Of a DNA stretch of 64,000 nt, positions 1 to 64,000 are shown in pieces; the first letter of the stretch is position 1, and every line of letters starts with the position of its first letter. Made by a program: the position numbers and the translations under genes. The stretch is from an uncultured Helicobacteraceae bacterium (lineage in GTDB: Bacteria; Campylobacterota; Campylobacteria; Campylobacterales; Helicobacteraceae): contig CALUUD010000002.1 of assembly GCA_944323885.1 (NCBI GenBank), forward strand, positions 186,001 through 250,000, written 5' to 3'. The notes beneath the pieces are model-generated. The model did no database searches and was not told where the DNA came from. It saw nothing but the letters and a program-made list of their open reading frames with translations.

Positions 1-363
1 GCTATAATGGTATCACTTGCAGGAATAATTTATAATTTTTTACTTGCTGTAATAGCATCAGTATTGCTATCAAGTGGTGTTATTTCTCAAGATGGTTTTG
101 GTTCAATAATTTATGCGTTTTTAATATTTTTAGTTATTGTAAATGTTACACTTGGGTTTTTTAATTTAATACCAATACCACCACTTGATGGTTCACAAGC
201 ACTTGGTTATTTGTCACTTAAATTTAACAATGATAGTATTCCAATTTTTTTTAATAAAATAGAAAGATTTGGTATTTTCATTATGATGGGTATTTTGCTT
301 ATTCAGCCACTTGCTCAATTCATATTTTTGCCAATTAGATTTTTGATTAATATTCTTTTATAA
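1..363 (+). CDS. Site-2 protease family (M50) membrane metalloprotease, C-terminal part
   Basis: The gene enters from the left edge, so its start and its HEXXH zinc site lie outside the window. What is seen is about 120 residues with three hydrophobic segments and the motif NLIPIPPLDG, which in peptidase family M50 supplies the aspartate zinc ligand near the active site (N-x-P-x-P-x-LDG). Such proteins cleave substrates within the membrane; the substrate cannot be told. rpiB follows after 13 bases on the same strand, and the pairing matches H. pylori gene order as I remember it. Family call is firm, biological role unknown. Confidence 0.85.
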   Translation, partial: AIMVSLAGIIYNFLLAVIASVLLSSGVISQDGFGSIIYAFLIFLVIVNVTLGFFNLIPIPPLDGSQALGYLSLKFNNDSIPIFFNKIERFGIFIMMGILLIQPLAQFIFLPIRFLINILL

Positions 364-376
364 AATAGGAGACATA

Positions 377-820
377 ATGACTTGCGTTGTTGGTTGCGAT
401 CATGCAGGATTGAAATTAGCTTATGAAGTAATAAATGTGTTATCAAATATTAATAGTGTAGATAAGATTATTGAGATAATTCCACAGAGTGATACTAAAG
501 TTGATTATCCAGATTTTGCTGCCTTGGTATGCAAGGAAGTTGTAAATAATGAAGATTACTTTGGTATTTTAATATGTGGCAGTGGTATAGGTATGTCTAT
601 TTGTGCAAATAAATTTCATGGAGTTAGAGCTGCGTTATGTGTGAATGAGTATATGGCTAGATACTCAAGATTGCATAATGATGCAAATGTTTTATGTCTT
701 GGTGAGCGTTTGATTGGTTTTGGTGTTGCAAAGGATATAGTAGAAGTGTTTTTAAATACAAAATTTGAAGGTGGTAGGCATAAACTTAGAATTAGTAAGA
801 TTGATTCTATACTAAGATGA
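377..820 (+). CDS. rpiB: Ribose-5-phosphate isomerase B
   Basis: RpiB interconverts ribose 5-phosphate and ribulose 5-phosphate in the pentose phosphate pathway in the cytoplasm. The 147-residue length is normal for the RpiB/LacAB family. The N-terminal phosphate-binding signature GCDHAGLKLA (residues 6-15), the catalytic loop CGSGIGMSICANK (from Cys67) and HNDANVLCLGER (from His100) are all present. The ATG sits behind AGGAGA. Its stop overlaps the start of the next gene by four bases (ATGA), so it is co-transcribed with bioC and trpS. Confidence 0.95.
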   Translation: MTCVVGCDHAGLKLAYEVINVLSNINSVDKIIEIIPQSDTKVDYPDFAALVCKEVVNNEDYFGILICGSGIGMSICANKFHGVRAALCVNEYMARYSRLHNDANVLCLGERLIGFGVAKDIVEVFLNTKFEGGRHKLRISKIDSILR

Positions 821-1503
821 AACTCTTTTCTTTTAATAAACAAGCTAGTAATTATGTGTATTATTCTTCACTTCAAAATAAGATAGCAAAATATTTAACC
901 ACCAATGCTATGAATGTTGATATTCATAGAGTATTAGATTTGGGTGCAGGTAGTGGTAATGTGATAAGAAATTTAATAGATTATAAAATAGATTATTTTT
1001 TAGGTATTGATAATTCAATAAATATGCTATCTCTACATCCAAAAAAAATGGACAATATATCTCATATAGAATTAAGAAGTATTGATTTTGAAAATTACTG
1101 CTTTAATGAAGATTTTGATTTGATTATAGCATCATCATCTTTGCATTGGGCTAAAGATATAGAATCTATTTTTTTTAAAATGAAAAGCAATTATAATGTT
1201 GCTTTTAGTATCTTTACAAATAAAAGCTTGGAATCTTTGCATAGTTTTTTAGATTCTACTTCTCCATTGAAAAGTTGTGATGAAATTAAAAGTATAATTA
1301 ATAAGTATTTTATTGGAGAATTTGAAACAATAATTTATAAAGAGAATTTTGATGATAGAGATTCTCTTTTAAATCATTTAAAATATAGTGGGTTACTTGG
1401 CGGCAGTAATATTTCATTTAGTTCTAAAAAAAGATTAAAATTTGAATTTCCAAATTTATTTTTGGAATATGAAGTATTATTTTTTATAGGAAAGGTAAGA
1501 TAA
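817..1503 (+). CDS. bioC: Malonyl-ACP O-methyltransferase (BioC-type)
   Basis: BioC methylates the free carboxyl of malonyl-ACP with SAM so that the fatty-acid enzymes can build the pimelate chain of biotin. The 228-residue protein has the class I SAM-binding motif DLGAGSGN (41-48), and BioC-like features around it: F-x-K-x-A-x-x-Y with a following LQ at the N-terminus, ASSSLHW (105-111, the BioC 'QW' region), AFSIFT, and a C-terminal [12 protein letters not shown] segment. A generic methyltransferase cannot be excluded, but these features and the presence of BioV in the same window favour BioC. It overlaps rpiB by 4 bases and trpS by 1. Confidence 0.75.
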
Positions 1504-2492
1504 TGAGTGCTAAAAAAATAGTTTTTTCTGGAATTCAACCAACAGGAAATATTCATTTAGGCAATTATTTAGGTGCTGTTAAAAATTGGGTTGATATGCA
1601 AGATGTATATGATAATATTTTTTGTGTTGTCAATTCTCATGCAATTACAATTAAGCAAGATCCAGAAGAATTAATTAAAAAAACTATAGATTTAGCTTGT
1701 ATATTGATTGCTTGTGGAATAGATCCAAAAAAATCACATTTATTTGTCCAAAGTGAAATTGATTACCACCCAGCCCTTGCTTGGATATTAGATTGTAATA
1801 TTTTTATGGGTGATATGACTAGAATGACACAATTTAAAGATAAATCAAAAAAAAATCCAAAAAATATAAATGTAGGTCTTTTTAATTATCCAGCACTTAT
1901 GGCAGCTGATATTTTGCTATATCAAGCTGATCTTGTTCCAGTTGGCAATGATCAAAAACAGCATATTGAGCTTACTCGTAATGTTGCTATGAAATTTAAT
2001 AGAGATTTTGGAGAGTGTTTTAAAATACCAGAGCCACTTATAGTAGAACAAGGTGCTAGAGTAATGGGATTGGATGATCCTTTGACTAAAATGAGTAAGA
2101 GTGCAACAGGTAAAAATCATGCTATATTTTTATTAGATGATCCAGATATTATTGTTAATAAAATTAAAAAAGCAACAACAGATTCTAATTCAGATATAGT
2201 TTTTGATGAAACCAGACATGGTATTTATAATTTATTGTGCATTTATGAAGCATTGAGTGGAAAAGATAGAATAAGTATAGAAAATGAATTTGATGGTAAA
2301 GGCTATGGCGTATTTAAAAATGCTCTTGCAGATATTATTATTAATTATTTAAAGCCAATACAGGAGCAATATAAGCAGCTAAAAAGTGATGAAAAATACA
2401 TAAGAGATATTTTGCAAAATGGAGTAGATTCTGTATTGCCTTTAGCAAGAGACACTTATAATAAAGCTAAAAAATTGGTAGGCTTGATATAA
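1503..2492 (+). CDS. trpS: Tryptophanyl-tRNA synthetase
   Basis: A class Ic aminoacyl-tRNA synthetase that charges tRNA-Trp. The 329-residue length is typical. The HIGH-type signature appears as PTGNIHLGN (13-21) and the KMSKS loop is exact (196-200), with the conserved [10 protein letters not shown] context. The ATG overlaps the bioC stop codon (TAATG), indicating translational coupling. About 100 bases without a gene follow before the next coding region; they show no hairpin that I would call a terminator. Confidence 0.97.
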
Positions 2493-2596
2493 TGTAAAAA
2501 TAGTTACTTTAAAATTTATCTAAAATAATATATAGAGATTGCATAATATTTTGATAGAATTAGTTGGTTGTTTTACTCTCTAAATCAAGGAATATA

Positions 2597-2938
2597 ATGT
2601 CATCAGAAATTGCGCAGTGGTTTATGCTTAGTGCTTTTATCTTGTTTATATTGTTTATGGTAGTTAAGACTTTTTTCTACAGAAATATTGCCCAAAGAGA
2701 AGAAAAGACATCCGCATCTATAAAATTAACATTGCATGAAGCTGAGATTTTGATACGAAAACATCAGTTGCAGCTACAAAGGGCACTTGGCAATATAGAT
2801 ATTTTAACAGAAGAGATGAATACGATGAAAAATGAAATAAAAGTATTAAAACAGCGTAATTCACAATATAAAATTGAAAGTGATAAATATAGGACAAAAA
2901 TAAGGGATTTAGAACAAAAAATAGAGGCTTTATTGTAA
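2597..2938 (+). CDS. Small membrane-anchored coiled-coil protein, function unknown
   Basis: A 113-residue protein with one N-terminal transmembrane segment (about residues 8-25, FMLSAFILFILFMVV) followed by a charged, heptad-rich helix to the C-terminus (about 40-113) predicted to form a coiled coil. The ATG at 2597 is chosen because AAGGAA lies just upstream; an in-frame ATG at 2564 has no ribosome site. I do not recognise a catalytic motif. It lies between trpS and apt, in a place where, from memory, H. pylori also has a small unnamed gene. A membrane scaffold is possible but unsupported. Confidence 0.75.
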   Translation: MSSEIAQWFMLSAFILFILFMVVKTFFYRNIAQREEKTSASIKLTLHEAEILIRKHQLQLQRALGNIDILTEEMNTMKNEIKVLKQRNSQYKIESDKYRTKIRDLEQKIEALL

Positions 2939-2999
2939 AACTTTAGGTATATGTAAATTTTATAATATAAAATAAGATATAAAATTTAAGGATGTAGGT

Positions 3000-3542
3000 A
3001 TGGATTTAAAAATATTGCAAAATGAATTAAATATAACTATTAGAAATATTCCTGATTTTCCAAAACCAGGAATACAATTTAAAGATATAACTACATTATT
3101 AAATAATGCAAAAGTATTTACAATGCTCATGGAGTATTTAGAATCTAGATATAAGAAATTAAATTTAGATTATGTAGCTGGTATTGAGAGCAGAGGGTTT
3201 ATATTTGGTGCAGCACTTGCTACTAGATTAAATATAGGTTTTGTTCCTATTAGAAAAAAAGGTAAGTTACCATCTACAACTGTTGTAGAAAAATATGCAT
3301 TAGAGTATGGTTTTGATGAGGTTGAGATACATATTGATGCTTTTATGAATATAAAAAATGCAAAAGTTTTACTTATTGATGATTTAATAGCTACAGGTGG
3401 AACAGCAGAAGCAAGTATAAAACTTATAAAATCTATAGGTGGAAATTGTATAGAGGCTTGCTTTTTATTGAAGCTGTTAGGGTTTGATGCAGTTGATAGA
3501 ATCAAAGAATATACAGAAGTGTTTACTATATTGGATGTTTAA
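3000..3542 (+). CDS. apt: Adenine phosphoribosyltransferase
   Basis: Salvages adenine to AMP using PRPP. The 180-residue length is standard. The PRPP-binding motif [17 protein letters not shown] (123-139) is intact, and [13 protein letters not shown] (62-74) with the preceding [12 protein letters not shown] are typical of Apt rather than other phosphoribosyltransferases. A TATAAT at 2961-2966 is a likely -10 element 34 bases before the start, and AAGGA precedes the ATG. The dedA, pepA and ychF genes follow with tiny gaps or overlaps and probably form one operon. Confidence 0.95.
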
Positions 3543-3551
3543 GTTGATTAT

Positions 3552-4193
3552 ATGGGAATAGAAGAATATATAATAAATCTATGGGATGCTTATGTAGCCG
3601 ACTGGGGATATCTCATACTATTTTTGTGGAGTATATTAGAAGGTGAATTAGGATTAATTTTTGCTGGCCTTGCAGCGCATACTGGACATTTGAATGTTGC
3701 TTTGGCTGTGTTTGTAGCAGGACTTGGTGGTTTTGTTGGAGATCAAATATATTTTTATATTGGCAGATTCAATAAGTCACATATACAAAAAAGGTTTAAA
3801 AATCAAAGGAGAAAACTTGCTCTTGCACATTTGTTATTACAAAAATATGGATGGCCAATAATATTTATACAAAGATATATGTATGGTATGAGAACTATCA
3901 TACCAATTAGCATAGGTCTAACTAGATATAGTGCATTAAAATTTGCTATTATAAATTTAATTAGTGCTTGGGTTTGGGCCGCTATTACTATCATTCTTAC
4001 ATATATATTTGGTGAGTATATATTGCAACTCTTATCTTGGTTTAAAGAAAGACCTTATATTTTTGTTGCTTTTATTATCATCTTTGTTGGTGGTGTATTC
4101 TATTATTTTAAAACACAAACAAAAAAAATAGATAAAAAGATAGAGAAACTACAAAAAACTTTAAGCAATAAGGAGAAAATAAATGAGTTTTAA
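3552..4193 (+). CDS. DedA/SNARE-associated family membrane protein
   Basis: A 213-residue inner-membrane protein with about five hydrophobic segments. The DedA/VTT hallmarks are present: an acidic segment SILEGELGLIFAG (about 27-39), GGFVGDQIYFYIGR, and the re-entrant-loop motif F-x-x-R-(Y)-x-x-G-x-R seen as QRYMYGMRTIIP. Family members act in lipid carrier recycling or proton-dependent homeostasis; which applies here is unknown. The C-terminus is a lysine-rich helix. It starts 9 bases after apt and overlaps pepA by 11 bases. Confidence 0.85.
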   Translation: MGIEEYIINLWDAYVADWGYLILFLWSILEGELGLIFAGLAAHTGHLNVALAVFVAGLGGFVGDQIYFYIGRFNKSHIQKRFKNQRRKLALAHLLLQKYGWPIIFIQRYMYGMRTIIPISIGLTRYSALKFAIINLISAWVWAAITIILTYIFGEYILQLLSWFKERPYIFVAFIIIFVGGVFYYFKTQTKKIDKKIEKLQKTLSNKEKINEF

Positions 4194-5601
4194 TATTAAG
4201 TTTACAAATGATAATGGTGTTAAAAGTGATATAGAAATAGTATTTATTGATAAAGATTTACTTGAAAAACTCCCAGAAAGTATAATAAATATCTTTTTAT
4301 TGCAAAATTTTAGTGCAAAAGATGGTGAATTTATATTCTTGCAAAATAGTAATACACTATATTATGGTGCTATTTTAGATAATGTGGATTCTATCCGTGA
4401 AGCAGCAGCAAAATCAATTCGTATAGTAAAAAAATATAATATTCAATCATTAAAAATTAAAGGATTTGATAATAAAGAATTTACTTATGCTTTGTTGCTT
4501 GGAATTTTGCTTGGTAATTATGAATTTGTTGATTATAAAAGTGATTCAAAGAAAGCATCTTTAGAAAGTATTTTTGTTGTATCAAATATTGATTATAAAG
4601 ATGAGTTGCAAAAAGCATTTGTAGTTGCAAATAGTATTAATATGGCAAGAAATTTGATAAATACTCCACCTCAAGATTGTACCCCAGTAGTATTTGCTGA
4701 TATTGCCAAAAGAATTTCTAAAGATTTTAAGCTAGATTGTAAAATTGGTGATATGAAATTTTTACAAAATGAAAAGATGGATTTAATATTATCTGTTGCT
4801 AGAGCAAGTGTTCATGAGCCTAGATTTATTGAGCTTAAATATTCACCAAAAAATGCAAAAAAGAAAGTTATTGTTGTAGGTAAAGGGCTTACTTATGATA
4901 GTGGCGGATTAAGTCTTAAACCAGCTGATTATATGACTACAATGAAAGCTGATAAAGGTGGTGGATGTGCTGTACTTGGGATAATGCAAGCAATTGCTGG
5001 CTTAAAACCAGATATTGAAGTAATCGGCATTATTGGTGCTACAGAAAATATGATAGGTGGCAATGCCTATAAACCAGATGATATTATAAGATCAAGAGAA
5101 GGGCTTACAATAGAGGTAAAAAATACTGATGCAGAGGGTAGATTAGTGCTTGCTGATTGTTTATCTTATGCACAAGATTTAAAACCAGATTATATTATTG
5201 ATTTGGCTACTTTGACTGGTGCATGTGTAGTTGGACTTGGAGAATATACAAGTGGAATTATGGGTTATAATACTGATTTAAACAGAGAGTTTGAAGAAAT
5301 AGCGCTAAAAAGTGGAGAATTAGTGGCCATTTTGCCATTTAATAGACATTTAGAGAAATTAATAGATTCTAAAAATGCAGATATATCAAATGTTTCATCT
5401 ACTAGATATGGCGGTGCTTTAACAGCTGGTATATTTCTAGGTAGATTTATAAGAGAAGATTATAAGGATAAATGGATACATCTTGATATAGCGGGTCCTG
5501 CATATGTAGAAAAAGAATGGGATGTAAATAGTTTTGGTGCTAGTGGTATTGGCATAAGAAGTGTGGTTGATTTTATTTTAAAGGTTTCAAATGGGTCTTA
5601 G
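4183..5601 (+). CDS. pepA: Leucyl aminopeptidase (M17 cytosol aminopeptidase)
   Basis: Removes N-terminal residues from peptides in the cytoplasm using two metal ions. The 472-residue protein has the M17 two-domain layout: a divergent N-terminal alpha/beta domain (to about 150) and the catalytic domain. The signature NTDAEGRL (314-321) and the metal/catalytic region GKGLTYDSGGLSLKP (233-247) are intact, with the conserved DKGGG (258-262). The ATG lies behind AAGGAGAAAATAA and overlaps dedA by 11 bases; the gene in turn overlaps ychF by 11, so the block is translationally coupled. Confidence 0.96.
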   Translation: MSFNIKFTNDNGVKSDIEIVFIDKDLLEKLPESIINIFLLQNFSAKDGEFIFLQNSNTLYYGAILDNVDSIREAAAKSIRIVKKYNIQSLKIKGFDNKEFTYALLLGILLGNYEFVDYKSDSKKASLESIFVVSNIDYKDELQKAFVVANSINMARNLINTPPQDCTPVVFADIAKRISKDFKLDCKIGDMKFLQNEKMDLILSVARASVHEPRFIELKYSPKNAKKKVIVVGKGLTYDSGGLSLKPADYMTTMKADKGGGCAVLGIMQAIAGLKPDIEVIGIIGATENMIGGNAYKPDDIIRSREGLTIEVKNTDAEGRLVLADCLSYAQDLKPDYIIDLATLTGACVVGLGEYTSGIMGYNTDLNREFEEIALKSGELVAILPFNRHLEKLIDSKNADISNVSSTRYGGALTAGIFLGRFIREDYKDKWIHLDIAGPAYVEKEWDVNSFGASGIGIRSVVDFILKVSNGS

Positions 5602-6682
5602 TGTAGGAATTATTGGATTACCAAATGTTGGAAAATCAACCACATTTAATGCATTAACAAAGACCCAAAATGCTCAAAGTGCAAATTATCCCTTTTGTAC
5701 AATCGAGCCTAATAAAGCCATAGTTCCTGTTCCAGATATGAGACTAAATGAACTTGCAAAGATTATTAATCCACAAAAAGTTATTAATTCTGTAATTGAA
5801 TTTGTTGATATTGCAGGACTTGTAAAAGGTGCATCAAAAGGTGAAGGTTTAGGCAATCAATTTCTTGCAAATATAAAAGAAGCTGATGCACTTTTACATA
5901 TAGTAAGATGTTTTGAAGATTCTAATATTACTCATGTAGAAGGAAGAGTTGATCCAATAAAAGATATAGAAATTATAGAGTTAGAGTTATTGTTTGCAGA
6001 TTTACAGACTTTAGATAAAAGAATAGAAAGACTTAATCGCATAGCAAAATCAAGTAAAGATTCTACTAAGTCATTGGATATGGCATTAAGATTAAAAAAA
6101 CATTTAGAAGAAAACAAGCCTATTAGAATCTTTGATGATAAAAATAATGAAGAATTTATATCTTTAAATAAAGAATTGAGATTTTTAAGTAATAAAGAAC
6201 TTATATATGGTGCAAATGTGGATGAAAATATGAATAATAAATATTTAGATGCATTGAGAGAATATGCCCTAAAAAACTCTAGTGAAGTTATTACAATTAG
6301 TGCAAAGCTAGAAGAAGAGATGATTGAGATGAGTGATGAAGAGAAGGTTGAATTTTTAGAAAGCCTTGGAGTAAAAGAAAGCGGATTAGATCAGATAATA
6401 AGGACAAGCTTTAAGAAGCTTAATTTAATTAGTTATTTTACTGCAGGAGTGAAGGAGATTAGATCTTGGACTATTCCAAATGGTGCTACTGCACCTATGG
6501 CTGCTGGAGTAATACATAATGATTTTGAAAAAGGATTTATTAAAGCAGAAATTATTGCTTATGATGATTTTGTAAAATATGGTGGTGAGCAAAAATCTAA
6601 AGAAGCTGGGGCTATGAGGATTGAAGGTAAAGAGTATATTATGAAAGATGGTGATATAGCACATTTTAGGTTTAATGTATAA
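5591..6682 (+). CDS. ychF: Redox-responsive ATPase/GTPase YchF (Obg family)
   Basis: YchF is a ribosome-associated Obg-family P-loop protein that prefers ATP. The 363-residue sequence has the G1 loop GLPNVGKS (9-16), the G3 region DIAGLVKGASKGEGLG, a helical insertion (about 140-190), and the C-terminal TGS domain with the family signature ending IMKDGDIAHFRFNV. Length and motif order are those of the family. It overlaps pepA by 11 bases and is the last gene of this + strand run; it converges with the disrupted gene on the - strand, 33 bases away. Confidence 0.96.
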   Translation: MGLSVGIIGLPNVGKSTTFNALTKTQNAQSANYPFCTIEPNKAIVPVPDMRLNELAKIINPQKVINSVIEFVDIAGLVKGASKGEGLGNQFLANIKEADALLHIVRCFEDSNITHVEGRVDPIKDIEIIELELLFADLQTLDKRIERLNRIAKSSKDSTKSLDMALRLKKHLEENKPIRIFDDKNNEEFISLNKELRFLSNKELIYGANVDENMNNKYLDALREYALKNSSEVITISAKLEEEMIEMSDEEKVEFLESLGVKESGLDQIIRTSFKKLNLISYFTAGVKEIRSWTIPNGATAPMAAGVIHNDFEKGFIKAEIIAYDDFVKYGGEQKSKEAGAMRIEGKEYIMKDGDIAHFRFNV

Positions 6683-6715
6683 AATTACCTAAATTTGGTT
6701 ACTATAATATCTATC

Positions 6716-7200
6716 TTAATATATTTCTAATTCATTTATTGGAATTGAAAGAAAAAAATTCATATCTTTTTCCATTTTATTTATAATATCTTCATAGCTG
6801 AAACTATTTTTTTGATATATAAAAAAACTATTATGTAGATTATCTTTGTCATATTGTTGTATCTTATGTTTAGCTTTATAATTAACTTTGTTTAAGTAGG
6901 ATTCTACTATACTTATTTCTATTTTATGATTGCTACTTTTAAGAATAGCTACTCTAGGATACACTCCTTTGTCATCTTTATGCTGTTTTAATTTAAATGC
7001 TATATATGGAGTTGATGATGTTTTTCCTTTTCCAAAACTGCAGCTAATATCGAAATCTCTAAATATATGCATTTTTTGCAATGATTTTGATATTTTACTA
7101 GGTTTGGAACCTTTTGTTGTATTTTCTAGGTTAAATGCAGTTTCAAAAAATTCTTTTAATATATCTTTATAAATCTTTTTTCTAAGATATTAAACTTCAT
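6716..7200 (-). pseudogene. McrB N-terminal-domain-like (DUF3578-like) protein, disrupted by a frameshift
   Basis: Reading leftwards, an ATG at 7200 has a good ribosome site (AAGGA, 7 bases away) two bases after the nhaC stop, but its frame ends after 14 codons. A run of six A (complement of 7176-7181) lies between; one more A would join the start to the long open frame that ends at 6716, giving about 161 residues. That frame contains ISCSFGKGKTSSTPYIAF and GVYPRVAIL, which resemble the MrcB_N/DUF3578 domain that precedes the AAA+ GTPase of McrB-type restriction proteins. No AAA+ part follows. It may be a decayed remnant, a slippage-controlled gene or a sequencing error. Domain assignment is by eye only. 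Confidence 0.5.
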
Positions 7201-7202
7201 CT

Positions 7203-8720
7203 TTATGTCCTTAAATCTAATTTAATCTTTTTATATAATATATACTTTATTATATGCAAGATTCCGTATAATGATAAAGCCCCTATAATAAATCCTGCTA
7301 TCCAGTCTTGTGTTAATCCAAATATAATATAGCCTATGATAGAGCATGCTGCAGTAGTAAGTGCAAATGGTAATTGTGTTATAAAATGTCTATGCAAAGA
7401 ACATCCAGCACTTGATGCAGATATTATTGTTGTATCAGATATAGGTGATGAATGATCTCCAAATAGTGATCCAGATAGAGCTGCTGCTAATATCATTGCT
7501 GTATATGTTGTATCTATGCTTATATGTGTGATAATGTCTATACAAAATGGAACCACAATAGCTAATGTCCCCCAGCTAGTTCCGGTGCTAAAAGCAATAA
7601 ATGCAGATGTGATAAATAATATAGCAGGTAACATTCCAAGCCAATTTGATGAGAAACTATCTTGCATAAAATTTACTATATGCATTCCAATCTTTAGATC
7701 TTCTTTCATAATAGCTCCCACTATCCAAGCAAGCACTAAGATTGAAATCAATAAAACCATTTCTTTGCAACCACGATAAAATGCTAATGATATTGTATTT
7801 ATCTTAAGATTCTTTCTTCCTAAATATATTGCAAGTATTACAGATACTATACTGCCTATAAGTAGTGCTAATGTCATATTAGTTCTCGCTAGTATGTCAA
7901 ATATATTATTTAATTCTTTCTCTTCATAGCCAAGGCAAATAATCATTATAAAACTTATGATAATAAGACTTAAAAGTGGAATTATTAATGATTTTAATGA
8001 TTGCTTATTTTGTATTTGGTAAGTTTCTTTTTTATTTTTTTTATGCTGTATTGTTTTGAAGGGTATATTGAATATTATCACCATCATAGCACATAATAAA
8101 GTAAACCAAGAATAGAAGTTATATATTAATGTATGTATAAATATTGAAAAAATATCATCTTTATTATTTATCATATTTTGATTTAATATTCCTATGAAAT
8201 AAGCTCCTAAGCTTGAGATAGGCACTATAGCGGCTACAGGAGCAGCAGTAGAATCTATAAAATATGCTATTTTTTCTTTTGTTATATTATATGTTTTGCT
8301 TAATGGTCTAGCAATTTGACCAACCACCATTGCACTAAAATATCCATCTATAAATATTATTACACCAAGTGCAATAATTAGTGATTCTATTATTTTTGTA
8401 TTATTTGTTTTTGGTTTTATCCATTCTTGAAATGCTTTTGTAGCTCCTGTTGCAATAAGGATCTCAGATAATATACCAAGTAGGATTAAAAACAAAAATA
8501 AAAATGCAATATCTATATTAATTGAATAACTATCAAATGAATAAAATATTGCAGTAAATTTATTAATGATAAAACTAAATATTGCTACGGGATTATCGTA
8601 ATGCATTATAATTGAAATGAAAATGATACTAATTGCTATTGATATAACTAATCTTCTTGTTAAAATAATCATAATAAAAATTATGCAAGGTATAAAGAAA
8701 CTAAGTATTAATGAATTCAT
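7203..8720 (-). CDS. Na+/H+ antiporter, NhaC family
   Basis: A polytopic membrane protein of 505 residues with roughly 12 hydrophobic segments. The C-terminal half has the NhaC-family (PF03553) signature GDHSSPISDTTIISASSAGC followed by H-x-x-TQLPFAL, and a matching first-half region FIDGYFSAMVVGQIARPL. Family members exchange Na+ for H+ or carry organic anions; substrate here is inferred, not shown. The ATG at 8720 follows AAAAGAGAAAAT; a longer reading frame to 9050 would run across the secG start on the other strand and is rejected. It is divergent from secG and followed at 2 bases by the frameshifted gene. Confidence 0.85.
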   Translation of the reverse strand: MNSLILSFFIPCIIFIMIILTRRLVISIAISIIFISIIMHYDNPVAIFSFIINKFTAIFYSFDSYSINIDIAFLFLFLILLGILSEILIATGATKAFQEWIKPKTNNTKIIESLIIALGVIIFIDGYFSAMVVGQIARPLSKTYNITKEKIAYFIDSTAAPVAAIVPISSLGAYFIGILNQNMINNKDDIFSIFIHTLIYNFYSWFTLLCAMMVIIFNIPFKTIQHKKNKKETYQIQNKQSLKSLIIPLLSLIIISFIMIICLGYEEKELNNIFDILARTNMTLALLIGSIVSVILAIYLGRKNLKINTISLAFYRGCKEMVLLISILVLAWIVGAIMKEDLKIGMHIVNFMQDSFSSNWLGMLPAILFITSAFIAFSTGTSWGTLAIVVPFCIDIITHISIDTTYTAMILAAALSGSLFGDHSSPISDTTIISASSAGCSLHRHFITQLPFALTTAACSIIGYIIFGLTQDWIAGFIIGALSLYGILHIIKYILYKKIKLDLRT

Positions 8721-8800
8721 ATTTTCTCTTTTAATTAATCTAAAAAAATAATTTAGCATATAATTTATTTGAGTTATATTGACTATAGTAAATGTGATTA

Positions 8801-8829
8801 TTGAAAATTGCTTTATTTTGTAGTAGAAT
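8801..8829 (+). promoter_or_regulatory. Sigma-70 promoter of the secG-frr-pyrE operon
   Basis: TTGAAA (8801-8806), a 17-base spacer and TAGAAT (8824-8829) lie about 34 bases before the secG start, in the 142-base gap between the divergent nhaC and secG genes. The match to the vegetative consensus is seen directly; activity is inferred. Confidence 0.6.
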
Positions 8830-8862
8830 ACTAGGTTTATTTTTGTTAGAATGGGAGTAGGT

Positions 8863-9234
8863 ATGACTAATGTCTTACTAATAATACAAATTATACTATC
8901 AATAGTAATTACGATTGCTGTACTATTACAAAAAAGTTCTAGCATAGGTTTGGGTGTGTATAGTGGAAGCAATGAATCATTATTTGGTGCAAAAGGTCCT
9001 GCAGGATTTATGGCAAAATTTACAATGATTATGGGTTTTTTATTTATCATTAATACAGTTTTTCTTGGTTACGCCTATTCAAAGCAAAAGAATAAATCTG
9101 TTCTTGATAGCACAAAAATAGAATCTAGTATTCCAGAATCACCAGAAAGCAGCCTGAATTCTAACCTTTTAAATTCTAATACATCTCCATTTGATGCTCC
9201 TGCTGCACCATTAGTCCCAAAAAGTAAGGAGTAG
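8863..9234 (+). CDS. secG: Preprotein translocase subunit SecG
   Basis: SecG is the small membrane partner of SecYE in the Sec export channel. The 123-residue protein has two transmembrane segments (about 3-20 and 50-70) flanking the SecG signature [17 protein letters not shown] and [13 protein letters not shown]. The C-terminal tail after residue 75 is a serine/asparagine/proline-rich extension, as is usual in this group. The ATG at 8863 is preferred because GGGAG lies just upstream; the ATG at 8851 has none. frr follows after 2 bases. Confidence 0.9.
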
Positions 9235-9236
9235 TT

Positions 9237-9794
9237 GTGTTGAATAATATTTATGATAATACAAAAGTTAATATGCAAAAAACGCTTGATTCATTAAGAA
9301 GAGATTTTGGCACACTAAGGAGTGGTAAAGTTTCTACAATGATATTAGATAATATAAAAGTTGATTATTATGGAACTCTAACTCCTATCAACCAAGTTGG
9401 TTCTGTTATTGCAAAAGATGCCACAACTATAGTTATTACACCTTGGGAAAAAAATCTAATAAAGGATATAGAAAGATCTATATTGGAAGCTAATATTGGA
9501 GTTAATCCAAATACTGATAGTGATAGCGTAAAGTTATTTTTTCCTCCAATGACAAAGGAACAAAGGCAGTCCATAGCAAAAGATGCGAAAGCTATGGGTG
9601 AAAAAGCAAAAATTGCAATAAGAAATATTCGTCAAGATTCTAATAATTCTATCAAGAAAATAGAAAAAGATAAAAATATCACAGAAGATGAAGGTAGAGT
9701 AGCACTTGATGAAATACAAAAATATACTGATGAATTTGTTAAAAAAATTGATGAAATGGTAAAGAATAAAGAAGAAGAGATATTAAAGGTTTAG
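9237..9794 (+). CDS. frr: Ribosome recycling factor
   Basis: RRF splits post-termination ribosomes together with EF-G. The 185-residue length is exact for the family and the C-terminal region [17 protein letters not shown] and the hinge region [13 protein letters not shown] are strongly conserved. The start is GTG at 9237, five bases after GGAG (9228-9231); a TTG one codon later is also possible. It lies between secG and pyrE, an order I remember from H. pylori. Confidence 0.97.
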
Positions 9795-9798
9795 TTTT

Positions 9799-10407
9799 AT
9801 GAATATTAAACAATATTACCTAGATGCTAATGCTCTCTTAGAAGGACATTTTTTATTAAGTAGTGGGAATCACTCTAATTATTATTTACAATCTGCTAAA
9901 GTTTTAGAAAATCCAAAAGTAGCGGAGATTCTTGCAATTGAATTAGCAAGGAAAATTAAAGAATATGGACTTACAATAGATTGTGTATGTTCACCTGCGC
10001 TTGGTGGTATTTTAGCTGGATATGAACTTGCAAGGGCTCTTGGTGTAAAATTTATATTTACAGAAAGAGTAAATGGCATAATGAGTCTTAGACGAGGTTT
10101 TAGTGTAAGAAATAATGATAATATTGTTATTTGCGAAGATATAATTACGACTGGTGGTAGCGCCTTGGAGTCTGCAAATTGTGTAGAATCTATAGGGGGG
10201 AGGGTTGTTGCTTTTGCAGCTCTTGCAAATAGAGGATTTTGCAAAAGAGTAGATTCTCAATTTGATAGAAAAATTGAATGCAAGCTTCCATATAATGTTC
10301 CATTGTTTGCATTAGATGACTTTGTTTTTGATATGTATGATGAGAAATCATGTCCTATGTGTGCTAGCGGTTCTATAGCTGTTAAACCTGGAAGTCGTGG
10401 AAATTAA
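9799..10407 (+). CDS. pyrE: Orotate phosphoribosyltransferase
   Basis: Converts orotate and PRPP to OMP in pyrimidine synthesis. The 202-residue protein carries the PRPP-binding loop [16 protein letters not shown] and the type I PRTase regions [15 protein letters not shown] and [15 protein letters not shown]. The C-terminal [18 protein letters not shown] extension is typical of the longer, Campylobacterota-type PyrE. It begins 4 bases after frr. A run of six G at 10195-10200 lies in the coding sequence (Gly-Gly) and is too short to expect phase variation. Confidence 0.95.
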
Positions 10408-10427
10408 GAATTTATTTAAATATCAAT

Positions 10428-10874
10428 ATGAAAATAAATAAAATTATAAATATAAGATATATTATCCATTCTATACAATCTCTACTACTAATAGAGCGCA
10501 TGAAGGCTTTTATTACAGATATTTTTATGATTTATACACCAATTTTATATCTTTGGTATATTATCTTGGGTTCTAAAGAGGCGTTTCAGCAAAACCAATT
10601 TATTATTTTTATATGCTTTTTATTTTATTCTTTTGTTATATCATTTTTGTTTAGCTCTAAAGGTCAAACTTTTGGCTATATGTATGCAGAGATTAAATTA
10701 ATTAGAGATGATGGTAAGAATATTGGATTTTTATTATCTTTTTTTAGATTTATATTATTTTGTTTTAGTATGAGTTTATTGTTTGGCTTTTTTGTTCCAT
10801 TTTTTAACAAGAAGCAAAAGACATTTCATGATTTAATCACTAAAACTAATGTGATACACTATAAACAACATTAG
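10428..10874 (+). CDS. RDD family membrane protein
   Basis: A 148-residue membrane protein with three or four hydrophobic segments. The RDD family arginine and aspartates are visible in ERMKAFITDIFMIY (first segment) and in the later GQTFGYMYAEIKLI and QKTFHDLIT motifs. Function of this family is largely undefined; some members take part in Na+/H+ transport. It begins 20 bases after pyrE and is probably the last gene of the secG operon; a comparable gene follows pyrE in H. pylori as I recall. Confidence 0.75.
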   Translation: MKINKIINIRYIIHSIQSLLLIERMKAFITDIFMIYTPILYLWYIILGSKEAFQQNQFIIFICFLFYSFVISFLFSSKGQTFGYMYAEIKLIRDDGKNIGFLLSFFRFILFCFSMSLLFGFFVPFFNKKQKTFHDLITKTNVIHYKQH

Positions 10875-10985
10875 AGGTTTATCTTAGATTATAAAATATA
10901 TTAAATTATATTTAATTAATTAAACTAAAATTTACAAATAAAAATGTAAAATGAGAACTAAATTTTCTTTTATTAAAGGTAGTTT

Positions 10986-11669
10986 ATGGAGAATAGGCTT
11001 TTTACTTTTGCGGGTTTGATTAATCATAGCCACGATTTTATAATAGCATTTTATATAGTTTTAACTGTTTTTATTGCATTATTATTTGCTTTATTAGCTA
11101 CAAGAAGACTTGAAGTTGTTCCAGGTGGCATTCAAAATGTTGCTGAAATTTTTGTAAGTGGTATTTTATTTTTTGCAAAAGATGCTATAGGTGAAAAATT
11201 AGCTAGAAAATATCTTCCATTAACTGCTACTATAGCACTTATAGTATTTATTTCTAATATCATAGGTATAATACCGGGCTTTGAATCTCCAAGTTCAAGT
11301 TGGAGTTTTACGCTTGTATTGGCTTTGATAGTATTTTTTTACTATCATTTTGAGGGTATTAGAGAACATGGTTTTATACATTATTTCGGGCATTTTATGG
11401 GTCCTGTAAAATGGCTTGCTCCACTTATGTTTCCTGTAGAGATTATTTCACATCTTTCTAGAATTATCTCCCTTTCATTCAGACTTTTTGGTAATGTGAA
11501 AGGCGATGATATATTTTTATTGGTAATGCTCATGCTTGCTCCTTGGGTTGCACCATTACCTGCTTTTGCTATACTTACTTTTATGGCTTTTTTACAGGCA
11601 TTTATATTTATGATTTTGACTTATGTTTATTTGGCTGGAGCCGTATTAATAGATGAAGAACAGCATTAG
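10986..11669 (+). CDS. atpB: F1Fo ATP synthase subunit a
   Basis: Subunit a forms the proton half-channels of the Fo sector. The 227-residue protein has five to six transmembrane helices and the essential arginine in [10 protein letters not shown], with the C-terminal [21 protein letters not shown] helix region. The ATG follows AAAGGTAGTTT. As usual in Campylobacterota, atpB stands apart from the other ATP synthase genes. A TAAAAT at 10947-10952 may be its -10 element. It overlaps the following gene by 17 bases. Confidence 0.96.
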
Positions 11670-11970
11670 AAAGCGTCACTATAAGCATAAGCATTCACTA
11701 AACTTAGATAATATTTTTTTACATGATATTGCATTTGTAAATATATTATTAGAAATATTGGTTGGTGCCGTATTTGGTGTTTCATTGTGCTTTGGCTTTG
11801 TGTTATCTTTCTTTGTAATCAAGGGTAGTTTACTGGTTTCTGTATTATTATTTTTTGTGATTATGATATTTGCCTTATTTTTAGTATTTTTATTTAAATG
11901 TATTCATTTATCTGTCATGTTAAAGGTAAAGGAAATAGAGATACTAGATAAGATTTATAATAAATCTTAG
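11653..11970 (+). CDS. Small membrane protein downstream of atpB, function unknown
   Basis: A 105-residue protein with a basic, histidine-rich N-terminus (RKRHYKHKH, residues 6-14) and two long hydrophobic stretches (about 28-55 and 58-82). No known domain is recognised. The start overlaps atpB by 17 bases with no clear ribosome site, suggesting translational coupling; its stop abuts the next ATG. The position after atpB resembles a small membrane protein gene I recall in Campylobacter, so a role in Fo assembly is conceivable but is inference only. Confidence 0.65.
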
Positions 11971-12504
11971 ATGCAATTAGATAAATTTTTGATTACCAAT
12001 GAAAAATTTTATTTAAATATAGAGTCTAATATACTTCATGCACATGATTGTGGTGTCTCAAAAATATATTTAAGAGAGTTTGAGATATGTAGATTTTATA
12101 AGTTTGTTGATCTATGTTCTAAGTATAATATCTTATTGTTTGTTAATTATATTTTTAATTATATTGATGATATATTAGAGTATACTAATGGAATACATTT
12201 AAAAAGTAGTGAATTTGATTTAGTGGAATTAGTAGCTAATAAAAAATTGATATCATATAGTGCTCATAATGTAGATGAAGTAATAAATGCTTACAATAAA
12301 AGCATAGATTATATTTTTTTAAGTCCAATTTTTAATGTAGAAAATAAAAATCCTGCACTTGGAATTGAGTATATAAAAAAAATACCAAGTAAATATAAAA
12401 GTAAAATTTATGCTTTAGGTGGAATTAATTACAATAATATTAATGATTTTATAGATATTGGCATCAAAGGTGTAGCAGGCATAAGAATGTTTTTGAAGGG
12501 TTGA
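11971..12504 (+). CDS. Thiamine-phosphate synthase family protein (ThiE/TenI-like)
   Basis: The 177-residue TIM-barrel-like sequence shows the ThiE/TenI pattern: an IHL segment (GIHLKSSEFD), YSAHNVDEV (the 'S-x-H' loop), DYIFLSPIFNVENKNPALG (the 'Y-x-x-x-x-P-I-F-x-T-x-x-K' loop) and the phosphate-binding YALGGINYNNI. It is shorter than typical ThiE (about 210) and lacks its N-terminal YAVTD start, so it could be a ThiE joining thiazole and pyrimidine or a TenI-type thiazole tautomerase. thiG four genes downstream supports a thiamine role. The ATG directly follows the previous stop. Confidence 0.65.
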   Translation: MQLDKFLITNEKFYLNIESNILHAHDCGVSKIYLREFEICRFYKFVDLCSKYNILLFVNYIFNYIDDILEYTNGIHLKSSEFDLVELVANKKLISYSAHNVDEVINAYNKSIDYIFLSPIFNVENKNPALGIEYIKKIPSKYKSKIYALGGINYNNINDFIDIGIKGVAGIRMFLKG

Positions 12505-12506
12505 TA

Positions 12507-13301
12507 TTGAAAAAAGTTATATTTATTCTTATATTTACCATTTCTTTAAATGCAAGTTTTATTGGTGATGCAGGGTATGGATATAATTTTTACCGCTATG
12601 AAGAACCGAATTTAATGAAAATTCAAGGTGCCCTCCATACTATATTTGCTAAATTGGCTTATCTTGGAGATATCGTTGGAGTAGAGTTAAATTATCTACA
12701 AGCATTAGATCAAAGTACTAAATATTATGGGTCAACAATGTCTGGTTTGCCATTGCTTGGTACTCCATCAAATGATAGTTTTTATAATGTTGATTTTAAA
12801 TTTGGCAAGAGATTAAATATATTTGATAATTATGACGGTTTAGGATATATAGGTATAGGATATCGCTATTTAAATAATCAGCTTTCTGGTTTAGGTGGCT
12901 ATAGAAGGGAGCAAACTTATTATTATATTCCAATTGGTTTTCATGTAAGTGATGGTATGTTTATTGATGGATTGTTTGCTAGATATGGCGCTGAAGCTAG
13001 ATATTTATTTTTAGGCGTTAACAAGACACACATAGGTGATGCTATATCAAATATAGATCCTAGTGTGCTAAAGATGATACAAAAAAATAATTTTGGTTTG
13101 AGGGTTCATAGTGGTTTTGAATATTTTTTATCCAATGATTTTAAAATTTTTATGCAAATAAGTGCAGATTATTGGTATGTAAGAGAATCTAGCACAGCTA
13201 TTGCAACATATATTAGTAATGGTGTTTCATATAAAGGAGTATTTGTAGAGCCTGCAAATAATACAGTTCAATTTGGTGTAGAATTTGGAATAGGTTTTTA
13301 A
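12507..13301 (+). CDS. Outer-membrane beta-barrel protein, unnamed
   Basis: The start is taken as TTG at 12507, six bases after AAGGG, giving a signal peptide MKKVIFILIFTISLNA. The mature part (about 248 residues) is rich in alternating aromatic/hydrophobic strands such as DGLGYIGIGYRYL and YYYIPIGFHV, and ends in phenylalanine (FGVEFGIGF), the classic outer-membrane barrel C-terminal signal for the BAM complex. No precise family is recognised; Helicobacter genomes have many such outer-membrane proteins. It sits 2 bases from a ZIP metal transporter gene on each operon side, so a link to metal uptake is possible but unproven. Confidence 0.75.
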   Translation: MKKVIFILIFTISLNASFIGDAGYGYNFYRYEEPNLMKIQGALHTIFAKLAYLGDIVGVELNYLQALDQSTKYYGSTMSGLPLLGTPSNDSFYNVDFKFGKRLNIFDNYDGLGYIGIGYRYLNNQLSGLGGYRREQTYYYIPIGFHVSDGMFIDGLFARYGAEARYLFLGVNKTHIGDAISNIDPSVLKMIQKNNFGLRVHSGFEYFLSNDFKIFMQISADYWYVRESSTAIATYISNGVSYKGVFVEPANNTVQFGVEFGIGF

Positions 13302-13303
13302 AT

Positions 13304-14137
13304 ATGCAAATAGATTTTATTACATTTTTATACGCATTTAGCCTCACACTACTTGCAGGTATTAGCACTTCACTTGGTGCATTTTTGGCATTTTTTCGCA
13401 CAAAAGATGAAAGCAGGATATTATCATTTGGTCTTGGTTTTAGTGGAGGAGTGATGATCTATCTTAGCTTTGTTGAAATACTTCCAAAATCAATAGAGCA
13501 CTTTTCTAAAACTTCAGATGGTATATATGCAAATATATTTGGAGTAATATGTTTTTTTATCGGTATGTTATTAGCTTTTGGTATTGATTTTTTTATTCCA
13601 AAAGATGTAAATCCACATGAATTGAAGAGTCAAAATGAGGTTTATTGTGAGCTATCAGATAAACAGAAATATTTTTCATTAAATAAACATATGCAAAGGA
13701 CAGCAATTTTCACAGCTATTGCAATCACAATTCATAATTTTCCAGAAGGGTTTGCTACATTTGTTTCTGCATTAGATAATTTTGTATTTGGAGTAAGTAT
13801 TGCCATTGCTGTTGCAATTCATAACATACCAGAAGGTCTTGCTGTATCTCTTCCTATATATCATGCAACAGGAAATAAAAAACAGGCTCTTAAGCTTACA
13901 TTATTATCAGGTTTAGCTGAACCAATAGGTGCTCTTGTTGGTTATTTTTTACTTGCTCCACTTTTGGGTGATTATACATTGGCTATTGGCTTTGGTATTA
14001 TTGCTGGTGTAATGGTGTTTATTTCTATTGATAGTCTATTACCTGTTTCTAAACTAAGCACAAAAGGACATGAATCTGTTATTGGTGTTATGTGTGGTAT
14101 GGTTATTATGGCAATTAGTCTTATTTTATTATCTTAG
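13304..14137 (+). CDS. zupT: ZIP family metal transporter (ZupT-like)
   Basis: An inner-membrane zinc/divalent-metal importer of 277 residues with about eight hydrophobic segments. The two metal-site helices carry the ZIP signatures HNFPEGFATFVSAL and HNIPEGLAVSLPIY, and the N-terminal segment LSFGLGFSGGVMIYLSFVEILP matches bacterial ZupT. A histidine-bearing loop lies between the third and fourth segments. The ATG is 2 bases after the preceding barrel gene. ZupT is the closest named family; metal specificity cannot be read from sequence. Confidence 0.88.
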   Translation: MQIDFITFLYAFSLTLLAGISTSLGAFLAFFRTKDESRILSFGLGFSGGVMIYLSFVEILPKSIEHFSKTSDGIYANIFGVICFFIGMLLAFGIDFFIPKDVNPHELKSQNEVYCELSDKQKYFSLNKHMQRTAIFTAIAITIHNFPEGFATFVSALDNFVFGVSIAIAVAIHNIPEGLAVSLPIYHATGNKKQALKLTLLSGLAEPIGALVGYFLLAPLLGDYTLAIGFGIIAGVMVFISIDSLLPVSKLSTKGHESVIGVMCGMVIMAISLILLS

Positions 14138-14152
14138 CACATAGAGGTTGTA

Positions 14153-15532
14153 GTGAAAAATATTTATTTTGATACTAAAGTTTTAGATCAACATGTTGTT
14201 ACTTCATTTGATTTAAGTGAAGAATTACTTATGGAAAATGCTGCAAGTGGACTTGAAACTTGCATCAAAAAGCATACCAATGCTAATTCATTTATTATTA
14301 TAGTTGTTGGTAGTGGGAATAATGGTGCTGATGGTTTAGCACTTGCTAGAAGATTAATTGGAAAATATAATGTAAATATATATATGCCAAAGGAACCAAA
14401 AAGCGAATTAGCAAAACTTCAGCTATTAAGATTAAGGAAAATGAATGCAAAGTTTATAGATAAACTATTTTTATGTGATATTGTTGTTGATTGTTTATTT
14501 GGTAGTGGTTTTAAAGGTGAATTAGATTTGTATAATCAACAACTAATTACTAATATGAATAATATTGCTAGATTTAATATTGCTTGTGATATTCCAAGTG
14601 GAATAGATTCTAATGGTTATATTTCTAGTGTTGCTTTTAGGGCTGATATCACCGTTAGTATGGGAGCATTAAAATTATCATATTTTAGTGATATTGCAAA
14701 GGATTACATAGGTGATATTTTTGAAATTGATCTTGGTGTTTCAAAATATTTTTATGAAAAAGATTCTAAATATAAACTACTTGTAGAATCTGATTTTAAT
14801 CCTCCAAAAAGAGAATATAAGAATACACACAAAGGCAATTTTGGTCATTGTTGTGTTATCGCTGGTGAAAAAGAGGGTGCAAGTATACTTAGTGCATTAA
14901 GTGCATTTGCATTTGGCAGTGGCTTAGTTAGTATTATTGGTGATGTAAAAAATATTCCTTATCATATTATGAATTCACAATTATTACCAAAGAATTGTAA
15001 TTCTATTGCATTTGGGATGGGTCTTGGCGATAGAATTAATAAATATAATTTTGATTTTTTAGGTGATATTCCAAGTGTAGTTGATGCTGATATGTTTTAT
15101 AATCCTGATTTAGAATCTATAATAAATAAGGGAAATTTAGTTCTTACGCCTCATATAAAGGAATTTGCATCACTTTTGCAAATTACTAATTTTGGTAATT
15201 TTGATATTAAATATATTATTCAAAATAGGATTAGTTTAGCAGAAGAATTTTCATCTAAATATAAAAATATAGTATTGCTTCTAAAAGGAGCAAATACGCT
15301 AATAGCGCAAGATGGCAATATTTATATTAATCATTTTGGATGTAATAATCTTGCAAAGGGTGGTAGTGGGGATGTTTTAAGTGGTATGATAGCATCACTT
15401 TTAAGTCAGAAGTATTCTTTGCTTGATGCAGCTATAACAGCATCATTAGGTCATTCTTTTGCTTCTAGAAATATAAAAACTAGTTATGGTTTAGAGCCTT
15501 TAGACTTGATTGATGAAATTAAAAAATTTTAA
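14153..15532 (+). CDS. nnr: Bifunctional NAD(P)H-hydrate epimerase/ADP-dependent dehydratase
   Basis: Repairs hydrated NAD(P)H. The 459-residue protein is the usual fusion of a YjeF-N epimerase domain (about 1-205; [16 protein letters not shown] at 47-62) and a ribokinase-fold dehydratase domain (about 215-459; [12 protein letters not shown] and the ATP/ADP-site signature [17 protein letters not shown]). The start is GTG at 14153, behind AGAGG. It is in one run with zupT (15-base gap) and thiG (10-base gap). Confidence 0.93.
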
Positions 15533-15542
15533 GGAAATAATG

Positions 15543-16319
15543 ATGGATAAACTTATGATAGGTGGCATTGAATTTAATTCTAGACTTATTGTTGGTAGTG
15601 GCAAATATAAAGACTATAAAATAACAAGAGAAGCCACTATTGAAAGCGGTGCGGATATGATAACTGTTGCAGTAAGAAGGGTTAATATTACAGATGATAA
15701 AAGTGAAAATTTGCTTGATTATTTTAAGGATACCAATATAAAGTTTTTACCAAATTCTGCTGGCTGCACTACATCTAAAGAGGCTGTATCGCTTTTCAGG
15801 CTTGTTAGAGAAGCAACCGGTATAAACACGATTAAATTAGAAATTATAGGTGATATAGATAAAACTCTTTATCCTGATGTTGTTGAAACATTGAACGCCT
15901 GTGAAATTTTAAGCAAAGAGGGCTTTATTGTATTTGCATATTCAAATGATGATCCTGTTATGGCAAAAAAATTAGAAGATTCTGGAGCAAGTGCTATAAT
16001 GCCACTTGCAGCTCCTATTGGCAGTGGTCTTGGTGTTCAAAATAAATATAATATCCTTTTTATCAAAGAAGCAGTAAAGATACCTGTTATCGTTGATGCT
16101 GGTGTTGGTTGTGCAAGCGATGCAGCTATTGCAATGGAGCTTGGTATTGATGGTATCCTGACAAATTCTGCTATTGCTTTATCTAGAGATCCTATTTTGA
16201 TGGCAAGAGCTATGAAAAATGCTGTTATTGCAGGTAGAGATAGTTATTTAGCAGGTAGAATACCAAAAAAGCCTTATGCAAGTGCTTCATCACCTATTGA
16301 TGGAATTGTTCAATTGTAA
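15543..16319 (+). CDS. thiG: Thiazole synthase
   Basis: ThiG makes the thiazole phosphate moiety of thiamine from deoxyxylulose phosphate, dehydroglycine and ThiS-thiocarboxylate. The 258-residue protein has the family motifs [11 protein letters not shown], the Schiff-base lysine in [10 protein letters not shown], and [20 protein letters not shown]. Of two adjacent ATGs (15540, 15543) the second is better spaced from AAGGAA. ThiS, ThiF and ThiH are not in the window. It ends the long atpB-led run of same-strand genes. Confidence 0.95.
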
Positions 16320-16343
16320 TATGTTTTATCAATAAGACTATTT

Positions 16344-16360
16344 TTAATTATAATAATTAA
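16344..16360. promoter_or_regulatory. 17-bp perfect palindrome upstream of feoB, candidate Fur box
   Basis: TTAATTAT-A-ATAATTAA is an exact inverted repeat 59 bases before the feoB start. Its shape resembles the AT-rich Fur operator of H. pylori (TAATAATnATTATTA, from memory), and ferrous-iron uptake is the standard Fur target. AT-only palindromes are less surprising in this base composition, so the assignment is tentative. Confidence 0.5.
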
Positions 16361-16419
16361 TCTTAATATAAGAAAAACCTATTAAAATCCTAAATTTATA
16401 AATAATTTAGAGGTAGATT

Positions 16420-18588
16420 ATGTCAGGTGATAAAGAGATAATTATTGCTTTAGTTGGACAGCCAAATGTCGGAAAGACACTTCTTATTAATAAAATTAGT
16501 GGATCAAATCTTCATGTTGGTAATTTTACTGGTGTAACAATAGAAAAGGCAGAAGCTTGTTTAGAATATAAAAATTATAAATTAAGAATTATAGATTTGC
16601 CTGGAACATATTCTATAAATGAATATTCACAAGAAGAAAAAATCACAACTAACTTTTTATTTGATGGTAAATTTGATGTTATATTAAATGTGGCAGATTC
16701 TACAAATTTAGAGAGAAATTTATTTTTAAGCACACAATTAATGGCATTAAATAAAAAAATGATAATAGCTCTTAATATGTCTGATGAAGCTAAAAGTGAA
16801 GGTATTATTATAGATTATAAACAACTTTCAAATATATTTGGCGTAGAAGCACTTTTAGTCTCTGCAAAAAGTGGTGAAAATATAAATTTACTGCTTGATA
16901 AAATTATTGATATACATACAAAGCCATTCTGTCCACCTAAGCGTGTTTATGCTGACTTTATTGAAACTGAAATTGAAAAATTATCTAACTTTTTTATTGA
17001 TAATAATATTAATTTAGACTCTCCTAGAAAACTAGCCATAAATCTTTTTTTGCAAGATGAAAAAACATATAAAATATTACATGATAAACCATTTTGGGTT
17101 GAATTAAATCCTTTACTCCAAGATTCAATAAAAAGATTGTATTTGCAAAGTGATGAAAAAAGCATTAAGTCAATATTTTTAAATGATGATTATTCATTTG
17201 CAAGAGGGGCCTATAAAGAGGTATGCAAGTTTAAAACAAAAGATAAAGATAGTGCTACAAGCAAAATTGATTATATATTATTAAATAAGTATATTGGCAT
17301 ACCTATATTTTTATTTCTTATGTGGTTGTTATTTAACCTTACATTTAATATAGGGGCATATCCTCAAGGATGGATTGAAGATGCTTTTGCTTGGCTGGGT
17401 GATATTGTAAAGGAACATATAAAAAATGATTCTTTAGCATCTCTTATTGCAGATGGTATTATAGGTGGTGTTGGGACTGTAATTTCATTTTTACCCTTAA
17501 TATTAATTTTGTTTTTAGGTATTGTTTTGCTTGAAACTACTGGTTATATGGCTAGAGTTTCATTTCTATTAGATGGTTTTTTTCATAAATTTGGATTACA
17601 TGGAAAAAGTTTTATTCCATTAGTTAGCGGTTTTGGTTGTTCTATTCCTGCATACATGAGTACTAGAATGTTAAAAAATCATACTGATAAGATGATCACT
17701 ATGCTTATTATTGGTTTTATGAGTTGTAGTGCTAGGCTGCCAGTTTATGTATTATTTGTTGGTGCTTTCTTTGATGATAGGTATGCAGGTAATGTCCTTT
17801 TTGGAATTTATATTCTAGGTTTTATTGTTGGTTTAATATTTGCAAAGATTTTAAAGTTGACTGCTTTTAGAGGTAGTGATGAGCCATTTGTAATGGAAAT
17901 GCCAAAGTATAGAATCCCATCATTTGGACTGGTATGTCGTTCAGTTTGGAATAAAGGGTATTTCTATATTAAAAAAGCAGGAACTTTTATTTTTATTGCT
18001 TCAGTTTTAATATGGTTTTCTACTCAATATCCTAAAAATACTGAAATAATGCAATCTTATGATGATAGGATTGTGCAAATACAAGAACAATATGATAATT
18101 TGATTGCAGATGATATAGATGTTTCGAATAATGAAAATATATCATTACTTCAAGATGAAATAATAAAACTTGAAAATGAAAAACAAGCCAATTTGCTTGC
18201 AAATAGTTATATGGGGGTTATTGGTAATTTTATAGAACCTATATTTGCTCCTCTTGGCTTTGATTGGAAACTTTCTGTTTCACTTGTAACGGGAATTGCT
18301 GCAAAAGAAGTTGTTGTATCTACAATGGGTATTTTGTATTCTTTAGGTGAAGTAAGTGAAGATGATACAACAAGATTAAGCAATATTGTAAAAAATGAAG
18401 TTTCTTTTCCTACTGCAGTTGCATTCATTTTGTTTGTTATGTTTTATCTACCTTGTTTTGCAGCCACAATAGTATTTACAAAAGAGGCTGGAAAAACTAT
18501 ATATAGCCTTTATTTATTTGTATTTACTACAGCAGTATCTTATACATTGGCTCTTATTGGATATGAAATATCTAGACTTGTATATTAA
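16420..18588 (+). CDS. feoB: Ferrous iron transport protein B
   Basis: FeoB imports Fe2+ across the inner membrane. The 722-residue protein has an N-terminal G domain with GQPNVGKT (13-20) and DLPGTYSINEYS, a helical regulatory segment (about 170-270), and a membrane domain with two Gate repeats including SGFGCSIPAYMSTR and SCSARLPVYVLFVGAFF. No feoA is adjacent, as is common in Helicobacter. It stands alone between thiG and a tRNA cluster, behind a palindromic candidate Fur site. Confidence 0.97.
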   Translation: MSGDKEIIIALVGQPNVGKTLLINKISGSNLHVGNFTGVTIEKAEACLEYKNYKLRIIDLPGTYSINEYSQEEKITTNFLFDGKFDVILNVADSTNLERNLFLSTQLMALNKKMIIALNMSDEAKSEGIIIDYKQLSNIFGVEALLVSAKSGENINLLLDKIIDIHTKPFCPPKRVYADFIETEIEKLSNFFIDNNINLDSPRKLAINLFLQDEKTYKILHDKPFWVELNPLLQDSIKRLYLQSDEKSIKSIFLNDDYSFARGAYKEVCKFKTKDKDSATSKIDYILLNKYIGIPIFLFLMWLLFNLTFNIGAYPQGWIEDAFAWLGDIVKEHIKNDSLASLIADGIIGGVGTVISFLPLILILFLGIVLLETTGYMARVSFLLDGFFHKFGLHGKSFIPLVSGFGCSIPAYMSTRMLKNHTDKMITMLIIGFMSCSARLPVYVLFVGAFFDDRYAGNVLFGIYILGFIVGLIFAKILKLTAFRGSDEPFVMEMPKYRIPSFGLVCRSVWNKGYFYIKKAGTFIFIASVLIWFSTQYPKNTEIMQSYDDRIVQIQEQYDNLIADDIDVSNNENISLLQDEIIKLENEKQANLLANSYMGVIGNFIEPIFAPLGFDWKLSVSLVTGIAAKEVVVSTMGILYSLGEVSEDDTTRLSNIVKNEVSFPTAVAFILFVMFYLPCFAATIVFTKEAGKTIYSLYLFVFTTAVSYTLALIGYEISRLVY

Positions 18589-18597
18589 TACTTGGTA

Positions 18598-18627
18598 TTG
18601 ACATTTATATCTTATTTTTAATATAAT
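18598..18627 (+). promoter_or_regulatory. Consensus sigma-70 promoter of the tRNA cluster
   Basis: TTGACA (18598-18603) and TATAAT (18622-18627) with an 18-base spacer, 48 bases before tRNA-Pro. Both hexamers match the consensus exactly, as expected for a stable-RNA operon. Confidence 0.7.
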
Positions 18628-18674
18628 TCCAGCTTTTAATAACTATTTCTTGCCTAATGTTTTATTTGTAATTT

Positions 18675-18752
18675 CGGGGCGTAGCGCAGTCTGGTTAGCG
18701 CACTTGGTTTGGGACCAAGGGGTCGAAGGTTCGAATCCTTTCGCCCCGACCA
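18675..18752 (+). tRNA. tRNA-Pro (anticodon TGG)
   Basis: A 78-base cloverleaf with acceptor CGGGGCG paired to CGCCCCG, encoded CCA, T-arm GGTTCGAATCC, and anticodon loop TTTGGGA in a CTTGG/CCAAG stem. First of four tRNA genes in one transcription unit. Confidence 0.97.
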
Positions 18753-18758
18753 TTTTAT

Positions 18759-18836
18759 GGTGAGTGTAGTTCAGTTGGTTAGAGCACCAGATTGTGGCTC
18801 TGGGGGTCGTGGGTTCGAATCCCATCACTCACCCCA
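18759..18836 (+). tRNA. tRNA-His (anticodon GTG)
   Basis: Acceptor GTGAGTG pairs with CACTCAC; the extra G at 18759 faces C at 18833 and provides the G-1 identity base of tRNA-His. Anticodon loop TTGTGGC in a CCAGA/TCTGG stem; CCA is encoded. Confidence 0.97.
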
Positions 18837-18841
18837 CATTT

Positions 18842-18918
18842 GCGTTCGTAGCTCAACTGGATAGAGCATCAGACTTCGGATCTGAGGGTTAGGGGTTCAA
18901 GTCCCTTCGAGCGTACCA
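18842..18918 (+). tRNA. tRNA-Arg (anticodon TCG)
   Basis: A 77-base cloverleaf with acceptor GCGTTCG/CGAGCGT, anticodon loop CTTCGGA in a TCAGA/TCTGA stem, and encoded CCA. It reads CGA-type arginine codons. Confidence 0.95.
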
Positions 18919-18940
18919 CTTGGATATCGATTTGTTTTTT

Positions 18941-19017
18941 GCGTTCGTAGCTCAGCTGGATAGAGCAACAGCCTTCTAAGCCGTAGGTCGCAGGTTCGAG
19001 TCCTGCCGAGCGTACCA
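18941..19017 (+). tRNA. tRNA-Arg (anticodon TCT)
   Basis: A 77-base cloverleaf sharing its first 14 bases with the preceding tRNA-Arg. The anticodon loop CTTCTAA sits in a stem ACAGC/GCCGT that contains an A29-C41 mismatch (bases 18970 and 18982). It reads AGA, the main arginine codon in this AT-rich genome. CCA is encoded. Confidence 0.95.
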
Positions 19018-19058
19018 CTTTATTCATGCTTCATTTTCTCTTTGTTAAGGTTTGTTTT

Positions 19059-20699
19059 TTGGATATTTATAAAGATAAGGTTTTTACAGATCCAATTGAT
19101 ACTATTTGTGTATTTAATACTGATCATATAAAGGATTCCATTATAAAAATTGAATCATATTCTAAAGATAATTATGTACTTGGATATATTAGATATGATC
19201 TAAAAGATATGCTATTGGGTAGTAATATTATTTTAGATAAGCCACTTTTGTATTTTAATGTGTATAAAACATATACAGCTTATAATCCGTTAGTTTATCC
19301 ATTAATAAAGGATATAAATATTACACCAAGCATATCTTTTAATGATTACTTTGATGATATTAGTTTTATAAAAGATCAAATATCGCTTGGTAATACTTAT
19401 GAAGTAAACTATACAATTAATTTTGATATAGATTATAATGGAAGTGATATTGAGCTCTTTGAATATTTATTAAGTATGCAGAAAACAGATTATAGTGCTT
19501 TTATTTGTAATGAGTTTGAGAGTATTTTATCATTTTCTCCAGAATTATTTTTTAAAAAACAAGGAGATAAAATTATTACTAAACCAATGAAAGGAACTAT
19601 TGCAAGAGGTATAGATTCTAAAGATGATTTAAAACAAATTGAGTATCTAAAAAATGATATAAAAAATATAGCTGAAAATGTAATGATAGTAGATCTGCTT
19701 AGAAATGATTTAAGTAAAATTTCATCAAAAGTGGAAACTACAGAATTATTTTCTATAGAAACTCACAAAACATTACATCAAATGACTTCTCAAATTGAAG
19801 CAGAATTAATACACAATATAAATTTATTTGATATTTTTTGTGCATTATTTCCTTGTGGATCTATTACTGGTGCACCAAAAATAAGCACTATGAATATTAT
19901 CGATAAGATAGAAAGGCATAAAAGAGGTGTTTATTGTGGTGCTATAGGATATTTATCCCCTGATGAAATAATTTTTAGTGTTCCTATTAGAATTTTGCAA
20001 AAGGATAACAATAATAATAAATGGTGCTACAAAAGTGGTGGAGCTATTACTTGGGATTCTAATGTAAATGACGAATGGAATGAGGTTTTATTGAAATCAA
20101 AGTTTTTATTATTGGATTACAAAATTATTGAAACTATGAATGTATGCAATGGAGAAATTTTATTTTTGGATAAGCATTTGGAGAGATTAAAAAAAACAGC
20201 TTTAGCTCTTGGTTTTAAATTTGATAATATTGATTTTATAAATTTAAAAGATGGAATACTAAGATTACTTCTTAGTAAGGATGGTAGTTATACAATTGAA
20301 ATAAATGATTTTATAGAGCATAAGACTAATAAAATCATAATTTCAAAAAATAGAGTAAATTCTAATGAAAAATTCTTATATTACAAGACTACTATTCGTC
20401 CATGGTATGATGATGTAAATATGAAAATTAAAAACAATGAAATATATGATGAAATTTTTTTAAATGAGTATGATGAAATTACAGAAGGTTCAAGAAGTAA
20501 TATAGTTATACAAAAAGATGATATGCTATACACTCCACCAATTAAATGTGGATTATTAAATGGAATATTTCGTGATGAATTAGTTAGAAATAAACAATGT
20601 ATAGAAAAAAAACTTTATATACATGATTTAATTAATGCAGACAAAATTTTTTGCATTAATTCTGTTCGTGGTATGATAGAGGTAAATCTTGAGACATAG
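19059..20699 (+). CDS. pabB: Fused aminodeoxychorismate synthase component I / 4-amino-4-deoxychorismate lyase
   Basis: Two folate-pathway activities in one chain. The PabB part (to about residue 345) has the chorismate-binding signatures PELFFKKQGDKIITKPMKGT, with the PabB-specific lysine in KPMKGT, GSITGAPKISTMNII and RGVYCGAIGYLS. The C-terminal part (about 350-546) is a PabC-like PLP lyase domain with ITEGSRSNIVIQ and a following GLLNGIFRDEL. The start is taken as TTG 19059, eight bases after AAGG; an in-frame ATG at 19026, just after the tRNA, has no ribosome site. The same fusion is known in H. pylori. pabA overlaps its end. Confidence 0.88.
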   Translation: MDIYKDKVFTDPIDTICVFNTDHIKDSIIKIESYSKDNYVLGYIRYDLKDMLLGSNIILDKPLLYFNVYKTYTAYNPLVYPLIKDINITPSISFNDYFDDISFIKDQISLGNTYEVNYTINFDIDYNGSDIELFEYLLSMQKTDYSAFICNEFESILSFSPELFFKKQGDKIITKPMKGTIARGIDSKDDLKQIEYLKNDIKNIAENVMIVDLLRNDLSKISSKVETTELFSIETHKTLHQMTSQIEAELIHNINLFDIFCALFPCGSITGAPKISTMNIIDKIERHKRGVYCGAIGYLSPDEIIFSVPIRILQKDNNNNKWCYKSGGAITWDSNVNDEWNEVLLKSKFLLLDYKIIETMNVCNGEILFLDKHLERLKKTALALGFKFDNIDFINLKDGILRLLLSKDGSYTIEINDFIEHKTNKIIISKNRVNSNEKFLYYKTTIRPWYDDVNMKIKNNEIYDEIFLNEYDEITEGSRSNIVIQKDDMLYTPPIKCGLLNGIFRDELVRNKQCIEKKLYIHDLINADKIFCINSVRGMIEVNLET

Positions 20700-21273
20700 T
20701 ATAGATTCTAGTATTGTCGTAATTGATAATTATGATTCTTTTACATATAACATAATATATTATTTGAGGTGTTTTGGACATAATCCGCTTGTTTTTAAAA
20801 ATGATGAAATTAACATTAATGAATTATATAATATTGATTTTACTCATATTATTATCTCTCCTGGACCAAGTAATCCAAATAATGCCGGCATATCACTTGA
20901 TGTAATTGATACATTTTATACAACTAAAAATATTCTTGGTGTCTGTTTAGGACATCAATGCATAGCATATTATTTTGATGCAGATGTAAAAAAATCAGAT
21001 AATCCTATGCATGGCAAAGTAAGCTATATTACATTTGATGAAACTAGTAAACTTTATAAAAATATAGACCAAGGTTTTAGAGTTACAAGATATCATTCAC
21101 TTATAGTTGATAATATAAAGTTTCCATTAAAAATAAATGCTAGAAGTGAGGATAATGTGATAATGGGTATAGAGCATTTTAAATATAATATTTTTGGTGT
21201 TCAATTTCATCCGGAATCTATATTAAGTGAGTTTGGCAAGCAATTATTGTTTAATTTTATAAATATTCACTAA
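20689..21273 (+). CDS. pabA: Aminodeoxychorismate/anthranilate synthase glutamine amidotransferase subunit
   Basis: A class I glutamine amidotransferase of 194 residues that feeds ammonia to the chorismate-using partner. The nucleophile is in GVCLGHQCIAYYF and the His-Glu pair in FHPESI. PabA and TrpG are hard to tell apart; the 11-base overlap with pabB and the absence of trp genes here favour PabA (it may serve both). The start is TTG 20689, six bases after GAGG. Confidence 0.88.
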   Translation: MRHSIDSSIVVIDNYDSFTYNIIYYLRCFGHNPLVFKNDEININELYNIDFTHIIISPGPSNPNNAGISLDVIDTFYTTKNILGVCLGHQCIAYYFDADVKKSDNPMHGKVSYITFDETSKLYKNIDQGFRVTRYHSLIVDNIKFPLKINARSEDNVIMGIEHFKYNIFGVQFHPESILSEFGKQLLFNFINIH

Positions 21274-21325
21274 CTTTAGTTTATAATGCTAAGTTTATAA
21301 TTTTTGCTATAAAGGTTTATGAAAT

Positions 21326-22255
21326 ATGAGAGGATTCAAAATTTTTACAGGCTCTTCACATCCAAGTTTTGCAAAAGAATTAGCAAGATATTTAGATATT
21401 ATATTATCAAATGCCGAATTAAATAGATTTAGTGATGGCGAAATTAATGTTAAAATAAGTGAGAGTGTTAGAGGTAAAGATATTTATATAGTTCAACCAA
21501 CTTGTTACCCTACTAATGATAATTTAATGGAGCTTTTAATTATGGTTGATGCATTTAAGCGTAGTAGTGCATCTGATATCAATGCTGTAATTCCATATTT
21601 TGGTTATGCAAGACAAGATAGAAAGGCTGCTCCTAGAGTCCCAATTACTGCTAAGCTTGTAGCTAATCTTTTGCAAAGTGCAGGTGTAAGTAGAGTTATT
21701 ACTATGGATTTACATGCAGGCCAGATTCAGGGTTTTTTTGATATTCCTGTTGATAATTTATATGGTTCAATAGTATTTTATGATTATATAAAATCAAAAC
21801 AATTAATTAATCCAATTATTGCATCTCCAGATATTGGTGGAGTTGCCAGGGCAAGACAATTTGCAAATCAATTAGGGCTTGGTTTGATTATAGTTGATAA
21901 AAAGCGTGAACGTGCTAATGAAAGTGAAGTTATGAATATTATAGGTGATGTAAATGGTAAGACTGTTATACTTGTTGATGATATTATTGATACAGCAGGC
22001 ACTATGGTTAAAGCTGCAGAGGTATTAAAGAAAAATGGTGCAGTTAGCGTTATTGCTTTTGGAACACATGCAGTATTTAGTGGTAGTGCAATAGAAAAAA
22101 TAGAAAGTGGTGCTCTAGATGAAGTTGTTGTCACAAATTCTATACCATTTACTAACAATAGTTCAAAAATTAAGGTTTTGAGTGTAGCACCATTATTTGC
22201 AGAGGTTATACGTAGAATTTATCATAATGAGAGTGTTAATTCTTTATTTTTATAA
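21326..22255 (+). CDS. prs: Ribose-phosphate pyrophosphokinase (PRPP synthetase)
   Basis: Makes PRPP from ribose 5-phosphate and ATP, feeding purine, pyrimidine, histidine and tryptophan synthesis and, in this window, Apt and PyrE. The 309-residue length is standard. Visible motifs are FGYARQDRKAAPRVPITAKL, the MDLHAGQIQGFFDIPVDNLY metal/ATP region and the PRPP loop VILVDDIIDTAGTM. Two TATAAT boxes (21282-21287 and 21296-21301) stand upstream as possible -10 elements. Confidence 0.97.
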   Translation: MRGFKIFTGSSHPSFAKELARYLDIILSNAELNRFSDGEINVKISESVRGKDIYIVQPTCYPTNDNLMELLIMVDAFKRSSASDINAVIPYFGYARQDRKAAPRVPITAKLVANLLQSAGVSRVITMDLHAGQIQGFFDIPVDNLYGSIVFYDYIKSKQLINPIIASPDIGGVARARQFANQLGLGLIIVDKKRERANESEVMNIIGDVNGKTVILVDDIIDTAGTMVKAAEVLKKNGAVSVIAFGTHAVFSGSAIEKIESGALDEVVVTNSIPFTNNSSKIKVLSVAPLFAEVIRRIYHNESVNSLFL

Positions 22256-22342
22256 TTTTATGTTTAGTTTTTGATTTTATTTTTATGAATTTTGTGTTAA
22301 TATTATAGCTTTTAATCTTAAGAAAGAATGGTGGTGATATAG

Positions 22343-22555
22343 ATGCCAGGAATTAAAATAAGAGAAAATGAAAGTTTTGATGAGGCGTATAGAAGGTTTA
22401 AAAAACAAGCAGATAGAAATCTTGTTGTGACTGAAAGTAGAGCTAGAAGATTCTTTGAATCTCAAACTGAGAAGCGAAAAAAACAAAAGATTAATGCTAA
22501 GAAAAAAATGTTGAAACGCTTGTATGTTTTAAGACGTTATGAGTCTAAGTTATAA
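22343..22555 (+). CDS. rpsU: 30S ribosomal protein S21
   Basis: A 70-residue, very basic small-subunit protein. The N-terminal [20 protein letters not shown] and lysine/arginine-rich C-terminus are typical of bS21. It is followed 8 bases later by fabG on the same strand, and a TATTATAG-type -10 lies upstream around 22300. Confidence 0.95.
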
Positions 22556-22563
22556 GGTTGATT

Positions 22564-23307
22564 ATGAAATTTAGCGGAAAAAATGTTCTAGTTACTGGTG
22601 CCAGTAAGGGTATTGGTGCAGATATTGCAAAAGTTCTAGGCTCTTATGGTTTAAAAGTATGGATTAATTACAGAAGTAATCAAGATCTTGCTATTAAAGT
22701 AAAAGATGATATTGAAAGTAGTGGAGGTGTTGCTTCTGTAATCTCTTTTGATGTTTCAAGAGAGAGTGAAGTATTAGATGCTTTTAAGGTTATTACTGAT
22801 TGTGATGGAGGTTTAAGTTATCTTGTTAATAATGCTGGTATTACAAATGATAAATTAGCAATCAGGATGAAGAATGAAGAGTTTTTGAATGTCATAGAAT
22901 CTAATTTACTTTCTGCCTTTATTGGTTGTAGAGAAGCTTTGAAATTGATGTCAAAAAATAGATTTGGTAGTGTTGTGAATATATCATCGATTGTCGGTGA
23001 GCGTGGTAATGCTGGTCAAACTAATTATGCAGCATCTAAAGGTGGTATGATAGCAATGAGTAAATCATTCGCATACGAGGGTGCTTCTCGTAATGTTAGA
23101 TTTAATGTTGTTACACCTGGCTTTATAGATACTTCTATGACAGCAAGTTTAAAAGATGATATAAAGGATGCTTATATAAAAAATATACCTCTTGGACGCC
23201 TTGGTGATGGAGTAGAAGTAGCTAATGCTGTAGCATTTTTGCTTAGCGATAATTCTAGCTATATTACAGGCGAAGTAATAAGAGTAAATGGCGGGTTATA
23301 TATGTAG
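22564..23307 (+). CDS. fabG: 3-oxoacyl-[ACP] reductase
   Basis: Reduces 3-oxoacyl-ACP with NADPH in fatty-acid elongation, and also serves pimeloyl-ACP assembly. A 247-residue short-chain dehydrogenase with TGASKGIG (11-18), NNAG (89-92) and the catalytic Ser142, Tyr155, Lys159 triad. The ATG at 22564 is six bases after AAGG; an upstream in-frame TTG touches the ribosome site and is less likely. acpP, fabF and accA follow. Confidence 0.95.
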   Translation: MKFSGKNVLVTGASKGIGADIAKVLGSYGLKVWINYRSNQDLAIKVKDDIESSGGVASVISFDVSRESEVLDAFKVITDCDGGLSYLVNNAGITNDKLAIRMKNEEFLNVIESNLLSAFIGCREALKLMSKNRFGSVVNISSIVGERGNAGQTNYAASKGGMIAMSKSFAYEGASRNVRFNVVTPGFIDTSMTASLKDDIKDAYIKNIPLGRLGDGVEVANAVAFLLSDNSSYITGEVIRVNGGLYM

Positions 23308-23352
23308 TAAATTTTGCTACAATTAATTTTTATTTTTAATTAAGGAGTTATT

Positions 23353-23583
23353 ATGGCAATTTTTGATGATGTAAAAGCGGTTATTGTAGAGCAATTAAGT
23401 GTTAATGAAAGTGAAGTAAAGTTAGAATCTAGGTTTGTTGATGATTTGGGTGCTGATTCTCTTGATGTTGTAGAATTAGTTATGGCTTTAGAAGAAAAAT
23501 TTGAGATTGAGATCCCAGATGAGGAAGCTGAAAAAATATCAACAGTCAAAGATGTTGTAGATTATATAGAGAATAAGAAATAA
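23353..23583 (+). CDS. acpP: Acyl carrier protein
   Basis: A 76-residue acidic protein with the DSL motif in [12 protein letters not shown]; Ser36 takes the phosphopantetheine arm. It carries chains for fatty-acid and biotin-precursor synthesis. The ribosome site AAGGAG is strong. A separate promoter is likely in the 45-base gap after fabG, which holds a GTAG...CTAC short hairpin and a TACAAT element. Confidence 0.97.
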
Positions 23584-23615
23584 TTTTTCTTTAAGTAATT
23601 TATTTAGGAGACAAA

Positions 23616-24842
23616 ATGCGAAGGGTAGTTGTTACTGGTATTGGTATGATCAATTCTTTAGGTTTAACTAGAGATATTTCTTTTAAAGCTATTGTTGATG
23701 GTAAATGTGGTATTAAAAAAATTACTTCATTTGATACTTCTAATATGCCCGTGAGTATAGCTGGAGAAATAGTTGATTTTGATCCTGCTAGTGTTATGGA
23801 TGCTAGAGAAATAAAAAAGGCAGACAGATTTATACAATTAGCCCTAAAGTCTTCAAAAGAAGCTATGGAAGATTCTGGATTATTAAACGATTCTACTGTT
23901 AATTATGAAAGATTTGGTATTAGTTCAGGATCTGGTATTGGTGGATTAGGTAATATAGAAAAAAATTCTATAGCTTGTTTTGATAAAGGTCCAAGGAGAA
24001 TTAATCCTTTTTTTATACCTTCAGCTCTTGTTAATATGCTAAGTGGTTTTGTATCTATAGAGTACAATTTAAAAGGACCAAATCTTGCTAGTGTCACAGC
24101 TTGTGCAGCTGGTAGCCATGCTATTATTGATGCTTATAAGACTATAGTTTTAGGTGGTGCAGATAGAATGCTTGCTGTTGGTGCAGAGTCTGCAATTTGT
24201 CCTGTTGGAATAGGTGGTTTTGCTTCCATGAAAGCACTTAGTACTAGAAATGATGATCCACAAGCTGCAAGTAGACCATTTGATATTGATAGAGATGGTT
24301 TTGTTATGGGTGAAGGTTCTGCTACTCTTGTTTTAGAGGATTATGAGATTGCAAAATCTAGAGGAGCAAATATCTATGCTGAAATTATAGGTTTTGGTGA
24401 GAGTGGTGATGCAAATCACATTACCACACCGGCTCCTAATGGTGAAGGTGCGTTTCGTGCCATGAAAGTTGCGTTATCAATGGCTAATACTAAAATAGAT
24501 TATATTAATGCGCATGGAACTAGTACTAAGTATAATGATTTATATGAAACTATAGCTATTAAAAATTTATTTGGTGGAAAAGATAATACACCTCCTATTA
24601 GCTCCACTAAGGGGCAAATAGGACATTGCTTAGGTGCAGCAGGTGCTTTAGAAGCAGCTATATCAATTCTTGCAATGAAGCATTCTGTTTTACCACCAAC
24701 CATTAATTATTTCACAAAAGATCCTGAATGTGATTTAGATTATATACCAAATATTGCAAGAGATGCAAATATTAGTTGTGTAATGAGTAATTCATTTGGT
24801 TTTGGTGGAACAAACGCAGTATTAATATTTAAGAAAATATAA
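23616..24842 (+). CDS. fabF: 3-oxoacyl-[ACP] synthase II
   Basis: Condenses acyl-ACP with malonyl-ACP. The 408-residue thiolase-fold protein has the complete KAS II catalytic set: Cys163 ([10 protein letters not shown]), His300 ([12 protein letters not shown]), Lys332 and His337 ([13 protein letters not shown]). It lies 32 bases after acpP with AGGAGA as ribosome site, and 5 bases before accA. Confidence 0.97.
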
Positions 24843-24847
24843 AAAAG

Positions 24848-25792
24848 ATGTTTACATATTTAGATTTTGAAAAAAATTTAAAAACTATTCAAGATGATAT
24901 AGAGGCTGCTGTTATTAGAGGTGATGTGCATGCTAAGGAGATATTATCTAAAGAATTAGAGAATGAAGTAAAAATATTGTATTCCAATCTTACCGATTAT
25001 CAAAAACTTCAGTTAGCACGTCATCCAGATAGACCATATTCTATGGACTATATTGATATTTTTTTAAATGATGCTTATGAGATTCATGGTGATAGGCATT
25101 TTAGAGATGATATGGCAATAGTTTGCTTTATTGGAAAAGTTAGAGGACAAACTACTATGGTTATCGCTGAAGAGAAAGGTAGAGGTACTAAAAATAAGAT
25201 TGCAAGAAACTTTGGTATGCCAAATCCTGAAGGTTATAGGAAAGCATTAAGAGCTGCTAAACTTGCAGAAAAATTTAATATTCCTATATTAATGCTTGTT
25301 GATACCGCTGGTGCATATCCAGGACTTGGTGCTGAAGAAAGAGGGCAGAGTGAAGCAATAGCTAGAAATCTCTTAGAATTTAGTGCTTTAAAAGTACCAA
25401 CTGTTGCTATTGTTATAGGTGAAGGTGGTAGTGGAGGAGCTCTTGCTATTAGCGTAGCAGATAGGCTTGCTATGATGGAATACTCTGTATTTAGTGTAAT
25501 TTCACCAGAAGGTTGCTCTGCGATACTATGGAATGATCCACAAAAGGTTGAAAATGCAACAAAATCATTAAAAATTATTCCAGAATATTTATATAAATCT
25601 AATTTAATTGATGCAATTATAAAAGAGCCAATTGTTGGTGCTCATAGAGACAAGATAGGTGCATGTAATGCAATAGTTGATTATTATTTAACTTCTTTGG
25701 ATGAAATTAAAAAGGAACAAAATTTTGTTGATTCTAGATATAAAAAAATTATTTCATATGGTGCTTTTATAGAATCTGTTGTTAATGATTAG
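24848..25792 (+). CDS. accA: Acetyl-CoA carboxylase carboxyltransferase subunit alpha
   Basis: With AccD it transfers CO2 from biotin to acetyl-CoA to make malonyl-CoA. The 314-residue length is normal. Conserved blocks include [44 protein letters not shown] and [16 protein letters not shown]. It is the last fatty-acid gene of the cluster; its end overlaps yejA by 8 bases. Confidence 0.97.
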
Positions 25793-27521
25793 ATATCTTT
25801 TTTTATTTTTTATTTATTGGAATTATATATTTGCTTCTAGTGCTGTTTCAATAGATGGTAATGTGAAATATAGTAATTTAAGATATTTTGATTATGTGAA
25901 TCCAAATGCTCCAAAGGGTGGAAAAATCAATGGTTATTCTATTGGAACATTTGATACCCTAAATCAATTCATTATAAAAGGCAATAAAGCAGAAGGGCTT
26001 GATTTGATCTATGATACACTAATGGTTCAGAGTAAAGATGAGCCATTTAGTCAGTATGGCCTTATTGCAAGTGATATTAAGCTTGGTAGTAATTATGTTA
26101 TTTTTACTATAGATAAAAATGCAAAATTTAATGATGGTATAAAAGTAAAACCAAGTGATGTGAAATTTAGTTTTGATATATTAATGAAATATGGAAATCC
26201 AATAATTAAGCAATATTATTTTGATGTTAGTAGTGTAGAGTTAGTCAGTGATAATAAAGTAAGATTTAATTTTAAAACTAGTAATAATAAAGAATTACCA
26301 TTAATTTTAGGTCAATTACATATTCTTCCAGAACATTTTTATAAAAATATTAAATTTGGTGAAAATCCTTTACTCATTCCTCTTGGTAGCGGTCCTTATA
26401 GGATTAAATCTTTTGAGGTTGGTAGAAAGATTGTATATGAAAGGGTAGAAAATTACTGGGCAATAAATCATCCAACTCGTATTGGCCAATTCAATTTTGA
26501 TGAAATATCATATACATATTATAAGGATGAAAATGTTGCACTTGAAGCATTTAAAAGTGGTAAGTATGATTTTAGATTAGAAAATAGTGCAAAGGTATGG
26601 GCGAATGGTTATAATGGTAAAGGAAAAAAAGAAGGTTTATTAAAACAGGTATCTTTTAAACATTTTCTTCCAAGTGGTATGCAAGGCTTCTTTTTGAATA
26701 CTAAGCGAGGTTTCTTTGATGATAAGATAGTTCGTGAAGCGCTTTTATATGCATTTGATTTTAATTGGAGCAATAAAAATCTATTTTTTAATCAATATAC
26801 TAGAACAAAGAGCTTTTTTGATAATTCTATTTTTGCATCTAGTGGTACTCCAAGTGGTCTAGAATATGATATATTAAAAAAATTAAATGTAGAAAATAAG
26901 ATTTTAGATACCAAATTTTATATACCTGTATATAATAATCTTCAAGATAAACGTAATGGACTTTTATATGCACAATCACTGTTACAAAAAGCTGGATTTA
27001 GATCTATTAATCATAAATTATATAAAGATGGAAAACAATTTAAATTTGAGATTTTACTTGTTTCCAAAGCTATGGAGCGAGTTGTATTGCCATTTATAGA
27101 AAATTTGAAAATGCTTGGCATTGAAGCTAGTATAAGAATGGTAGATATTGGTAGTTATATTAATAGGCTTAATAATTTTGATTATGATGTTATTGTTGCA
27201 GTTATCCCACAATCATTATTCCCTGGTAATGAACAAAGATTCTTTTGGAGTTCTAAAAGTGCTAATACAAATGGAAGTAAAAATTATTCAAGAATAGAAT
27301 CTAGTGATATAGATTTTTTGGTTGATAATATTATTAGTGCTAAAGATAAAAATGAACAAATAGCATATACAAGAGCTCTAGATAGATTGTTGCTATGGGG
27401 ATATTATGTGATACCGCATTTCTACTCTAATTATTTTAGAGTTGCATATTGGGATAAGTTTGAGTATCCAAAAGTATCACCACTATATGATTTTGATATT
27501 TGGACTTGGTGGTCTAAATGA
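25785..27521 (+). CDS. yejA: Peptide ABC transporter periplasmic binding protein (YejA-type)
   Basis: A 578-residue family 5 solute-binding protein with an N-terminal signal peptide (hydrophobic to about residue 20, [15 protein letters not shown]). The YejA subgroup is recognised by [39 protein letters not shown] and [17 protein letters not shown]. The YejABEF system imports oligopeptides and has been tied to peptide resistance in other bacteria; the substrate here is not known. The ATG overlaps the accA stop, with a poor ribosome site, suggesting coupling. yejB follows with a 4-base overlap. Confidence 0.88.
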
Positions 27522-28558
27522 TATATTATTTATATAAAAGATTATTTCTTTTATTAATTACATTGTTTGGTATTATGTGTATTAATTTTGTTATTATTCA
27601 ATTTTCGCCTGGTGGTCCAGTTGAGCTCATGCTTGCAAAATATAATACTCTAGCTACAAATGAAACATATCAAAAAAATGATTTTTATAGAGGAAAACAG
27701 GGTTTAGATGAAGATTTGGTTGATGAAATAAAAGAATTGTATGGTTTTGATAAGCCTTTATTTTCTAGATTTGTTTCTATGATAAAGAACTATATTGTAT
27801 TTGATTTTGGAGAAAGCTTTTATAGAAAGGATAAAGTAATTGATATTATAAAAGAAAAACTCCCAGTATCTATTTCTCTTGGCATTTTTAGCACATTTTT
27901 AATTTATCTTATTTCTATTCCACTTGGTATTAAAAAAGCTGTAAAAAATGGCTCAAAATTTGATACTTTATCAAGTATAGCAATTATTATTGCTTATTCT
28001 GTTCCATCATTTTTACTTGCAATTTTATTTATCATTTTATTCTGTGGCGGTAATTATTTTAGTATTTTTCCACTTCAAGGAATTGTTAGTGAAAATTTTG
28101 ATGATTTAAATTTATACTCAAAGATTCTAGATTATCTTTGGCATATTATATTACCAGTTACTTGTATCACAATAGGAGGTATTGCAACATTAAGTTTACT
28201 TATAAAAAATTCTTTTTTAGATGAGATGTCAAAACAATATGTTTTAGTAGCTAGAGCAAAGGGATTAAATAATAGACAGGTTATATATAGGCATATTTTT
28301 AGAAATGCAATGCTGCTTGTTATAGCATCATTTCCTAATGCTTTTTTATCTATGTTTTTTACAGGCTCATTAATGATAGAAATTATATTTAGTCTTGATG
28401 GATTAGGCCACTTAGGATATGAGGCAATAATCAATAGAGACTATCCAATAATTTTTGCATCATTATATATATTTACATTACTTGGTCTTATTATGGGAAT
28501 TGTTAGTGATATTGTTTATGTGTTAGTAGATAGACGGATAGATTTTGAAAAGAGATAA
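27518..28558 (+). CDS. yejB: Peptide ABC transporter permease (YejB-type)
   Basis: A 346-residue inner-membrane permease of the DppB/OppB class, with the N-terminal signature QFSPGGPVELMLAKYN, about six transmembrane segments, and the binding-protein-dependent EAA-like loop YVLVARAKGLNNRQVIYRHIFRNA that docks to the ATPase. YejB is chosen over OppB because of the long periplasmic loop (about 40-90) and the neighbouring yejA/E/F. It overlaps yejE by 1 base. Confidence 0.9.
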   Translation: MIYYLYKRLFLLLITLFGIMCINFVIIQFSPGGPVELMLAKYNTLATNETYQKNDFYRGKQGLDEDLVDEIKELYGFDKPLFSRFVSMIKNYIVFDFGESFYRKDKVIDIIKEKLPVSISLGIFSTFLIYLISIPLGIKKAVKNGSKFDTLSSIAIIIAYSVPSFLLAILFIILFCGGNYFSIFPLQGIVSENFDDLNLYSKILDYLWHIILPVTCITIGGIATLSLLIKNSFLDEMSKQYVLVARAKGLNNRQVIYRHIFRNAMLLVIASFPNAFLSMFFTGSLMIEIIFSLDGLGHLGYEAIINRDYPIIFASLYIFTLLGLIMGIVSDIVYVLVDRRIDFEKR

Positions 28559-29568
28559 TGATGATATATTTTTTAAAACAATTTAAGATGAATAAACTTG
28601 CTTATTACTCTTTTCTATTATTGTTATTAATTTTTATTGTTACTTTATTTGCTGAATTTATTGCTAATGATAAGCCTATTTTAATATATCATGATTCTAA
28701 ATTTTATTTTCCTGTTTTTTATAACTATGCTGAAGTCGATTTTGGTGGGGAATTTTTAAATTCTATTGATTACAGGGATCCATATTTTCTTAATCTTACA
28801 AAGGATTCTATTGTTGTATGGCCTCTTATACCTTATAGTTATGATACTATTGTTTATGATTTGAGTTATCCACCACCTATATCACCAAATACAGTGCATT
28901 TATTAGGTACAGATGATCAAGGTAGAGATTTGTTAGCTAGACTTATTTATGGTATTAGAATCTCACTTATATTTGGTTTTGTATCAAGTTTTTTTAGTAT
29001 GTTATTTGGTGTATGTTTTGGTGCTATTTCTGGATATTATGGTGGAAGAATAGATTTATTATCACAAAGATTTATAGAGATTTGGGCTTCTATGCCAATC
29101 TTGTTTTTAATTATAATATTATCTAGTATTATTAGGCCCACTTTTTTTATTATTTTATTTTTTATTATTTTATTTTCCTGGATGGGATTAGCCCTTCTTG
29201 TAAGAGCAGAGTTTTTAAGGATTAGAAATTTTGATTATATCAAAGCATCAAAAGCATTAGGTGTTAGTGATTTTGGCATTATTTTTAGACATATCTTGCC
29301 AAATGCTCTTGTATCTATAACAACATATTTTCCATTCATTATTGCAGGTTCTATTACAACTTTAACATCACTTGATTTTTTAGGTTTTGGACTTCCTGTG
29401 CATTATGCATCTCTTGGTGAAATTTTAAATCAAGGAAAAGAAAATCTGACTTCTCCACATATTGGTATTGTTGGTTTTATAACATTAAGTATTATTTTAT
29501 CTTTACTTATTTTTATTGGTGATGGTGTAAGAAATAGTATAGATAAGAGTAGGAACATTAATGAATAG
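28558..29568 (+). CDS. yejE: Peptide ABC transporter permease (YejE-type)
   Basis: The second permease, 336 residues. It has a large periplasmic insertion after the first transmembrane segment (about 30-120, including the YejE-like GGEFLNSIDYRDPYF), the motif LLGTDDQGRDLLARLIYGIRISL and the EAA loop FDYIKASKALGVSDFGIIFRHILPNA written across about 225-250. Start is ATG 28558 in TAATGATG, so a second ATG three bases on is equally possible. It overlaps yejF by 8 bases. Confidence 0.9.
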   Translation: MMIYFLKQFKMNKLAYYSFLLLLLIFIVTLFAEFIANDKPILIYHDSKFYFPVFYNYAEVDFGGEFLNSIDYRDPYFLNLTKDSIVVWPLIPYSYDTIVYDLSYPPPISPNTVHLLGTDDQGRDLLARLIYGIRISLIFGFVSSFFSMLFGVCFGAISGYYGGRIDLLSQRFIEIWASMPILFLIIILSSIIRPTFFIILFFIILFSWMGLALLVRAEFLRIRNFDYIKASKALGVSDFGIIFRHILPNALVSITTYFPFIIAGSITTLTSLDFLGFGLPVHYASLGEILNQGKENLTSPHIGIVGFITLSIILSLLIFIGDGVRNSIDKSRNINE

Positions 29569-31111
29569 TGTTTTAGTAGTTAGAAACTTTAATTTAGAAC
29601 TTTTTGGTAATTTTAAATTGCAAAATATTAATTTTAGTGTGAAATACGGTGAGGTGTTTGGCATTATTGGTGAAAGCGGTAGTGGAAAAACACTCATATC
29701 ACAAAGTATGTTACAGCTATTAGATAAAAGATTTATTAAATATATGTCAGGTAGCATATTTTTTGAGAATAAAAATTTACTCAATCTTAGTGATGTAGAA
29801 TTAAATTGTATTCGTGGAAATAATATTTCATATATACCACAAGAACCATTAAGTGCGCTTAATCCTTTGCATACTATTAAAAAACAAATATCTGAGATTA
29901 TAAAAATACATAATAAAACAATAGCATATAAAAAAATATTACAAAAGAGTATAGAGTTATTAGAATTAGTTGGCTTAGATGGCAGTTTTTTAAATCGCTA
30001 TCCACATCAATTAAGTGGTGGTCAAAGACAAAGGGTGCTAATTGCCATTGCTATTGCAAATAGACCAAAAATTATTATAGCAGATGAGCCTACTACAGCA
30101 CTTGATGCTAATTTGCAAATACAAATTCTTGATTTACTTGTTAATTTAAGTGTGAGATTTAACATTGCCATAATTTTAATAACTCATAATATAAAAATTA
30201 TTTCTAAATATGCACATAATATAGCTGTTTTTAAGGATGGTGAGATTGTAGAAAGTGGCGATTCTGGTATTTTATCTTTGCCAAAGAGTGAGTATTTATA
30301 TAATCTTTTGTCATCATCAAACATTAATAGAGTTGTGAGGAAAACACAAAATAAGAATATATTAGTTGTTAATAGCTTATATTCGAAATATATTTTAACA
30401 AGAAAGATTTTAAGAAAAAATATATATCAAGATATTTTATTTGATATTAATCTTACATTAAAACAAGGTGAGATTTTAGGAGTTATTGGTGAAAGTGGTA
30501 GCGGGAAAAGTACTCTTTGTCTATCATTGATGAACTTAATTGATTTTGATGGTGATATTTTATTTAATAATATGAATTATAAAGATATTGGTAATTTTAA
30601 GCAATTTAGAAAAAATATACAAATAATATTTCAAGATCCATATTCATCACTTAATCCAAGACATAAGGTTATAGATATTATTACAGAGGGAGTTAAGATT
30701 CACTATAAAAATAAAATTAACATTTTACAAACTGCAAAAGAATTTTTAGAATTAGTTGGCTTAGATGGCAGTTTTTTAAATCGCTATCCACATCAATTAA
30801 GTGGTGGTCAAAGACAAAGGGTTGCTATAGCAAGAGCGCTTATCTTGAGACCTCAAGTATTAATTTTAGATGAACCAACAAGTGCTCTTGATAAAGTTAC
30901 TCAAAAACAAATATTAGAATTATTGTTAGATTTACAAAATAGATTCAATCTAAGTTATATTCTAGTAACTCATGATTTAGATATTATCAAATGTATTTGT
31001 GATTATTTGATAATATTAAAAGATGGAAAAGTTATTGATAGAGGAAATGTTTCAATACTTAATAATTCCAAAAATGAATATACAAGAGTATTAGTAGAAT
31101 CTGTATTATGA
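29561..31111 (+). CDS. yejF: Peptide ABC transporter ATPase with two nucleotide-binding domains (YejF-type)
   Basis: A 516-residue ATPase made of two ABC domains. Each has Walker A (GESGSGKT in the first, GESGSGKS in the second), the ABC signature LSGGQRQR, and Walker B (IIIADEP and VLILDEP), with an H-loop histidine (LITHN, LVTHD). The C-loop regions LELVGLDGSFLNRYPHQL-SGGQRQRV are identical in both halves and are encoded by the same 77 bases, described separately. It closes the yejABEF operon except for the small exported protein that overlaps its end by 4 bases. Confidence 0.92.
   Translation: MNSVLVVRNFNLELFGNFKLQNINFSVKYGEVFGIIGESGSGKTLISQSMLQLLDKRFIKYMSGSIFFENKNLLNLSDVELNCIRGNNISYIPQEPLSALNPLHTIKKQISEIIKIHNKTIAYKKILQKSIELLELVGLDGSFLNRYPHQLSGGQRQRVLIAIAIANRPKIIIADEPTTALDANLQIQILDLLVNLSVRFNIAIILITHNIKIISKYAHNIAVFKDGEIVESGDSGILSLPKSEYLYNLLSSSNINRVVRKTQNKNILVVNSLYSKYILTRKILRKNIYQDILFDINLTLKQGEILGVIGESGSGKSTLCLSLMNLIDFDGDILFNNMNYKDIGNFKQFRKNIQIIFQDPYSSLNPRHKVIDIITEGVKIHYKNKINILQTAKEFLELVGLDGSFLNRYPHQLSGGQRQRVAIARALILRPQVLILDEPTSALDKVTQKQILELLLDLQNRFNLSYILVTHDLDIIKCICDYLIILKDGKVIDRGNVSILNNSKNEYTRVLVESVL
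29960..30036 (+). repeat. 77-bp exact direct repeat inside yejF, copy 1
   Basis: Identical base for base with 30746-30822 and in the same reading frame (begins at codon 134). It encodes the ABC signature region of the first ATPase domain. Flanking sequence diverges at once on both sides. Confidence 0.95.
30746..30822 (+). repeat. 77-bp exact direct repeat inside yejF, copy 2
   Basis: Second copy, beginning at codon 396, encoding the ABC signature region of the second ATPase domain; 786 bases from copy 1. Identity includes every synonymous position, which points to gene conversion. Confidence 0.95.
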
Positions 31112-31584
31112 AGTTATTTTTTATTTTTATATTGTATCTTAGTATGACATTTGGTATTGAATATAAATTATTATTAAATAGTTATCATAATCCAAATAGA
31201 TTAGTGTTTAGGCTAAATGGTAGTTCTTTTGAGTGTTCTTTACTTGGTGTTGTAATACCATTTTATAGTAATGAAAATAAGTGCATTAATGATAAGTTTC
31301 GTAAAATGAGTAATTTATCTATAGGTTTTTTTCAAAATAATCTTAATTTAGAGCAATTATATAGCGTTAGTTTTGAGAATGGATTTTGTATAGTGAAATA
31401 TAGAAATTTTAATTTAAGTGAAGAGATTATAAAGTCTGGATATGGTGTTGTAAATACTAAAAGTATTTTTAATAATGAATTGTTGGATAAATTGTTGTAT
31501 TTACAAAATATTGCCATTGAAAATAGAGCTGGATTATGGAATAGCTTTTATGATGAAATGGAGTGTTTTAGGGATTCCTATTAA
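31108..31584 (+). CDS. Exported small protein, divergent SNase-like (thermonuclease) fold
   Basis: A 158-residue protein with a signal peptide (MKLFFIFILYLSMTFG). The C-terminal half, with EEIIKSGYGVVNT, LLYLQNIAIENRAGLWNSF, follows the pattern of staphylococcal-nuclease-like domains (L-x-x-G-x-A, E-x-x-A-x-x-x-x-x-G-L-W). The catalytic arginine/glutamate pattern of true nucleases is not clear, so activity is doubtful. Four cysteines may form disulfides. It overlaps yejF by 4 bases and so is probably made with the peptide importer. Confidence 0.6.
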   Translation: MKLFFIFILYLSMTFGIEYKLLLNSYHNPNRLVFRLNGSSFECSLLGVVIPFYSNENKCINDKFRKMSNLSIGFFQNNLNLEQLYSVSFENGFCIVKYRNFNLSEEIIKSGYGVVNTKSIFNNELLDKLLYLQNIAIENRAGLWNSFYDEMECFRDSY

Positions 31585-31592
31585 ATATTTTA

Positions 31593-31621
31593 TTGACATA
31601 CAATACGCTACATTGTAGAAT
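31593..31621 (+). promoter_or_regulatory. Sigma-70 promoter of ppiC-fba-efp with an internal inverted repeat
   Basis: TTGACA (31593-31598), 17-base spacer, TAGAAT (31616-31621). TACAAT (31599-31604) and ATTGTA (31612-31617) form an inverted repeat between and into the hexamers, overlapping CTACA-T-TGTAG (31608-31618), which could be an operator. Confidence 0.6.
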
Positions 31622-31658
31622 TTTTAGTTCATTTTCTATAATAAATTAGGAGAAAGAT

Positions 31659-32471
31659 GTGAAAAAAATTTTATTAAGCTTAGGATTAGCAGGAATTCTT
31701 ATTAGTTCGCTTAATGCAAAGGTTTATGCTGTAGTGAATGGTGAAGAAATTACTGATAAAGATATGTTGTTTTTGCAACAAGCAATGCCAAATGTTGATT
31801 TTAGTTCACTTCCAAAAGAAATGCAAGATAAAGCTGTAGAACAAGCAATAGAAAGAAAATTATTAACAATAGAAGCAAAAAAAGATAAATTAGAAGATAC
31901 TAAAGAATATAAAGATGCTTTAGAAGACTTTAAAGATACAATGATTTTAGAATTATGGATGAGAAAAAAGGTTGATGCTATTAAGGTAAGTGATAGTGAA
32001 ATAAAAAAATATTATAATGAAAATAAAGATAGGTTAATTCTTCCAGAAACGGCTAGTGCAAGACATATATTAGTAGATAGTGAAAAGGTAGCAAAAGATA
32101 TTATTAAGCAATTAAATGAAGTAAAAGCAGATAAATCTGAAGAGAAATTTATAGAGTTGGCTAAAAAGTATTCAAAAGATCCAAGTGCAGCTAATGGTGG
32201 AGATTTAGGGACTTTTGCAAAGGATAAAATGGTTCCATCATTTTCAAAGGCTGCATTTGATTTAAAAGAAAATACTTATACAAAAACACCTGTAAAAACT
32301 GATTTTGGTTATCATGTAATTTTTTTAAAGTCTAAAAATCCACAAAGTGTAATAAGTTACGATGAAGCAAAGCAGAGGTTAGAGCAAGAATTAAAATTAA
32401 TAAAGTTTAGAGATAATGTTTCAAAAATAGCACAAGAGCTTCGTAAAAAAGCTAAAGTAGAGATGAAATAA
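31659..32471 (+). CDS. Periplasmic peptidyl-prolyl cis-trans isomerase (PpiC/parvulin, Cbf2/PEB4-like)
   Basis: A 270-residue exported foldase. The signal peptide runs to about residue 20 (ILISSLNA). An N-terminal SurA-like helical region is followed by a parvulin domain (about 125-235) with SARHILVDSE, AKKYSKDPSAANGGDLGTF and KTDFGYHVIFLKSK. Homologues assist outer-membrane protein folding and are antigenic in Campylobacter (PEB4) and H. pylori (HP0175). The start is GTG behind AGGAGAAAG. fba follows after 9 bases, an order I recall from H. pylori. Confidence 0.9.
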   Translation: MKKILLSLGLAGILISSLNAKVYAVVNGEEITDKDMLFLQQAMPNVDFSSLPKEMQDKAVEQAIERKLLTIEAKKDKLEDTKEYKDALEDFKDTMILELWMRKKVDAIKVSDSEIKKYYNENKDRLILPETASARHILVDSEKVAKDIIKQLNEVKADKSEEKFIELAKKYSKDPSAANGGDLGTFAKDKMVPSFSKAAFDLKENTYTKTPVKTDFGYHVIFLKSKNPQSVISYDEAKQRLEQELKLIKFRDNVSKIAQELRKKAKVEMK

Positions 32472-32480
32472 AGGTCTACT

Positions 32481-33404
32481 ATGTTAGTTACTGGTAATGA
32501 GATTTTACAAAAAGCTCATAAAGAATATTATGGCGTTGGTGCTTTTAATTTTGTAAATTATGAAATGCTAAGTTCTATTTTTGAAGCTGCAAATGAGGCA
32601 AATTCTCCTATCATTGTTCAAGCAAGTGAGGGTGCAATAAAATATATGGGTATCGATATTGCAGTTGGTATGGTAAAGATTCTATCTCAAAAATATCCAC
32701 ATATACCAGTAGCTCTTCATTTGGATCATGGGACGACATTTGAATCTTGTAAAGCTGCTGTCGATGCAGGTTTTACTTCTGTGATGATTGATGCATCTCA
32801 CCATCCATTTGAGGAAAACCTAGAAGAGACTTTGAGAGTTGTTAAAATGGCACATGATAAGGGTGTTAGTGTTGAAGCTGAACTTGGTAGATTAATGGGT
32901 ATTGAAGATAATATATCTGTAAGTGAGAAAGATGCGGTTTTAGTAAATCCAAAAGAAGCGGAGCAATTTGTTAAGGAAACTAAAGTTGATTATTTAGCAC
33001 CTGCAATAGGAACAAGTCATGGTGCTTTTAAATTTAAGGGTGAACCAAAGTTAGATTTTGAAAGGTTGCAAGAAGTTAAAAAGTTAACTAATATTCCTTT
33101 AGTGCTTCATGGAGCTAGTGCAATTCCTGATTATGTAAGAGATTCTTTTTTATCTACAGGTGGTGATTTAAAGGGATCTAAGGGTGTTCCATTTGAATTT
33201 TTAAAGGAATCTATTAAGGGTGGTATAAATAAAGTTAACACTGATACAGATTTAAGAATTGCATTTATTGCTGAGGTTCGTAAAGTTGCAAATAATGATA
33301 ACACCCAATTTGATTTAAGAAAGTTTTTTACACCTGGCAAAGAAGCAATTAAGAGATTAATTGTAGAGCGAATGAATCTTTTAGGAAGCAGTAATAAAAT
33401 ATAA
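32481..33404 (+). CDS. fba: Fructose-bisphosphate aldolase, class II
   Basis: Zinc aldolase of 307 residues acting in gluconeogenesis/glycolysis. The metal and substrate residues are visible in HLDHGTTFESC (Asp82, His83), the GTSHGAFK histidine and LVLHGAS histidine, plus NVDTD-like KVNTDTDLR near the C-terminus. Located between ppiC and efp with 9-base gaps on both sides. Confidence 0.96.
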   Translation: MLVTGNEILQKAHKEYYGVGAFNFVNYEMLSSIFEAANEANSPIIVQASEGAIKYMGIDIAVGMVKILSQKYPHIPVALHLDHGTTFESCKAAVDAGFTSVMIDASHHPFEENLEETLRVVKMAHDKGVSVEAELGRLMGIEDNISVSEKDAVLVNPKEAEQFVKETKVDYLAPAIGTSHGAFKFKGEPKLDFERLQEVKKLTNIPLVLHGASAIPDYVRDSFLSTGGDLKGSKGVPFEFLKESIKGGINKVNTDTDLRIAFIAEVRKVANNDNTQFDLRKFFTPGKEAIKRLIVERMNLLGSSNKI

Positions 33405-33413
33405 GGAGAAAGA

Positions 33414-33977
33414 ATGGCTATAGGAATGGGAGAATTAAAAAAAGGTTTAAAGATTGAAATTGATGGTATTCCATATAGAATTGTTGAATATCAACATGTA
33501 AAACCAGGAAAAGGTCCTGCATTTGTTAGAGCAAAAATTAAATCTTTTTTAGATGGTAAAGTAATAGAAAAAACATTTCATGCTGGTGATAAATGTGATG
33601 AACCAAATATTGAAGAAAAAGCTATGCAATATCTATATCATGATGGTGATTATTTTCAATTTATGGATAATGAAACATATGAACAAATTGCATTAAATGA
33701 TAATCAAGTAGGAGATGTTGCAAAATGGATGAAAGAAGGTGTTAATGTTTCTATATTATTTCATAACAATAAAGCTATATCAGTTGATGTTCCTCAAGTC
33801 GTTGAATTAATGATCACAGAAACTGCACCAAATTTTAAAGGCGATACATCATCCTCATCAAAAAAACCTGCAACATTAGAAACTGGTGCTGTAGTTCAGA
33901 TACCATTTCATGTTTTAGAAGGTGAAATTATTAGAATTAATACAGAGACAGGAGAGTATTTAGAAAAGATGAAATAA
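33414..33977 (+). CDS. efp: Translation elongation factor P
   Basis: EF-P relieves ribosome stalling at polyproline. The 187-residue length is standard. The tip loop [12 protein letters not shown] carries Lys33, the residue that EpmA modifies in other bacteria; the three beta-barrel domains and C-terminal [19 protein letters not shown] linker are typical. It ends in an operon with ppiC and fba and converges with selD. Confidence 0.97.
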
Positions 33978-33985
33978 CTTCATCT
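33967..33985 (-). terminator. Hairpin at the convergent efp/selD ends
   Basis: AGATGAA and TTCATCT (7 bp) enclose a 5-base loop spanning the efp stop codon. Read on the - strand it is followed by TTTTCTA, so it most plausibly ends selD transcription. The stem is short and AT-rich. Confidence 0.4.
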
Positions 33986-33998
33986 ATCTCCTTATTAT

Positions 33999-35015
33999 CT
34001 ATTTTAGGTAAATATCGTATGCTTTTTTATCTATACATTTTGCTATTATACTAGAATCTATACCTTCATTATTAAGTATCTTATTTAATTCTTCTGCATC
34101 TTTAGAATCTAAAGCTATTAAAAGACCACCAGAAGTTTGTGCATCATAATATATAATATCATCTTTATTTGTATTATTTTTAATCCTAGATTCTAGTGCG
34201 GATTTATTTTTATAACTACCACCAGGTATAATTCCATTCTTTGCAAAATCTTTTACTCTATCAAATAATCTCACATTATTTAAATATACTTCAATTGATA
34301 TATCATCATTCACCATTTCTATTATATGGCCAAGCAGCCCAAATCCTGTTACATCGCTTGCTGCATGTATGTTAAATCTTCTTGCAATATCCATTGCATA
34401 TTTGTTTAATGTTGCCATTGATTTTACTACATCTATATCTTTATTAAACTCCATTTTTCCATTTTTCATTGCGGTAGATAAAATTCCACTTCCAATAGGT
34501 TTTGTTAGTATTATATAATCTCCTATTTTTGCTGTATTATTTCTATAGTATATGGAATCAAAAATAATACCTGTAACACTAAGTCCAAATTTTTGTTCAT
34601 TATCATTGATGCTATGACCACCTATTAATGGACATTTACATTCTATAAGCTTAGTTAAAGCACCTTGTATTATTTCATTTGCTTCATCTGTGTTTAAATG
34701 TTCTTTATCCCACATAAAAATACTCATAGCACTTTTTGGAATAGCTCCTTTTGCAAATACATCACTAAGTGAATTTGCAGCAGCAATTTGTCCATAAGTA
34801 AATGGATCATCTACAATTGGTGTTATAAAGTCTAGACTTTGAGCTAGTATAATATCGCCTATTTTTATGATTCCACAATCATCATTGTCTTTAAAATCAA
34901 CTAATAGTTCTTCATATTGTGGTTGTTCTAAGCCTTTTGTAATTTGTTTTAAGTCTTCCAGACCTACTTTTGCAGCTCAACCAGCACAACTAACAAATTG
35001 AGTAATCTTTTTCAC
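33999..35015 (-). CDS. selD: Selenide, water dikinase containing selenocysteine (in-frame UGA at codon 13)
   Basis: SelD makes selenophosphate from selenide and ATP, the selenium donor for tRNA-Sec and 2-selenouridine. A naive call begins at an internal ATG (34727, 242 residues) and misses the N-terminus. Reading from GTG 35015 (behind AAAGGGC) gives a 338-residue protein of normal length, MKKITQFVSCAG-U-AAKVG, in which the UGA at 34977-34979 falls exactly on the catalytic Cys/Sec position of SelD (E. coli Cys17), three residues before the essential lysine. The frame stays open throughout and family motifs continue (DDCGIIKIGD, FTYGQIAAANSLSDVFAKGA, GGHSIND). A SECIS-like hairpin follows the UGA. 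Sec-type SelD is known in some bacteria, including Campylobacter. Decoding needs selA, selB and selC elsewhere. Confidence 0.92.
34950..34966 (-). promoter_or_regulatory. Candidate bacterial SECIS hairpin in selD mRNA
   Basis: Ten bases after the UGA, TAGGTCT-GGA-AGACTTA can fold into a 7-bp stem with a GGA loop on the - strand. Length and distance resemble the upper stem of E. coli fdhF SECIS; it also contains GGUCU, but here mostly within the stem, so SelB specificity would differ. Confidence 0.5.
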
Positions 35016-35092
35016 ATAATTGCCCTTTATTAAAATTGAATAATTATAGCTATTTTGCTTTAATTTTAAAAAAATATTTAGGAGTTATGTTT

Positions 35093-36430
35093 ATGGTAGA
35101 TCGTTATTCAAGAGATGAGATGAAAAAATTATGGGATAAACAAGCAAAATTTAATGCTTGGCTTGAAGTAGAAAAATCAGTTGTTCGTGGCTGGAATAAT
35201 CTTGGTTTAATAAATGATGATGAGTGTAAAAAAATAATAGAAAATGCAAAATTTGATATTGATGAAATAGAAGATATTGAAAAAGTTACAAAACACGATT
35301 TAATAGCATTTACAACTTCTGTAGCAAACTCACTAGGTGAAGAAAATAGATGGTTTCATTATGGTATAACAAGTAGTGATACTATTGATACAGCTGTTGC
35401 AATTCAAATAAGAGATAGCTTATTAATTATTATTGATGATTTAGATATGTTGTTATCTAAATTAAAAGATAAAGCCTTGCAGTATAAAGATACTCTTATG
35501 GTTGGGAGAAGCCATGGAATTCATGGAGAGCCTATCACTTTTGGTCTTGTTGTTAGTATTTGGTATGATGAAATTAGAATCCATTTAGATAGCATAAAAT
35601 CACTTCTTGGTATAGTATGCATTGGAAAAATAAGTGGTGCTATGGGAAATATGGCTCATTCTCCAATGGCATTAGAAGAGTTTGTTTGTAGAGATTTAGG
35701 TCTTGGTTGTGCAAAAATTAGTAATCAAATTATCCAAAGAGATAGATATGCAAGATTGTTTAGCGAAATATCATTGCTTGCTAGTAGTTGTGAAAAGATT
35801 GCAGTTGCAATTAGACATTTTCAAAGAACAGAGGTTTATGAATGCGAAGAATATTTTTCAAGTGGTCAAAAAGGAAGTAGTGCAATGCCTCATAAACGCA
35901 ATCCAGTTCTTAGTGAAAATATTACAGGACTTTGTAGAATATTGCGTTCGTATGTGATACCTGCTATGGAAAATGTGGCTTTATGGCATGAAAGGGATAT
36001 AAGTCATAGCTCTGTTGAAAGGTTTATACTGCCAGATGCATTTATTACTTTAGATTTTATGCTTCATAGGCTAAGTGGTTTAATTGAAAATTTAGTTGTA
36101 TATGAGAAGAATATGTTGAAAAATCTAAAGCTAACAGGTGGCTTGGTATTTTCTCAAAGAATTTTATTAGAATTACCCAAAAAAGGTATTAGTAGAGAAG
36201 ATGCATATAAAATAGTACAAAGAAATGCAATGAAGGTATGGCAAGATTTGCAAAATGGAAAAGGTGCTATTAATGAAAATAATGAAAGTCTATTTCTTCA
36301 ATATTTATTACAAGATAATGAATTGATGAATCATTTGAGTGAAAATGATATAAGAGAATGTTTTGATTATGAATACTATAAGAAAAATATTGACAATATT
36401 TTTAGGCGAGTATTTGATGGAGAATTTTAA
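35093..36430 (+). CDS. purB: Adenylosuccinate lyase
   Basis: Acts twice in purine synthesis (SAICAR to AICAR, adenylosuccinate to AMP). The 445-residue protein has the fumarase/aspartase-superfamily signature [19 protein letters not shown] and the upstream catalytic regions [11 protein letters not shown] and [10 protein letters not shown]. The ATG at 35093 is placed eight bases after AGGAG; a longer frame to 35036 is not supported. It is divergent from selD, and its stop codon overlaps the stop of the opposing tgt gene. Confidence 0.96.
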
Positions 36431-37545
36431 TCAAGATTTGATAACATTTTTTCTCTCCAAGATGCAAAGCAATTATTTATTATTGCTTCTCTTGCTAATC
36501 TTGTGACTTCCATATAAAAATATAGATTATGTATACTAGCAAGCCTTATATATAATGGCTCACTTGCTTTATATAGATGATTTAGATAACTTCTTGAAAA
36601 GTTTAAGCAAGTGTAACATTTGCAATCTTTATCTATTGGCATGGCATCTTCTTTAAAACTAGTATTTTTTATACTTAATCTTCCAAATCTTGTAAAGATT
36701 GTTCCATTTCTTGCATTTCTAGTTGGCATTACACAATCAAACATATCAACACCTCTATATATCCCCTCTATTATATCTTGAGGTGTGCCAACTCCCATTA
36801 AATATCTAGGCTTATTATCTGGCATGTAATCTGTTGTAAGGTCTATCGTATCATACATAGCATTTTTTTCTTCACCAACAGCAAGTCCACCTATTGCAAA
36901 GCCATCAAATTGAGTATTGTTATATGTCAAACCAGTTAACTCTTTTGCAGACATTTCTCTTGCTTCTTTATCTATACCACCTTGTATGATTGCAAATATT
37001 TTATTATTTGGATGTTTTTCTATATTGTTATGATGATAAATAATCGATCTTTTTGCCCATTGTGTAGTTCTTTTGATAGATTCTAGTATTCTTTGTTTTG
37101 TATTTGGTAACGCTATTAGGTCATCTAAAATCATCATAATATTGCTATTAAGATTATATTGTATATCAAGCACACTCTCTGGTGTAAAAAAATGTTTACT
37201 ACCATCGATATGACTTTTAAATAAAATTCCATCTTCATTTGGTTTGCCACCTAGACTAAATGCTTGAAAACCACCGCTATCTGTAAGAAAACTACCATTA
37301 AATCCTGTAAATTTGTGCAACCCACCCATATTTTTTATTATGGTATCGTTTGGGCGTAAATATAAATGATATGTATTTGCAAGTATTAATTTTGACTTAA
37401 TATTATGTATATCGTTAAAATCAAGTCCTTTTACACAAGCCTGTGTTCCAACAGGCATAAATACAGGTGTTTGAATAATATTGTCGTTTAATTTTAAAAA
37501 ACCAGCTCTTGCCTTATTATCTTTTGCTTCTAATTTCCAAATCAT
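36427..37545 (-). CDS. tgt: tRNA-guanine transglycosylase
   Basis: Exchanges the wobble guanine of GUN-anticodon tRNAs (such as the tRNA-His here) for preQ1. The 372-residue length is standard. The nucleophile region [14 protein letters not shown], the second aspartate in [17 protein letters not shown] and the zinc site C-x-C-x-x-C...H ([17 protein letters not shown]) are all intact. It converges on purB; the two stop codons overlap by two bases, leaving no room for an ordinary terminator between them. Confidence 0.97.
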
Positions 37546-37606
37546 TGTGGAATTATAACTATATTTTTAATAAAATAATATTTTTAAAAGTGTTTAAAGG
37601 TTATAA

Positions 37607-39031
37607 ATGAAGCATGTTTTAATTATTGCAGATGGAGAAATTGCTAAGATTTTTATAGAGGCTTTACTTGAAAAATACTTTAGTAATAATTACTATATCA
37701 TCGTTTCTAATGATGAAAAAATAACTTCTTTAAAATTTTCATCATCATTTAAAATTTATAATTTTGATCCATTAGCAAGATCTAGACTTGAGCCACTTGT
37801 TACAAGTGATTTGTATGATGTATTTGTAATAATGCAAGATAAAGATGAACAATATGAAGTATGCTCAATTATTAGAAAGATAAATAAAGATATACCAATA
37901 ATTATATCTTGTAAATCTAAATCGCAAGTAAGGCAAGAATTATTAGATGATCCAAATTTAAATACAATATCTACAAGTTTTATTACCGCACGCACTCTTG
38001 TTAGTAAGATTCCAAATATTCCTAGTATTGCTAGAGGTTTTGGTCTTAATAAAGGTGAAATTATGCAGATTAATATCCCATTTGGTAGTGCATATTCATA
38101 TATTAGTATTGGATCAATTCAGCAGCGTGGATGGAGAATTGCAGGAATCTATAGAAAAAATAATTTTTTGATTGCTAGAAAATCAATGATAATACAACCA
38201 AATGATAGTTTACTTGTTATTGGTGATCCAATGGTGTTAAATAATGTTTATAAGAAGGTTATTTCAAATACAGGAAATTTTCCTGCACCATTTGGTATTG
38301 ATATTTATGTATATATTGATTTTGCTACTTATTCTCAAAATGAAATTGATCATATTATTACAGATTCTCTTTGGTTACATAAAAAAATAAAAAATGAAAA
38401 ATTAATAATTAATATATTAAACCCAAGTAATATAGAGAAATTAATCTATATCAAATCAATACAAAGAGATGGTGTTATTATTAATGTTGATTACAATTCA
38501 CATAGTATTTTTCAAAAGATAGAAGAAGATTCTAATAACAAAATAGGTTTAATTATTGTTGCACCAAGTGTATTTAAACGAAATAAGAATAGAAGAATTT
38601 TGTATAAGGCAAATGCACCTATTTTGAAGATTGGTAAAAATATTAGGCTTCAAGAATTAACAACAACACTAATATTTTGTTCCCAAAATTCAAAACATGT
38701 ACAAAACATTTCTTATTCTCTTGTTGATTTTGCATCTCAATTAAAATTTGATATTAAGTTGTATGAGTTTGAATTGGATAATGATTATAATGAAAAAATT
38801 GCTACTTATTATCAAAACATAAGTAGAGTATTTAACAAGCGTATAACAATAGAGCATACTAGTAATAAAAACCCAATTTTTTGGCTTCATAAAAGTGATG
38901 AAAAATTGATACAATTTGTACCACTTGAAATTGATTTACTAAAGCGTAGAATCTTTTGGTTATTAAATAAAAATGCTGATTATTTATCTCTTAATATAGA
39001 TAAAAATCCACAAATGTTAATACCTGTATAA
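37607..39031 (+). CDS. TrkA-type (RCK) nucleotide-binding protein with long C-terminal extension
   Basis: A 474-residue cytoplasmic protein without a membrane segment. The N-terminus is a TrkA-N/RCK Rossmann domain (about 1-115; VLIIADGEIAKIF, DVFVIMQDKDEQ) followed by a TrkA-C domain (about 150-215; ARKSMIIQPNDSLLVIGDP). The remaining 250 residues, with USP-like alternating strands (IGLIIVAPSVFKRN, LIFCSQNSKHV), are not recognised. The first glycine motif of the Rossmann fold is degenerate, so NAD binding is uncertain. A gene of this type stands before aroB in H. pylori as I recall. K+ channel regulation is a guess from the domains. Confidence 0.7.
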   Translation: MKHVLIIADGEIAKIFIEALLEKYFSNNYYIIVSNDEKITSLKFSSSFKIYNFDPLARSRLEPLVTSDLYDVFVIMQDKDEQYEVCSIIRKINKDIPIIISCKSKSQVRQELLDDPNLNTISTSFITARTLVSKIPNIPSIARGFGLNKGEIMQINIPFGSAYSYISIGSIQQRGWRIAGIYRKNNFLIARKSMIIQPNDSLLVIGDPMVLNNVYKKVISNTGNFPAPFGIDIYVYIDFATYSQNEIDHIITDSLWLHKKIKNEKLIINILNPSNIEKLIYIKSIQRDGVIINVDYNSHSIFQKIEEDSNNKIGLIIVAPSVFKRNKNRRILYKANAPILKIGKNIRLQELTTTLIFCSQNSKHVQNISYSLVDFASQLKFDIKLYEFELDNDYNEKIATYYQNISRVFNKRITIEHTSNKNPIFWLHKSDEKLIQFVPLEIDLLKRRIFWLLNKNADYLSLNIDKNPQMLIPV

Positions 39032-39102
39032 AATAAATGTTTTTATTAAGGAAAAAGTCGTAAAATTTTGCTTTATAAATATTTATATAAGAGTTAATTA
39101 CA

Positions 39103-40149
39103 TTGGATATTATACAAATAAACACAGGCAATCAGTCTTATGATATAAATATTGGAAATTTGTGCAATATGCATAAATTATCAAATACATATAGTAAGAT
39201 TCTAATTGTTACAAATCCATATGTGTGTGCGTTGCATATTGGTACATTATTATCTTGGTTAGATTCTAATAATGTATTTATTTGCACTATAAAAGATGGA
39301 GAACAATATAAAAATCTTTCAAGTATTGAATATATTTTAGAAAATGCATTTATTTCTAAACTTGATAGAAAGTCATTGATAATTTCATTTGGTGGTGGTG
39401 TAATTAGTGATATGAGTGGATTTGCTGCTTCAATATATCAGCGTGGTATTGATTTTATATCCATTCCTACAACTCTTTTATCTCAAGTTGATGCTAGTGT
39501 TGGTGGAAAAACTGGAATTAACAACTCATTTGGTAAGAATTTGATAGGAACATTTTATCAACCAAAAGCAGTTTACATTGATATTAATTTTTTGGATACA
39601 TTATCAAAGAGAGAATTTAGTGCAGGTATTAGTGAAATTATTAAGATTGCAGTTTGTTTTGATGCAGATTTTTTTGAGTGGCTAGAAAATGCAAATTTAT
39701 TAGATTCTAAAGAAGATTTACAATATGCTATTTATAAAAGTGTGTCACTTAAAGCTAATATTGTAAGCAAAGATGAAAAAGAAAATGACATTAGAGCTGG
39801 ATTAAATTATGGCCATACATTTGGTCATGTTATTGAGCTACTTGGTAACTATTCTTTGTATTTACATGGTGAAAGTGTTGGTATGGGTATATGTAAGGCA
39901 AACAACCTTGCTGTTCTTTTAGGTATGCTTGATTATAAAGATTCTAATAGAATTTTAAATTTATTAAAGAAATATAATATACCAACAGAATATAAAATTA
40001 AAGATTTGGATGATTTTTATAGTAAGTTATTTTTAGACAAAAAAAGCCAAAATGGAAATTTAAGATTTGTAATACCAAATGGTATAGGTAGTATGAAAAT
40101 TATTACAAATCCTCCAAAAGATATATTATTTAAAGCTATTAGTAATTAA
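39103..40149 (+). CDS. aroB: 3-dehydroquinate synthase
   Basis: Second step of the shikimate pathway, leading to chorismate used by PabA/PabB. The 348-residue protein has the NAD-binding SFGGGVISDMSGFAASIYQRG, the PTTLLSQVDASVGGKTGIN signature and zinc-ligand histidines in NYGHTFGHVIE and LHGESVGMG. The start is TTG 39103 behind AAGAG. It begins an operon running through mscS, mtaB, the ftsH-like gene, bioV and the PHP phosphatase. Confidence 0.96.
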   Translation: MDIIQINTGNQSYDINIGNLCNMHKLSNTYSKILIVTNPYVCALHIGTLLSWLDSNNVFICTIKDGEQYKNLSSIEYILENAFISKLDRKSLIISFGGGVISDMSGFAASIYQRGIDFISIPTTLLSQVDASVGGKTGINNSFGKNLIGTFYQPKAVYIDINFLDTLSKREFSAGISEIIKIAVCFDADFFEWLENANLLDSKEDLQYAIYKSVSLKANIVSKDEKENDIRAGLNYGHTFGHVIELLGNYSLYLHGESVGMGICKANNLAVLLGMLDYKDSNRILNLLKKYNIPTEYKIKDLDDFYSKLFLDKKSQNGNLRFVIPNGIGSMKIITNPPKDILFKAISN

Positions 40150-40166
40150 ATATAAATGGTAATTAA

Positions 40167-41729
40167 GTGGTTAGAATTTTTATTGTTTGTTTATTTTTAA
40201 ATCTTGCTTTTGGTGCTATTAATGATGGTAATTCTATTCAAAAGCAATATTATAATGAACTTGAGTTAATTGATTATTTTATAAAAGATAATCCTTGGGT
40301 TTTAAAATATAAAAATTATAATGAATATAATGTTGCATATAATGAAATGATTAATATTGAAGAGAAGTTAGAGAAATTAAAAAAACTACCTCGCACAAAG
40401 GATATTAAAAATCAAATCACCCTTTTGGAGCAAAAGTATCATACAATTAAGAGACAAGAAGAATTGCTTCATAATTATAAAAATGAACCATACAAAGATC
40501 TTATTACACCACAAAATGTAGCTGAGATACCAAATATTACCAATCCTTTTTTAATAACATCAGGATTTTCATATATTAAAAATCTAAAAGCTCAAATTGG
40601 AATTATAAATGATAATCTAACAAGTCTAAGTGTATTATTAGATAAATTAAATAGAAAAATAGAAATATTAGAGATTCTAAAAGAAACAAAAGAATTAAAA
40701 GAAACAAAAGAATTATTTTTAGAATTAGAATCTACAAATAAGATTTTAAGTGTTTATGTGGATATTTTAAATAAGAATTCAAATAATGATATTCAAAAAG
40801 TTCAAGAAGAAATAAAGCGTGAATTCTTAAAGCTTATATATATTGCAATTGCAATTGCAATTATTATCTTTATCTCTTTTATAGTGAAATTAATATTAAA
40901 AATTTATGTTCAAAGAAGTGAAAGTTCAAAAACATATACAATCAATAAACTTGTTAATTTTATAAATTTAAGCATCATTGTATTTATATTGATTTTTGCA
41001 TACATAGAAAATGTCACATATATAGTTGCAATTATTGGTTTTGTTTCAGCGGGTCTTGCTATTGCTATGAAAGATTGGTTTATGTCTTGTCTTGGATACT
41101 TAGTAATTATTAGCGGTGGCAGTATTAAGCCTGGTGATAGAATCCGCATAGTAAAAGATAATACAATTTATATAGGTGATGTTATTGATATATCAATGTT
41201 AAGAATTACTATATATGAAGATGTTACATATGCATCTTATATCGAAAACAGGCGTGCAGGTAGGATTATATTTATTCCAAATAATCTAATTTTTACTACT
41301 ATGATTGCAAATTATTCTCATTCTGGTATGAAAACTGTTTGGGATGGTGTAGATGTTACCATTACATTTAATAGTAATTATAAAAAAGCATTGGTTATTG
41401 CAAGTGATATTGCTAAAAAATACTCTATTGGTTACACGCAGACAGCTAGAAGACAGCTTACTAAATTAAAAATTGACTATTCTATAAGAGATGTAAATGT
41501 TGAACCTAGAGTTTTTAGTTTTATTGTTCCAAATGGCATAAAAATTTCAATTTGGTTTCAAACAAATTGTTATGCAACATTGATGTTAAATAGCATTATT
41601 TCTGGTGCAATAATTGAAGCATTTAATAAGGAAGAAGATATTGAAATTTCATATCCTACAACAACTGTAATTTCAAAAGATAAAAATATGTCATTTAGTA
41701 TAGGAGAAAATAATGAAGGTCTTCTTTAA
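40167..41729 (+). CDS. Mechanosensitive ion channel, MscS family
   Basis: A 520-residue inner-membrane channel. A signal-like N-terminus is followed by a coiled-coil periplasmic region (about 60-210), two or three transmembrane segments, and the MscS pore and beta domain (FVSAGLAIAMKDWFMSCLGY, SGGSIKPGDRIRI, IFIPNNLIFTTMIANYS). This larger architecture resembles YnaI/MscM types more than MscS itself. The start is GTG 40167 with a weak ribosome site. Its end overlaps mtaB by 17 bases. Confidence 0.85.
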   Translation: MVRIFIVCLFLNLAFGAINDGNSIQKQYYNELELIDYFIKDNPWVLKYKNYNEYNVAYNEMINIEEKLEKLKKLPRTKDIKNQITLLEQKYHTIKRQEELLHNYKNEPYKDLITPQNVAEIPNITNPFLITSGFSYIKNLKAQIGIINDNLTSLSVLLDKLNRKIEILEILKETKELKETKELFLELESTNKILSVYVDILNKNSNNDIQKVQEEIKREFLKLIYIAIAIAIIIFISFIVKLILKIYVQRSESSKTYTINKLVNFINLSIIVFILIFAYIENVTYIVAIIGFVSAGLAIAMKDWFMSCLGYLVIISGGSIKPGDRIRIVKDNTIYIGDVIDISMLRITIYEDVTYASYIENRRAGRIIFIPNNLIFTTMIANYSHSGMKTVWDGVDVTITFNSNYKKALVIASDIAKKYSIGYTQTARRQLTKLKIDYSIRDVNVEPRVFSFIVPNGIKISIWFQTNCYATLMLNSIISGAIIEAFNKEEDIEISYPTTTVISKDKNMSFSIGENNEGLL

Positions 41730-42948
41730 GACATTTGGTTGTAGAACTAATATATTTGACACTCAAGTAATGATTGAAAATCTAAAATCATATTCAATTA
41801 CAAATAATGAAAATGAAGCAGATATCATAGTTATTAATTCTTGCACAGTTACAAATGGTGCTGATAGTGATGTAAAAGATTACTTATCAAAAATAAAAAA
41901 ATTAAATAAAAAGATATTTTTCACAGGTTGTGCTTTAGATAGTGTTGGAAAAGATGCATTTGATAATAATAAAATATTTGGTGCATTTGGTCATAGTAGT
42001 AAAGAAAATATAGAACATTTGTTAAATGAACCAAAAAGATTTTTTATAAAAAATAATTTAAGTCATTTAGATTCTACTATAGTTAGTGAATTTGTTGGTA
42101 AATCAAGGGGATTTATAAAAGTGCAAGAAGGATGTAATTTTAAATGTTCATATTGCATAATACCTCAAGTAAGGGGTAAATCAAGAAGTTATGATAAGGA
42201 TAAAATTCTGCTTCAAATACAAAAATTAGCAGATAATGGTGTAAGCGAAGTTGTCTTAACTGGAACGAATTTAGGCAGTTATGGTAGGGATAATAAAAAT
42301 ACTTTAGCACAATTAATTATTGATATTTCAAAAATATCTGGAATTAAGCGTATAAGATTAGGTAGTTTAGAACCATCGCAAATTAAAGATGATTTTTTAG
42401 ATATATTAGATTCTAGTTTTTTGGAAAAACATCTACATATTGCATTGCAACATACAGATGATACTATGTTAAAAGCCATGAATAGGTTAAATAGATTTGA
42501 AGATGATTTTATATTATTTCAAGATATAGCAAAAAAAGGTTTTGCCATTGGTAGTGATTTCATTGTTGGTTTTCCAGGAGAAAATGAAGAAATATTCAAT
42601 AATGCATTAGATAGGATAAAATCTCTTCCACTAACACATATTCACGCTTTTATATATTCTCCACGAAGTAATACTATGGCATCAAAACTAAAGATAGATA
42701 TTCCTAAACATAAAGCAAAAGAGAGACTTCATACAATAAAAGATATTATAGCGCTAAAAAATAAAGCTTTTAGAGAAAAACAAAATTCACTTGATGTATT
42801 AGTTGAGAGTAGAAAAGATGGTTTTTATTATGGATTGGATCAGTTTTATAATAGAATTAAGATTAAAAGTGATAGCAATTTGCATTCTAAATGGATTAGA
42901 ATTGATGATTACAAAGTAGAGCAGGATATAAATTATGCAGAAATCTAA
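41713..42948 (+). CDS. mtaB: tRNA t6A37 methylthiotransferase (MtaB-type radical SAM enzyme)
   Basis: Adds a methylthio group to t6A at position 37 of tRNA. The 411-residue protein has the three domains of methylthiotransferases: UPF0004 with three cysteines (FGCRTN, NSCTVT, TGCALD), the radical SAM cluster motif EGCNFKCSYCIIP (about 135-147), and a short C-terminal TRAM-like region. The MtaB subgroup is preferred over MiaB and RimO from the N-terminal FFKTFGCRTNIFDTQ form. It overlaps mscS by 17 bases and the ftsH-like gene by 14. Confidence 0.85.
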   Translation: MKVFFKTFGCRTNIFDTQVMIENLKSYSITNNENEADIIVINSCTVTNGADSDVKDYLSKIKKLNKKIFFTGCALDSVGKDAFDNNKIFGAFGHSSKENIEHLLNEPKRFFIKNNLSHLDSTIVSEFVGKSRGFIKVQEGCNFKCSYCIIPQVRGKSRSYDKDKILLQIQKLADNGVSEVVLTGTNLGSYGRDNKNTLAQLIIDISKISGIKRIRLGSLEPSQIKDDFLDILDSSFLEKHLHIALQHTDDTMLKAMNRLNRFEDDFILFQDIAKKGFAIGSDFIVGFPGENEEIFNNALDRIKSLPLTHIHAFIYSPRSNTMASKLKIDIPKHKAKERLHTIKDIIALKNKAFREKQNSLDVLVESRKDGFYYGLDQFYNRIKIKSDSNLHSKWIRIDDYKVEQDINYAEI

Positions 42949-44614
42949 AAATCTATTTATTATTATTATTGGTTTTCTTTTGATTATTTTATTAGGTTTT
43001 ATTTTATTTACTCGCGATAATAATATATTAATAACAAACAATGAATTAAATGAGATACTGTTAGATAGTAATATAAAAAAAGTTTTTATCGATGATGCGT
43101 ATCTATATATAAATACAGATTCTAATAGATATAAAATTGCAAAAGATTTAGTTGATTTGCAAAAGTTAAATAATGTTGCAATTGAAGTTAAAAAATCTTA
43201 TATGTTTGATGAAATTTTAGGAAGTGTTGGTATTTTTGTAATTTTATTTCTTGGACTTGCTGTATTAATAAGCGCTGCAACAAGGACATTTAGAAAAACA
43301 AACTCCAATCAAATTACTAAAAATAAAGAAGTGCAAACTCAAAATCAATTAAATATAGAATCTAATATTCATAAAATATCAAATCTAGATATAAAAAATA
43401 TTAAATTTGATGATATTGCTGGTATTCAAGAGGTTAAAGATGATTTATTAGAAATTATTGATTACATTAAGAATCCAAAAAAATACCAAGAAATGGGAAT
43501 TCATCTCCCAAAGGGTGTGTTACTTGTTGGTCCGCCGGGAGTTGGTAAAACTATGATAGCAAAGGCTATAGCAAGTGAAGCAAATGTTCCATTTTTTTAT
43601 CAAAGTGGTTCTAGTTTTGCACAAATCTATGTAGGAATGGGGGCAAAGCGAGTAAGAGAACTTTTTTTTGCAGCAAAAACAAATGCCCCAAGTATTATAT
43701 TTATTGATGAGATTGATGCTGTTGGAAAAGCTAGGGGTGAAAATAGGAATGATGAGAGGGAAGCTACTTTAAATCAATTACTAACAGAGATGGATGGTTT
43801 TGAAGATAATAGAGGAGTGATTGTTGTTGGTGCTACAAATAGAATAGAAGTGTTAGATTCTGCATTACTTAGGGCAGGTAGATTTGATAGGCGTATATAT
43901 ATAGATTTGCCAGATTTTAATGAGAGAAAGAAAATTATTGAACTTTATTTAAAAGATAAACAACATTTAGTTGATATTGATGAAATAGCAAAGCAAAGTG
44001 TTGGCTTTAGCGGTGCTGCTCTTGCTTCCCTTGTTAATGAAGCTTCGTTGAATGCTTTAAGAAAAGATTCTAAGGTAATTACAAATGATGATTTTTATTT
44101 ATCTCATTCTAAAGTTGAAAGTGGGATTAAAAAACAACTAAGTTTTAGTGAAGAAGAAAAACAAATACTATCTTTATATCAAGCTGCAAAGGCCATAAGT
44201 GCATATTGGTGTGATATTGATTTTGATAAAATTACTTTACTTGGTGATGGAATTAAAAAAATAGATAAGAATATACTATCAAAAAGTGATTTGATTAATA
44301 CAATCAAAGTTGCATTAAGCGGAAATGTTGTTTTAGAAATGCATATGGGAGAGACTTATACAAATTGTAAAGAAGATGTAAGAATTGCAAAGCAAATTGC
44401 ATTTGAAATGGGTGAAGATTATGCAATGATGGATAAAGTTATTGTAGATTCTAGTGATATACAAGTAGAGTTGCAAAAAATAAGAGATGAGCTTAATATT
44501 TTTTTTAAGAGTGCAAAAAATATCCTAAAAGAAGTGCAAGATGTTCTATTGAAAAATGAGAAGATAACAAAAGATGAATTAAAAAATATATTAAAAGAGG
44601 GTATATTTGTTTGA
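42935..44614 (+). CDS. FtsH-like membrane AAA ATPase lacking the zinc-protease motif
   Basis: A 559-residue protein with the FtsH layout: transmembrane segment (8-25), periplasmic domain (26-95), second segment (97-115), AAA+ domain and a C-terminal helical domain. Walker A GPPGVGKT (199-206), Walker B IIFIDEID (254-261), the pore motif around FYQSGSSFAQIYVG and the second region of homology (ATNRIEVLDSALLRAGRFDR) are intact. The HEXXH zinc motif that should lie near residues 416-420 reads QAAKA, so the protein cannot be a normal FtsH protease, although the downstream aspartate ligand region (NCKEDVRIAKQIA) remains. It is likely an unfoldase or adaptor, like inactive FtsHi proteins; a true FtsH should exist elsewhere. 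It overlaps mtaB and bioV. Confidence 0.85.
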   Translation: MQKSKNLFIIIIGFLLIILLGFILFTRDNNILITNNELNEILLDSNIKKVFIDDAYLYINTDSNRYKIAKDLVDLQKLNNVAIEVKKSYMFDEILGSVGIFVILFLGLAVLISAATRTFRKTNSNQITKNKEVQTQNQLNIESNIHKISNLDIKNIKFDDIAGIQEVKDDLLEIIDYIKNPKKYQEMGIHLPKGVLLVGPPGVGKTMIAKAIASEANVPFFYQSGSSFAQIYVGMGAKRVRELFFAAKTNAPSIIFIDEIDAVGKARGENRNDEREATLNQLLTEMDGFEDNRGVIVVGATNRIEVLDSALLRAGRFDRRIYIDLPDFNERKKIIELYLKDKQHLVDIDEIAKQSVGFSGAALASLVNEASLNALRKDSKVITNDDFYLSHSKVESGIKKQLSFSEEEKQILSLYQAAKAISAYWCDIDFDKITLLGDGIKKIDKNILSKSDLINTIKVALSGNVVLEMHMGETYTNCKEDVRIAKQIAFEMGEDYAMMDKVIVDSSDIQVELQKIRDELNIFFKSAKNILKEVQDVLLKNEKITKDELKNILKEGIFV

Positions 44615-45135
44615 GTAAATTTTTTAGTGGGTTTGCTCTTAAAAATGATGATAGATTATTTACAGATTTATTTATAGATTTTGGTATTTCTTTAACTTAT
44701 TATGATGTATGTGGTTTTAGTTATGGTGCTCAAAAGGCATTATCTTATACATTATGTTGCAATAGCCGTATAAATAGACTTATACTTATTTCACCAGCAT
44801 TCTTTAATAATAAGGATTCTGTTTTTATAGATTCCCAAATTCATGCCTTTAAAAAAAATAAAGACCTTTATCTTAAATGTTTTTATAAAAATATAGGTTT
44901 TAACAATATTTCAAATGAATTTATTGGAGATGCCTCACTTTTTGATTTGGATAATTTACTCAATTTTACATTTAAAAGTGATGATTTGATTGCTATAAAA
45001 AAAATGGGTATTAAAATTTTGATATTTTTAGGTGGTAAAGATAAGATTATAAATACCATCTCTGCTATGGATTTTTTTAAGGATTTTGGTATAGTTTATT
45101 TCATAAAAGAAGCAAATCATTTATTAAGGGTTTAG
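44611..45135 (+). CDS. bioV: Pimeloyl-ACP methyl ester carboxylesterase BioV
   Basis: BioV removes the methyl group from pimeloyl-ACP methyl ester, the job of BioH in E. coli, and is a Helicobacter speciality. The 174-residue alpha/beta hydrolase matches the H. pylori protein as I remember it (FFSGF near the start, YDVCGFSYGAQKAL, ISPAFF, FKKNKDLYLKCFYK). The catalytic triad is Ser37 (GFSYG), Asp144 (GGKDKI) and His170 (NHLL). The start is TTG 44611, nine bases after GAGGG and overlapping the stop of the ftsH-like gene. Confidence 0.9.
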   Translation: MSKFFSGFALKNDDRLFTDLFIDFGISLTYYDVCGFSYGAQKALSYTLCCNSRINRLILISPAFFNNKDSVFIDSQIHAFKKNKDLYLKCFYKNIGFNNISNEFIGDASLFDLDNLLNFTFKSDDLIAIKKMGIKILIFLGGKDKIINTISAMDFFKDFGIVYFIKEANHLLRV

Positions 45136-45137
45136 AT

Positions 45138-45926
45138 ATGAATGTTGATTTACATAATCATACAAAACGATGTAACCATGCTGTGGGTGAATTAAATGAA
45201 TATATTGATGCTGCAATTGCTTGCAATATTGATATCTTTGGATTTGCTTGCCATGCACCTATGAAATTTGATGAAAAGTATCGTATGGGACTTGATGAGA
45301 TAGATTCTTATATTAATGAAATAAGAGAATTAAAATATCAATATAGAAATAAGATAGATATTAGAGTTGGTTTTGAGGTTGATTATATTAACAAAAAAGA
45401 GTATTTAATTGAAAAGAAAGTTTTAGATTCTAATGTAGATTATTTGATAGGTTCTATACATTTTTTAAATAATTGGGGCTTTGATAATGAAGAATTCATA
45501 GGTGTGTATAAAAATATTGACATCAATGAAGCGTGGATTGAATATTTAGAATCTATTACAAATATGGCTCAAAGTGGATTGTTTGACATTGTGGGGCATT
45601 TTGATTTATTAAAAATTTTTAATAATTCACCAAGCCCTAGTTTAGATAGTTATATTATTAAAACATTGGAATCTATAAAAGATAATAATATGGTAATTGA
45701 AATTAATTCAGCTGGTTTTAGAAAAACCATAGGTGAGTTATATCCTAGTATAAAAATACTTAGAATTATACATAAACTTGATATACCAATTACCTTTAGC
45801 AGTGATGCACATAGTCCAAACCAAGTAGGTTACATGAGAGATAAATGTATAAAAATTGCAAAAGACATAGGCTTTACAAAGGTTGTAGGATTTAAGAAGA
45901 GAGAAATGCAATCTTATTGTTTTTAA
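45138..45926 (+). CDS. PHP-domain phosphatase, histidinol-phosphatase (HisK/HisJ) type
   Basis: A 262-residue metal-dependent phosphatase of the PHP family. Metal-binding motifs are DLHNHTKRCNHAVGELNEY at the N-terminus, FACHAP, the IGSIHFLNNW loop, GHFDLLKIF and SSDAHSPNQVG near the end. The long form with the C-H-A-x-G motif is that of histidinol-phosphate phosphatases in the HisJ/HisK group, so a histidine biosynthesis role is likely but not certain. It begins 2 bases after bioV; its stop codon is in the stem of a terminator hairpin. Confidence 0.82.
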   Translation: MNVDLHNHTKRCNHAVGELNEYIDAAIACNIDIFGFACHAPMKFDEKYRMGLDEIDSYINEIRELKYQYRNKIDIRVGFEVDYINKKEYLIEKKVLDSNVDYLIGSIHFLNNWGFDNEEFIGVYKNIDINEAWIEYLESITNMAQSGLFDIVGHFDLLKIFNNSPSPSLDSYIIKTLESIKDNNMVIEINSAGFRKTIGELYPSIKILRIIHKLDIPITFSSDAHSPNQVGYMRDKCIKIAKDIGFTKVVGFKKREMQSYCF

Positions 45927-45965
45927 ACATAGTTAGAGTTAAAAACTCGAACTATGTTTATTTTT
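45924..45965 (+). terminator. Rho-independent terminator after the PHP phosphatase gene
   Basis: TAAACATAGTT (45924-45934) pairs perfectly with AACTATGTTTA (45950-45960); inside, GAGT/ACTC adds four pairs around a TAAAA loop after one A-G mismatch. TTTTT follows. The gene's TAA stop forms the foot of the stem. Confidence 0.9.
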
Positions 45966-45969
45966 CGAA

Positions 45970-46515
45970 TTAGAATTTAACAGCTCCAGTTGTTGCAAGA
46001 GGTATTATTCTGTTGCTTCCACTTGGGTAAGAATCTCTTAGTCCTTTACAGAATGTTCCTCCGTTACCACCTTGGCCAGAACCTCCAGCTAAGTTTATAT
46101 TTGCAGGATTGAATACTAGGTTGCCAGTAGTTGTATCTAGTGTAATTATTGCTCCACATCCACCAGTAGTCCCAGCATTACCTCCAGTAGTCACATTTCC
46201 AAGTGGTTGAATTCCATTATTTCCATTTGCACCATTTCCACCTGTTTGCCATCTACCTCTATCTAATCCACCTGTATCTATCATCCATTCACCCCAGTTG
46301 CTAAAGCCAGTAGGAGCAGATTGTGTAGGATCTATATTTTCAGCAAAGATTCTTGCAGGAATTGCTTTTAATACACTAGCAATATCACTTCTTGCCATTG
46401 CAATTTGTGCATCAGTTCTTGTTGTTACAAATCTAGGAACAGCAACAGCTGCTAAAACTCCAAGAATTACTATAACAAATACTAATTCTATCATTGAAAA
46501 ACCACTTCTTTTCAT
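45970..46515 (-). CDS. Type IV pilin-like/pseudopilin protein A
   Basis: A 181-residue exported protein with a prepilin leader MKRSG cleaved before FSMIELVFVIVILGVLAAVAVPRF; the +5 glutamate is present. The conserved head continues to GLDRGRWQ (about 90), then a glycine/asparagine-rich middle (about 90-155) with two cysteines (GGCG, TFC) probably forming a disulfide, and a conserved tail SYPSGSNR-IIPLATTGAVKF. The ATG at 46515 follows GGAG at proper spacing; the frame extends four codons further to a TTG inside the ribosome site. Protein B at 60940-61488 is its close paralogue. Pilus assembly and peptidase genes are not in the window, so its machine is unknown. Confidence 0.85.
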   Translation of the reverse strand: MKRSGFSMIELVFVIVILGVLAAVAVPRFVTTRTDAQIAMARSDIASVLKAIPARIFAENIDPTQSAPTGFSNWGEWMIDTGGLDRGRWQTGGNGANGNNGIQPLGNVTTGGNAGTTGGCGAIITLDTTTGNLVFNPANINLAGGSGQGGNGGTFCKGLRDSYPSGSNRIIPLATTGAVKF

Positions 46516-46587
46516 TTTATTCTCCAAAAAGTAAATTCTTTAACTCTAAATTAGAGTAATAGAGTAAAAGTAAATGAAATATAAACA
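46405..46587 (-). repeat. 183-bp repeat spanning pseudopilin A start and upstream region
   Basis: Identical with 61378-61560. It covers about 111 coding bases (leader and hydrophobic helix), the ribosome site, and about 70 bases upstream including ACTCTAA-A-TTAGAGT. Both copies have the same orientation. Confidence 0.93.
46543..46557. promoter_or_regulatory. ACTCTAA-A-TTAGAGT palindrome upstream of pseudopilin A
   Basis: A 7-bp perfect inverted repeat with one central base, 28 bases before the start, with a further AGAGT half-copy at 46561-46565. It is kept in the paralogue (61516-61530). Could be an operator or a leader hairpin. Confidence 0.45.
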
Positions 46588-46627
46588 ATTTTTTTTTAAT
46601 ATTTGCTTAAATATCATTATTTATTTT

Positions 46628-47356
46628 TTATTTAAATGCTTGTGATACCATTTTTCTTCTTAAATAAGCAATTTTGCTTTGCAACGGTAGTTCTTTTGGG
46701 CAAAAATCTTGACATGCCATTAAAGACATGCAACCAAATACTCCATCATCATTTCCAATCAATTCATAAAAATCTTCATCACTTCTATTATCATGAGGAT
46801 CAAGCATAAATCTAGCAACTCTGTTTAATCCAGCTGCTCCTATAAAATCATCTCTCATTAGTTTTGTGGCACATCCAGCTATACAACAACCACATTCAAT
46901 ACATCTATCAAGCTCAAAAACCTCATCTGCTATTTTAGGTTCAATTGGATCTTCAAGTGCTGATATACTTTTTTCTTTATTTGAATGAATCCAGCCTTCT
47001 ACTCTTTTTGTCATTCCTGTAAACCATTCCCCTGTATTTACTGATAAATCTTTTATTAGCTTAAAAGCAGGAAGTGGCGCGAGGGTTATTATTCCATCTG
47101 GATAATCTTTTGTTAATGTTCTACATGCAAGTCTTGGTTGTCCATTTATCATCATTCCACAGCTACCGCAAATTCCAGCTCTACATACAAAGTCAAAACT
47201 TAAATTTGGATCTTGTGTTTCTCTAATTTGAGTTAATGCTATAAAAATAGTCATAGAATCTGTTTCTTCTAGCTTGTATTCTTTGAAATGAGGTTTATAT
47301 ACCGCGCTTTGTGGATCATATTTTAATGCTTTTATTGTAATCATTCTACCACTCAT
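46628..47356 (-). CDS. frdB: Fumarate reductase iron-sulfur subunit
   Basis: Passes electrons from FrdC haems to FrdA. The 242-residue protein has the [2Fe-2S] motif [10 protein letters not shown]...C (about 56-76) and the two C-terminal clusters in [11 protein letters not shown] and [12 protein letters not shown]. The ATG overlaps the frdA stop by 4 bases. The frdC-frdA-frdB order is that of Helicobacter and Wolinella. Confidence 0.96.
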
Positions 47357-49326
47357 TTGTTGTCTCCTAATCTTTGATTTTTTGCTTTATAGTGTGGTTG
47401 TAATTCAAAATTCATTAATGCATCTTGAATTTCATACCTATCTTTACCATTTGCTTTCATTTCTTCTGTAATTTTATAAACCTCTGCCTGTCGTATAGCA
47501 CTTTTTGGATTTTCTATTATATTACCCTTTGCACCATATCCTCTATATCCAGGTGGAATTTCCATTTTATCAATATCTAAATCTTCATATTCTATTGTTG
47601 GAGCATTGTCATCTTGATTTTCCCATGATGCAAGTGTCCTTTTTAACCAATTCTTATCATCTCTTTTTGGGTAATCTTCTCTAGTGTGAGCTCCTCGACT
47701 TTCAGTTCTATTTAATGCACCTTTTGCTACACACAATGCTATTTTTAACATTCTAGGCACTCTATATGCTTCTTCTAATTCTGGATTGCAATGCATATGC
47801 TTGTTTGTGATACTTATATTTTTACTTCTTTTGTATAATTCTACAAGCTCATCATATGCTTCTTGAAGTATTTTACCTTCTCTAAAGATACCTACTTTGT
47901 CATCCATGATTGCTCTCATTCTGCTTTTGATTGCAAATACATTTTCATTCCCATTTGAATTAATGATATTTTCTAAATGCTTTTGTTCATCATTGATAAA
48001 TTTTTCAATTGTAGCCGTTTTAATATCTACTGATTTATTAGCACAATAATCACTAAAATAATCACCAATAATCATTCCTGATACCACAGCTTCACTTACT
48101 GAATTTCCACCAAGTCTATTAAATCCATGCAAATCCCAACAAGAAGATTCTCCAGCAGAAAACAATCCTTTTAGGTGAGTTTCTCCTTTGTAATTTGTTC
48201 TAATACCCCCCATTGAGTAATGTTGCATTGGTCTAACTGGAGCCCATTGTTTTGTTACATCAATTCCTGCAAAAATTTTACATATATCATATACATCCCT
48301 TAGATTTTTATGTATGTGGGCCTCGCCTAATATTGAAATATCTAGCCATATATGGTCTCCATATGGTGATTTTACACCTTTACCTTTTCTTATGTGTTCT
48401 ATCATTCTTCTACTAACAACATCTCTACTTGCTAGATCTTTTTTTTCTGGTTCATAATCTGGCATAAATCTATATCCATCTACATCTCTTAATACCCCAC
48501 CATCACCTCTGCATCCTTCAGTAAGCAGAATTCCACTTGGTACTAGAGGAGTAGGATGGAATTGCACAGCTTCCATATTTCCAAGTTTTGCTATACCAGT
48601 TTCTAATGCTATAGCTGCACCAACTCCATCACATACTACAGCATTTGTTGTATTTTGATAGATTCTTCCATATCCACCTGTTGCTATCATTGTTCCTTTT
48701 GATATATATGCTGATAATTCACCAGTTATTAAATCTCTAACTATTGCTCCATAACATACTCCATCTTCATATATTATTTTTACAGCTTCTTTTCTGTCTC
48801 TTATATCAACATTATGTTTTATTGCTTCATTTGCTACTGCATACAGCATAGAGTGTCCAGTTGCATCTGATGTATAGCAAGTTCTCCATTTTTTTGTTCC
48901 ACCAAAATCTCTTGAATGTATATATCCGTGCCTAAAATCTTCTTCTTCTATAGTCGTTTTCTGCGCATTTATTATTGCTTCTCTTTTACCTTTTTGAATC
49001 CTACTCCAAGATACTCCCCATTGAGCCAATTCCCTAATAGCTTTTGGTGCTGTTGTAACAAACATTCTAGCTACATTTTGATCACAACCCCAATCACTTC
49101 CTTTTACTGTATCCATAAAATGTAGATCTTCGTTATCTCCTTCACTCATCTTTGAATTTCCAAGACTTGCTTGCATACCACCTTGTGCAGCAGCTGAATG
49201 ACTTCTCTTTACTGGTATTAGGCTTAATACAATTGTATTTAAACCTCTTTTTTTGCACTCTATAGAAGACCTTAGTCCTGCCAATCCACCACCTATTATT
49301 AATGCATCACAATATACTATATTCAT
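47353..49326 (-). CDS. frdA: Fumarate reductase flavoprotein subunit
   Basis: Catalytic subunit reducing fumarate to succinate. The 657-residue protein has the N-terminal FAD dinucleotide motif [10 protein letters not shown], the covalent-FAD histidine in HSAAAQGG (His43), active-site regions [19 protein letters not shown] and the capping-domain arginine region near [15 protein letters not shown]. Length fits the Campylobacterota form, which is longer than E. coli FrdA. It lies 10 bases after frdC. Confidence 0.97.
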
Positions 49327-49336
49327 TTACTCCCCC

Positions 49337-50122
49337 TTAACTTTTTTTATCTTGCATTTTATGAATTATCATATAGTTGGTGTCTTTATCTAGACTTAAT
49401 CCTTTCTTTACATATGCTGCATATGTAGCCAAACCTAAAATAATAAAAAATACACTTAATCCAACCTTTAGTTTTCTAAGTCTTTTTAGTGTTATCTCTG
49501 GTGTTTTTGCTTCAAACCACCCCCATTTTACTGCAAGTCTATATAGTCCTATAGATCCATGTAATTCAACTGCAAATAATAACACCAAATATAAAATCCA
49601 AAAATGTTGATGAACAAATCTAAAAGATGAACCAATAGCACCAATTGTTTGTGGTTGTGTCATAACTATATATAGATGTACACTCCCTAAGAAAAACATA
49701 GCAAAACCTGTATATGCTTGTATTACCCAAAGTTTTGTATCACTATGTCTTAGTGTATTTTTATGGGTTTTAAGTCTTAAATATTGTCTGTAATTTATAG
49801 GAAATTTTCTCATCGCAAGTAATGCGTGCATTATAAATATAAAAAATACAATAAATGCAATAATTGACACTACAAAAGGATAACCTTTTCCATCACTACT
49901 TAAAAAACTTAATTCAAAAAATCTAGCTACAGAATCCATAGCTTCATCACTAATTAAAATAGTTGCTACAAAAAACATATGAGCTATCATAAATAAAGCA
50001 AGAAATAATCCAGTTGCGCTTTGTAAATAATCTAATATTGCAGGCATTCTACTTGCTTTATTTTGTTTTGCTATTCCAGTATAACTTTCAATAATTTGAC
50101 TCTCTATTTCGCTTTGTTGCAT
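49337..50122 (-). CDS. frdC: Fumarate reductase cytochrome b subunit
   Basis: The dihaem membrane anchor oxidising menaquinol. The 261 residues contain five transmembrane helices with haem-ligand histidines in HMFFVATILI, HALLAMRKFPINY, HLYIVMTQPQTIG and ELHGSIGLYRLAVKWGW. This single large subunit is typical of Wolinella/Helicobacter (type B) complexes. The ATG follows AAGGGG. A TAAAAT element (complement of 50161-50166) about 39 bases upstream is a likely -10. Confidence 0.95.
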   Translation of the reverse strand: MQQSEIESQIIESYTGIAKQNKASRMPAILDYLQSATGLFLALFMIAHMFFVATILISDEAMDSVARFFELSFLSSDGKGYPFVVSIIAFIVFFIFIMHALLAMRKFPINYRQYLRLKTHKNTLRHSDTKLWVIQAYTGFAMFFLGSVHLYIVMTQPQTIGAIGSSFRFVHQHFWILYLVLLFAVELHGSIGLYRLAVKWGWFEAKTPEITLKRLRKLKVGLSVFFIILGLATYAAYVKKGLSLDKDTNYMIIHKMQDKKS

Positions 50123-50213
50123 ATATTCCCCTTATTTGTTTTGTGTTACTAGCGGAGAGTATTTTAGCACTAAAATTTGCAAAAATATAATTAAAATAAT
50201 TAAAAAATAATAA

Positions 50214-51290
50214 CTATTTTATAAGATTGTCCATAATGGAAGTAGTTTTTATTAATCTTGTTTTATCAAAGTGTGTGTATATTCTAGAAGTAGCTATACT
50301 TGAATGGCCTAATGCCTCCTGTACAAGGACTAAATCAAGGCTTTTTTGATACAATAATGTTGCAAATGAATGTCTAAGCATGTGAGCTCCATTTTTTTCT
50401 TTTCTAATTCCTGCGTAAGTTAATATATTTTCTACACTTCTACTTACATATGCTTGTGTTAGAATCTTCTTTCTAAAATTGCAAAATATGTATTCACTTT
50501 CTATTCCCAAATTTTTTTGTTGAAGTTTCCAGTTTTCTAACAATTCTTGTATATGTTTTTTTAAAATCATTACAATTCTTGGCTTGTTGCCTTTTCCACG
50601 AACTTGTATAATATAGCTATCATTATCTTCACTTATATCTTTATATTTGATATTTAAAGCTTCAGAGACGCGGATTCCAGTGTATATGATTGTTTTTATA
50701 ATCAATTGATTTCTATTTTTTACTTTTTGTGAAAATGGATATTCATTGACTGCATTAAGAAATTTTTCAAGTTCATTTTCATTCATAAATGATGGTAATT
50801 TTTCTGCACTTTTTCCACGAATGTCACCAATATTTTTTAATTCTATATTAAATATATATGATTTACCATTTTCATCTTCATTTTGTTTATCAACAAAGCT
50901 AAAAAATCCAATTATTACGATTCTATGATTTTTCTTGGTAGCATTACTTAGACTGCTACAAGCAACCGCAATAAAGTCTCTTAGAATCTCTTCATCTATT
51001 TCTTTCATGCTAGCAAAACCAAATGTTTGAAGATATGAAAATAGTTTTATTAAAGGATTTGCATATGTATTAATCCCTATTAATCCATTGTTCCTTACTT
51101 CTTTTGTTAGGATTTTTAGTTGTTCAATATTTTTTATACCAAATCTTAAGGTTTTCATAGTTTTATGCAATATTTCTTTATCTTTAACATTTCTTGATGA
51201 TAATGTTGCAACTTTACTATGCAGAAATCTTTCCATCCAAAATAGTAATGTTTCATCAAATGTATCTTTAAAATCAAGACTGTAACGCAA
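50214..51290 (-). CDS. xerH: Tyrosine recombinase XerH
   Basis: Single-chain Xer recombinase that resolves chromosome dimers at difH in Helicobacter and Campylobacter. The 358-residue protein has an N-terminal SAM-like core-binding domain (about 70-150) and the catalytic domain with Arg207 (YTGIRVSEAL), His303/Arg306 (HMLRHSFA), His329 (ALGHSS) and Tyr338 (SRIYTHF). The length and the lack of a partner match XerH. The start is TTG 51290 behind AAGGA. It follows modC by 15 bases; no dif-like site was recognised nearby. An integrase of a mobile element is unlikely given the context. Confidence 0.85.
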   Translation of the reverse strand: MRYSLDFKDTFDETLLFWMERFLHSKVATLSSRNVKDKEILHKTMKTLRFGIKNIEQLKILTKEVRNNGLIGINTYANPLIKLFSYLQTFGFASMKEIDEEILRDFIAVACSSLSNATKKNHRIVIIGFFSFVDKQNEDENGKSYIFNIELKNIGDIRGKSAEKLPSFMNENELEKFLNAVNEYPFSQKVKNRNQLIIKTIIYTGIRVSEALNIKYKDISEDNDSYIIQVRGKGNKPRIVMILKKHIQELLENWKLQQKNLGIESEYIFCNFRKKILTQAYVSRSVENILTYAGIRKEKNGAHMLRHSFATLLYQKSLDLVLVQEALGHSSIATSRIYTHFDKTRLIKTTSIMDNLIK

Positions 51291-51305
51291 TTTTGTAATC
51301 CTTGA

Positions 51306-52175
51306 TTAAATTTTTAGAACCATTGGATTAAATGCCTTTGTAGATACTAGAATCTCATCTCCTACTTTATAATTTTTAGCATCATCATCCATAGTTATTA
51401 CTGCTATAGTATTATTTATTAATATTTTTACAATAAAGATTATACCATTTTGCTTTATATCAATAATTTTAGCATTGAAACTAAATTTAGAACTTATAGT
51501 ATTTTTTATAAAAATACTATTGATATCTCCATCATTTATAATTTTTCCATCTTTTAAATGTAGTATTCTATTTGATAGTCTACATATTTCTGCTATATCA
51601 TGGCTTATCATTATCGTAGTTAATTTAAAATGATTGTGTAATTTTAATATCTCATCTTGTAATATAGTTCTCATGTTATTATCTAGAGCGCTTAGAGGTT
51701 CATCAAGAAGCAAAATATTGCTTTTATAGACTATTGCCCTAGCAAGGGCTACTCTTTGTTTTTGGCCACCTGATAATATATATGGCTTTTCATTTTTTAA
51801 ATTATTTAGTTCCATTAAATCTAGTATTTCATCAACTCTATATTTTTCTCTTTTGCTACTTAAACCAAAACATAGATTTTGATACACATTTAGATGTGGG
51901 AATAAGGCATAATCTTGAAAAACAAATCCTATTTTGCGTTTTTGTGGCGGTATATTTATATTTTTATCTGCATCAAACCATACATCACCATCAACTACTA
52001 TTCTACCAGAATCTGGATTAATAAGACCACTTAAGATTCTAAGTATTGTTGTTTTTCCAGAACCGCTATTGCCAAATATGGTTAAAAATGTATGTTTTTG
52101 TATTTTAGTATTTATCTCTAATGTGGTTATCCCATTTTGAGTATTTAGTATTTTTTTTATATCAATTTCTATCAT
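51306..52175 (-). CDS. modC: Molybdate ABC transporter ATP-binding protein
   Basis: Energises molybdate uptake with ModB and ModA. The 289-residue protein has Walker A GNSGSGKTT (about 35-43), signature LSGGQKQRVALARAI, Walker B ILLLDEPLSALD and the H-loop MISHD. The C-terminal 60 residues form one TOBE/Mop fold, as in ModC. It lies 1 base after modB and 15 bases before xerH. Confidence 0.92.
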   Translation of the reverse strand: MIEIDIKKILNTQNGITTLEINTKIQKHTFLTIFGNSGSGKTTILRILSGLINPDSGRIVVDGDVWFDADKNINIPPQKRKIGFVFQDYALFPHLNVYQNLCFGLSSKREKYRVDEILDLMELNNLKNEKPYILSGGQKQRVALARAIVYKSNILLLDEPLSALDNNMRTILQDEILKLHNHFKLTTIMISHDIAEICRLSNRILHLKDGKIINDGDINSIFIKNTISSKFSFNAKIIDIKQNGIIFIVKILINNTIAVITMDDDAKNYKVGDEILVSTKAFNPMVLKI

Positions 52176-52176
52176 T

Positions 52177-52848
52177 TTATATTTTTAAATATTTTTTATT
52201 TATGTAAAAAATTACAAATAAAAGTATAAAGGTAATTATAAATAAAGTTAATGAATATTGATGAGCTAGCTTTGTATTTAGGCTTTCTACTTCATCATAT
52301 ATTGCTATACTTGCAACTCTTGTTTCACCCTGTATATTACCTCCAATCATCATAATTACGCCAAATTCTCCAATAGTATGAACAAAACTTGTTATTATTC
52401 CAAGTAGTATGTTTGATTTAATGTTTGGTAATAATACAAAACAGATAGTATAGATTCTACCCTTTCCAAGTATATAACTTGCCTCTTTTAATGATGGTGA
52501 TAGATTTCTAAATCCATCTTTTATTGGATTTACCATAAATGGTAGTGAGAAAATAATGCTTGCAATAATTATCCCTTCAAAACTAAAAACTAATTTTAAA
52601 TCAAATGTATTTAATAGCCATGCACCAAATGCATTGTTTGGTGAAAATGCCATAAGTAGATAAAAACCAAGTACAGATGGAGGTAAAACTAAAGGCATCC
52701 AAATAATAACTTCTATTAATAATAAAATTTGTTTTTTATAGTATGCAAGTAAGTATCCAAGAATAATCCCAATTGGAAGCAATATAAATGTAGTTATCAA
52801 TGAAACCTTAAATGTAAGATACATTGTTTCTGTAAAATTAGATTCCAT
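52177..52848 (-). CDS. modB: Molybdate ABC transporter permease
   Basis: A 223-residue permease with about five transmembrane helices. Typical ModB motifs are visible: MPLVLPPSVLGFYLL, the EAA loop region around LKEASYILGKGR, and HTIGEFGVIMMIGGNIQGETRVASIAIYD. It lies 19 bases after the free TOBE gene. Confidence 0.93.
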   Translation of the reverse strand: MESNFTETMYLTFKVSLITTFILLPIGIILGYLLAYYKKQILLLIEVIIWMPLVLPPSVLGFYLLMAFSPNNAFGAWLLNTFDLKLVFSFEGIIIASIIFSLPFMVNPIKDGFRNLSPSLKEASYILGKGRIYTICFVLLPNIKSNILLGIITSFVHTIGEFGVIMMIGGNIQGETRVASIAIYDEVESLNTKLAHQYSLTLFIITFILLFVIFYINKKYLKI

Positions 52849-52867
52849 TATTATCCTAATTGTTTAA

Positions 52868-53257
52868 TTAAAACTGGAGTATTAATTCATTTGATTTTAT
52901 AAACCAAATATATGTATCATTGATTTTAATATTTAATTCTTCTTTTGCTTCTTTTGTGATAAGTGATTGAATTTTTTTTCCATAAAAATCAAAAATAATC
53001 CTAGCAAATATAGAATCTTCTTTTATACTAATAACTTTTGATCTAAATTTATTGCGTGCACTTATGTTAAATGTGTTTGAAATCATTACCTCGCTTTCTT
53101 TAAATACTATATCACATCGCAATCCAATGTGTATTTTATGATTATTAAAATCAAGAATTAACACACTAAATATGTTTTCATTCCTATCTTTTAGTTTGAT
53201 TAATACTATATCATTCTCTCTTTTTATATCTATTATTTCTGCATTAATTTTATTCAT
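52868..53257 (-). CDS. Molybdenum-binding di-TOBE (Mop-like) protein
   Basis: A 129-residue protein made of two TOBE/Mop repeats (about 1-60 and 65-129); the second begins SARNKFRSKVISI, matching the classical S-A-R-N-x-x-x-G/S-K-V Mop start. It lacks the DNA-binding helix-turn-helix of ModE, so it is more likely a cytoplasmic oxyanion store or sensor. It lies between modA and modB; its ATG abuts the modA stop. A regulator role without its own DNA-binding domain is less likely. Confidence 0.8.
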   Translation of the reverse strand: MNKINAEIIDIKRENDIVLIKLKDRNENIFSVLILDFNNHKIHIGLRCDIVFKESEVMISNTFNISARNKFRSKVISIKEDSIFARIIFDFYGKKIQSLITKEAKEELNIKINDTYIWFIKSNELILQF

Positions 53258-53995
53258 CTATGGCTTATCATATCCATAGCTTTTAAATATATCTTGTGCT
53301 TTTTTATCTAATATGAAATTTTTAAATTCTTTTGCAAGTTTTGAAGATTCTCCATTTCTTGTAAGAATCATAGCTTGGAGTATTGGATTATATAATGTTT
53401 TATCAACTATTAAGTAATTTGCATTTTTATCTTTTATTACCATAGAAAGAGAGCTAAAACCAATCTCTGCAGAATTAGATTTTACATATTGTGTAGCTTG
53501 TCCTATAGATTCTCCAAAAACAATTTTTTCTTTTACATCATTATATATTTCATATTTTTTCATAGCTTGCATTGCAGCTACTCCATATGGTGCTAGTTTT
53601 GGGTTTGGTAATGCAATATGTTTGATACTTTTATTTTTTAATACGCTTATAGATTCTATTTTTATATTTTTATTCATTGTAAACAATATTAGTTTTCCTT
53701 TAGCGTAATTTATTGGTTTATCATTTGTTATTTTTGCATCAAATAGCTTTTTTGGATATTGATTGTCTGCAGCAATAAATAAATGTGCAGGAGAGCCATT
53801 TATGATTTGATTATATGCCTTTCCTGAGGCTATATAATTGATATCTATTTTATCGCTTGGCCTATCTTTTAAAAATTCTATTTTTATATCTTCTAAAACA
53901 TATTTTAGACTTGCTGCTGCAAGGACTATAATATCCTCTGCTTTTAGATTGATAAATAATGCAAAAAGCATGGTAAGTGCTATAATTTTTTTCAT
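53258..53995 (-). CDS. modA: Molybdate ABC transporter periplasmic binding protein
   Basis: Captures molybdate/tungstate in the periplasm. The ATG at 53995 gives a clear signal peptide (MKKIIALTMLFALFINLKA) and a 245-residue precursor; a longer frame to 54031 adds an unlikely extension. ModA motifs: VLAAASLKYVLEDI, YIASGKAYNQI, SPAHLFIAADNQYP, and PKLAPYGVAAMQAM. First gene of the mod operon; pgi ends 55 bases upstream. Confidence 0.93.
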   Translation of the reverse strand: MKKIIALTMLFALFINLKAEDIIVLAAASLKYVLEDIKIEFLKDRPSDKIDINYIASGKAYNQIINGSPAHLFIAADNQYPKKLFDAKITNDKPINYAKGKLILFTMNKNIKIESISVLKNKSIKHIALPNPKLAPYGVAAMQAMKKYEIYNDVKEKIVFGESIGQATQYVKSNSAEIGFSSLSMVIKDKNANYLIVDKTLYNPILQAMILTRNGESSKLAKEFKNFILDKKAQDIFKSYGYDKP

Positions 53996-54050
53996 TTTAC
54001 TACTCTTTGTATTTCTTAAGTTATATAGCAATATATATAAAATTATATAA

Positions 54051-55313
54051 TTATTTTTTAAATTTTGTTATTAATATTTTTTTACCAAGTTCAACACCAG
54101 GTTGATCGTATGCATTTATATCTAGTATCTTCCCTACGCAAGATGTTAATAGTTCATAATATATTATTAGTTCTCCTACACATTTTTCATTTAGTTTTTT
54201 GATTTCTATATGATCTGTTGGAATCCCTTCCTTTTGAATTGCTTCCATTGTTGATATTTGTTGTTGTTGTAAGAGTAATGCAAAGCTTTCACCATTTACA
54301 AAGTTACAAGAATCTAAAAATTTTAGTTTCAAATCAGGAATTTTTGGATTAATATAATTTTTTTGCTCTAAGCTTAAAAAAGTTACAGTTTTGTCCATTA
54401 CACCTTGAATGATTAACTGTAAAAATGAATGCTGATCTATGCTTCCAATGAGTGCTATAGGTGTTAAACCAGTCCTCTTGCCAAAGCTATTTAGTTTTCC
54501 TAGACTTTCACCCCAAAGCTGGACATACCACGCATTAAAATCTTTAAAAACACTAGAGTAAGAAAATAATATATTAATATTAAACTTATCTCTATTATTT
54601 CCTAAAAAAATTGCTTTTTTTAAAAGATGTTTTTCCTTAAAGTCAAAAAATCTTTTAGAGAATTTTTTTGCACCAAGTAATATTTTTTCTACATCATACC
54701 CAAGTATCATAAGAGGAAGTATTCCAACTGTGCTTAATACAGAATATCTACCACCAATATTTTTATTTATGGTTAATGTTTGTATATCTTGATACTTACC
54801 AAAATGATGAAGTGGAGAATCCTTATCTGTAACAAAGCATAAATGCTTTTTATTTTTAACACTTTTTAATAGATTATATCTATTTAGAACATATTTCATA
54901 AGTGATGATGTTTCTATTGTTGTTCCAGATTTTGAAATTACTATAAAAAGTGAAGTTTCTAATTTTACTTTTTTTAGAGATTTTTCTATTTTTATTGGAT
55001 CTGTGTGTTCTAAGAATTTTAAATTAATATTTTTTCTATATGGTAAATGAGAGAGCATAGAATCTATCGCCTTTACACCAAGTGAGCTTCCGCCAATCCC
55101 AATAATAATTAAATGTTGGATATTTGATATTATTTCTGAATTTTCTTTTATATATTTCTTTGAATCTATAATTGCTTTATCTTCATATGGCAAATTAAAA
55201 AATCCACTAACTCCAGAATCTTTTTCTTTGCACATTACCTTATATAATGCTTCTATAGATTCTTTTTGTATTTCATTTTCTATTGTTGTTAAATCTTGGT
55301 TAAATTTTAGCAT
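54051..55313 (-). CDS. pgi: Glucose-6-phosphate isomerase
   Basis: Interconverts glucose 6-phosphate and fructose 6-phosphate. At 420 residues it belongs to the short form, unlike the roughly 545-residue enzyme I recall in H. pylori. Motifs present are GIGGSSLGVKAID, ISKSGTTIETSSLMKY, WGESLGK, TDHIEI (catalytic histidine) and the C-terminal INAYDQPGVELGKK. It starts 2 bases after gap and is co-transcribed with it. Confidence 0.94.
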   Translation of the reverse strand: MLKFNQDLTTIENEIQKESIEALYKVMCKEKDSGVSGFFNLPYEDKAIIDSKKYIKENSEIISNIQHLIIIGIGGSSLGVKAIDSMLSHLPYRKNINLKFLEHTDPIKIEKSLKKVKLETSLFIVISKSGTTIETSSLMKYVLNRYNLLKSVKNKKHLCFVTDKDSPLHHFGKYQDIQTLTINKNIGGRYSVLSTVGILPLMILGYDVEKILLGAKKFSKRFFDFKEKHLLKKAIFLGNNRDKFNINILFSYSSVFKDFNAWYVQLWGESLGKLNSFGKRTGLTPIALIGSIDQHSFLQLIIQGVMDKTVTFLSLEQKNYINPKIPDLKLKFLDSCNFVNGESFALLLQQQQISTMEAIQKEGIPTDHIEIKKLNEKCVGELIIYYELLTSCVGKILDINAYDQPGVELGKKILITKFKK

Positions 55314-55315
55314 TG

Positions 55316-56326
55316 TTATTCTTTCATTACATGCACACTTAAATCTACTAGCCTATGACTATAGCCTACTTCATTATCATACCATGCAAGTATTTTCACA
55401 TTTATTCCATCAATTACGATGGTTTTATCAGGTATGATAATAGAACTATAAGGTGATCCTATAAAATCACTTGACACTCTTTTATCTAAATCATTTAATA
55501 TGATTCCATTCATTTCACCATTTTGAGCCTTTATAAATTCTTCATTAATTAATTTTATATCTGTTTTACTTAGTAGTCTTGCACTTAAATCTACCAAGCT
55601 TACATCAGGAGTAGGGACTCTTATTGCTATTCCATTTAGTTTTCCATCTAGTTCTGGGATTACTTTTCCTATAGATTTTGCAGCTCCTGTACTAGTTGGA
55701 ATCATATTTAGACTTGCTGCTCTTGCTCTTCTTATATCTTTATGTTTTACATCTAATACATTTTGATCATTTGTAAAACTATGTATTGTAGTCATTAATC
55801 CAGATTCTATTCCAAATTTATTATGTAATACTTTTATGATAGGGGCTAGACAATTCGTAGTGCAAGATGCATTAGAAATTATAGATTCGCCATTATATTT
55901 ATCATGATTAACTCCATAAACATACATTGGCACATTATCTGCAGGTGCAGATATGACAACTTTCTTTATATTATCTTTTATGTGAGCCTTTGATGCTTCA
56001 AGTGAATTAAATTTTCCAGTACATTCTATTACACATTGTGCTCCATATTTTGAAAACTCAAGTTCATTGATATTTCGGTTACTAATTACTTTGACATTTT
56101 TGCTATTGCCAATTGATATTGTATTATCATTTATTTTTTTTACATCAAAGCTTCCATCTATGCTACTTCCACTTAGATTTTTATGCACAGAGTCATATTT
56201 TAATAAATGTACCAGTGTGTCAATATCTGCTGTTGTATTAATTGCTGTTAACTCTATATCTTTTCTTTGTCCTATAACCCTTGCTGTGCAGATTCCAATT
56301 CTTCCTGTACCATTTATTGCAAACAT
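55316..56326 (-). CDS. gap: Glyceraldehyde-3-phosphate dehydrogenase
   Basis: The 336-residue enzyme has the Rossmann motif NGTGRIG (5-11), catalytic Cys155 in SNASCTTNCLAP, and the late ILAWYDNEVGYSHR. The adenine-ribose-binding position after the second strand reads AINTTADI, not the usual aspartate of strict NAD enzymes, so NADP use is possible. Ribosome site is AGAGGGGG. It is divergent from hup across a 229-base gap. Confidence 0.96.
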   Translation of the reverse strand: MFAINGTGRIGICTARVIGQRKDIELTAINTTADIDTLVHLLKYDSVHKNLSGSSIDGSFDVKKINDNTISIGNSKNVKVISNRNINELEFSKYGAQCVIECTGKFNSLEASKAHIKDNIKKVVISAPADNVPMYVYGVNHDKYNGESIISNASCTTNCLAPIIKVLHNKFGIESGLMTTIHSFTNDQNVLDVKHKDIRRARAASLNMIPTSTGAAKSIGKVIPELDGKLNGIAIRVPTPDVSLVDLSARLLSKTDIKLINEEFIKAQNGEMNGIILNDLDKRVSSDFIGSPYSSIIIPDKTIVIDGINVKILAWYDNEVGYSHRLVDLSVHVMKE

Positions 56327-56444
56327 TATTCCCCCTCTATAATTGTTATGGTTATTTATATTTTAATGTATTACTTTATTTTTGAAATCATATGTAAATG
56401 TTGCTTAATTTTTTTAATTTGTAGTTAAATATATTTTAGTTCTA

Positions 56445-56460
56445 AAAATATCGATATTTT
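56445..56460. promoter_or_regulatory. 16-bp palindrome AAAATATCGATATTTT between gap and hup
   Basis: A perfect inverted repeat 12 bases upstream of the hup -35 element and about 120 bases before gap. The position fits an operator; no regulator is identified. Confidence 0.45.
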
Positions 56461-56472
56461 GGGATAATTTAC

Positions 56473-56500
56473 TTGCAAAATGTAAAAATAATGTTATAAT
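56473..56500 (+). promoter_or_regulatory. Sigma-70 promoter of hup
   Basis: TTGCAA (56473-56478), 16-base spacer, TATAAT (56495-56500), 55 bases before the start, which is preceded by AAAGGAGGA. Confidence 0.65.
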
Positions 56501-56555
56501 CCCTGCTGTTCATAGGTAATATCTACAATGAATTGATTACAAAAGGAGGAATGTT

Positions 56556-56852
56556 ATGAACAAAGCTGATTTTATTGAAGTTGTAAAAAAAGTTGGTGAA
56601 TACGAAACTAAAAAAGAAGCAGAAAGAGCTATTGCAGCGTTTTCTGATGCCGTAAAAAGTGTTCTATTAAAAAAAGATACTGTAGAATTAGTTGGTTTTG
56701 GTAAATTTGAAACTGCTGTTCAAAAAGCTAAAACTGGTAAAGTTCCAGGTAGTGATAAAACTTATAAAACTTCAGATAAAATGGTTCCTAAGTTCAAGCC
56801 AGGTAAAGCATTAAAAGATGAAGTAGCTAAAATGAAAGTTAGTAAAAAATAG
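56556..56852 (+). CDS. hup: DNA-binding protein HU
   Basis: A 98-residue nucleoid protein. It has the HU fold: MNKADFIEVVKK start, VELVGFGKFET in the beta region and the flexible DNA-binding arm (about 55-75). Rather than the usual PxTG arm, it reads KVPGSDKTYKTSDKMVP, the Campylobacterota variant. Ribosome site AAAGGAGG is very strong, in line with high expression; a good promoter and a palindrome lie upstream. Confidence 0.96.
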   Translation: MNKADFIEVVKKVGEYETKKEAERAIAAFSDAVKSVLLKKDTVELVGFGKFETAVQKAKTGKVPGSDKTYKTSDKMVPKFKPGKALKDEVAKMKVSKK

Positions 56853-56883
56853 TTTAACTTTGAATTGTTTATCTTACAAAGAT

Positions 56884-56910
56884 CTACTAAGTCTTTTAAG
56901 AACTTAGTAG
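56884..56910 (+). terminator. Hairpin between hup and tRNA-Arg
   Basis: CTACTAAGT (56884-56892) pairs perfectly with ACTTAGTAG (56902-56910) around a 9-base loop. The following GTTGTTATG is only partly T-rich, so termination after hup is likely but weak; processing before the tRNA is another option. Confidence 0.5.
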
Positions 56911-56924
56911 GTTGTTATGTTGAT

Positions 56925-57001
56925 GTCCCTATAGCTCAGCAGGATAGAGCACAAGATTCCTAATCTTGAGGCCATTGGTTCGAATCCAATTGGGGACACC
57001 A
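56925..57001 (+). tRNA. tRNA-Arg (anticodon CCT)
   Basis: A 77-base cloverleaf with acceptor GTCCCTA/TGGGGAC, anticodon loop TTCCTAA in a CAAGA/TCTTG stem, T-arm TTGGTTCGAATCCAA and encoded CCA. It reads AGG codons. It stands alone after hup. Confidence 0.96.
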
Positions 57002-57114
57002 AATAATTAAATATTTTCTTCTATAATATTTTGCAGTTTTTAAAATCTCTAATGTTTATGTTATTGTTTAAGCTATAATTGTGGATTTTGTTTATAAAAA
57101 ATTTAGGAGTATTG

Positions 57115-57888
57115 ATGCGTCTTGTTGATAGTTTTAAAAAAGATGGTGATTTTTTATTTAGATATAGGAGTTATTTGCCATTATTTATTATTCCATTTTT
57201 TATATTTACTGTCATTGTTTATGGATCTCCTCTATATGCAGCAGAGTGGAGATATAATGGTATAGTCGGTACATATAATAATGTTTTAATTATTATAGCC
57301 TTATTTACTGGTTTATTAGGTCAATTTATTAGAATCTTGGTTGCTGGTTTTGTTCCAAAGGATACATCAGGTAGAAATACAAAAGAACAAAAAGCAGCTG
57401 TGTTGAACACTAAAGGATTATATTCACTTTGTAGAAACCCTCTTTATCTTGGGAATTTTTTAATGATGCTTGGTCCAGTTATTTTAGTTGGTAATTGGTT
57501 GTTTATCTTGTCTTTTGTACTAGCTTTTTGGATCTATTATGAAAGAATTATTTATGCTGAAGAGGTTTTTTTGAGTAATAAATTTAAAGATGATTATATC
57601 AATTGGGCAAATAAAATACCATGCTTTATTCCATCATTTAGGAATTATGAAAAATCTGATATGAGATTTTCATTTAAATCTATGTTAAAAAGAGAATATC
57701 ATTCCTTATTTGGATTTGCATCTTCTATGTTTGTTATACATTATATTATTATTGCCATTGTTTTTAAGTTAAATGTATTGAAGCCAAGTTTAATAATTAG
57801 TATATTTTTTATTATTTCATTATTGATTTATCTAATTTGTTTATTTTTAAGTAAAAAAACTAATATCTTATTTGTTAGTGATAGATAA
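57115..57888 (+). CDS. Membrane methyltransferase, isoprenylcysteine/phospholipid methyltransferase type
   Basis: A 257-residue integral membrane protein with about six hydrophobic segments. The ICMT/PEMT-type SAM-binding signature is visible as GLYSLCRNPLYLGNFLMMLG (about 112-131) followed by a conserved E-E...Y-x-x-W segment (YAEEVFLSNKFKDDYINWANKIP). The methyl acceptor is probably a lipid or lipid-linked group, but cannot be told. The ATG at 57115 follows AGGAG; an in-frame TTG at 57112 and a longer frame to 57079 are less likely. TATAAT at 57074-57079, preceded by TTTAAGC, is a likely -10. Confidence 0.75.
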   Translation: MRLVDSFKKDGDFLFRYRSYLPLFIIPFFIFTVIVYGSPLYAAEWRYNGIVGTYNNVLIIIALFTGLLGQFIRILVAGFVPKDTSGRNTKEQKAAVLNTKGLYSLCRNPLYLGNFLMMLGPVILVGNWLFILSFVLAFWIYYERIIYAEEVFLSNKFKDDYINWANKIPCFIPSFRNYEKSDMRFSFKSMLKREYHSLFGFASSMFVIHYIIIAIVFKLNVLKPSLIISIFFIISLLIYLICLFLSKKTNILFVSDR

Positions 57889-57955
57889 TGATTTTAAGTA
57901 AAAATAAAATAGAATACTAGGTTTTATTTATGTCAATAAAAGATAAGGGAATATT

Positions 57956-59161
57956 ATGCTAAAAAGTATAGAATTTATGCAAAATGTAAAAAGCTTAAGA
58001 GATATTGATATTTCAAATAAAAGAGTATTAATTAGAGTTGATTTTAATGTTCCTATGGATTCTGATTTTAATATATCAGATGATACAAGAATAAGAGAGG
58101 CTATACCTACTATTAATTATTGTATAGATAATGGAGCAGAGCATATTATTTTAGTTAGTCATCTTGGTAGACCAAAAGGTAGGGATAACAAATATTCATT
58201 AAAGCATATTATAAAAAGATTGGAGAGATTGCTTGGCAAATCTGTAGTTTTTATTGAAAGGATTGATAATTTACAAAGTGTGATTTCTACTTTAGAATCT
58301 AAATCAATAATACTACTTGAAAATATTAGATATTATGATGGTGAAGAAAAAAATGATGAAGGACTTTCAAAACAGCTTGCTAGCATTTGTGATATTTTTA
58401 TAAATGATGCATTTGGAACAAGTCATAGAAAACATTCATCTACATATGGAATTGCAAAATTTGCAAAAGAAAAAGTTGCTGGTTTATTACTTAAAAAAGA
58501 AATCGATTCTTTTTCAAAAGCATTAGCTAGTCCTATTAAACCTGTTTTGTTAATAGTTGGTGGATCAAAAGTATCATCAAAACTAGCTCTTCTTAATAGT
58601 ATATTAGATGTTGTTGATAAGATTATTATTGGCGGAGCTATGAGTAATACATTTTTAAAGGCCATTGGTTATGATATGCAGAAATCATTGGTAGAAGATG
58701 ATTTGTTAGAAGAGGCATTAAAAATTCTCAATCATGCTAAAGAAAAAAAAGTAAAGATTTATCTTCCTGTTGATGTAGTTTCAACAGATGATATAAAAGA
58801 ACATAATCATATAAGAATCACACCTGTTCAAGATGTTCCAAAAGACTATATGATAGTTGATGCTGGTCCTGCTAGTATAAAACTTTTTGCAGAAGTTATA
58901 AGAGATAGTAATACAATAATATGGAATGGTCCTATTGGAATTTATGAAATAGGACAATTCTCAAGAGGAACATTTAATCTTGCTCATTATATAGCAGATA
59001 CTTATGCATTTAGTTTAGTTGGTGGTGGTGATACGGCTGATGCTGTTGATAAGGCAGGAGAAATTGATAATATGAGTTTTGTATCAACTGGTGGTGGTGC
59101 ATCATTGGAGCTTTTAGAAGGTAAGATTCTACCTGCATTTGAAGTATTAGATAAAAAATAA
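57956..59161 (+). CDS. pgk: Phosphoglycerate kinase
   Basis: Transfers phosphate between 1,3-bisphosphoglycerate and ADP. The 401-residue protein has KRVLIRVDFNVPMD, LVSHLGRPKG, INDAFGTSHRKHSS, LLIVGGSKVSSK and the nucleotide-binding VGGGDTADAVDKAG near the C-terminus. The ATG at 57956 is behind AAGGGA; an internal ATG seven codons on starts the conserved part. It is separate from gap here. Confidence 0.97.
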   Translation: MLKSIEFMQNVKSLRDIDISNKRVLIRVDFNVPMDSDFNISDDTRIREAIPTINYCIDNGAEHIILVSHLGRPKGRDNKYSLKHIIKRLERLLGKSVVFIERIDNLQSVISTLESKSIILLENIRYYDGEEKNDEGLSKQLASICDIFINDAFGTSHRKHSSTYGIAKFAKEKVAGLLLKKEIDSFSKALASPIKPVLLIVGGSKVSSKLALLNSILDVVDKIIIGGAMSNTFLKAIGYDMQKSLVEDDLLEEALKILNHAKEKKVKIYLPVDVVSTDDIKEHNHIRITPVQDVPKDYMIVDAGPASIKLFAEVIRDSNTIIWNGPIGIYEIGQFSRGTFNLAHYIADTYAFSLVGGGDTADAVDKAGEIDNMSFVSTGGGASLELLEGKILPAFEVLDKK

Positions 59162-59179
59162 TTTTTTTGGTTAATTTCA

Positions 59180-60130
59180 ATGATACATATATTTGCAAAG
59201 CAAAATTCTATCGTTCAAAAGGAATTACACTATGTTGGTGATGATATTTCTTCAAAATCAATATTATGGCTTGATTTATTAAATCCTACAATGGATGAAA
59301 TTTCATATATATCCAAAATGTATGAAATTGAAATTCCAACAAAAGAAGAAAGAGAAGAAATTGAAAGTTCTGCTAGGTATTGGGAAGATAAAGATTCTAT
59401 TACTATCAATACTCATTTTTTAATAAAACTTGGTGAAGAAAATTTAAAAGATGAAACAATAACATTTTTGCTGTATAAAAATATACTATTTACAATAAGA
59501 TATAGTGAATTTAAAATGTTTGATGATATAGAGCGTAGAGTTCTTGCAAGTCCTAGAAATTTTGAAGATGGTCTTGATTTAATTTCAAAGATATTTGAAG
59601 TTAGAGTTGAAAAAGATGCAGATATGATAGAGAATTTTGCAAGAGATATAAGATCTCTTAGAAAAGGTGTTTTTGAAAATATTTATGATTATGATGAGGT
59701 GTTAGGCAGATTATCAAATCTTCAAGAAATTAATACTAGATTAAGAGATTCTTTATTTGATAAAAGACGTGCCCTTACTGCACTATTAAATAGTAATAAA
59801 GTAGATTTTGATGTAAAGACAAATATTACTATTGTTGTAAAAGATTTAAATTCATTGATTGATTTTTGTGTCGCAAATATGAATGCACTTGATAATATTC
59901 ATGCGTTATTTGCATCACAGATTAATATAGAACAAAATAAAACAATTAAAATTTTTACTATTGCAACTGTTGTCATGATGCCACCAACTTTAATTGGGAC
60001 TATTTATGGCATGAATTTCACTCATATGCCAGAATTAGATACAGCATATGGATATCCAATAGTATTACTTATTATGGTGATTTCAACTGTTATTCCAATA
60101 ATTTATTTTAAAAAGAAAGGTTGGTTATAA
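59180..60130 (+). CDS. corA: CorA family magnesium/divalent cation transporter
   Basis: A 316-residue pentameric channel. A large cytoplasmic domain rich in acidic helices is followed by two C-terminal transmembrane segments; the pore signature YGMN (in [14 protein letters not shown]) and the short basic end KKKGWL are diagnostic. Start ATG 59180, 18 bases after pgk. It transports Mg2+ or Co2+/Ni2+; which is not readable from sequence. Confidence 0.93.
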
Positions 60131-60146
60131 AGAAGGGAGTTTTTGA

Positions 60147-60896
60147 ATGGATGTAATATCATTACTTACAGATTTTAGCTGGATATATTCACCTAGTGCT
60201 TGGGCAGCTTTGATTACTTTAACTTTACTTGAAATTGTGCTTGGTATTGATAATATTATTTTTATAGCAATTTTAGTCACTAGATTACCAGAATCTCAAA
60301 GAGATAAAGCTAGGGTTATGGGTCTTGTATTTGCAATGCTTACTAGAATATTATTGTTAGTATCTATATTTTGGATAATGAAACTTGTAGAGCCTTTATT
60401 TAGTGTATTTGGAGTAGAAATATCAGGGAAGGATTTGATACTAATTGGTGGTGGATTGTTTCTTATTTGGAAAAGCACAAGAGAAATTCATGCTCAAATG
60501 CAGCATGAAGAACATAATATGATACAGAGTCGTTCAAAAGTGGGCTTTTTTGGTATTTTAGTTCAAATTGCGATTTTAGATATTGTATTTTCACTTGATT
60601 CTGTAATTACTGCTGTTGGTATGGCAGATCACTTATTTATTATGATTATTGCTGTTATTATTGCTGTTATTATTATGATGATTGCTTCGAAATATATAGC
60701 TAAATTTGTAGATGATAATCCAACCATAAAGATTCTAGCATTAGCATTTTTAATTCTTGTTGGTGTTACACTTATTGCAGAGGGGTTAGATTTTCATATT
60801 TCTAAGGGATATATTTATTTTGCTATGGCATTTTCACTTAGTGTAGAATCAATTAATATATATATAAGCAAGAAAAGTAGAAATAATAAATCTTAG
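60147..60896 (+). CDS. TerC family integral membrane protein
   Basis: A 249-residue protein with about seven transmembrane helices. TerC signatures are the two acidic membrane motifs LEIVLGIDNIIFIA (about 28-41) and ILDIVFSLDSVITAVGM (second half). Members are implicated in metal (Mn2+) efflux and in metalation of exported proteins; the old tellurite label is historical. It starts 16 bases after corA with AAGGGAG, so both metal genes are probably co-expressed. Confidence 0.88.
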   Translation: MDVISLLTDFSWIYSPSAWAALITLTLLEIVLGIDNIIFIAILVTRLPESQRDKARVMGLVFAMLTRILLLVSIFWIMKLVEPLFSVFGVEISGKDLILIGGGLFLIWKSTREIHAQMQHEEHNMIQSRSKVGFFGILVQIAILDIVFSLDSVITAVGMADHLFIMIIAVIIAVIIMMIASKYIAKFVDDNPTIKILALAFLILVGVTLIAEGLDFHISKGYIYFAMAFSLSVESINIYISKKSRNNKS

Positions 60897-60907
60897 ATTT
60901 GTTATAT

Positions 60908-60936
60908 AAATCTAGGCTGTTATAAGCCTAGATTTT
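60908..60936. terminator. Bidirectional terminator between terC and pseudopilin B
   Basis: AAATCTAGGCT (60908-60918) and AGCCTAGATTT (60925-60935) form a perfect 11-bp stem with a 6-base loop. T runs end the stem on the + strand, and the convergent genes suggest it serves both. Confidence 0.85.
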
Positions 60937-60939
60937 CAT

Positions 60940-61488
60940 CTAGAACTTAACAGCTCCAGTTGTTGCAAGAGGGATAACTCTGTTACTTCCACTTGGGTAA
61001 GATGCTTTTAATGCATCACAGAATGTTTTATTACTTGGATCACTTGTATTGATATTAAATGGATTAAATATTAATGTCCCATCTGTTATATTAATTCCTA
61101 TAATACCTCCACAACCGCCTACTTGGTTATTTCCACTACCTGATGCTCTTTGATTACCAATTGGTGCTATTGCATTATTTTGTGATACTCCATTTAAACC
61201 AGTAACATGTTGTGCCAACTGCCATCTACCTCTATCAAGACCTGCTGTATCTATCATCCATTCACCCCAGTTGCTAAAGCCAGTAGGAGTAGCTTGTGTA
61301 GGATCTATATTTTCAGCAAAGATTCTTGCAGGAATTGCTTTCATTGTGCTAGCAATATCGCTTCTTGCCATTGCAACTTGTGCATCAGTTCTTGTTGTTA
61401 CAAATCTAGGAACAGCAACAGCTGCTAAAACTCCAAGAATTACTATAACAAATACTAATTCTATCATTGAAAAACCACTTCTTTTCAT
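60940..61488 (-). CDS. Type IV pilin-like/pseudopilin protein B
   Basis: A 182-residue paralogue of protein A. Leader MKRSG, helix FSMIELVFVIVILGVLAAVAVPRF and the head to GLDRGRWQ are almost the same as in A, and so is the tail (SYPSGSNRVIPLATTGAVKF). The middle (about 90-160) differs strongly but keeps the two cysteines (GGCG and TFC) and an L/F-V/I-FNP-F/A-NIN core. The ATG at 61488 has the same GGAG ribosome site. It converges with terC. The two genes may encode alternative or stacked subunits of one fibre or secretion pseudopilus. Confidence 0.85.
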   Translation of the reverse strand: MKRSGFSMIELVFVIVILGVLAAVAVPRFVTTRTDAQVAMARSDIASTMKAIPARIFAENIDPTQATPTGFSNWGEWMIDTAGLDRGRWQLAQHVTGLNGVSQNNAIAPIGNQRASGSGNNQVGGCGGIIGINITDGTLIFNPFNINTSDPSNKTFCDALKASYPSGSNRVIPLATTGAVKF

Positions 61489-61560
61489 TTTATTCTCCAA
61501 AAAGTAAATTCTTTAACTCTAAATTAGAGTAATAGAGTAAAAGTAAATGAAATATAAACA
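61378..61560 (-). repeat. 183-bp repeat spanning pseudopilin B start and upstream region
   Basis: Identical with 46405-46587, same orientation, 14,973 bases apart. Identity ends upstream at a T tract that is 10 bases here (61561-61570) and 9 in copy A (46589-46597). Confidence 0.93.
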
Positions 61561-61593
61561 TTTTTTTTTTGAATATTTGCTTAAATGCAAAAA

Positions 61594-62766
61594 TTATTTT
61601 TTTATTTTTTCTAACCATTCTTTTAAGTTTTTTTCAAAACCAACATTGCTCCACTCGATAAATTTCACATCTTTTATATCAGTTGGCATATAGTTTTGTT
61701 TTATGTATCCACCAAAATCATGAGGGTATTTATAATTTTTATGAAAATGCTGTATATTGCTTGGGATTTTATATTGAGAATTTTCTTTTATAAATGTTAT
61801 TGCATTATTTATAGCTTTGTATGATGTATTTGATTTTGGTGATGCTGCTAAGTATATTACACATTGGCTTAAAATAATTCTTGCTTCTGGATAACCTATT
61901 TTTGCAACAGATAGCATAGTATTTGTTGCCATATTTAGCGCATTTGGATTGGCATTACCTATATCTTCACTAGCAAGTATTACAAGCCTTCTTGCTATAA
62001 ATTCTGGATTTTCTCCAGCTATAATTAGTCTTGCTAAATAATATATTGCAGCATTTTCGTCACTTCCTCTTATACTCTTTATCATTGCAGATATTAAATC
62101 ATAATGAGTAGAATCTTCACTTACGCCCTCATTTAATGATATTGGGCGTAGTTGTTTTAAATTTTCTATACTTGTATCATTTTTTGCTAAATCAAGCAAA
62201 TTAAGCATAGCTCTTGCATCACCATTACTTGTATTTACTATATATTGTTTAGATTCTTTATCAATTTTTATATTATTTTTTTCAATAACATTTTCTAAAA
62301 TATTCATTAATTCTATTTTTAGCAATGGTTGAAATTCAAATATTATAGATCTAGATCTAATGGCATTTGTTAGGCTTGAATATGGGTTATATGTAGATGC
62401 ACCAATTATTATTGCATCAAAATTTTCCATTATAGGCAATAATACTTCTTGTTGATTTTTATTTAGTCTATGTATTTCATCAATAAATATTATAGGTTTT
62501 ATTAATGTATCTTTATATTTTGATATCTTTTGTCTTAAATCATCTATTTTTATTGAGGTTGCATTAAATTCTAAAAATTCACATCCAAGCTCTTTTGCCA
62601 TTATTTTAGCAAGTGAAGTTTTCCCTACACCAGGTGGTCCATAAAAAAAGCAATGTAGTAAATTATTGCTTTTTATCATATTTGATATTGGCTTATTATT
62701 TCCTATTAAATGTGTCTGTCCTATAAATTCATTGATATTTTTTGGACGATTTTCTAATGCAAGCAT
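61594..62766 (-). CDS. rarA: Replication-associated recombination protein A (RarA/MgsA) AAA ATPase
   Basis: A clamp-loader-like ATPase acting at stalled replication forks. The 390-residue protein has Walker A GPPGVGKTS (about 39-47), Walker B IIFIDEIH, an arginine-finger region AIRSRSIIFEFQPL, and the C-terminal MgsA tetramerisation domain (about 225-385; IKSIRGSDENAAIYYLARL, ASEDIGNANPNAL). It overlaps hspR by one base (TAATG), an arrangement I remember from the H. pylori cbpA-hspR operon. Confidence 0.93.
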   Translation of the reverse strand: MLALENRPKNINEFIGQTHLIGNNKPISNMIKSNNLLHCFFYGPPGVGKTSLAKIMAKELGCEFLEFNATSIKIDDLRQKISKYKDTLIKPIIFIDEIHRLNKNQQEVLLPIMENFDAIIIGASTYNPYSSLTNAIRSRSIIFEFQPLLKIELMNILENVIEKNNIKIDKESKQYIVNTSNGDARAMLNLLDLAKNDTSIENLKQLRPISLNEGVSEDSTHYDLISAMIKSIRGSDENAAIYYLARLIIAGENPEFIARRLVILASEDIGNANPNALNMATNTMLSVAKIGYPEARIILSQCVIYLAASPKSNTSYKAINNAITFIKENSQYKIPSNIQHFHKNYKYPHDFGGYIKQNYMPTDIKDVKFIEWSNVGFEKNLKEWLEKIKK

Positions 62767-63125
62767 TACTTTTTAAATATAATTACTTCGTATGAATTTC
62801 GCTTTACTGAAATACTATTTTTCTTATTATTTTGTTTATCTATTGACCCTTGAAGCTCTTCTATAGTGGAATCTAATTCATCTAACTTATCTTTTAACCT
62901 TAATATTATATCAACTCCTGCTAAATTTACACCCAAATCTCTTGTTAGTCTAAGTATAGTCTTAATTTTATCTATATCTTTTTGTGAATAAAGCCTCATT
63001 TTGCCATCTGTTCTTCCTGGCTCTATTAATCCTTCTTTTTCATATTGTCTTAGAGTTTGAGGATGTATAGATAAGATTCTTGCTACTACACTTATTAGAA
63101 AAACAGGTTCTTCATAGCTATGCAT
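62766..63125 (-). CDS. hspR: Heat-shock repressor HspR (MerR family)
   Basis: A 119-residue MerR-type repressor of chaperone operons in Helicobacter and Campylobacter, working with HrcA. The N-terminal helix-turn-helix reads FLISVVARILSIHPQTLRQY, followed by RMYS-like MRLYSQKDIDKIKTILRLT and a C-terminal coiled coil (about 75-105). It lies 9 bases after cbpA. Its operator (HAIR-type) would be upstream of cbpA and outside the window. Confidence 0.92.
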   Translation of the reverse strand: MHSYEEPVFLISVVARILSIHPQTLRQYEKEGLIEPGRTDGKMRLYSQKDIDKIKTILRLTRDLGVNLAGVDIILRLKDKLDELDSTIEELQGSIDKQNNKKNSISVKRNSYEVIIFKK

Positions 63126-63134
63126 TTTTGCTCC

Positions 63135-64000
63135 TTATTCTGGCAATTTTTCTTGCATTAATTTTGCCAATTCTTTGTCAATTGTATCACAAGAAGGTAA
63201 AACAACATTTATATTAAGTAATAAATCACCAATTTTATTGGTTTTTCTATCTTTTAACCCTTGTTCTTTTATGCGTAATTTTTGATTATTTTTTATATTT
63301 TTTGGAATTGTTAATGTAACTTCTTTATATGGTGTATTTACTTTAGTTTTTCCACCAAAGATGGCTATTTTAAGTGGTATATCTATAGTTTTATACAAGA
63401 TATTATCTTTAATTTCATATTCATTTGATTTAGCAACTATAACTTTTAGTAATAGATTTCCGGTTCTACCTTGAGTTTTTTTGCCTTTATTTGCAATTCT
63501 GAGTGTTTCATTATTCTTAATCCCTGCTGGAATTTTTATATCAAATTCTAAACCATTATTATTATAATGATAACTTCCACCAAGTAATGCACTTTCAAAT
63601 GGAATTGTTATTTGATCGTTTATATCTAATGATGGTTCATTAAATCCACCAAAATTCCCAAATCCACTAAATCCATTAAATCCACCAAAATTCCCACCGC
63701 TAAATCCACCTTTATTGCTTCCAAATATTGATGCCAAGATATCATCAATATTTACATTTTGATTATTTCTTGCAAAATCACTAAAATTTTGCCCTCCAAA
63801 CATACTATCACCGAATTGATCATACTGAGCTCTTTTGTTTTCATCACTTAATATTTCATATGCCGCATTTATTTCTTTAAATTTTTCTTCAGCATTTTTT
63901 TCTTTATTTATATCGGGGTGGTATTGTCTAGCTAGTTTTCTATATGCTTTTTTTATATCTTCGCTAGAGGCATTTTGTGAAACCCCTAGTGTATCATAAA
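63135..64000 (-). CDS. cbpA: DnaJ-type co-chaperone CbpA, start beyond the window
   Basis: A type II Hsp40. The part seen begins YDTLGV and has the J domain with the HPD tripeptide (QYHPDINKE) that stimulates DnaK ATPase, then a glycine/phenylalanine-rich linker ([22 protein letters not shown]) written around 63640-63720, and the C-terminal substrate-binding domains ([33 protein letters not shown]). No zinc-finger cysteine repeats are present, separating CbpA from DnaJ. Only the first few residues are missing at the right edge. It heads the cbpA-hspR-rarA operon. Confidence 0.93.

Follow-up and report, generated by a model that had tools for sequence, protein, structure and literature searches.

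A selD gene with an in-frame UGA at the catalytic Cys/Sec position in an uncultured relative of Helicobacter pylori

The window, that is, the whole 64,000-nucleotide stretch of DNA analysed here (bases 186001-250000 of contig C2 in a 1.45-Mb genome that is 99.87% complete), carries on its minus strand selD, the gene for selenophosphate synthetase, at positions 33999..35015. Read directly, the gene comprises 338 codons plus a stop, begins with GTG at 35015 and is closed by TAG; when it is translated with TGA as U, the sole interruption of the frame is the TGA at 34979-34977, which forms codon 13, in agreement with the coordinates given in a preliminary description of this DNA. The sequence AATAAAGGGCA, read directly 5' of the GTG (35020..35030, minus strand), is a probable ribosome-binding region, as had been proposed. 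The read-through protein matches the SelD profile TIGR00476 with 316.9 bits (cut-off, 125 bits) over residues 4-306, in an alignment that spans the TGA. The TGA residue aligns with the Cys in SSGCAAKVG of the SelD chain 2yye, the best solved relative, which places it at the catalytic Cys/Sec position, where it had been assigned; based on this alignment and on conservation, we annotate 34977..34979 (minus strand) as a predicted selenocysteine codon. The U/CxxK motif required of SelD is present, in the form G-U-A-A-K here versus G-C-A-A-K in 2yye, and UxxK is a listed SelD motif (PMC9312934). The table-11 open reading frame that lies 3' of the TGA encodes 242 amino acids (34727-33999), exactly the shortened product that had been anticipated, and selD is a clean case of a selenoprotein gene shortened by plain gene callers.

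Eleven nucleotides after the TGA starts a SECIS-like hairpin, AGGTC-TGGAA-GACTT (34951..34965, minus strand), with a 5-bp stem, extendable to 7 bp, and an invariant GG in the loop, consistent with the report of an invariant guanosine in the loop of epsilonproteobacterial SECIS elements (PMC4607533). In 30 related SelD loci, the sequence that follows the UGA is mostly GCN GCN AAR GTR GGT CTG GAR GAY. The Gly codon of the hairpin is GGT in all 30, compared with 16% of Gly codons in the later parts of these genes, and the next codon is CTG in 28/28 cases where it encodes Leu, compared with 4.8% of the Leu codons further along, the two exceptions being CCG. Across these loci, the two arms of the 5-bp stem, alignment columns 15-19 and 25-29, pair in 140/140 cells, and the pairing is lost when the stem partner is slid. 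The changes within the stem are one-sided only, either A-U/G-U or G-C/G-U, with no two-sided changes among them. The folding energy of the 57-nt region around the hairpin is indistinguishable from that of shuffled sequences, so the argument for the hairpin rests on the codon constraint and the conserved geometry. No SECIS family was matched at this hairpin in Rfam at either gathering or relaxed thresholds. In the window as a whole, about 0.5% of TGAs precede a hairpin that scores at least as high as that of SelD on an ad hoc scale devised after the SelD hairpin had been seen.

The machinery for selenocysteine (Sec) insertion is encoded on the same contig. The preliminary description had deduced the presence of selA, selB and selC, and had named the absence of selB or selC as counter-evidence; all 3 genes were found, clustered at C2:351158-354480. 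The matches score 510.2 bits for selA (cut-off, 267.9) and 273.3 bits for selB (cut-off, 242.25), and Pfam agrees, with SelA and the SelB winged-helix domain; tRNA-Sec, the product of selC, has the anticodon TCA and scores 48.9 bits (gathering score, 47). The selA and selB genes overlap by 11 bases, and selC is divergent. Directly downstream of selB, this cluster also contains a 323-aa open reading frame (L009:522-1493, minus strand) that has no matches in Pfam or NCBIfam. In addition, the genome encodes MnmH, another user of selenophosphate.

The search for other genes with an in-frame UGA, which had been suggested as a check, yielded two, one encoding a formate dehydrogenase and the other a DUF466 protein. 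The gene for the formate dehydrogenase alpha subunit, FdhA (C1:87632-90121), contains one TGA (C1:88013), in the context RV-U-HSP, a known Sec position. The DUF466/Sel_put gene, which starts at C2:71964 (L058:1456-1680, G000 C2), ends with Cys-TGA-TAG, and reading through the TGA raises the Sel_put match from 64.2 to 70.3 bits and extends it to the last profile position. Cravedi et al. (PMC4607533) reported a C-terminal Cys-Sec arrangement of this kind in DUF466, and the gene found here probably encodes a third selenoprotein, with Sec predicted as the last residue. A hairpin of the GGGUAUA-GAUUU-UAUACC type lies 3' of the DUF466 TGA; all 3 TGAs, those of SelD, FdhA and DUF466, are followed by a SECIS-like hairpin, with a stem of 5-6 bp and a loop that starts with G, at a distance of 21 or 22 nt from the first base of the UGA. 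Further selenoproteins were sought in the genome by known families, and the profile search for SelW (PF10262) produced no hit; three TGA-bridged frames in the window (46031-46531 and 61001-61504 on the plus strand, 9885-10403 on the minus strand) lack Pfam matches. The sequence features by which a bacterial selenoprotein gene is recognized, namely, a UGA aligned with Sec/Cys, the presence of selA, selB and selC, and a downstream hairpin with G in the loop, were all found for selD, and the prediction that 33999-35015 (minus strand) encodes a SelD with UGA at the catalytic Cys/Sec position is confirmed at the level of sequence.

An interrupted frame could, in principle, result from a sequencing error or from a nonsense mutation that arose recently, in which case the gene would either be intact with a Cys codon or be a pseudogene. 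This reading draws on the TGA interrupting the frame and on the one relative that has Cys at this position, the family genome G120, whose SelD gene lacks the TGA. Of the 121 genomes of the family, 83 have a SelD match that stands clear of the background formed by related kinases, and apart from G120, all of these SelD genes (82/83) have the TGA at the same codon, including all 4 of those found in the genus of the window; in a few cases, the match is split and the TGA lies in its N-terminal part. The context FVxCAG-U-AAKVG is likewise conserved across 30 loci, that of the window and those of other genomes. Because of the TGA in 82/83 family SelD genes and the hairpin codons frozen in 30 loci, a sequencing error is very unlikely, and this conservation speaks against the correction to a sense codon that the preliminary description had named as refuting. 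The rest of the selD frame is intact, and the independent genomes in effect refute error and mutation alike, to which we give a negligible probability overall. Beyond the family, SelD genes with and without the TGA are both common in a sample of 299 genomes from the order, and the TGA-free loci that were read encode Cys at that position (3/3). SelD and tRNA-Sec occur together in 81 of the 121 family genomes and are both missing from 37; of the 3 discordant genomes, G082 and G119, both incomplete assemblies, have SelD only, and G023 has the tRNA only.

The UGA might also be read through by another route, for example, by a near-cognate tRNA-Trp or tRNA-Cys, with a residue other than Sec inserted. 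The sequence alone cannot tell which residue is inserted, but the genome carries tRNA-Sec, SelA and SelB, its other TGA genes have the codon at known Sec positions, and the relatives examined have either UGA or Cys at this site, all of which leaves this route with a very small probability. It is almost certain, judging from these genomic data, that the gene encodes a standard Sec-containing selenophosphate synthetase, with UGA decoded as Sec, and the mechanism deduced in the preliminary description is very likely right. Given the gene parts and the conservation observed here, the known pathway would imply the following decoding and catalysis. The tRNA-Sec would be charged with serine, which SelA would convert to selenocysteine using selenophosphate; SelB would then bring Sec-tRNA to the UGA at codon 13, recognizing the small hairpin downstream; and SelD, with Sec13 replacing the usual Cys, would produce selenophosphate from selenide and ATP, feeding both SelA and MnmH.

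Sec-containing SelD is already known and is the rule in the Helicobacter family, to which the window adds one more genome, leaving the general view unchanged. The SelD of Helicobacter hepaticus was listed among selenoproteins in 2005, and that of C. jejuni was called a known selenoprotein (PMC1242214); Sec-SelD, Sec-Fdh, DUF466, SECIS elements and the sel genes were subsequently mapped over epsilonproteobacteria by Cravedi et al. in 2015 (PMC4607533). All of the present findings agree with this literature. The epsilonproteobacterial Sec-SelDs (Helicobacter hepaticus, H. mustelae, Campylobacter jejuni) share with the window gene the enzyme, the catalytic UGA, the adjacent SECIS hairpin and the sel machinery; the window gene comes from another species, and no difference in kind was found. 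It is 61% identical to the SelD of Helicobacter sp. 13S00482-2, the nearest named locus found, and 82% identical to that of the nearest genome. The Cys-SelDs (2yye and that of G120) belong to the same protein family and share the active-site surroundings, but have Cys where the window SelD has the UGA-encoded residue. FdhA from the same genome is an unrelated enzyme whose UGA likewise precedes a small hairpin with G opening the loop and is presumably decoded by the same machinery, although the hairpin lies farther away, by about 2 nt. This relative of H. pylori has retained the complete selenocysteine system, whose users are SelD, FdhA and, probably, DUF466.

Codon 10 of selD (34986-34988) encodes Cys, three residues ahead of Sec (CAG-U). 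This Cys is present in 30/30 of the nearest SelD loci; other members of the family and order have Val, Ser or Ala at the position. We know of no redox switch of the CxxU kind in other SelD enzymes, and the idea that CxxU forms a selenenylsulfide acting as such a switch in the SelD of this clade seems improbable.

The Sec trait has been lost in the lineage of H. pylori and H. acinonychis (PMC4607533). In G023, a 99% complete single-contig genome of genus g2 that lacks both a SelD match and a SelB above the cut-off, the tRNA-Sec at G023:C1:444363-444457 scores 50.4 bits, over the family cut-off, and is possibly a relict selC from this loss.
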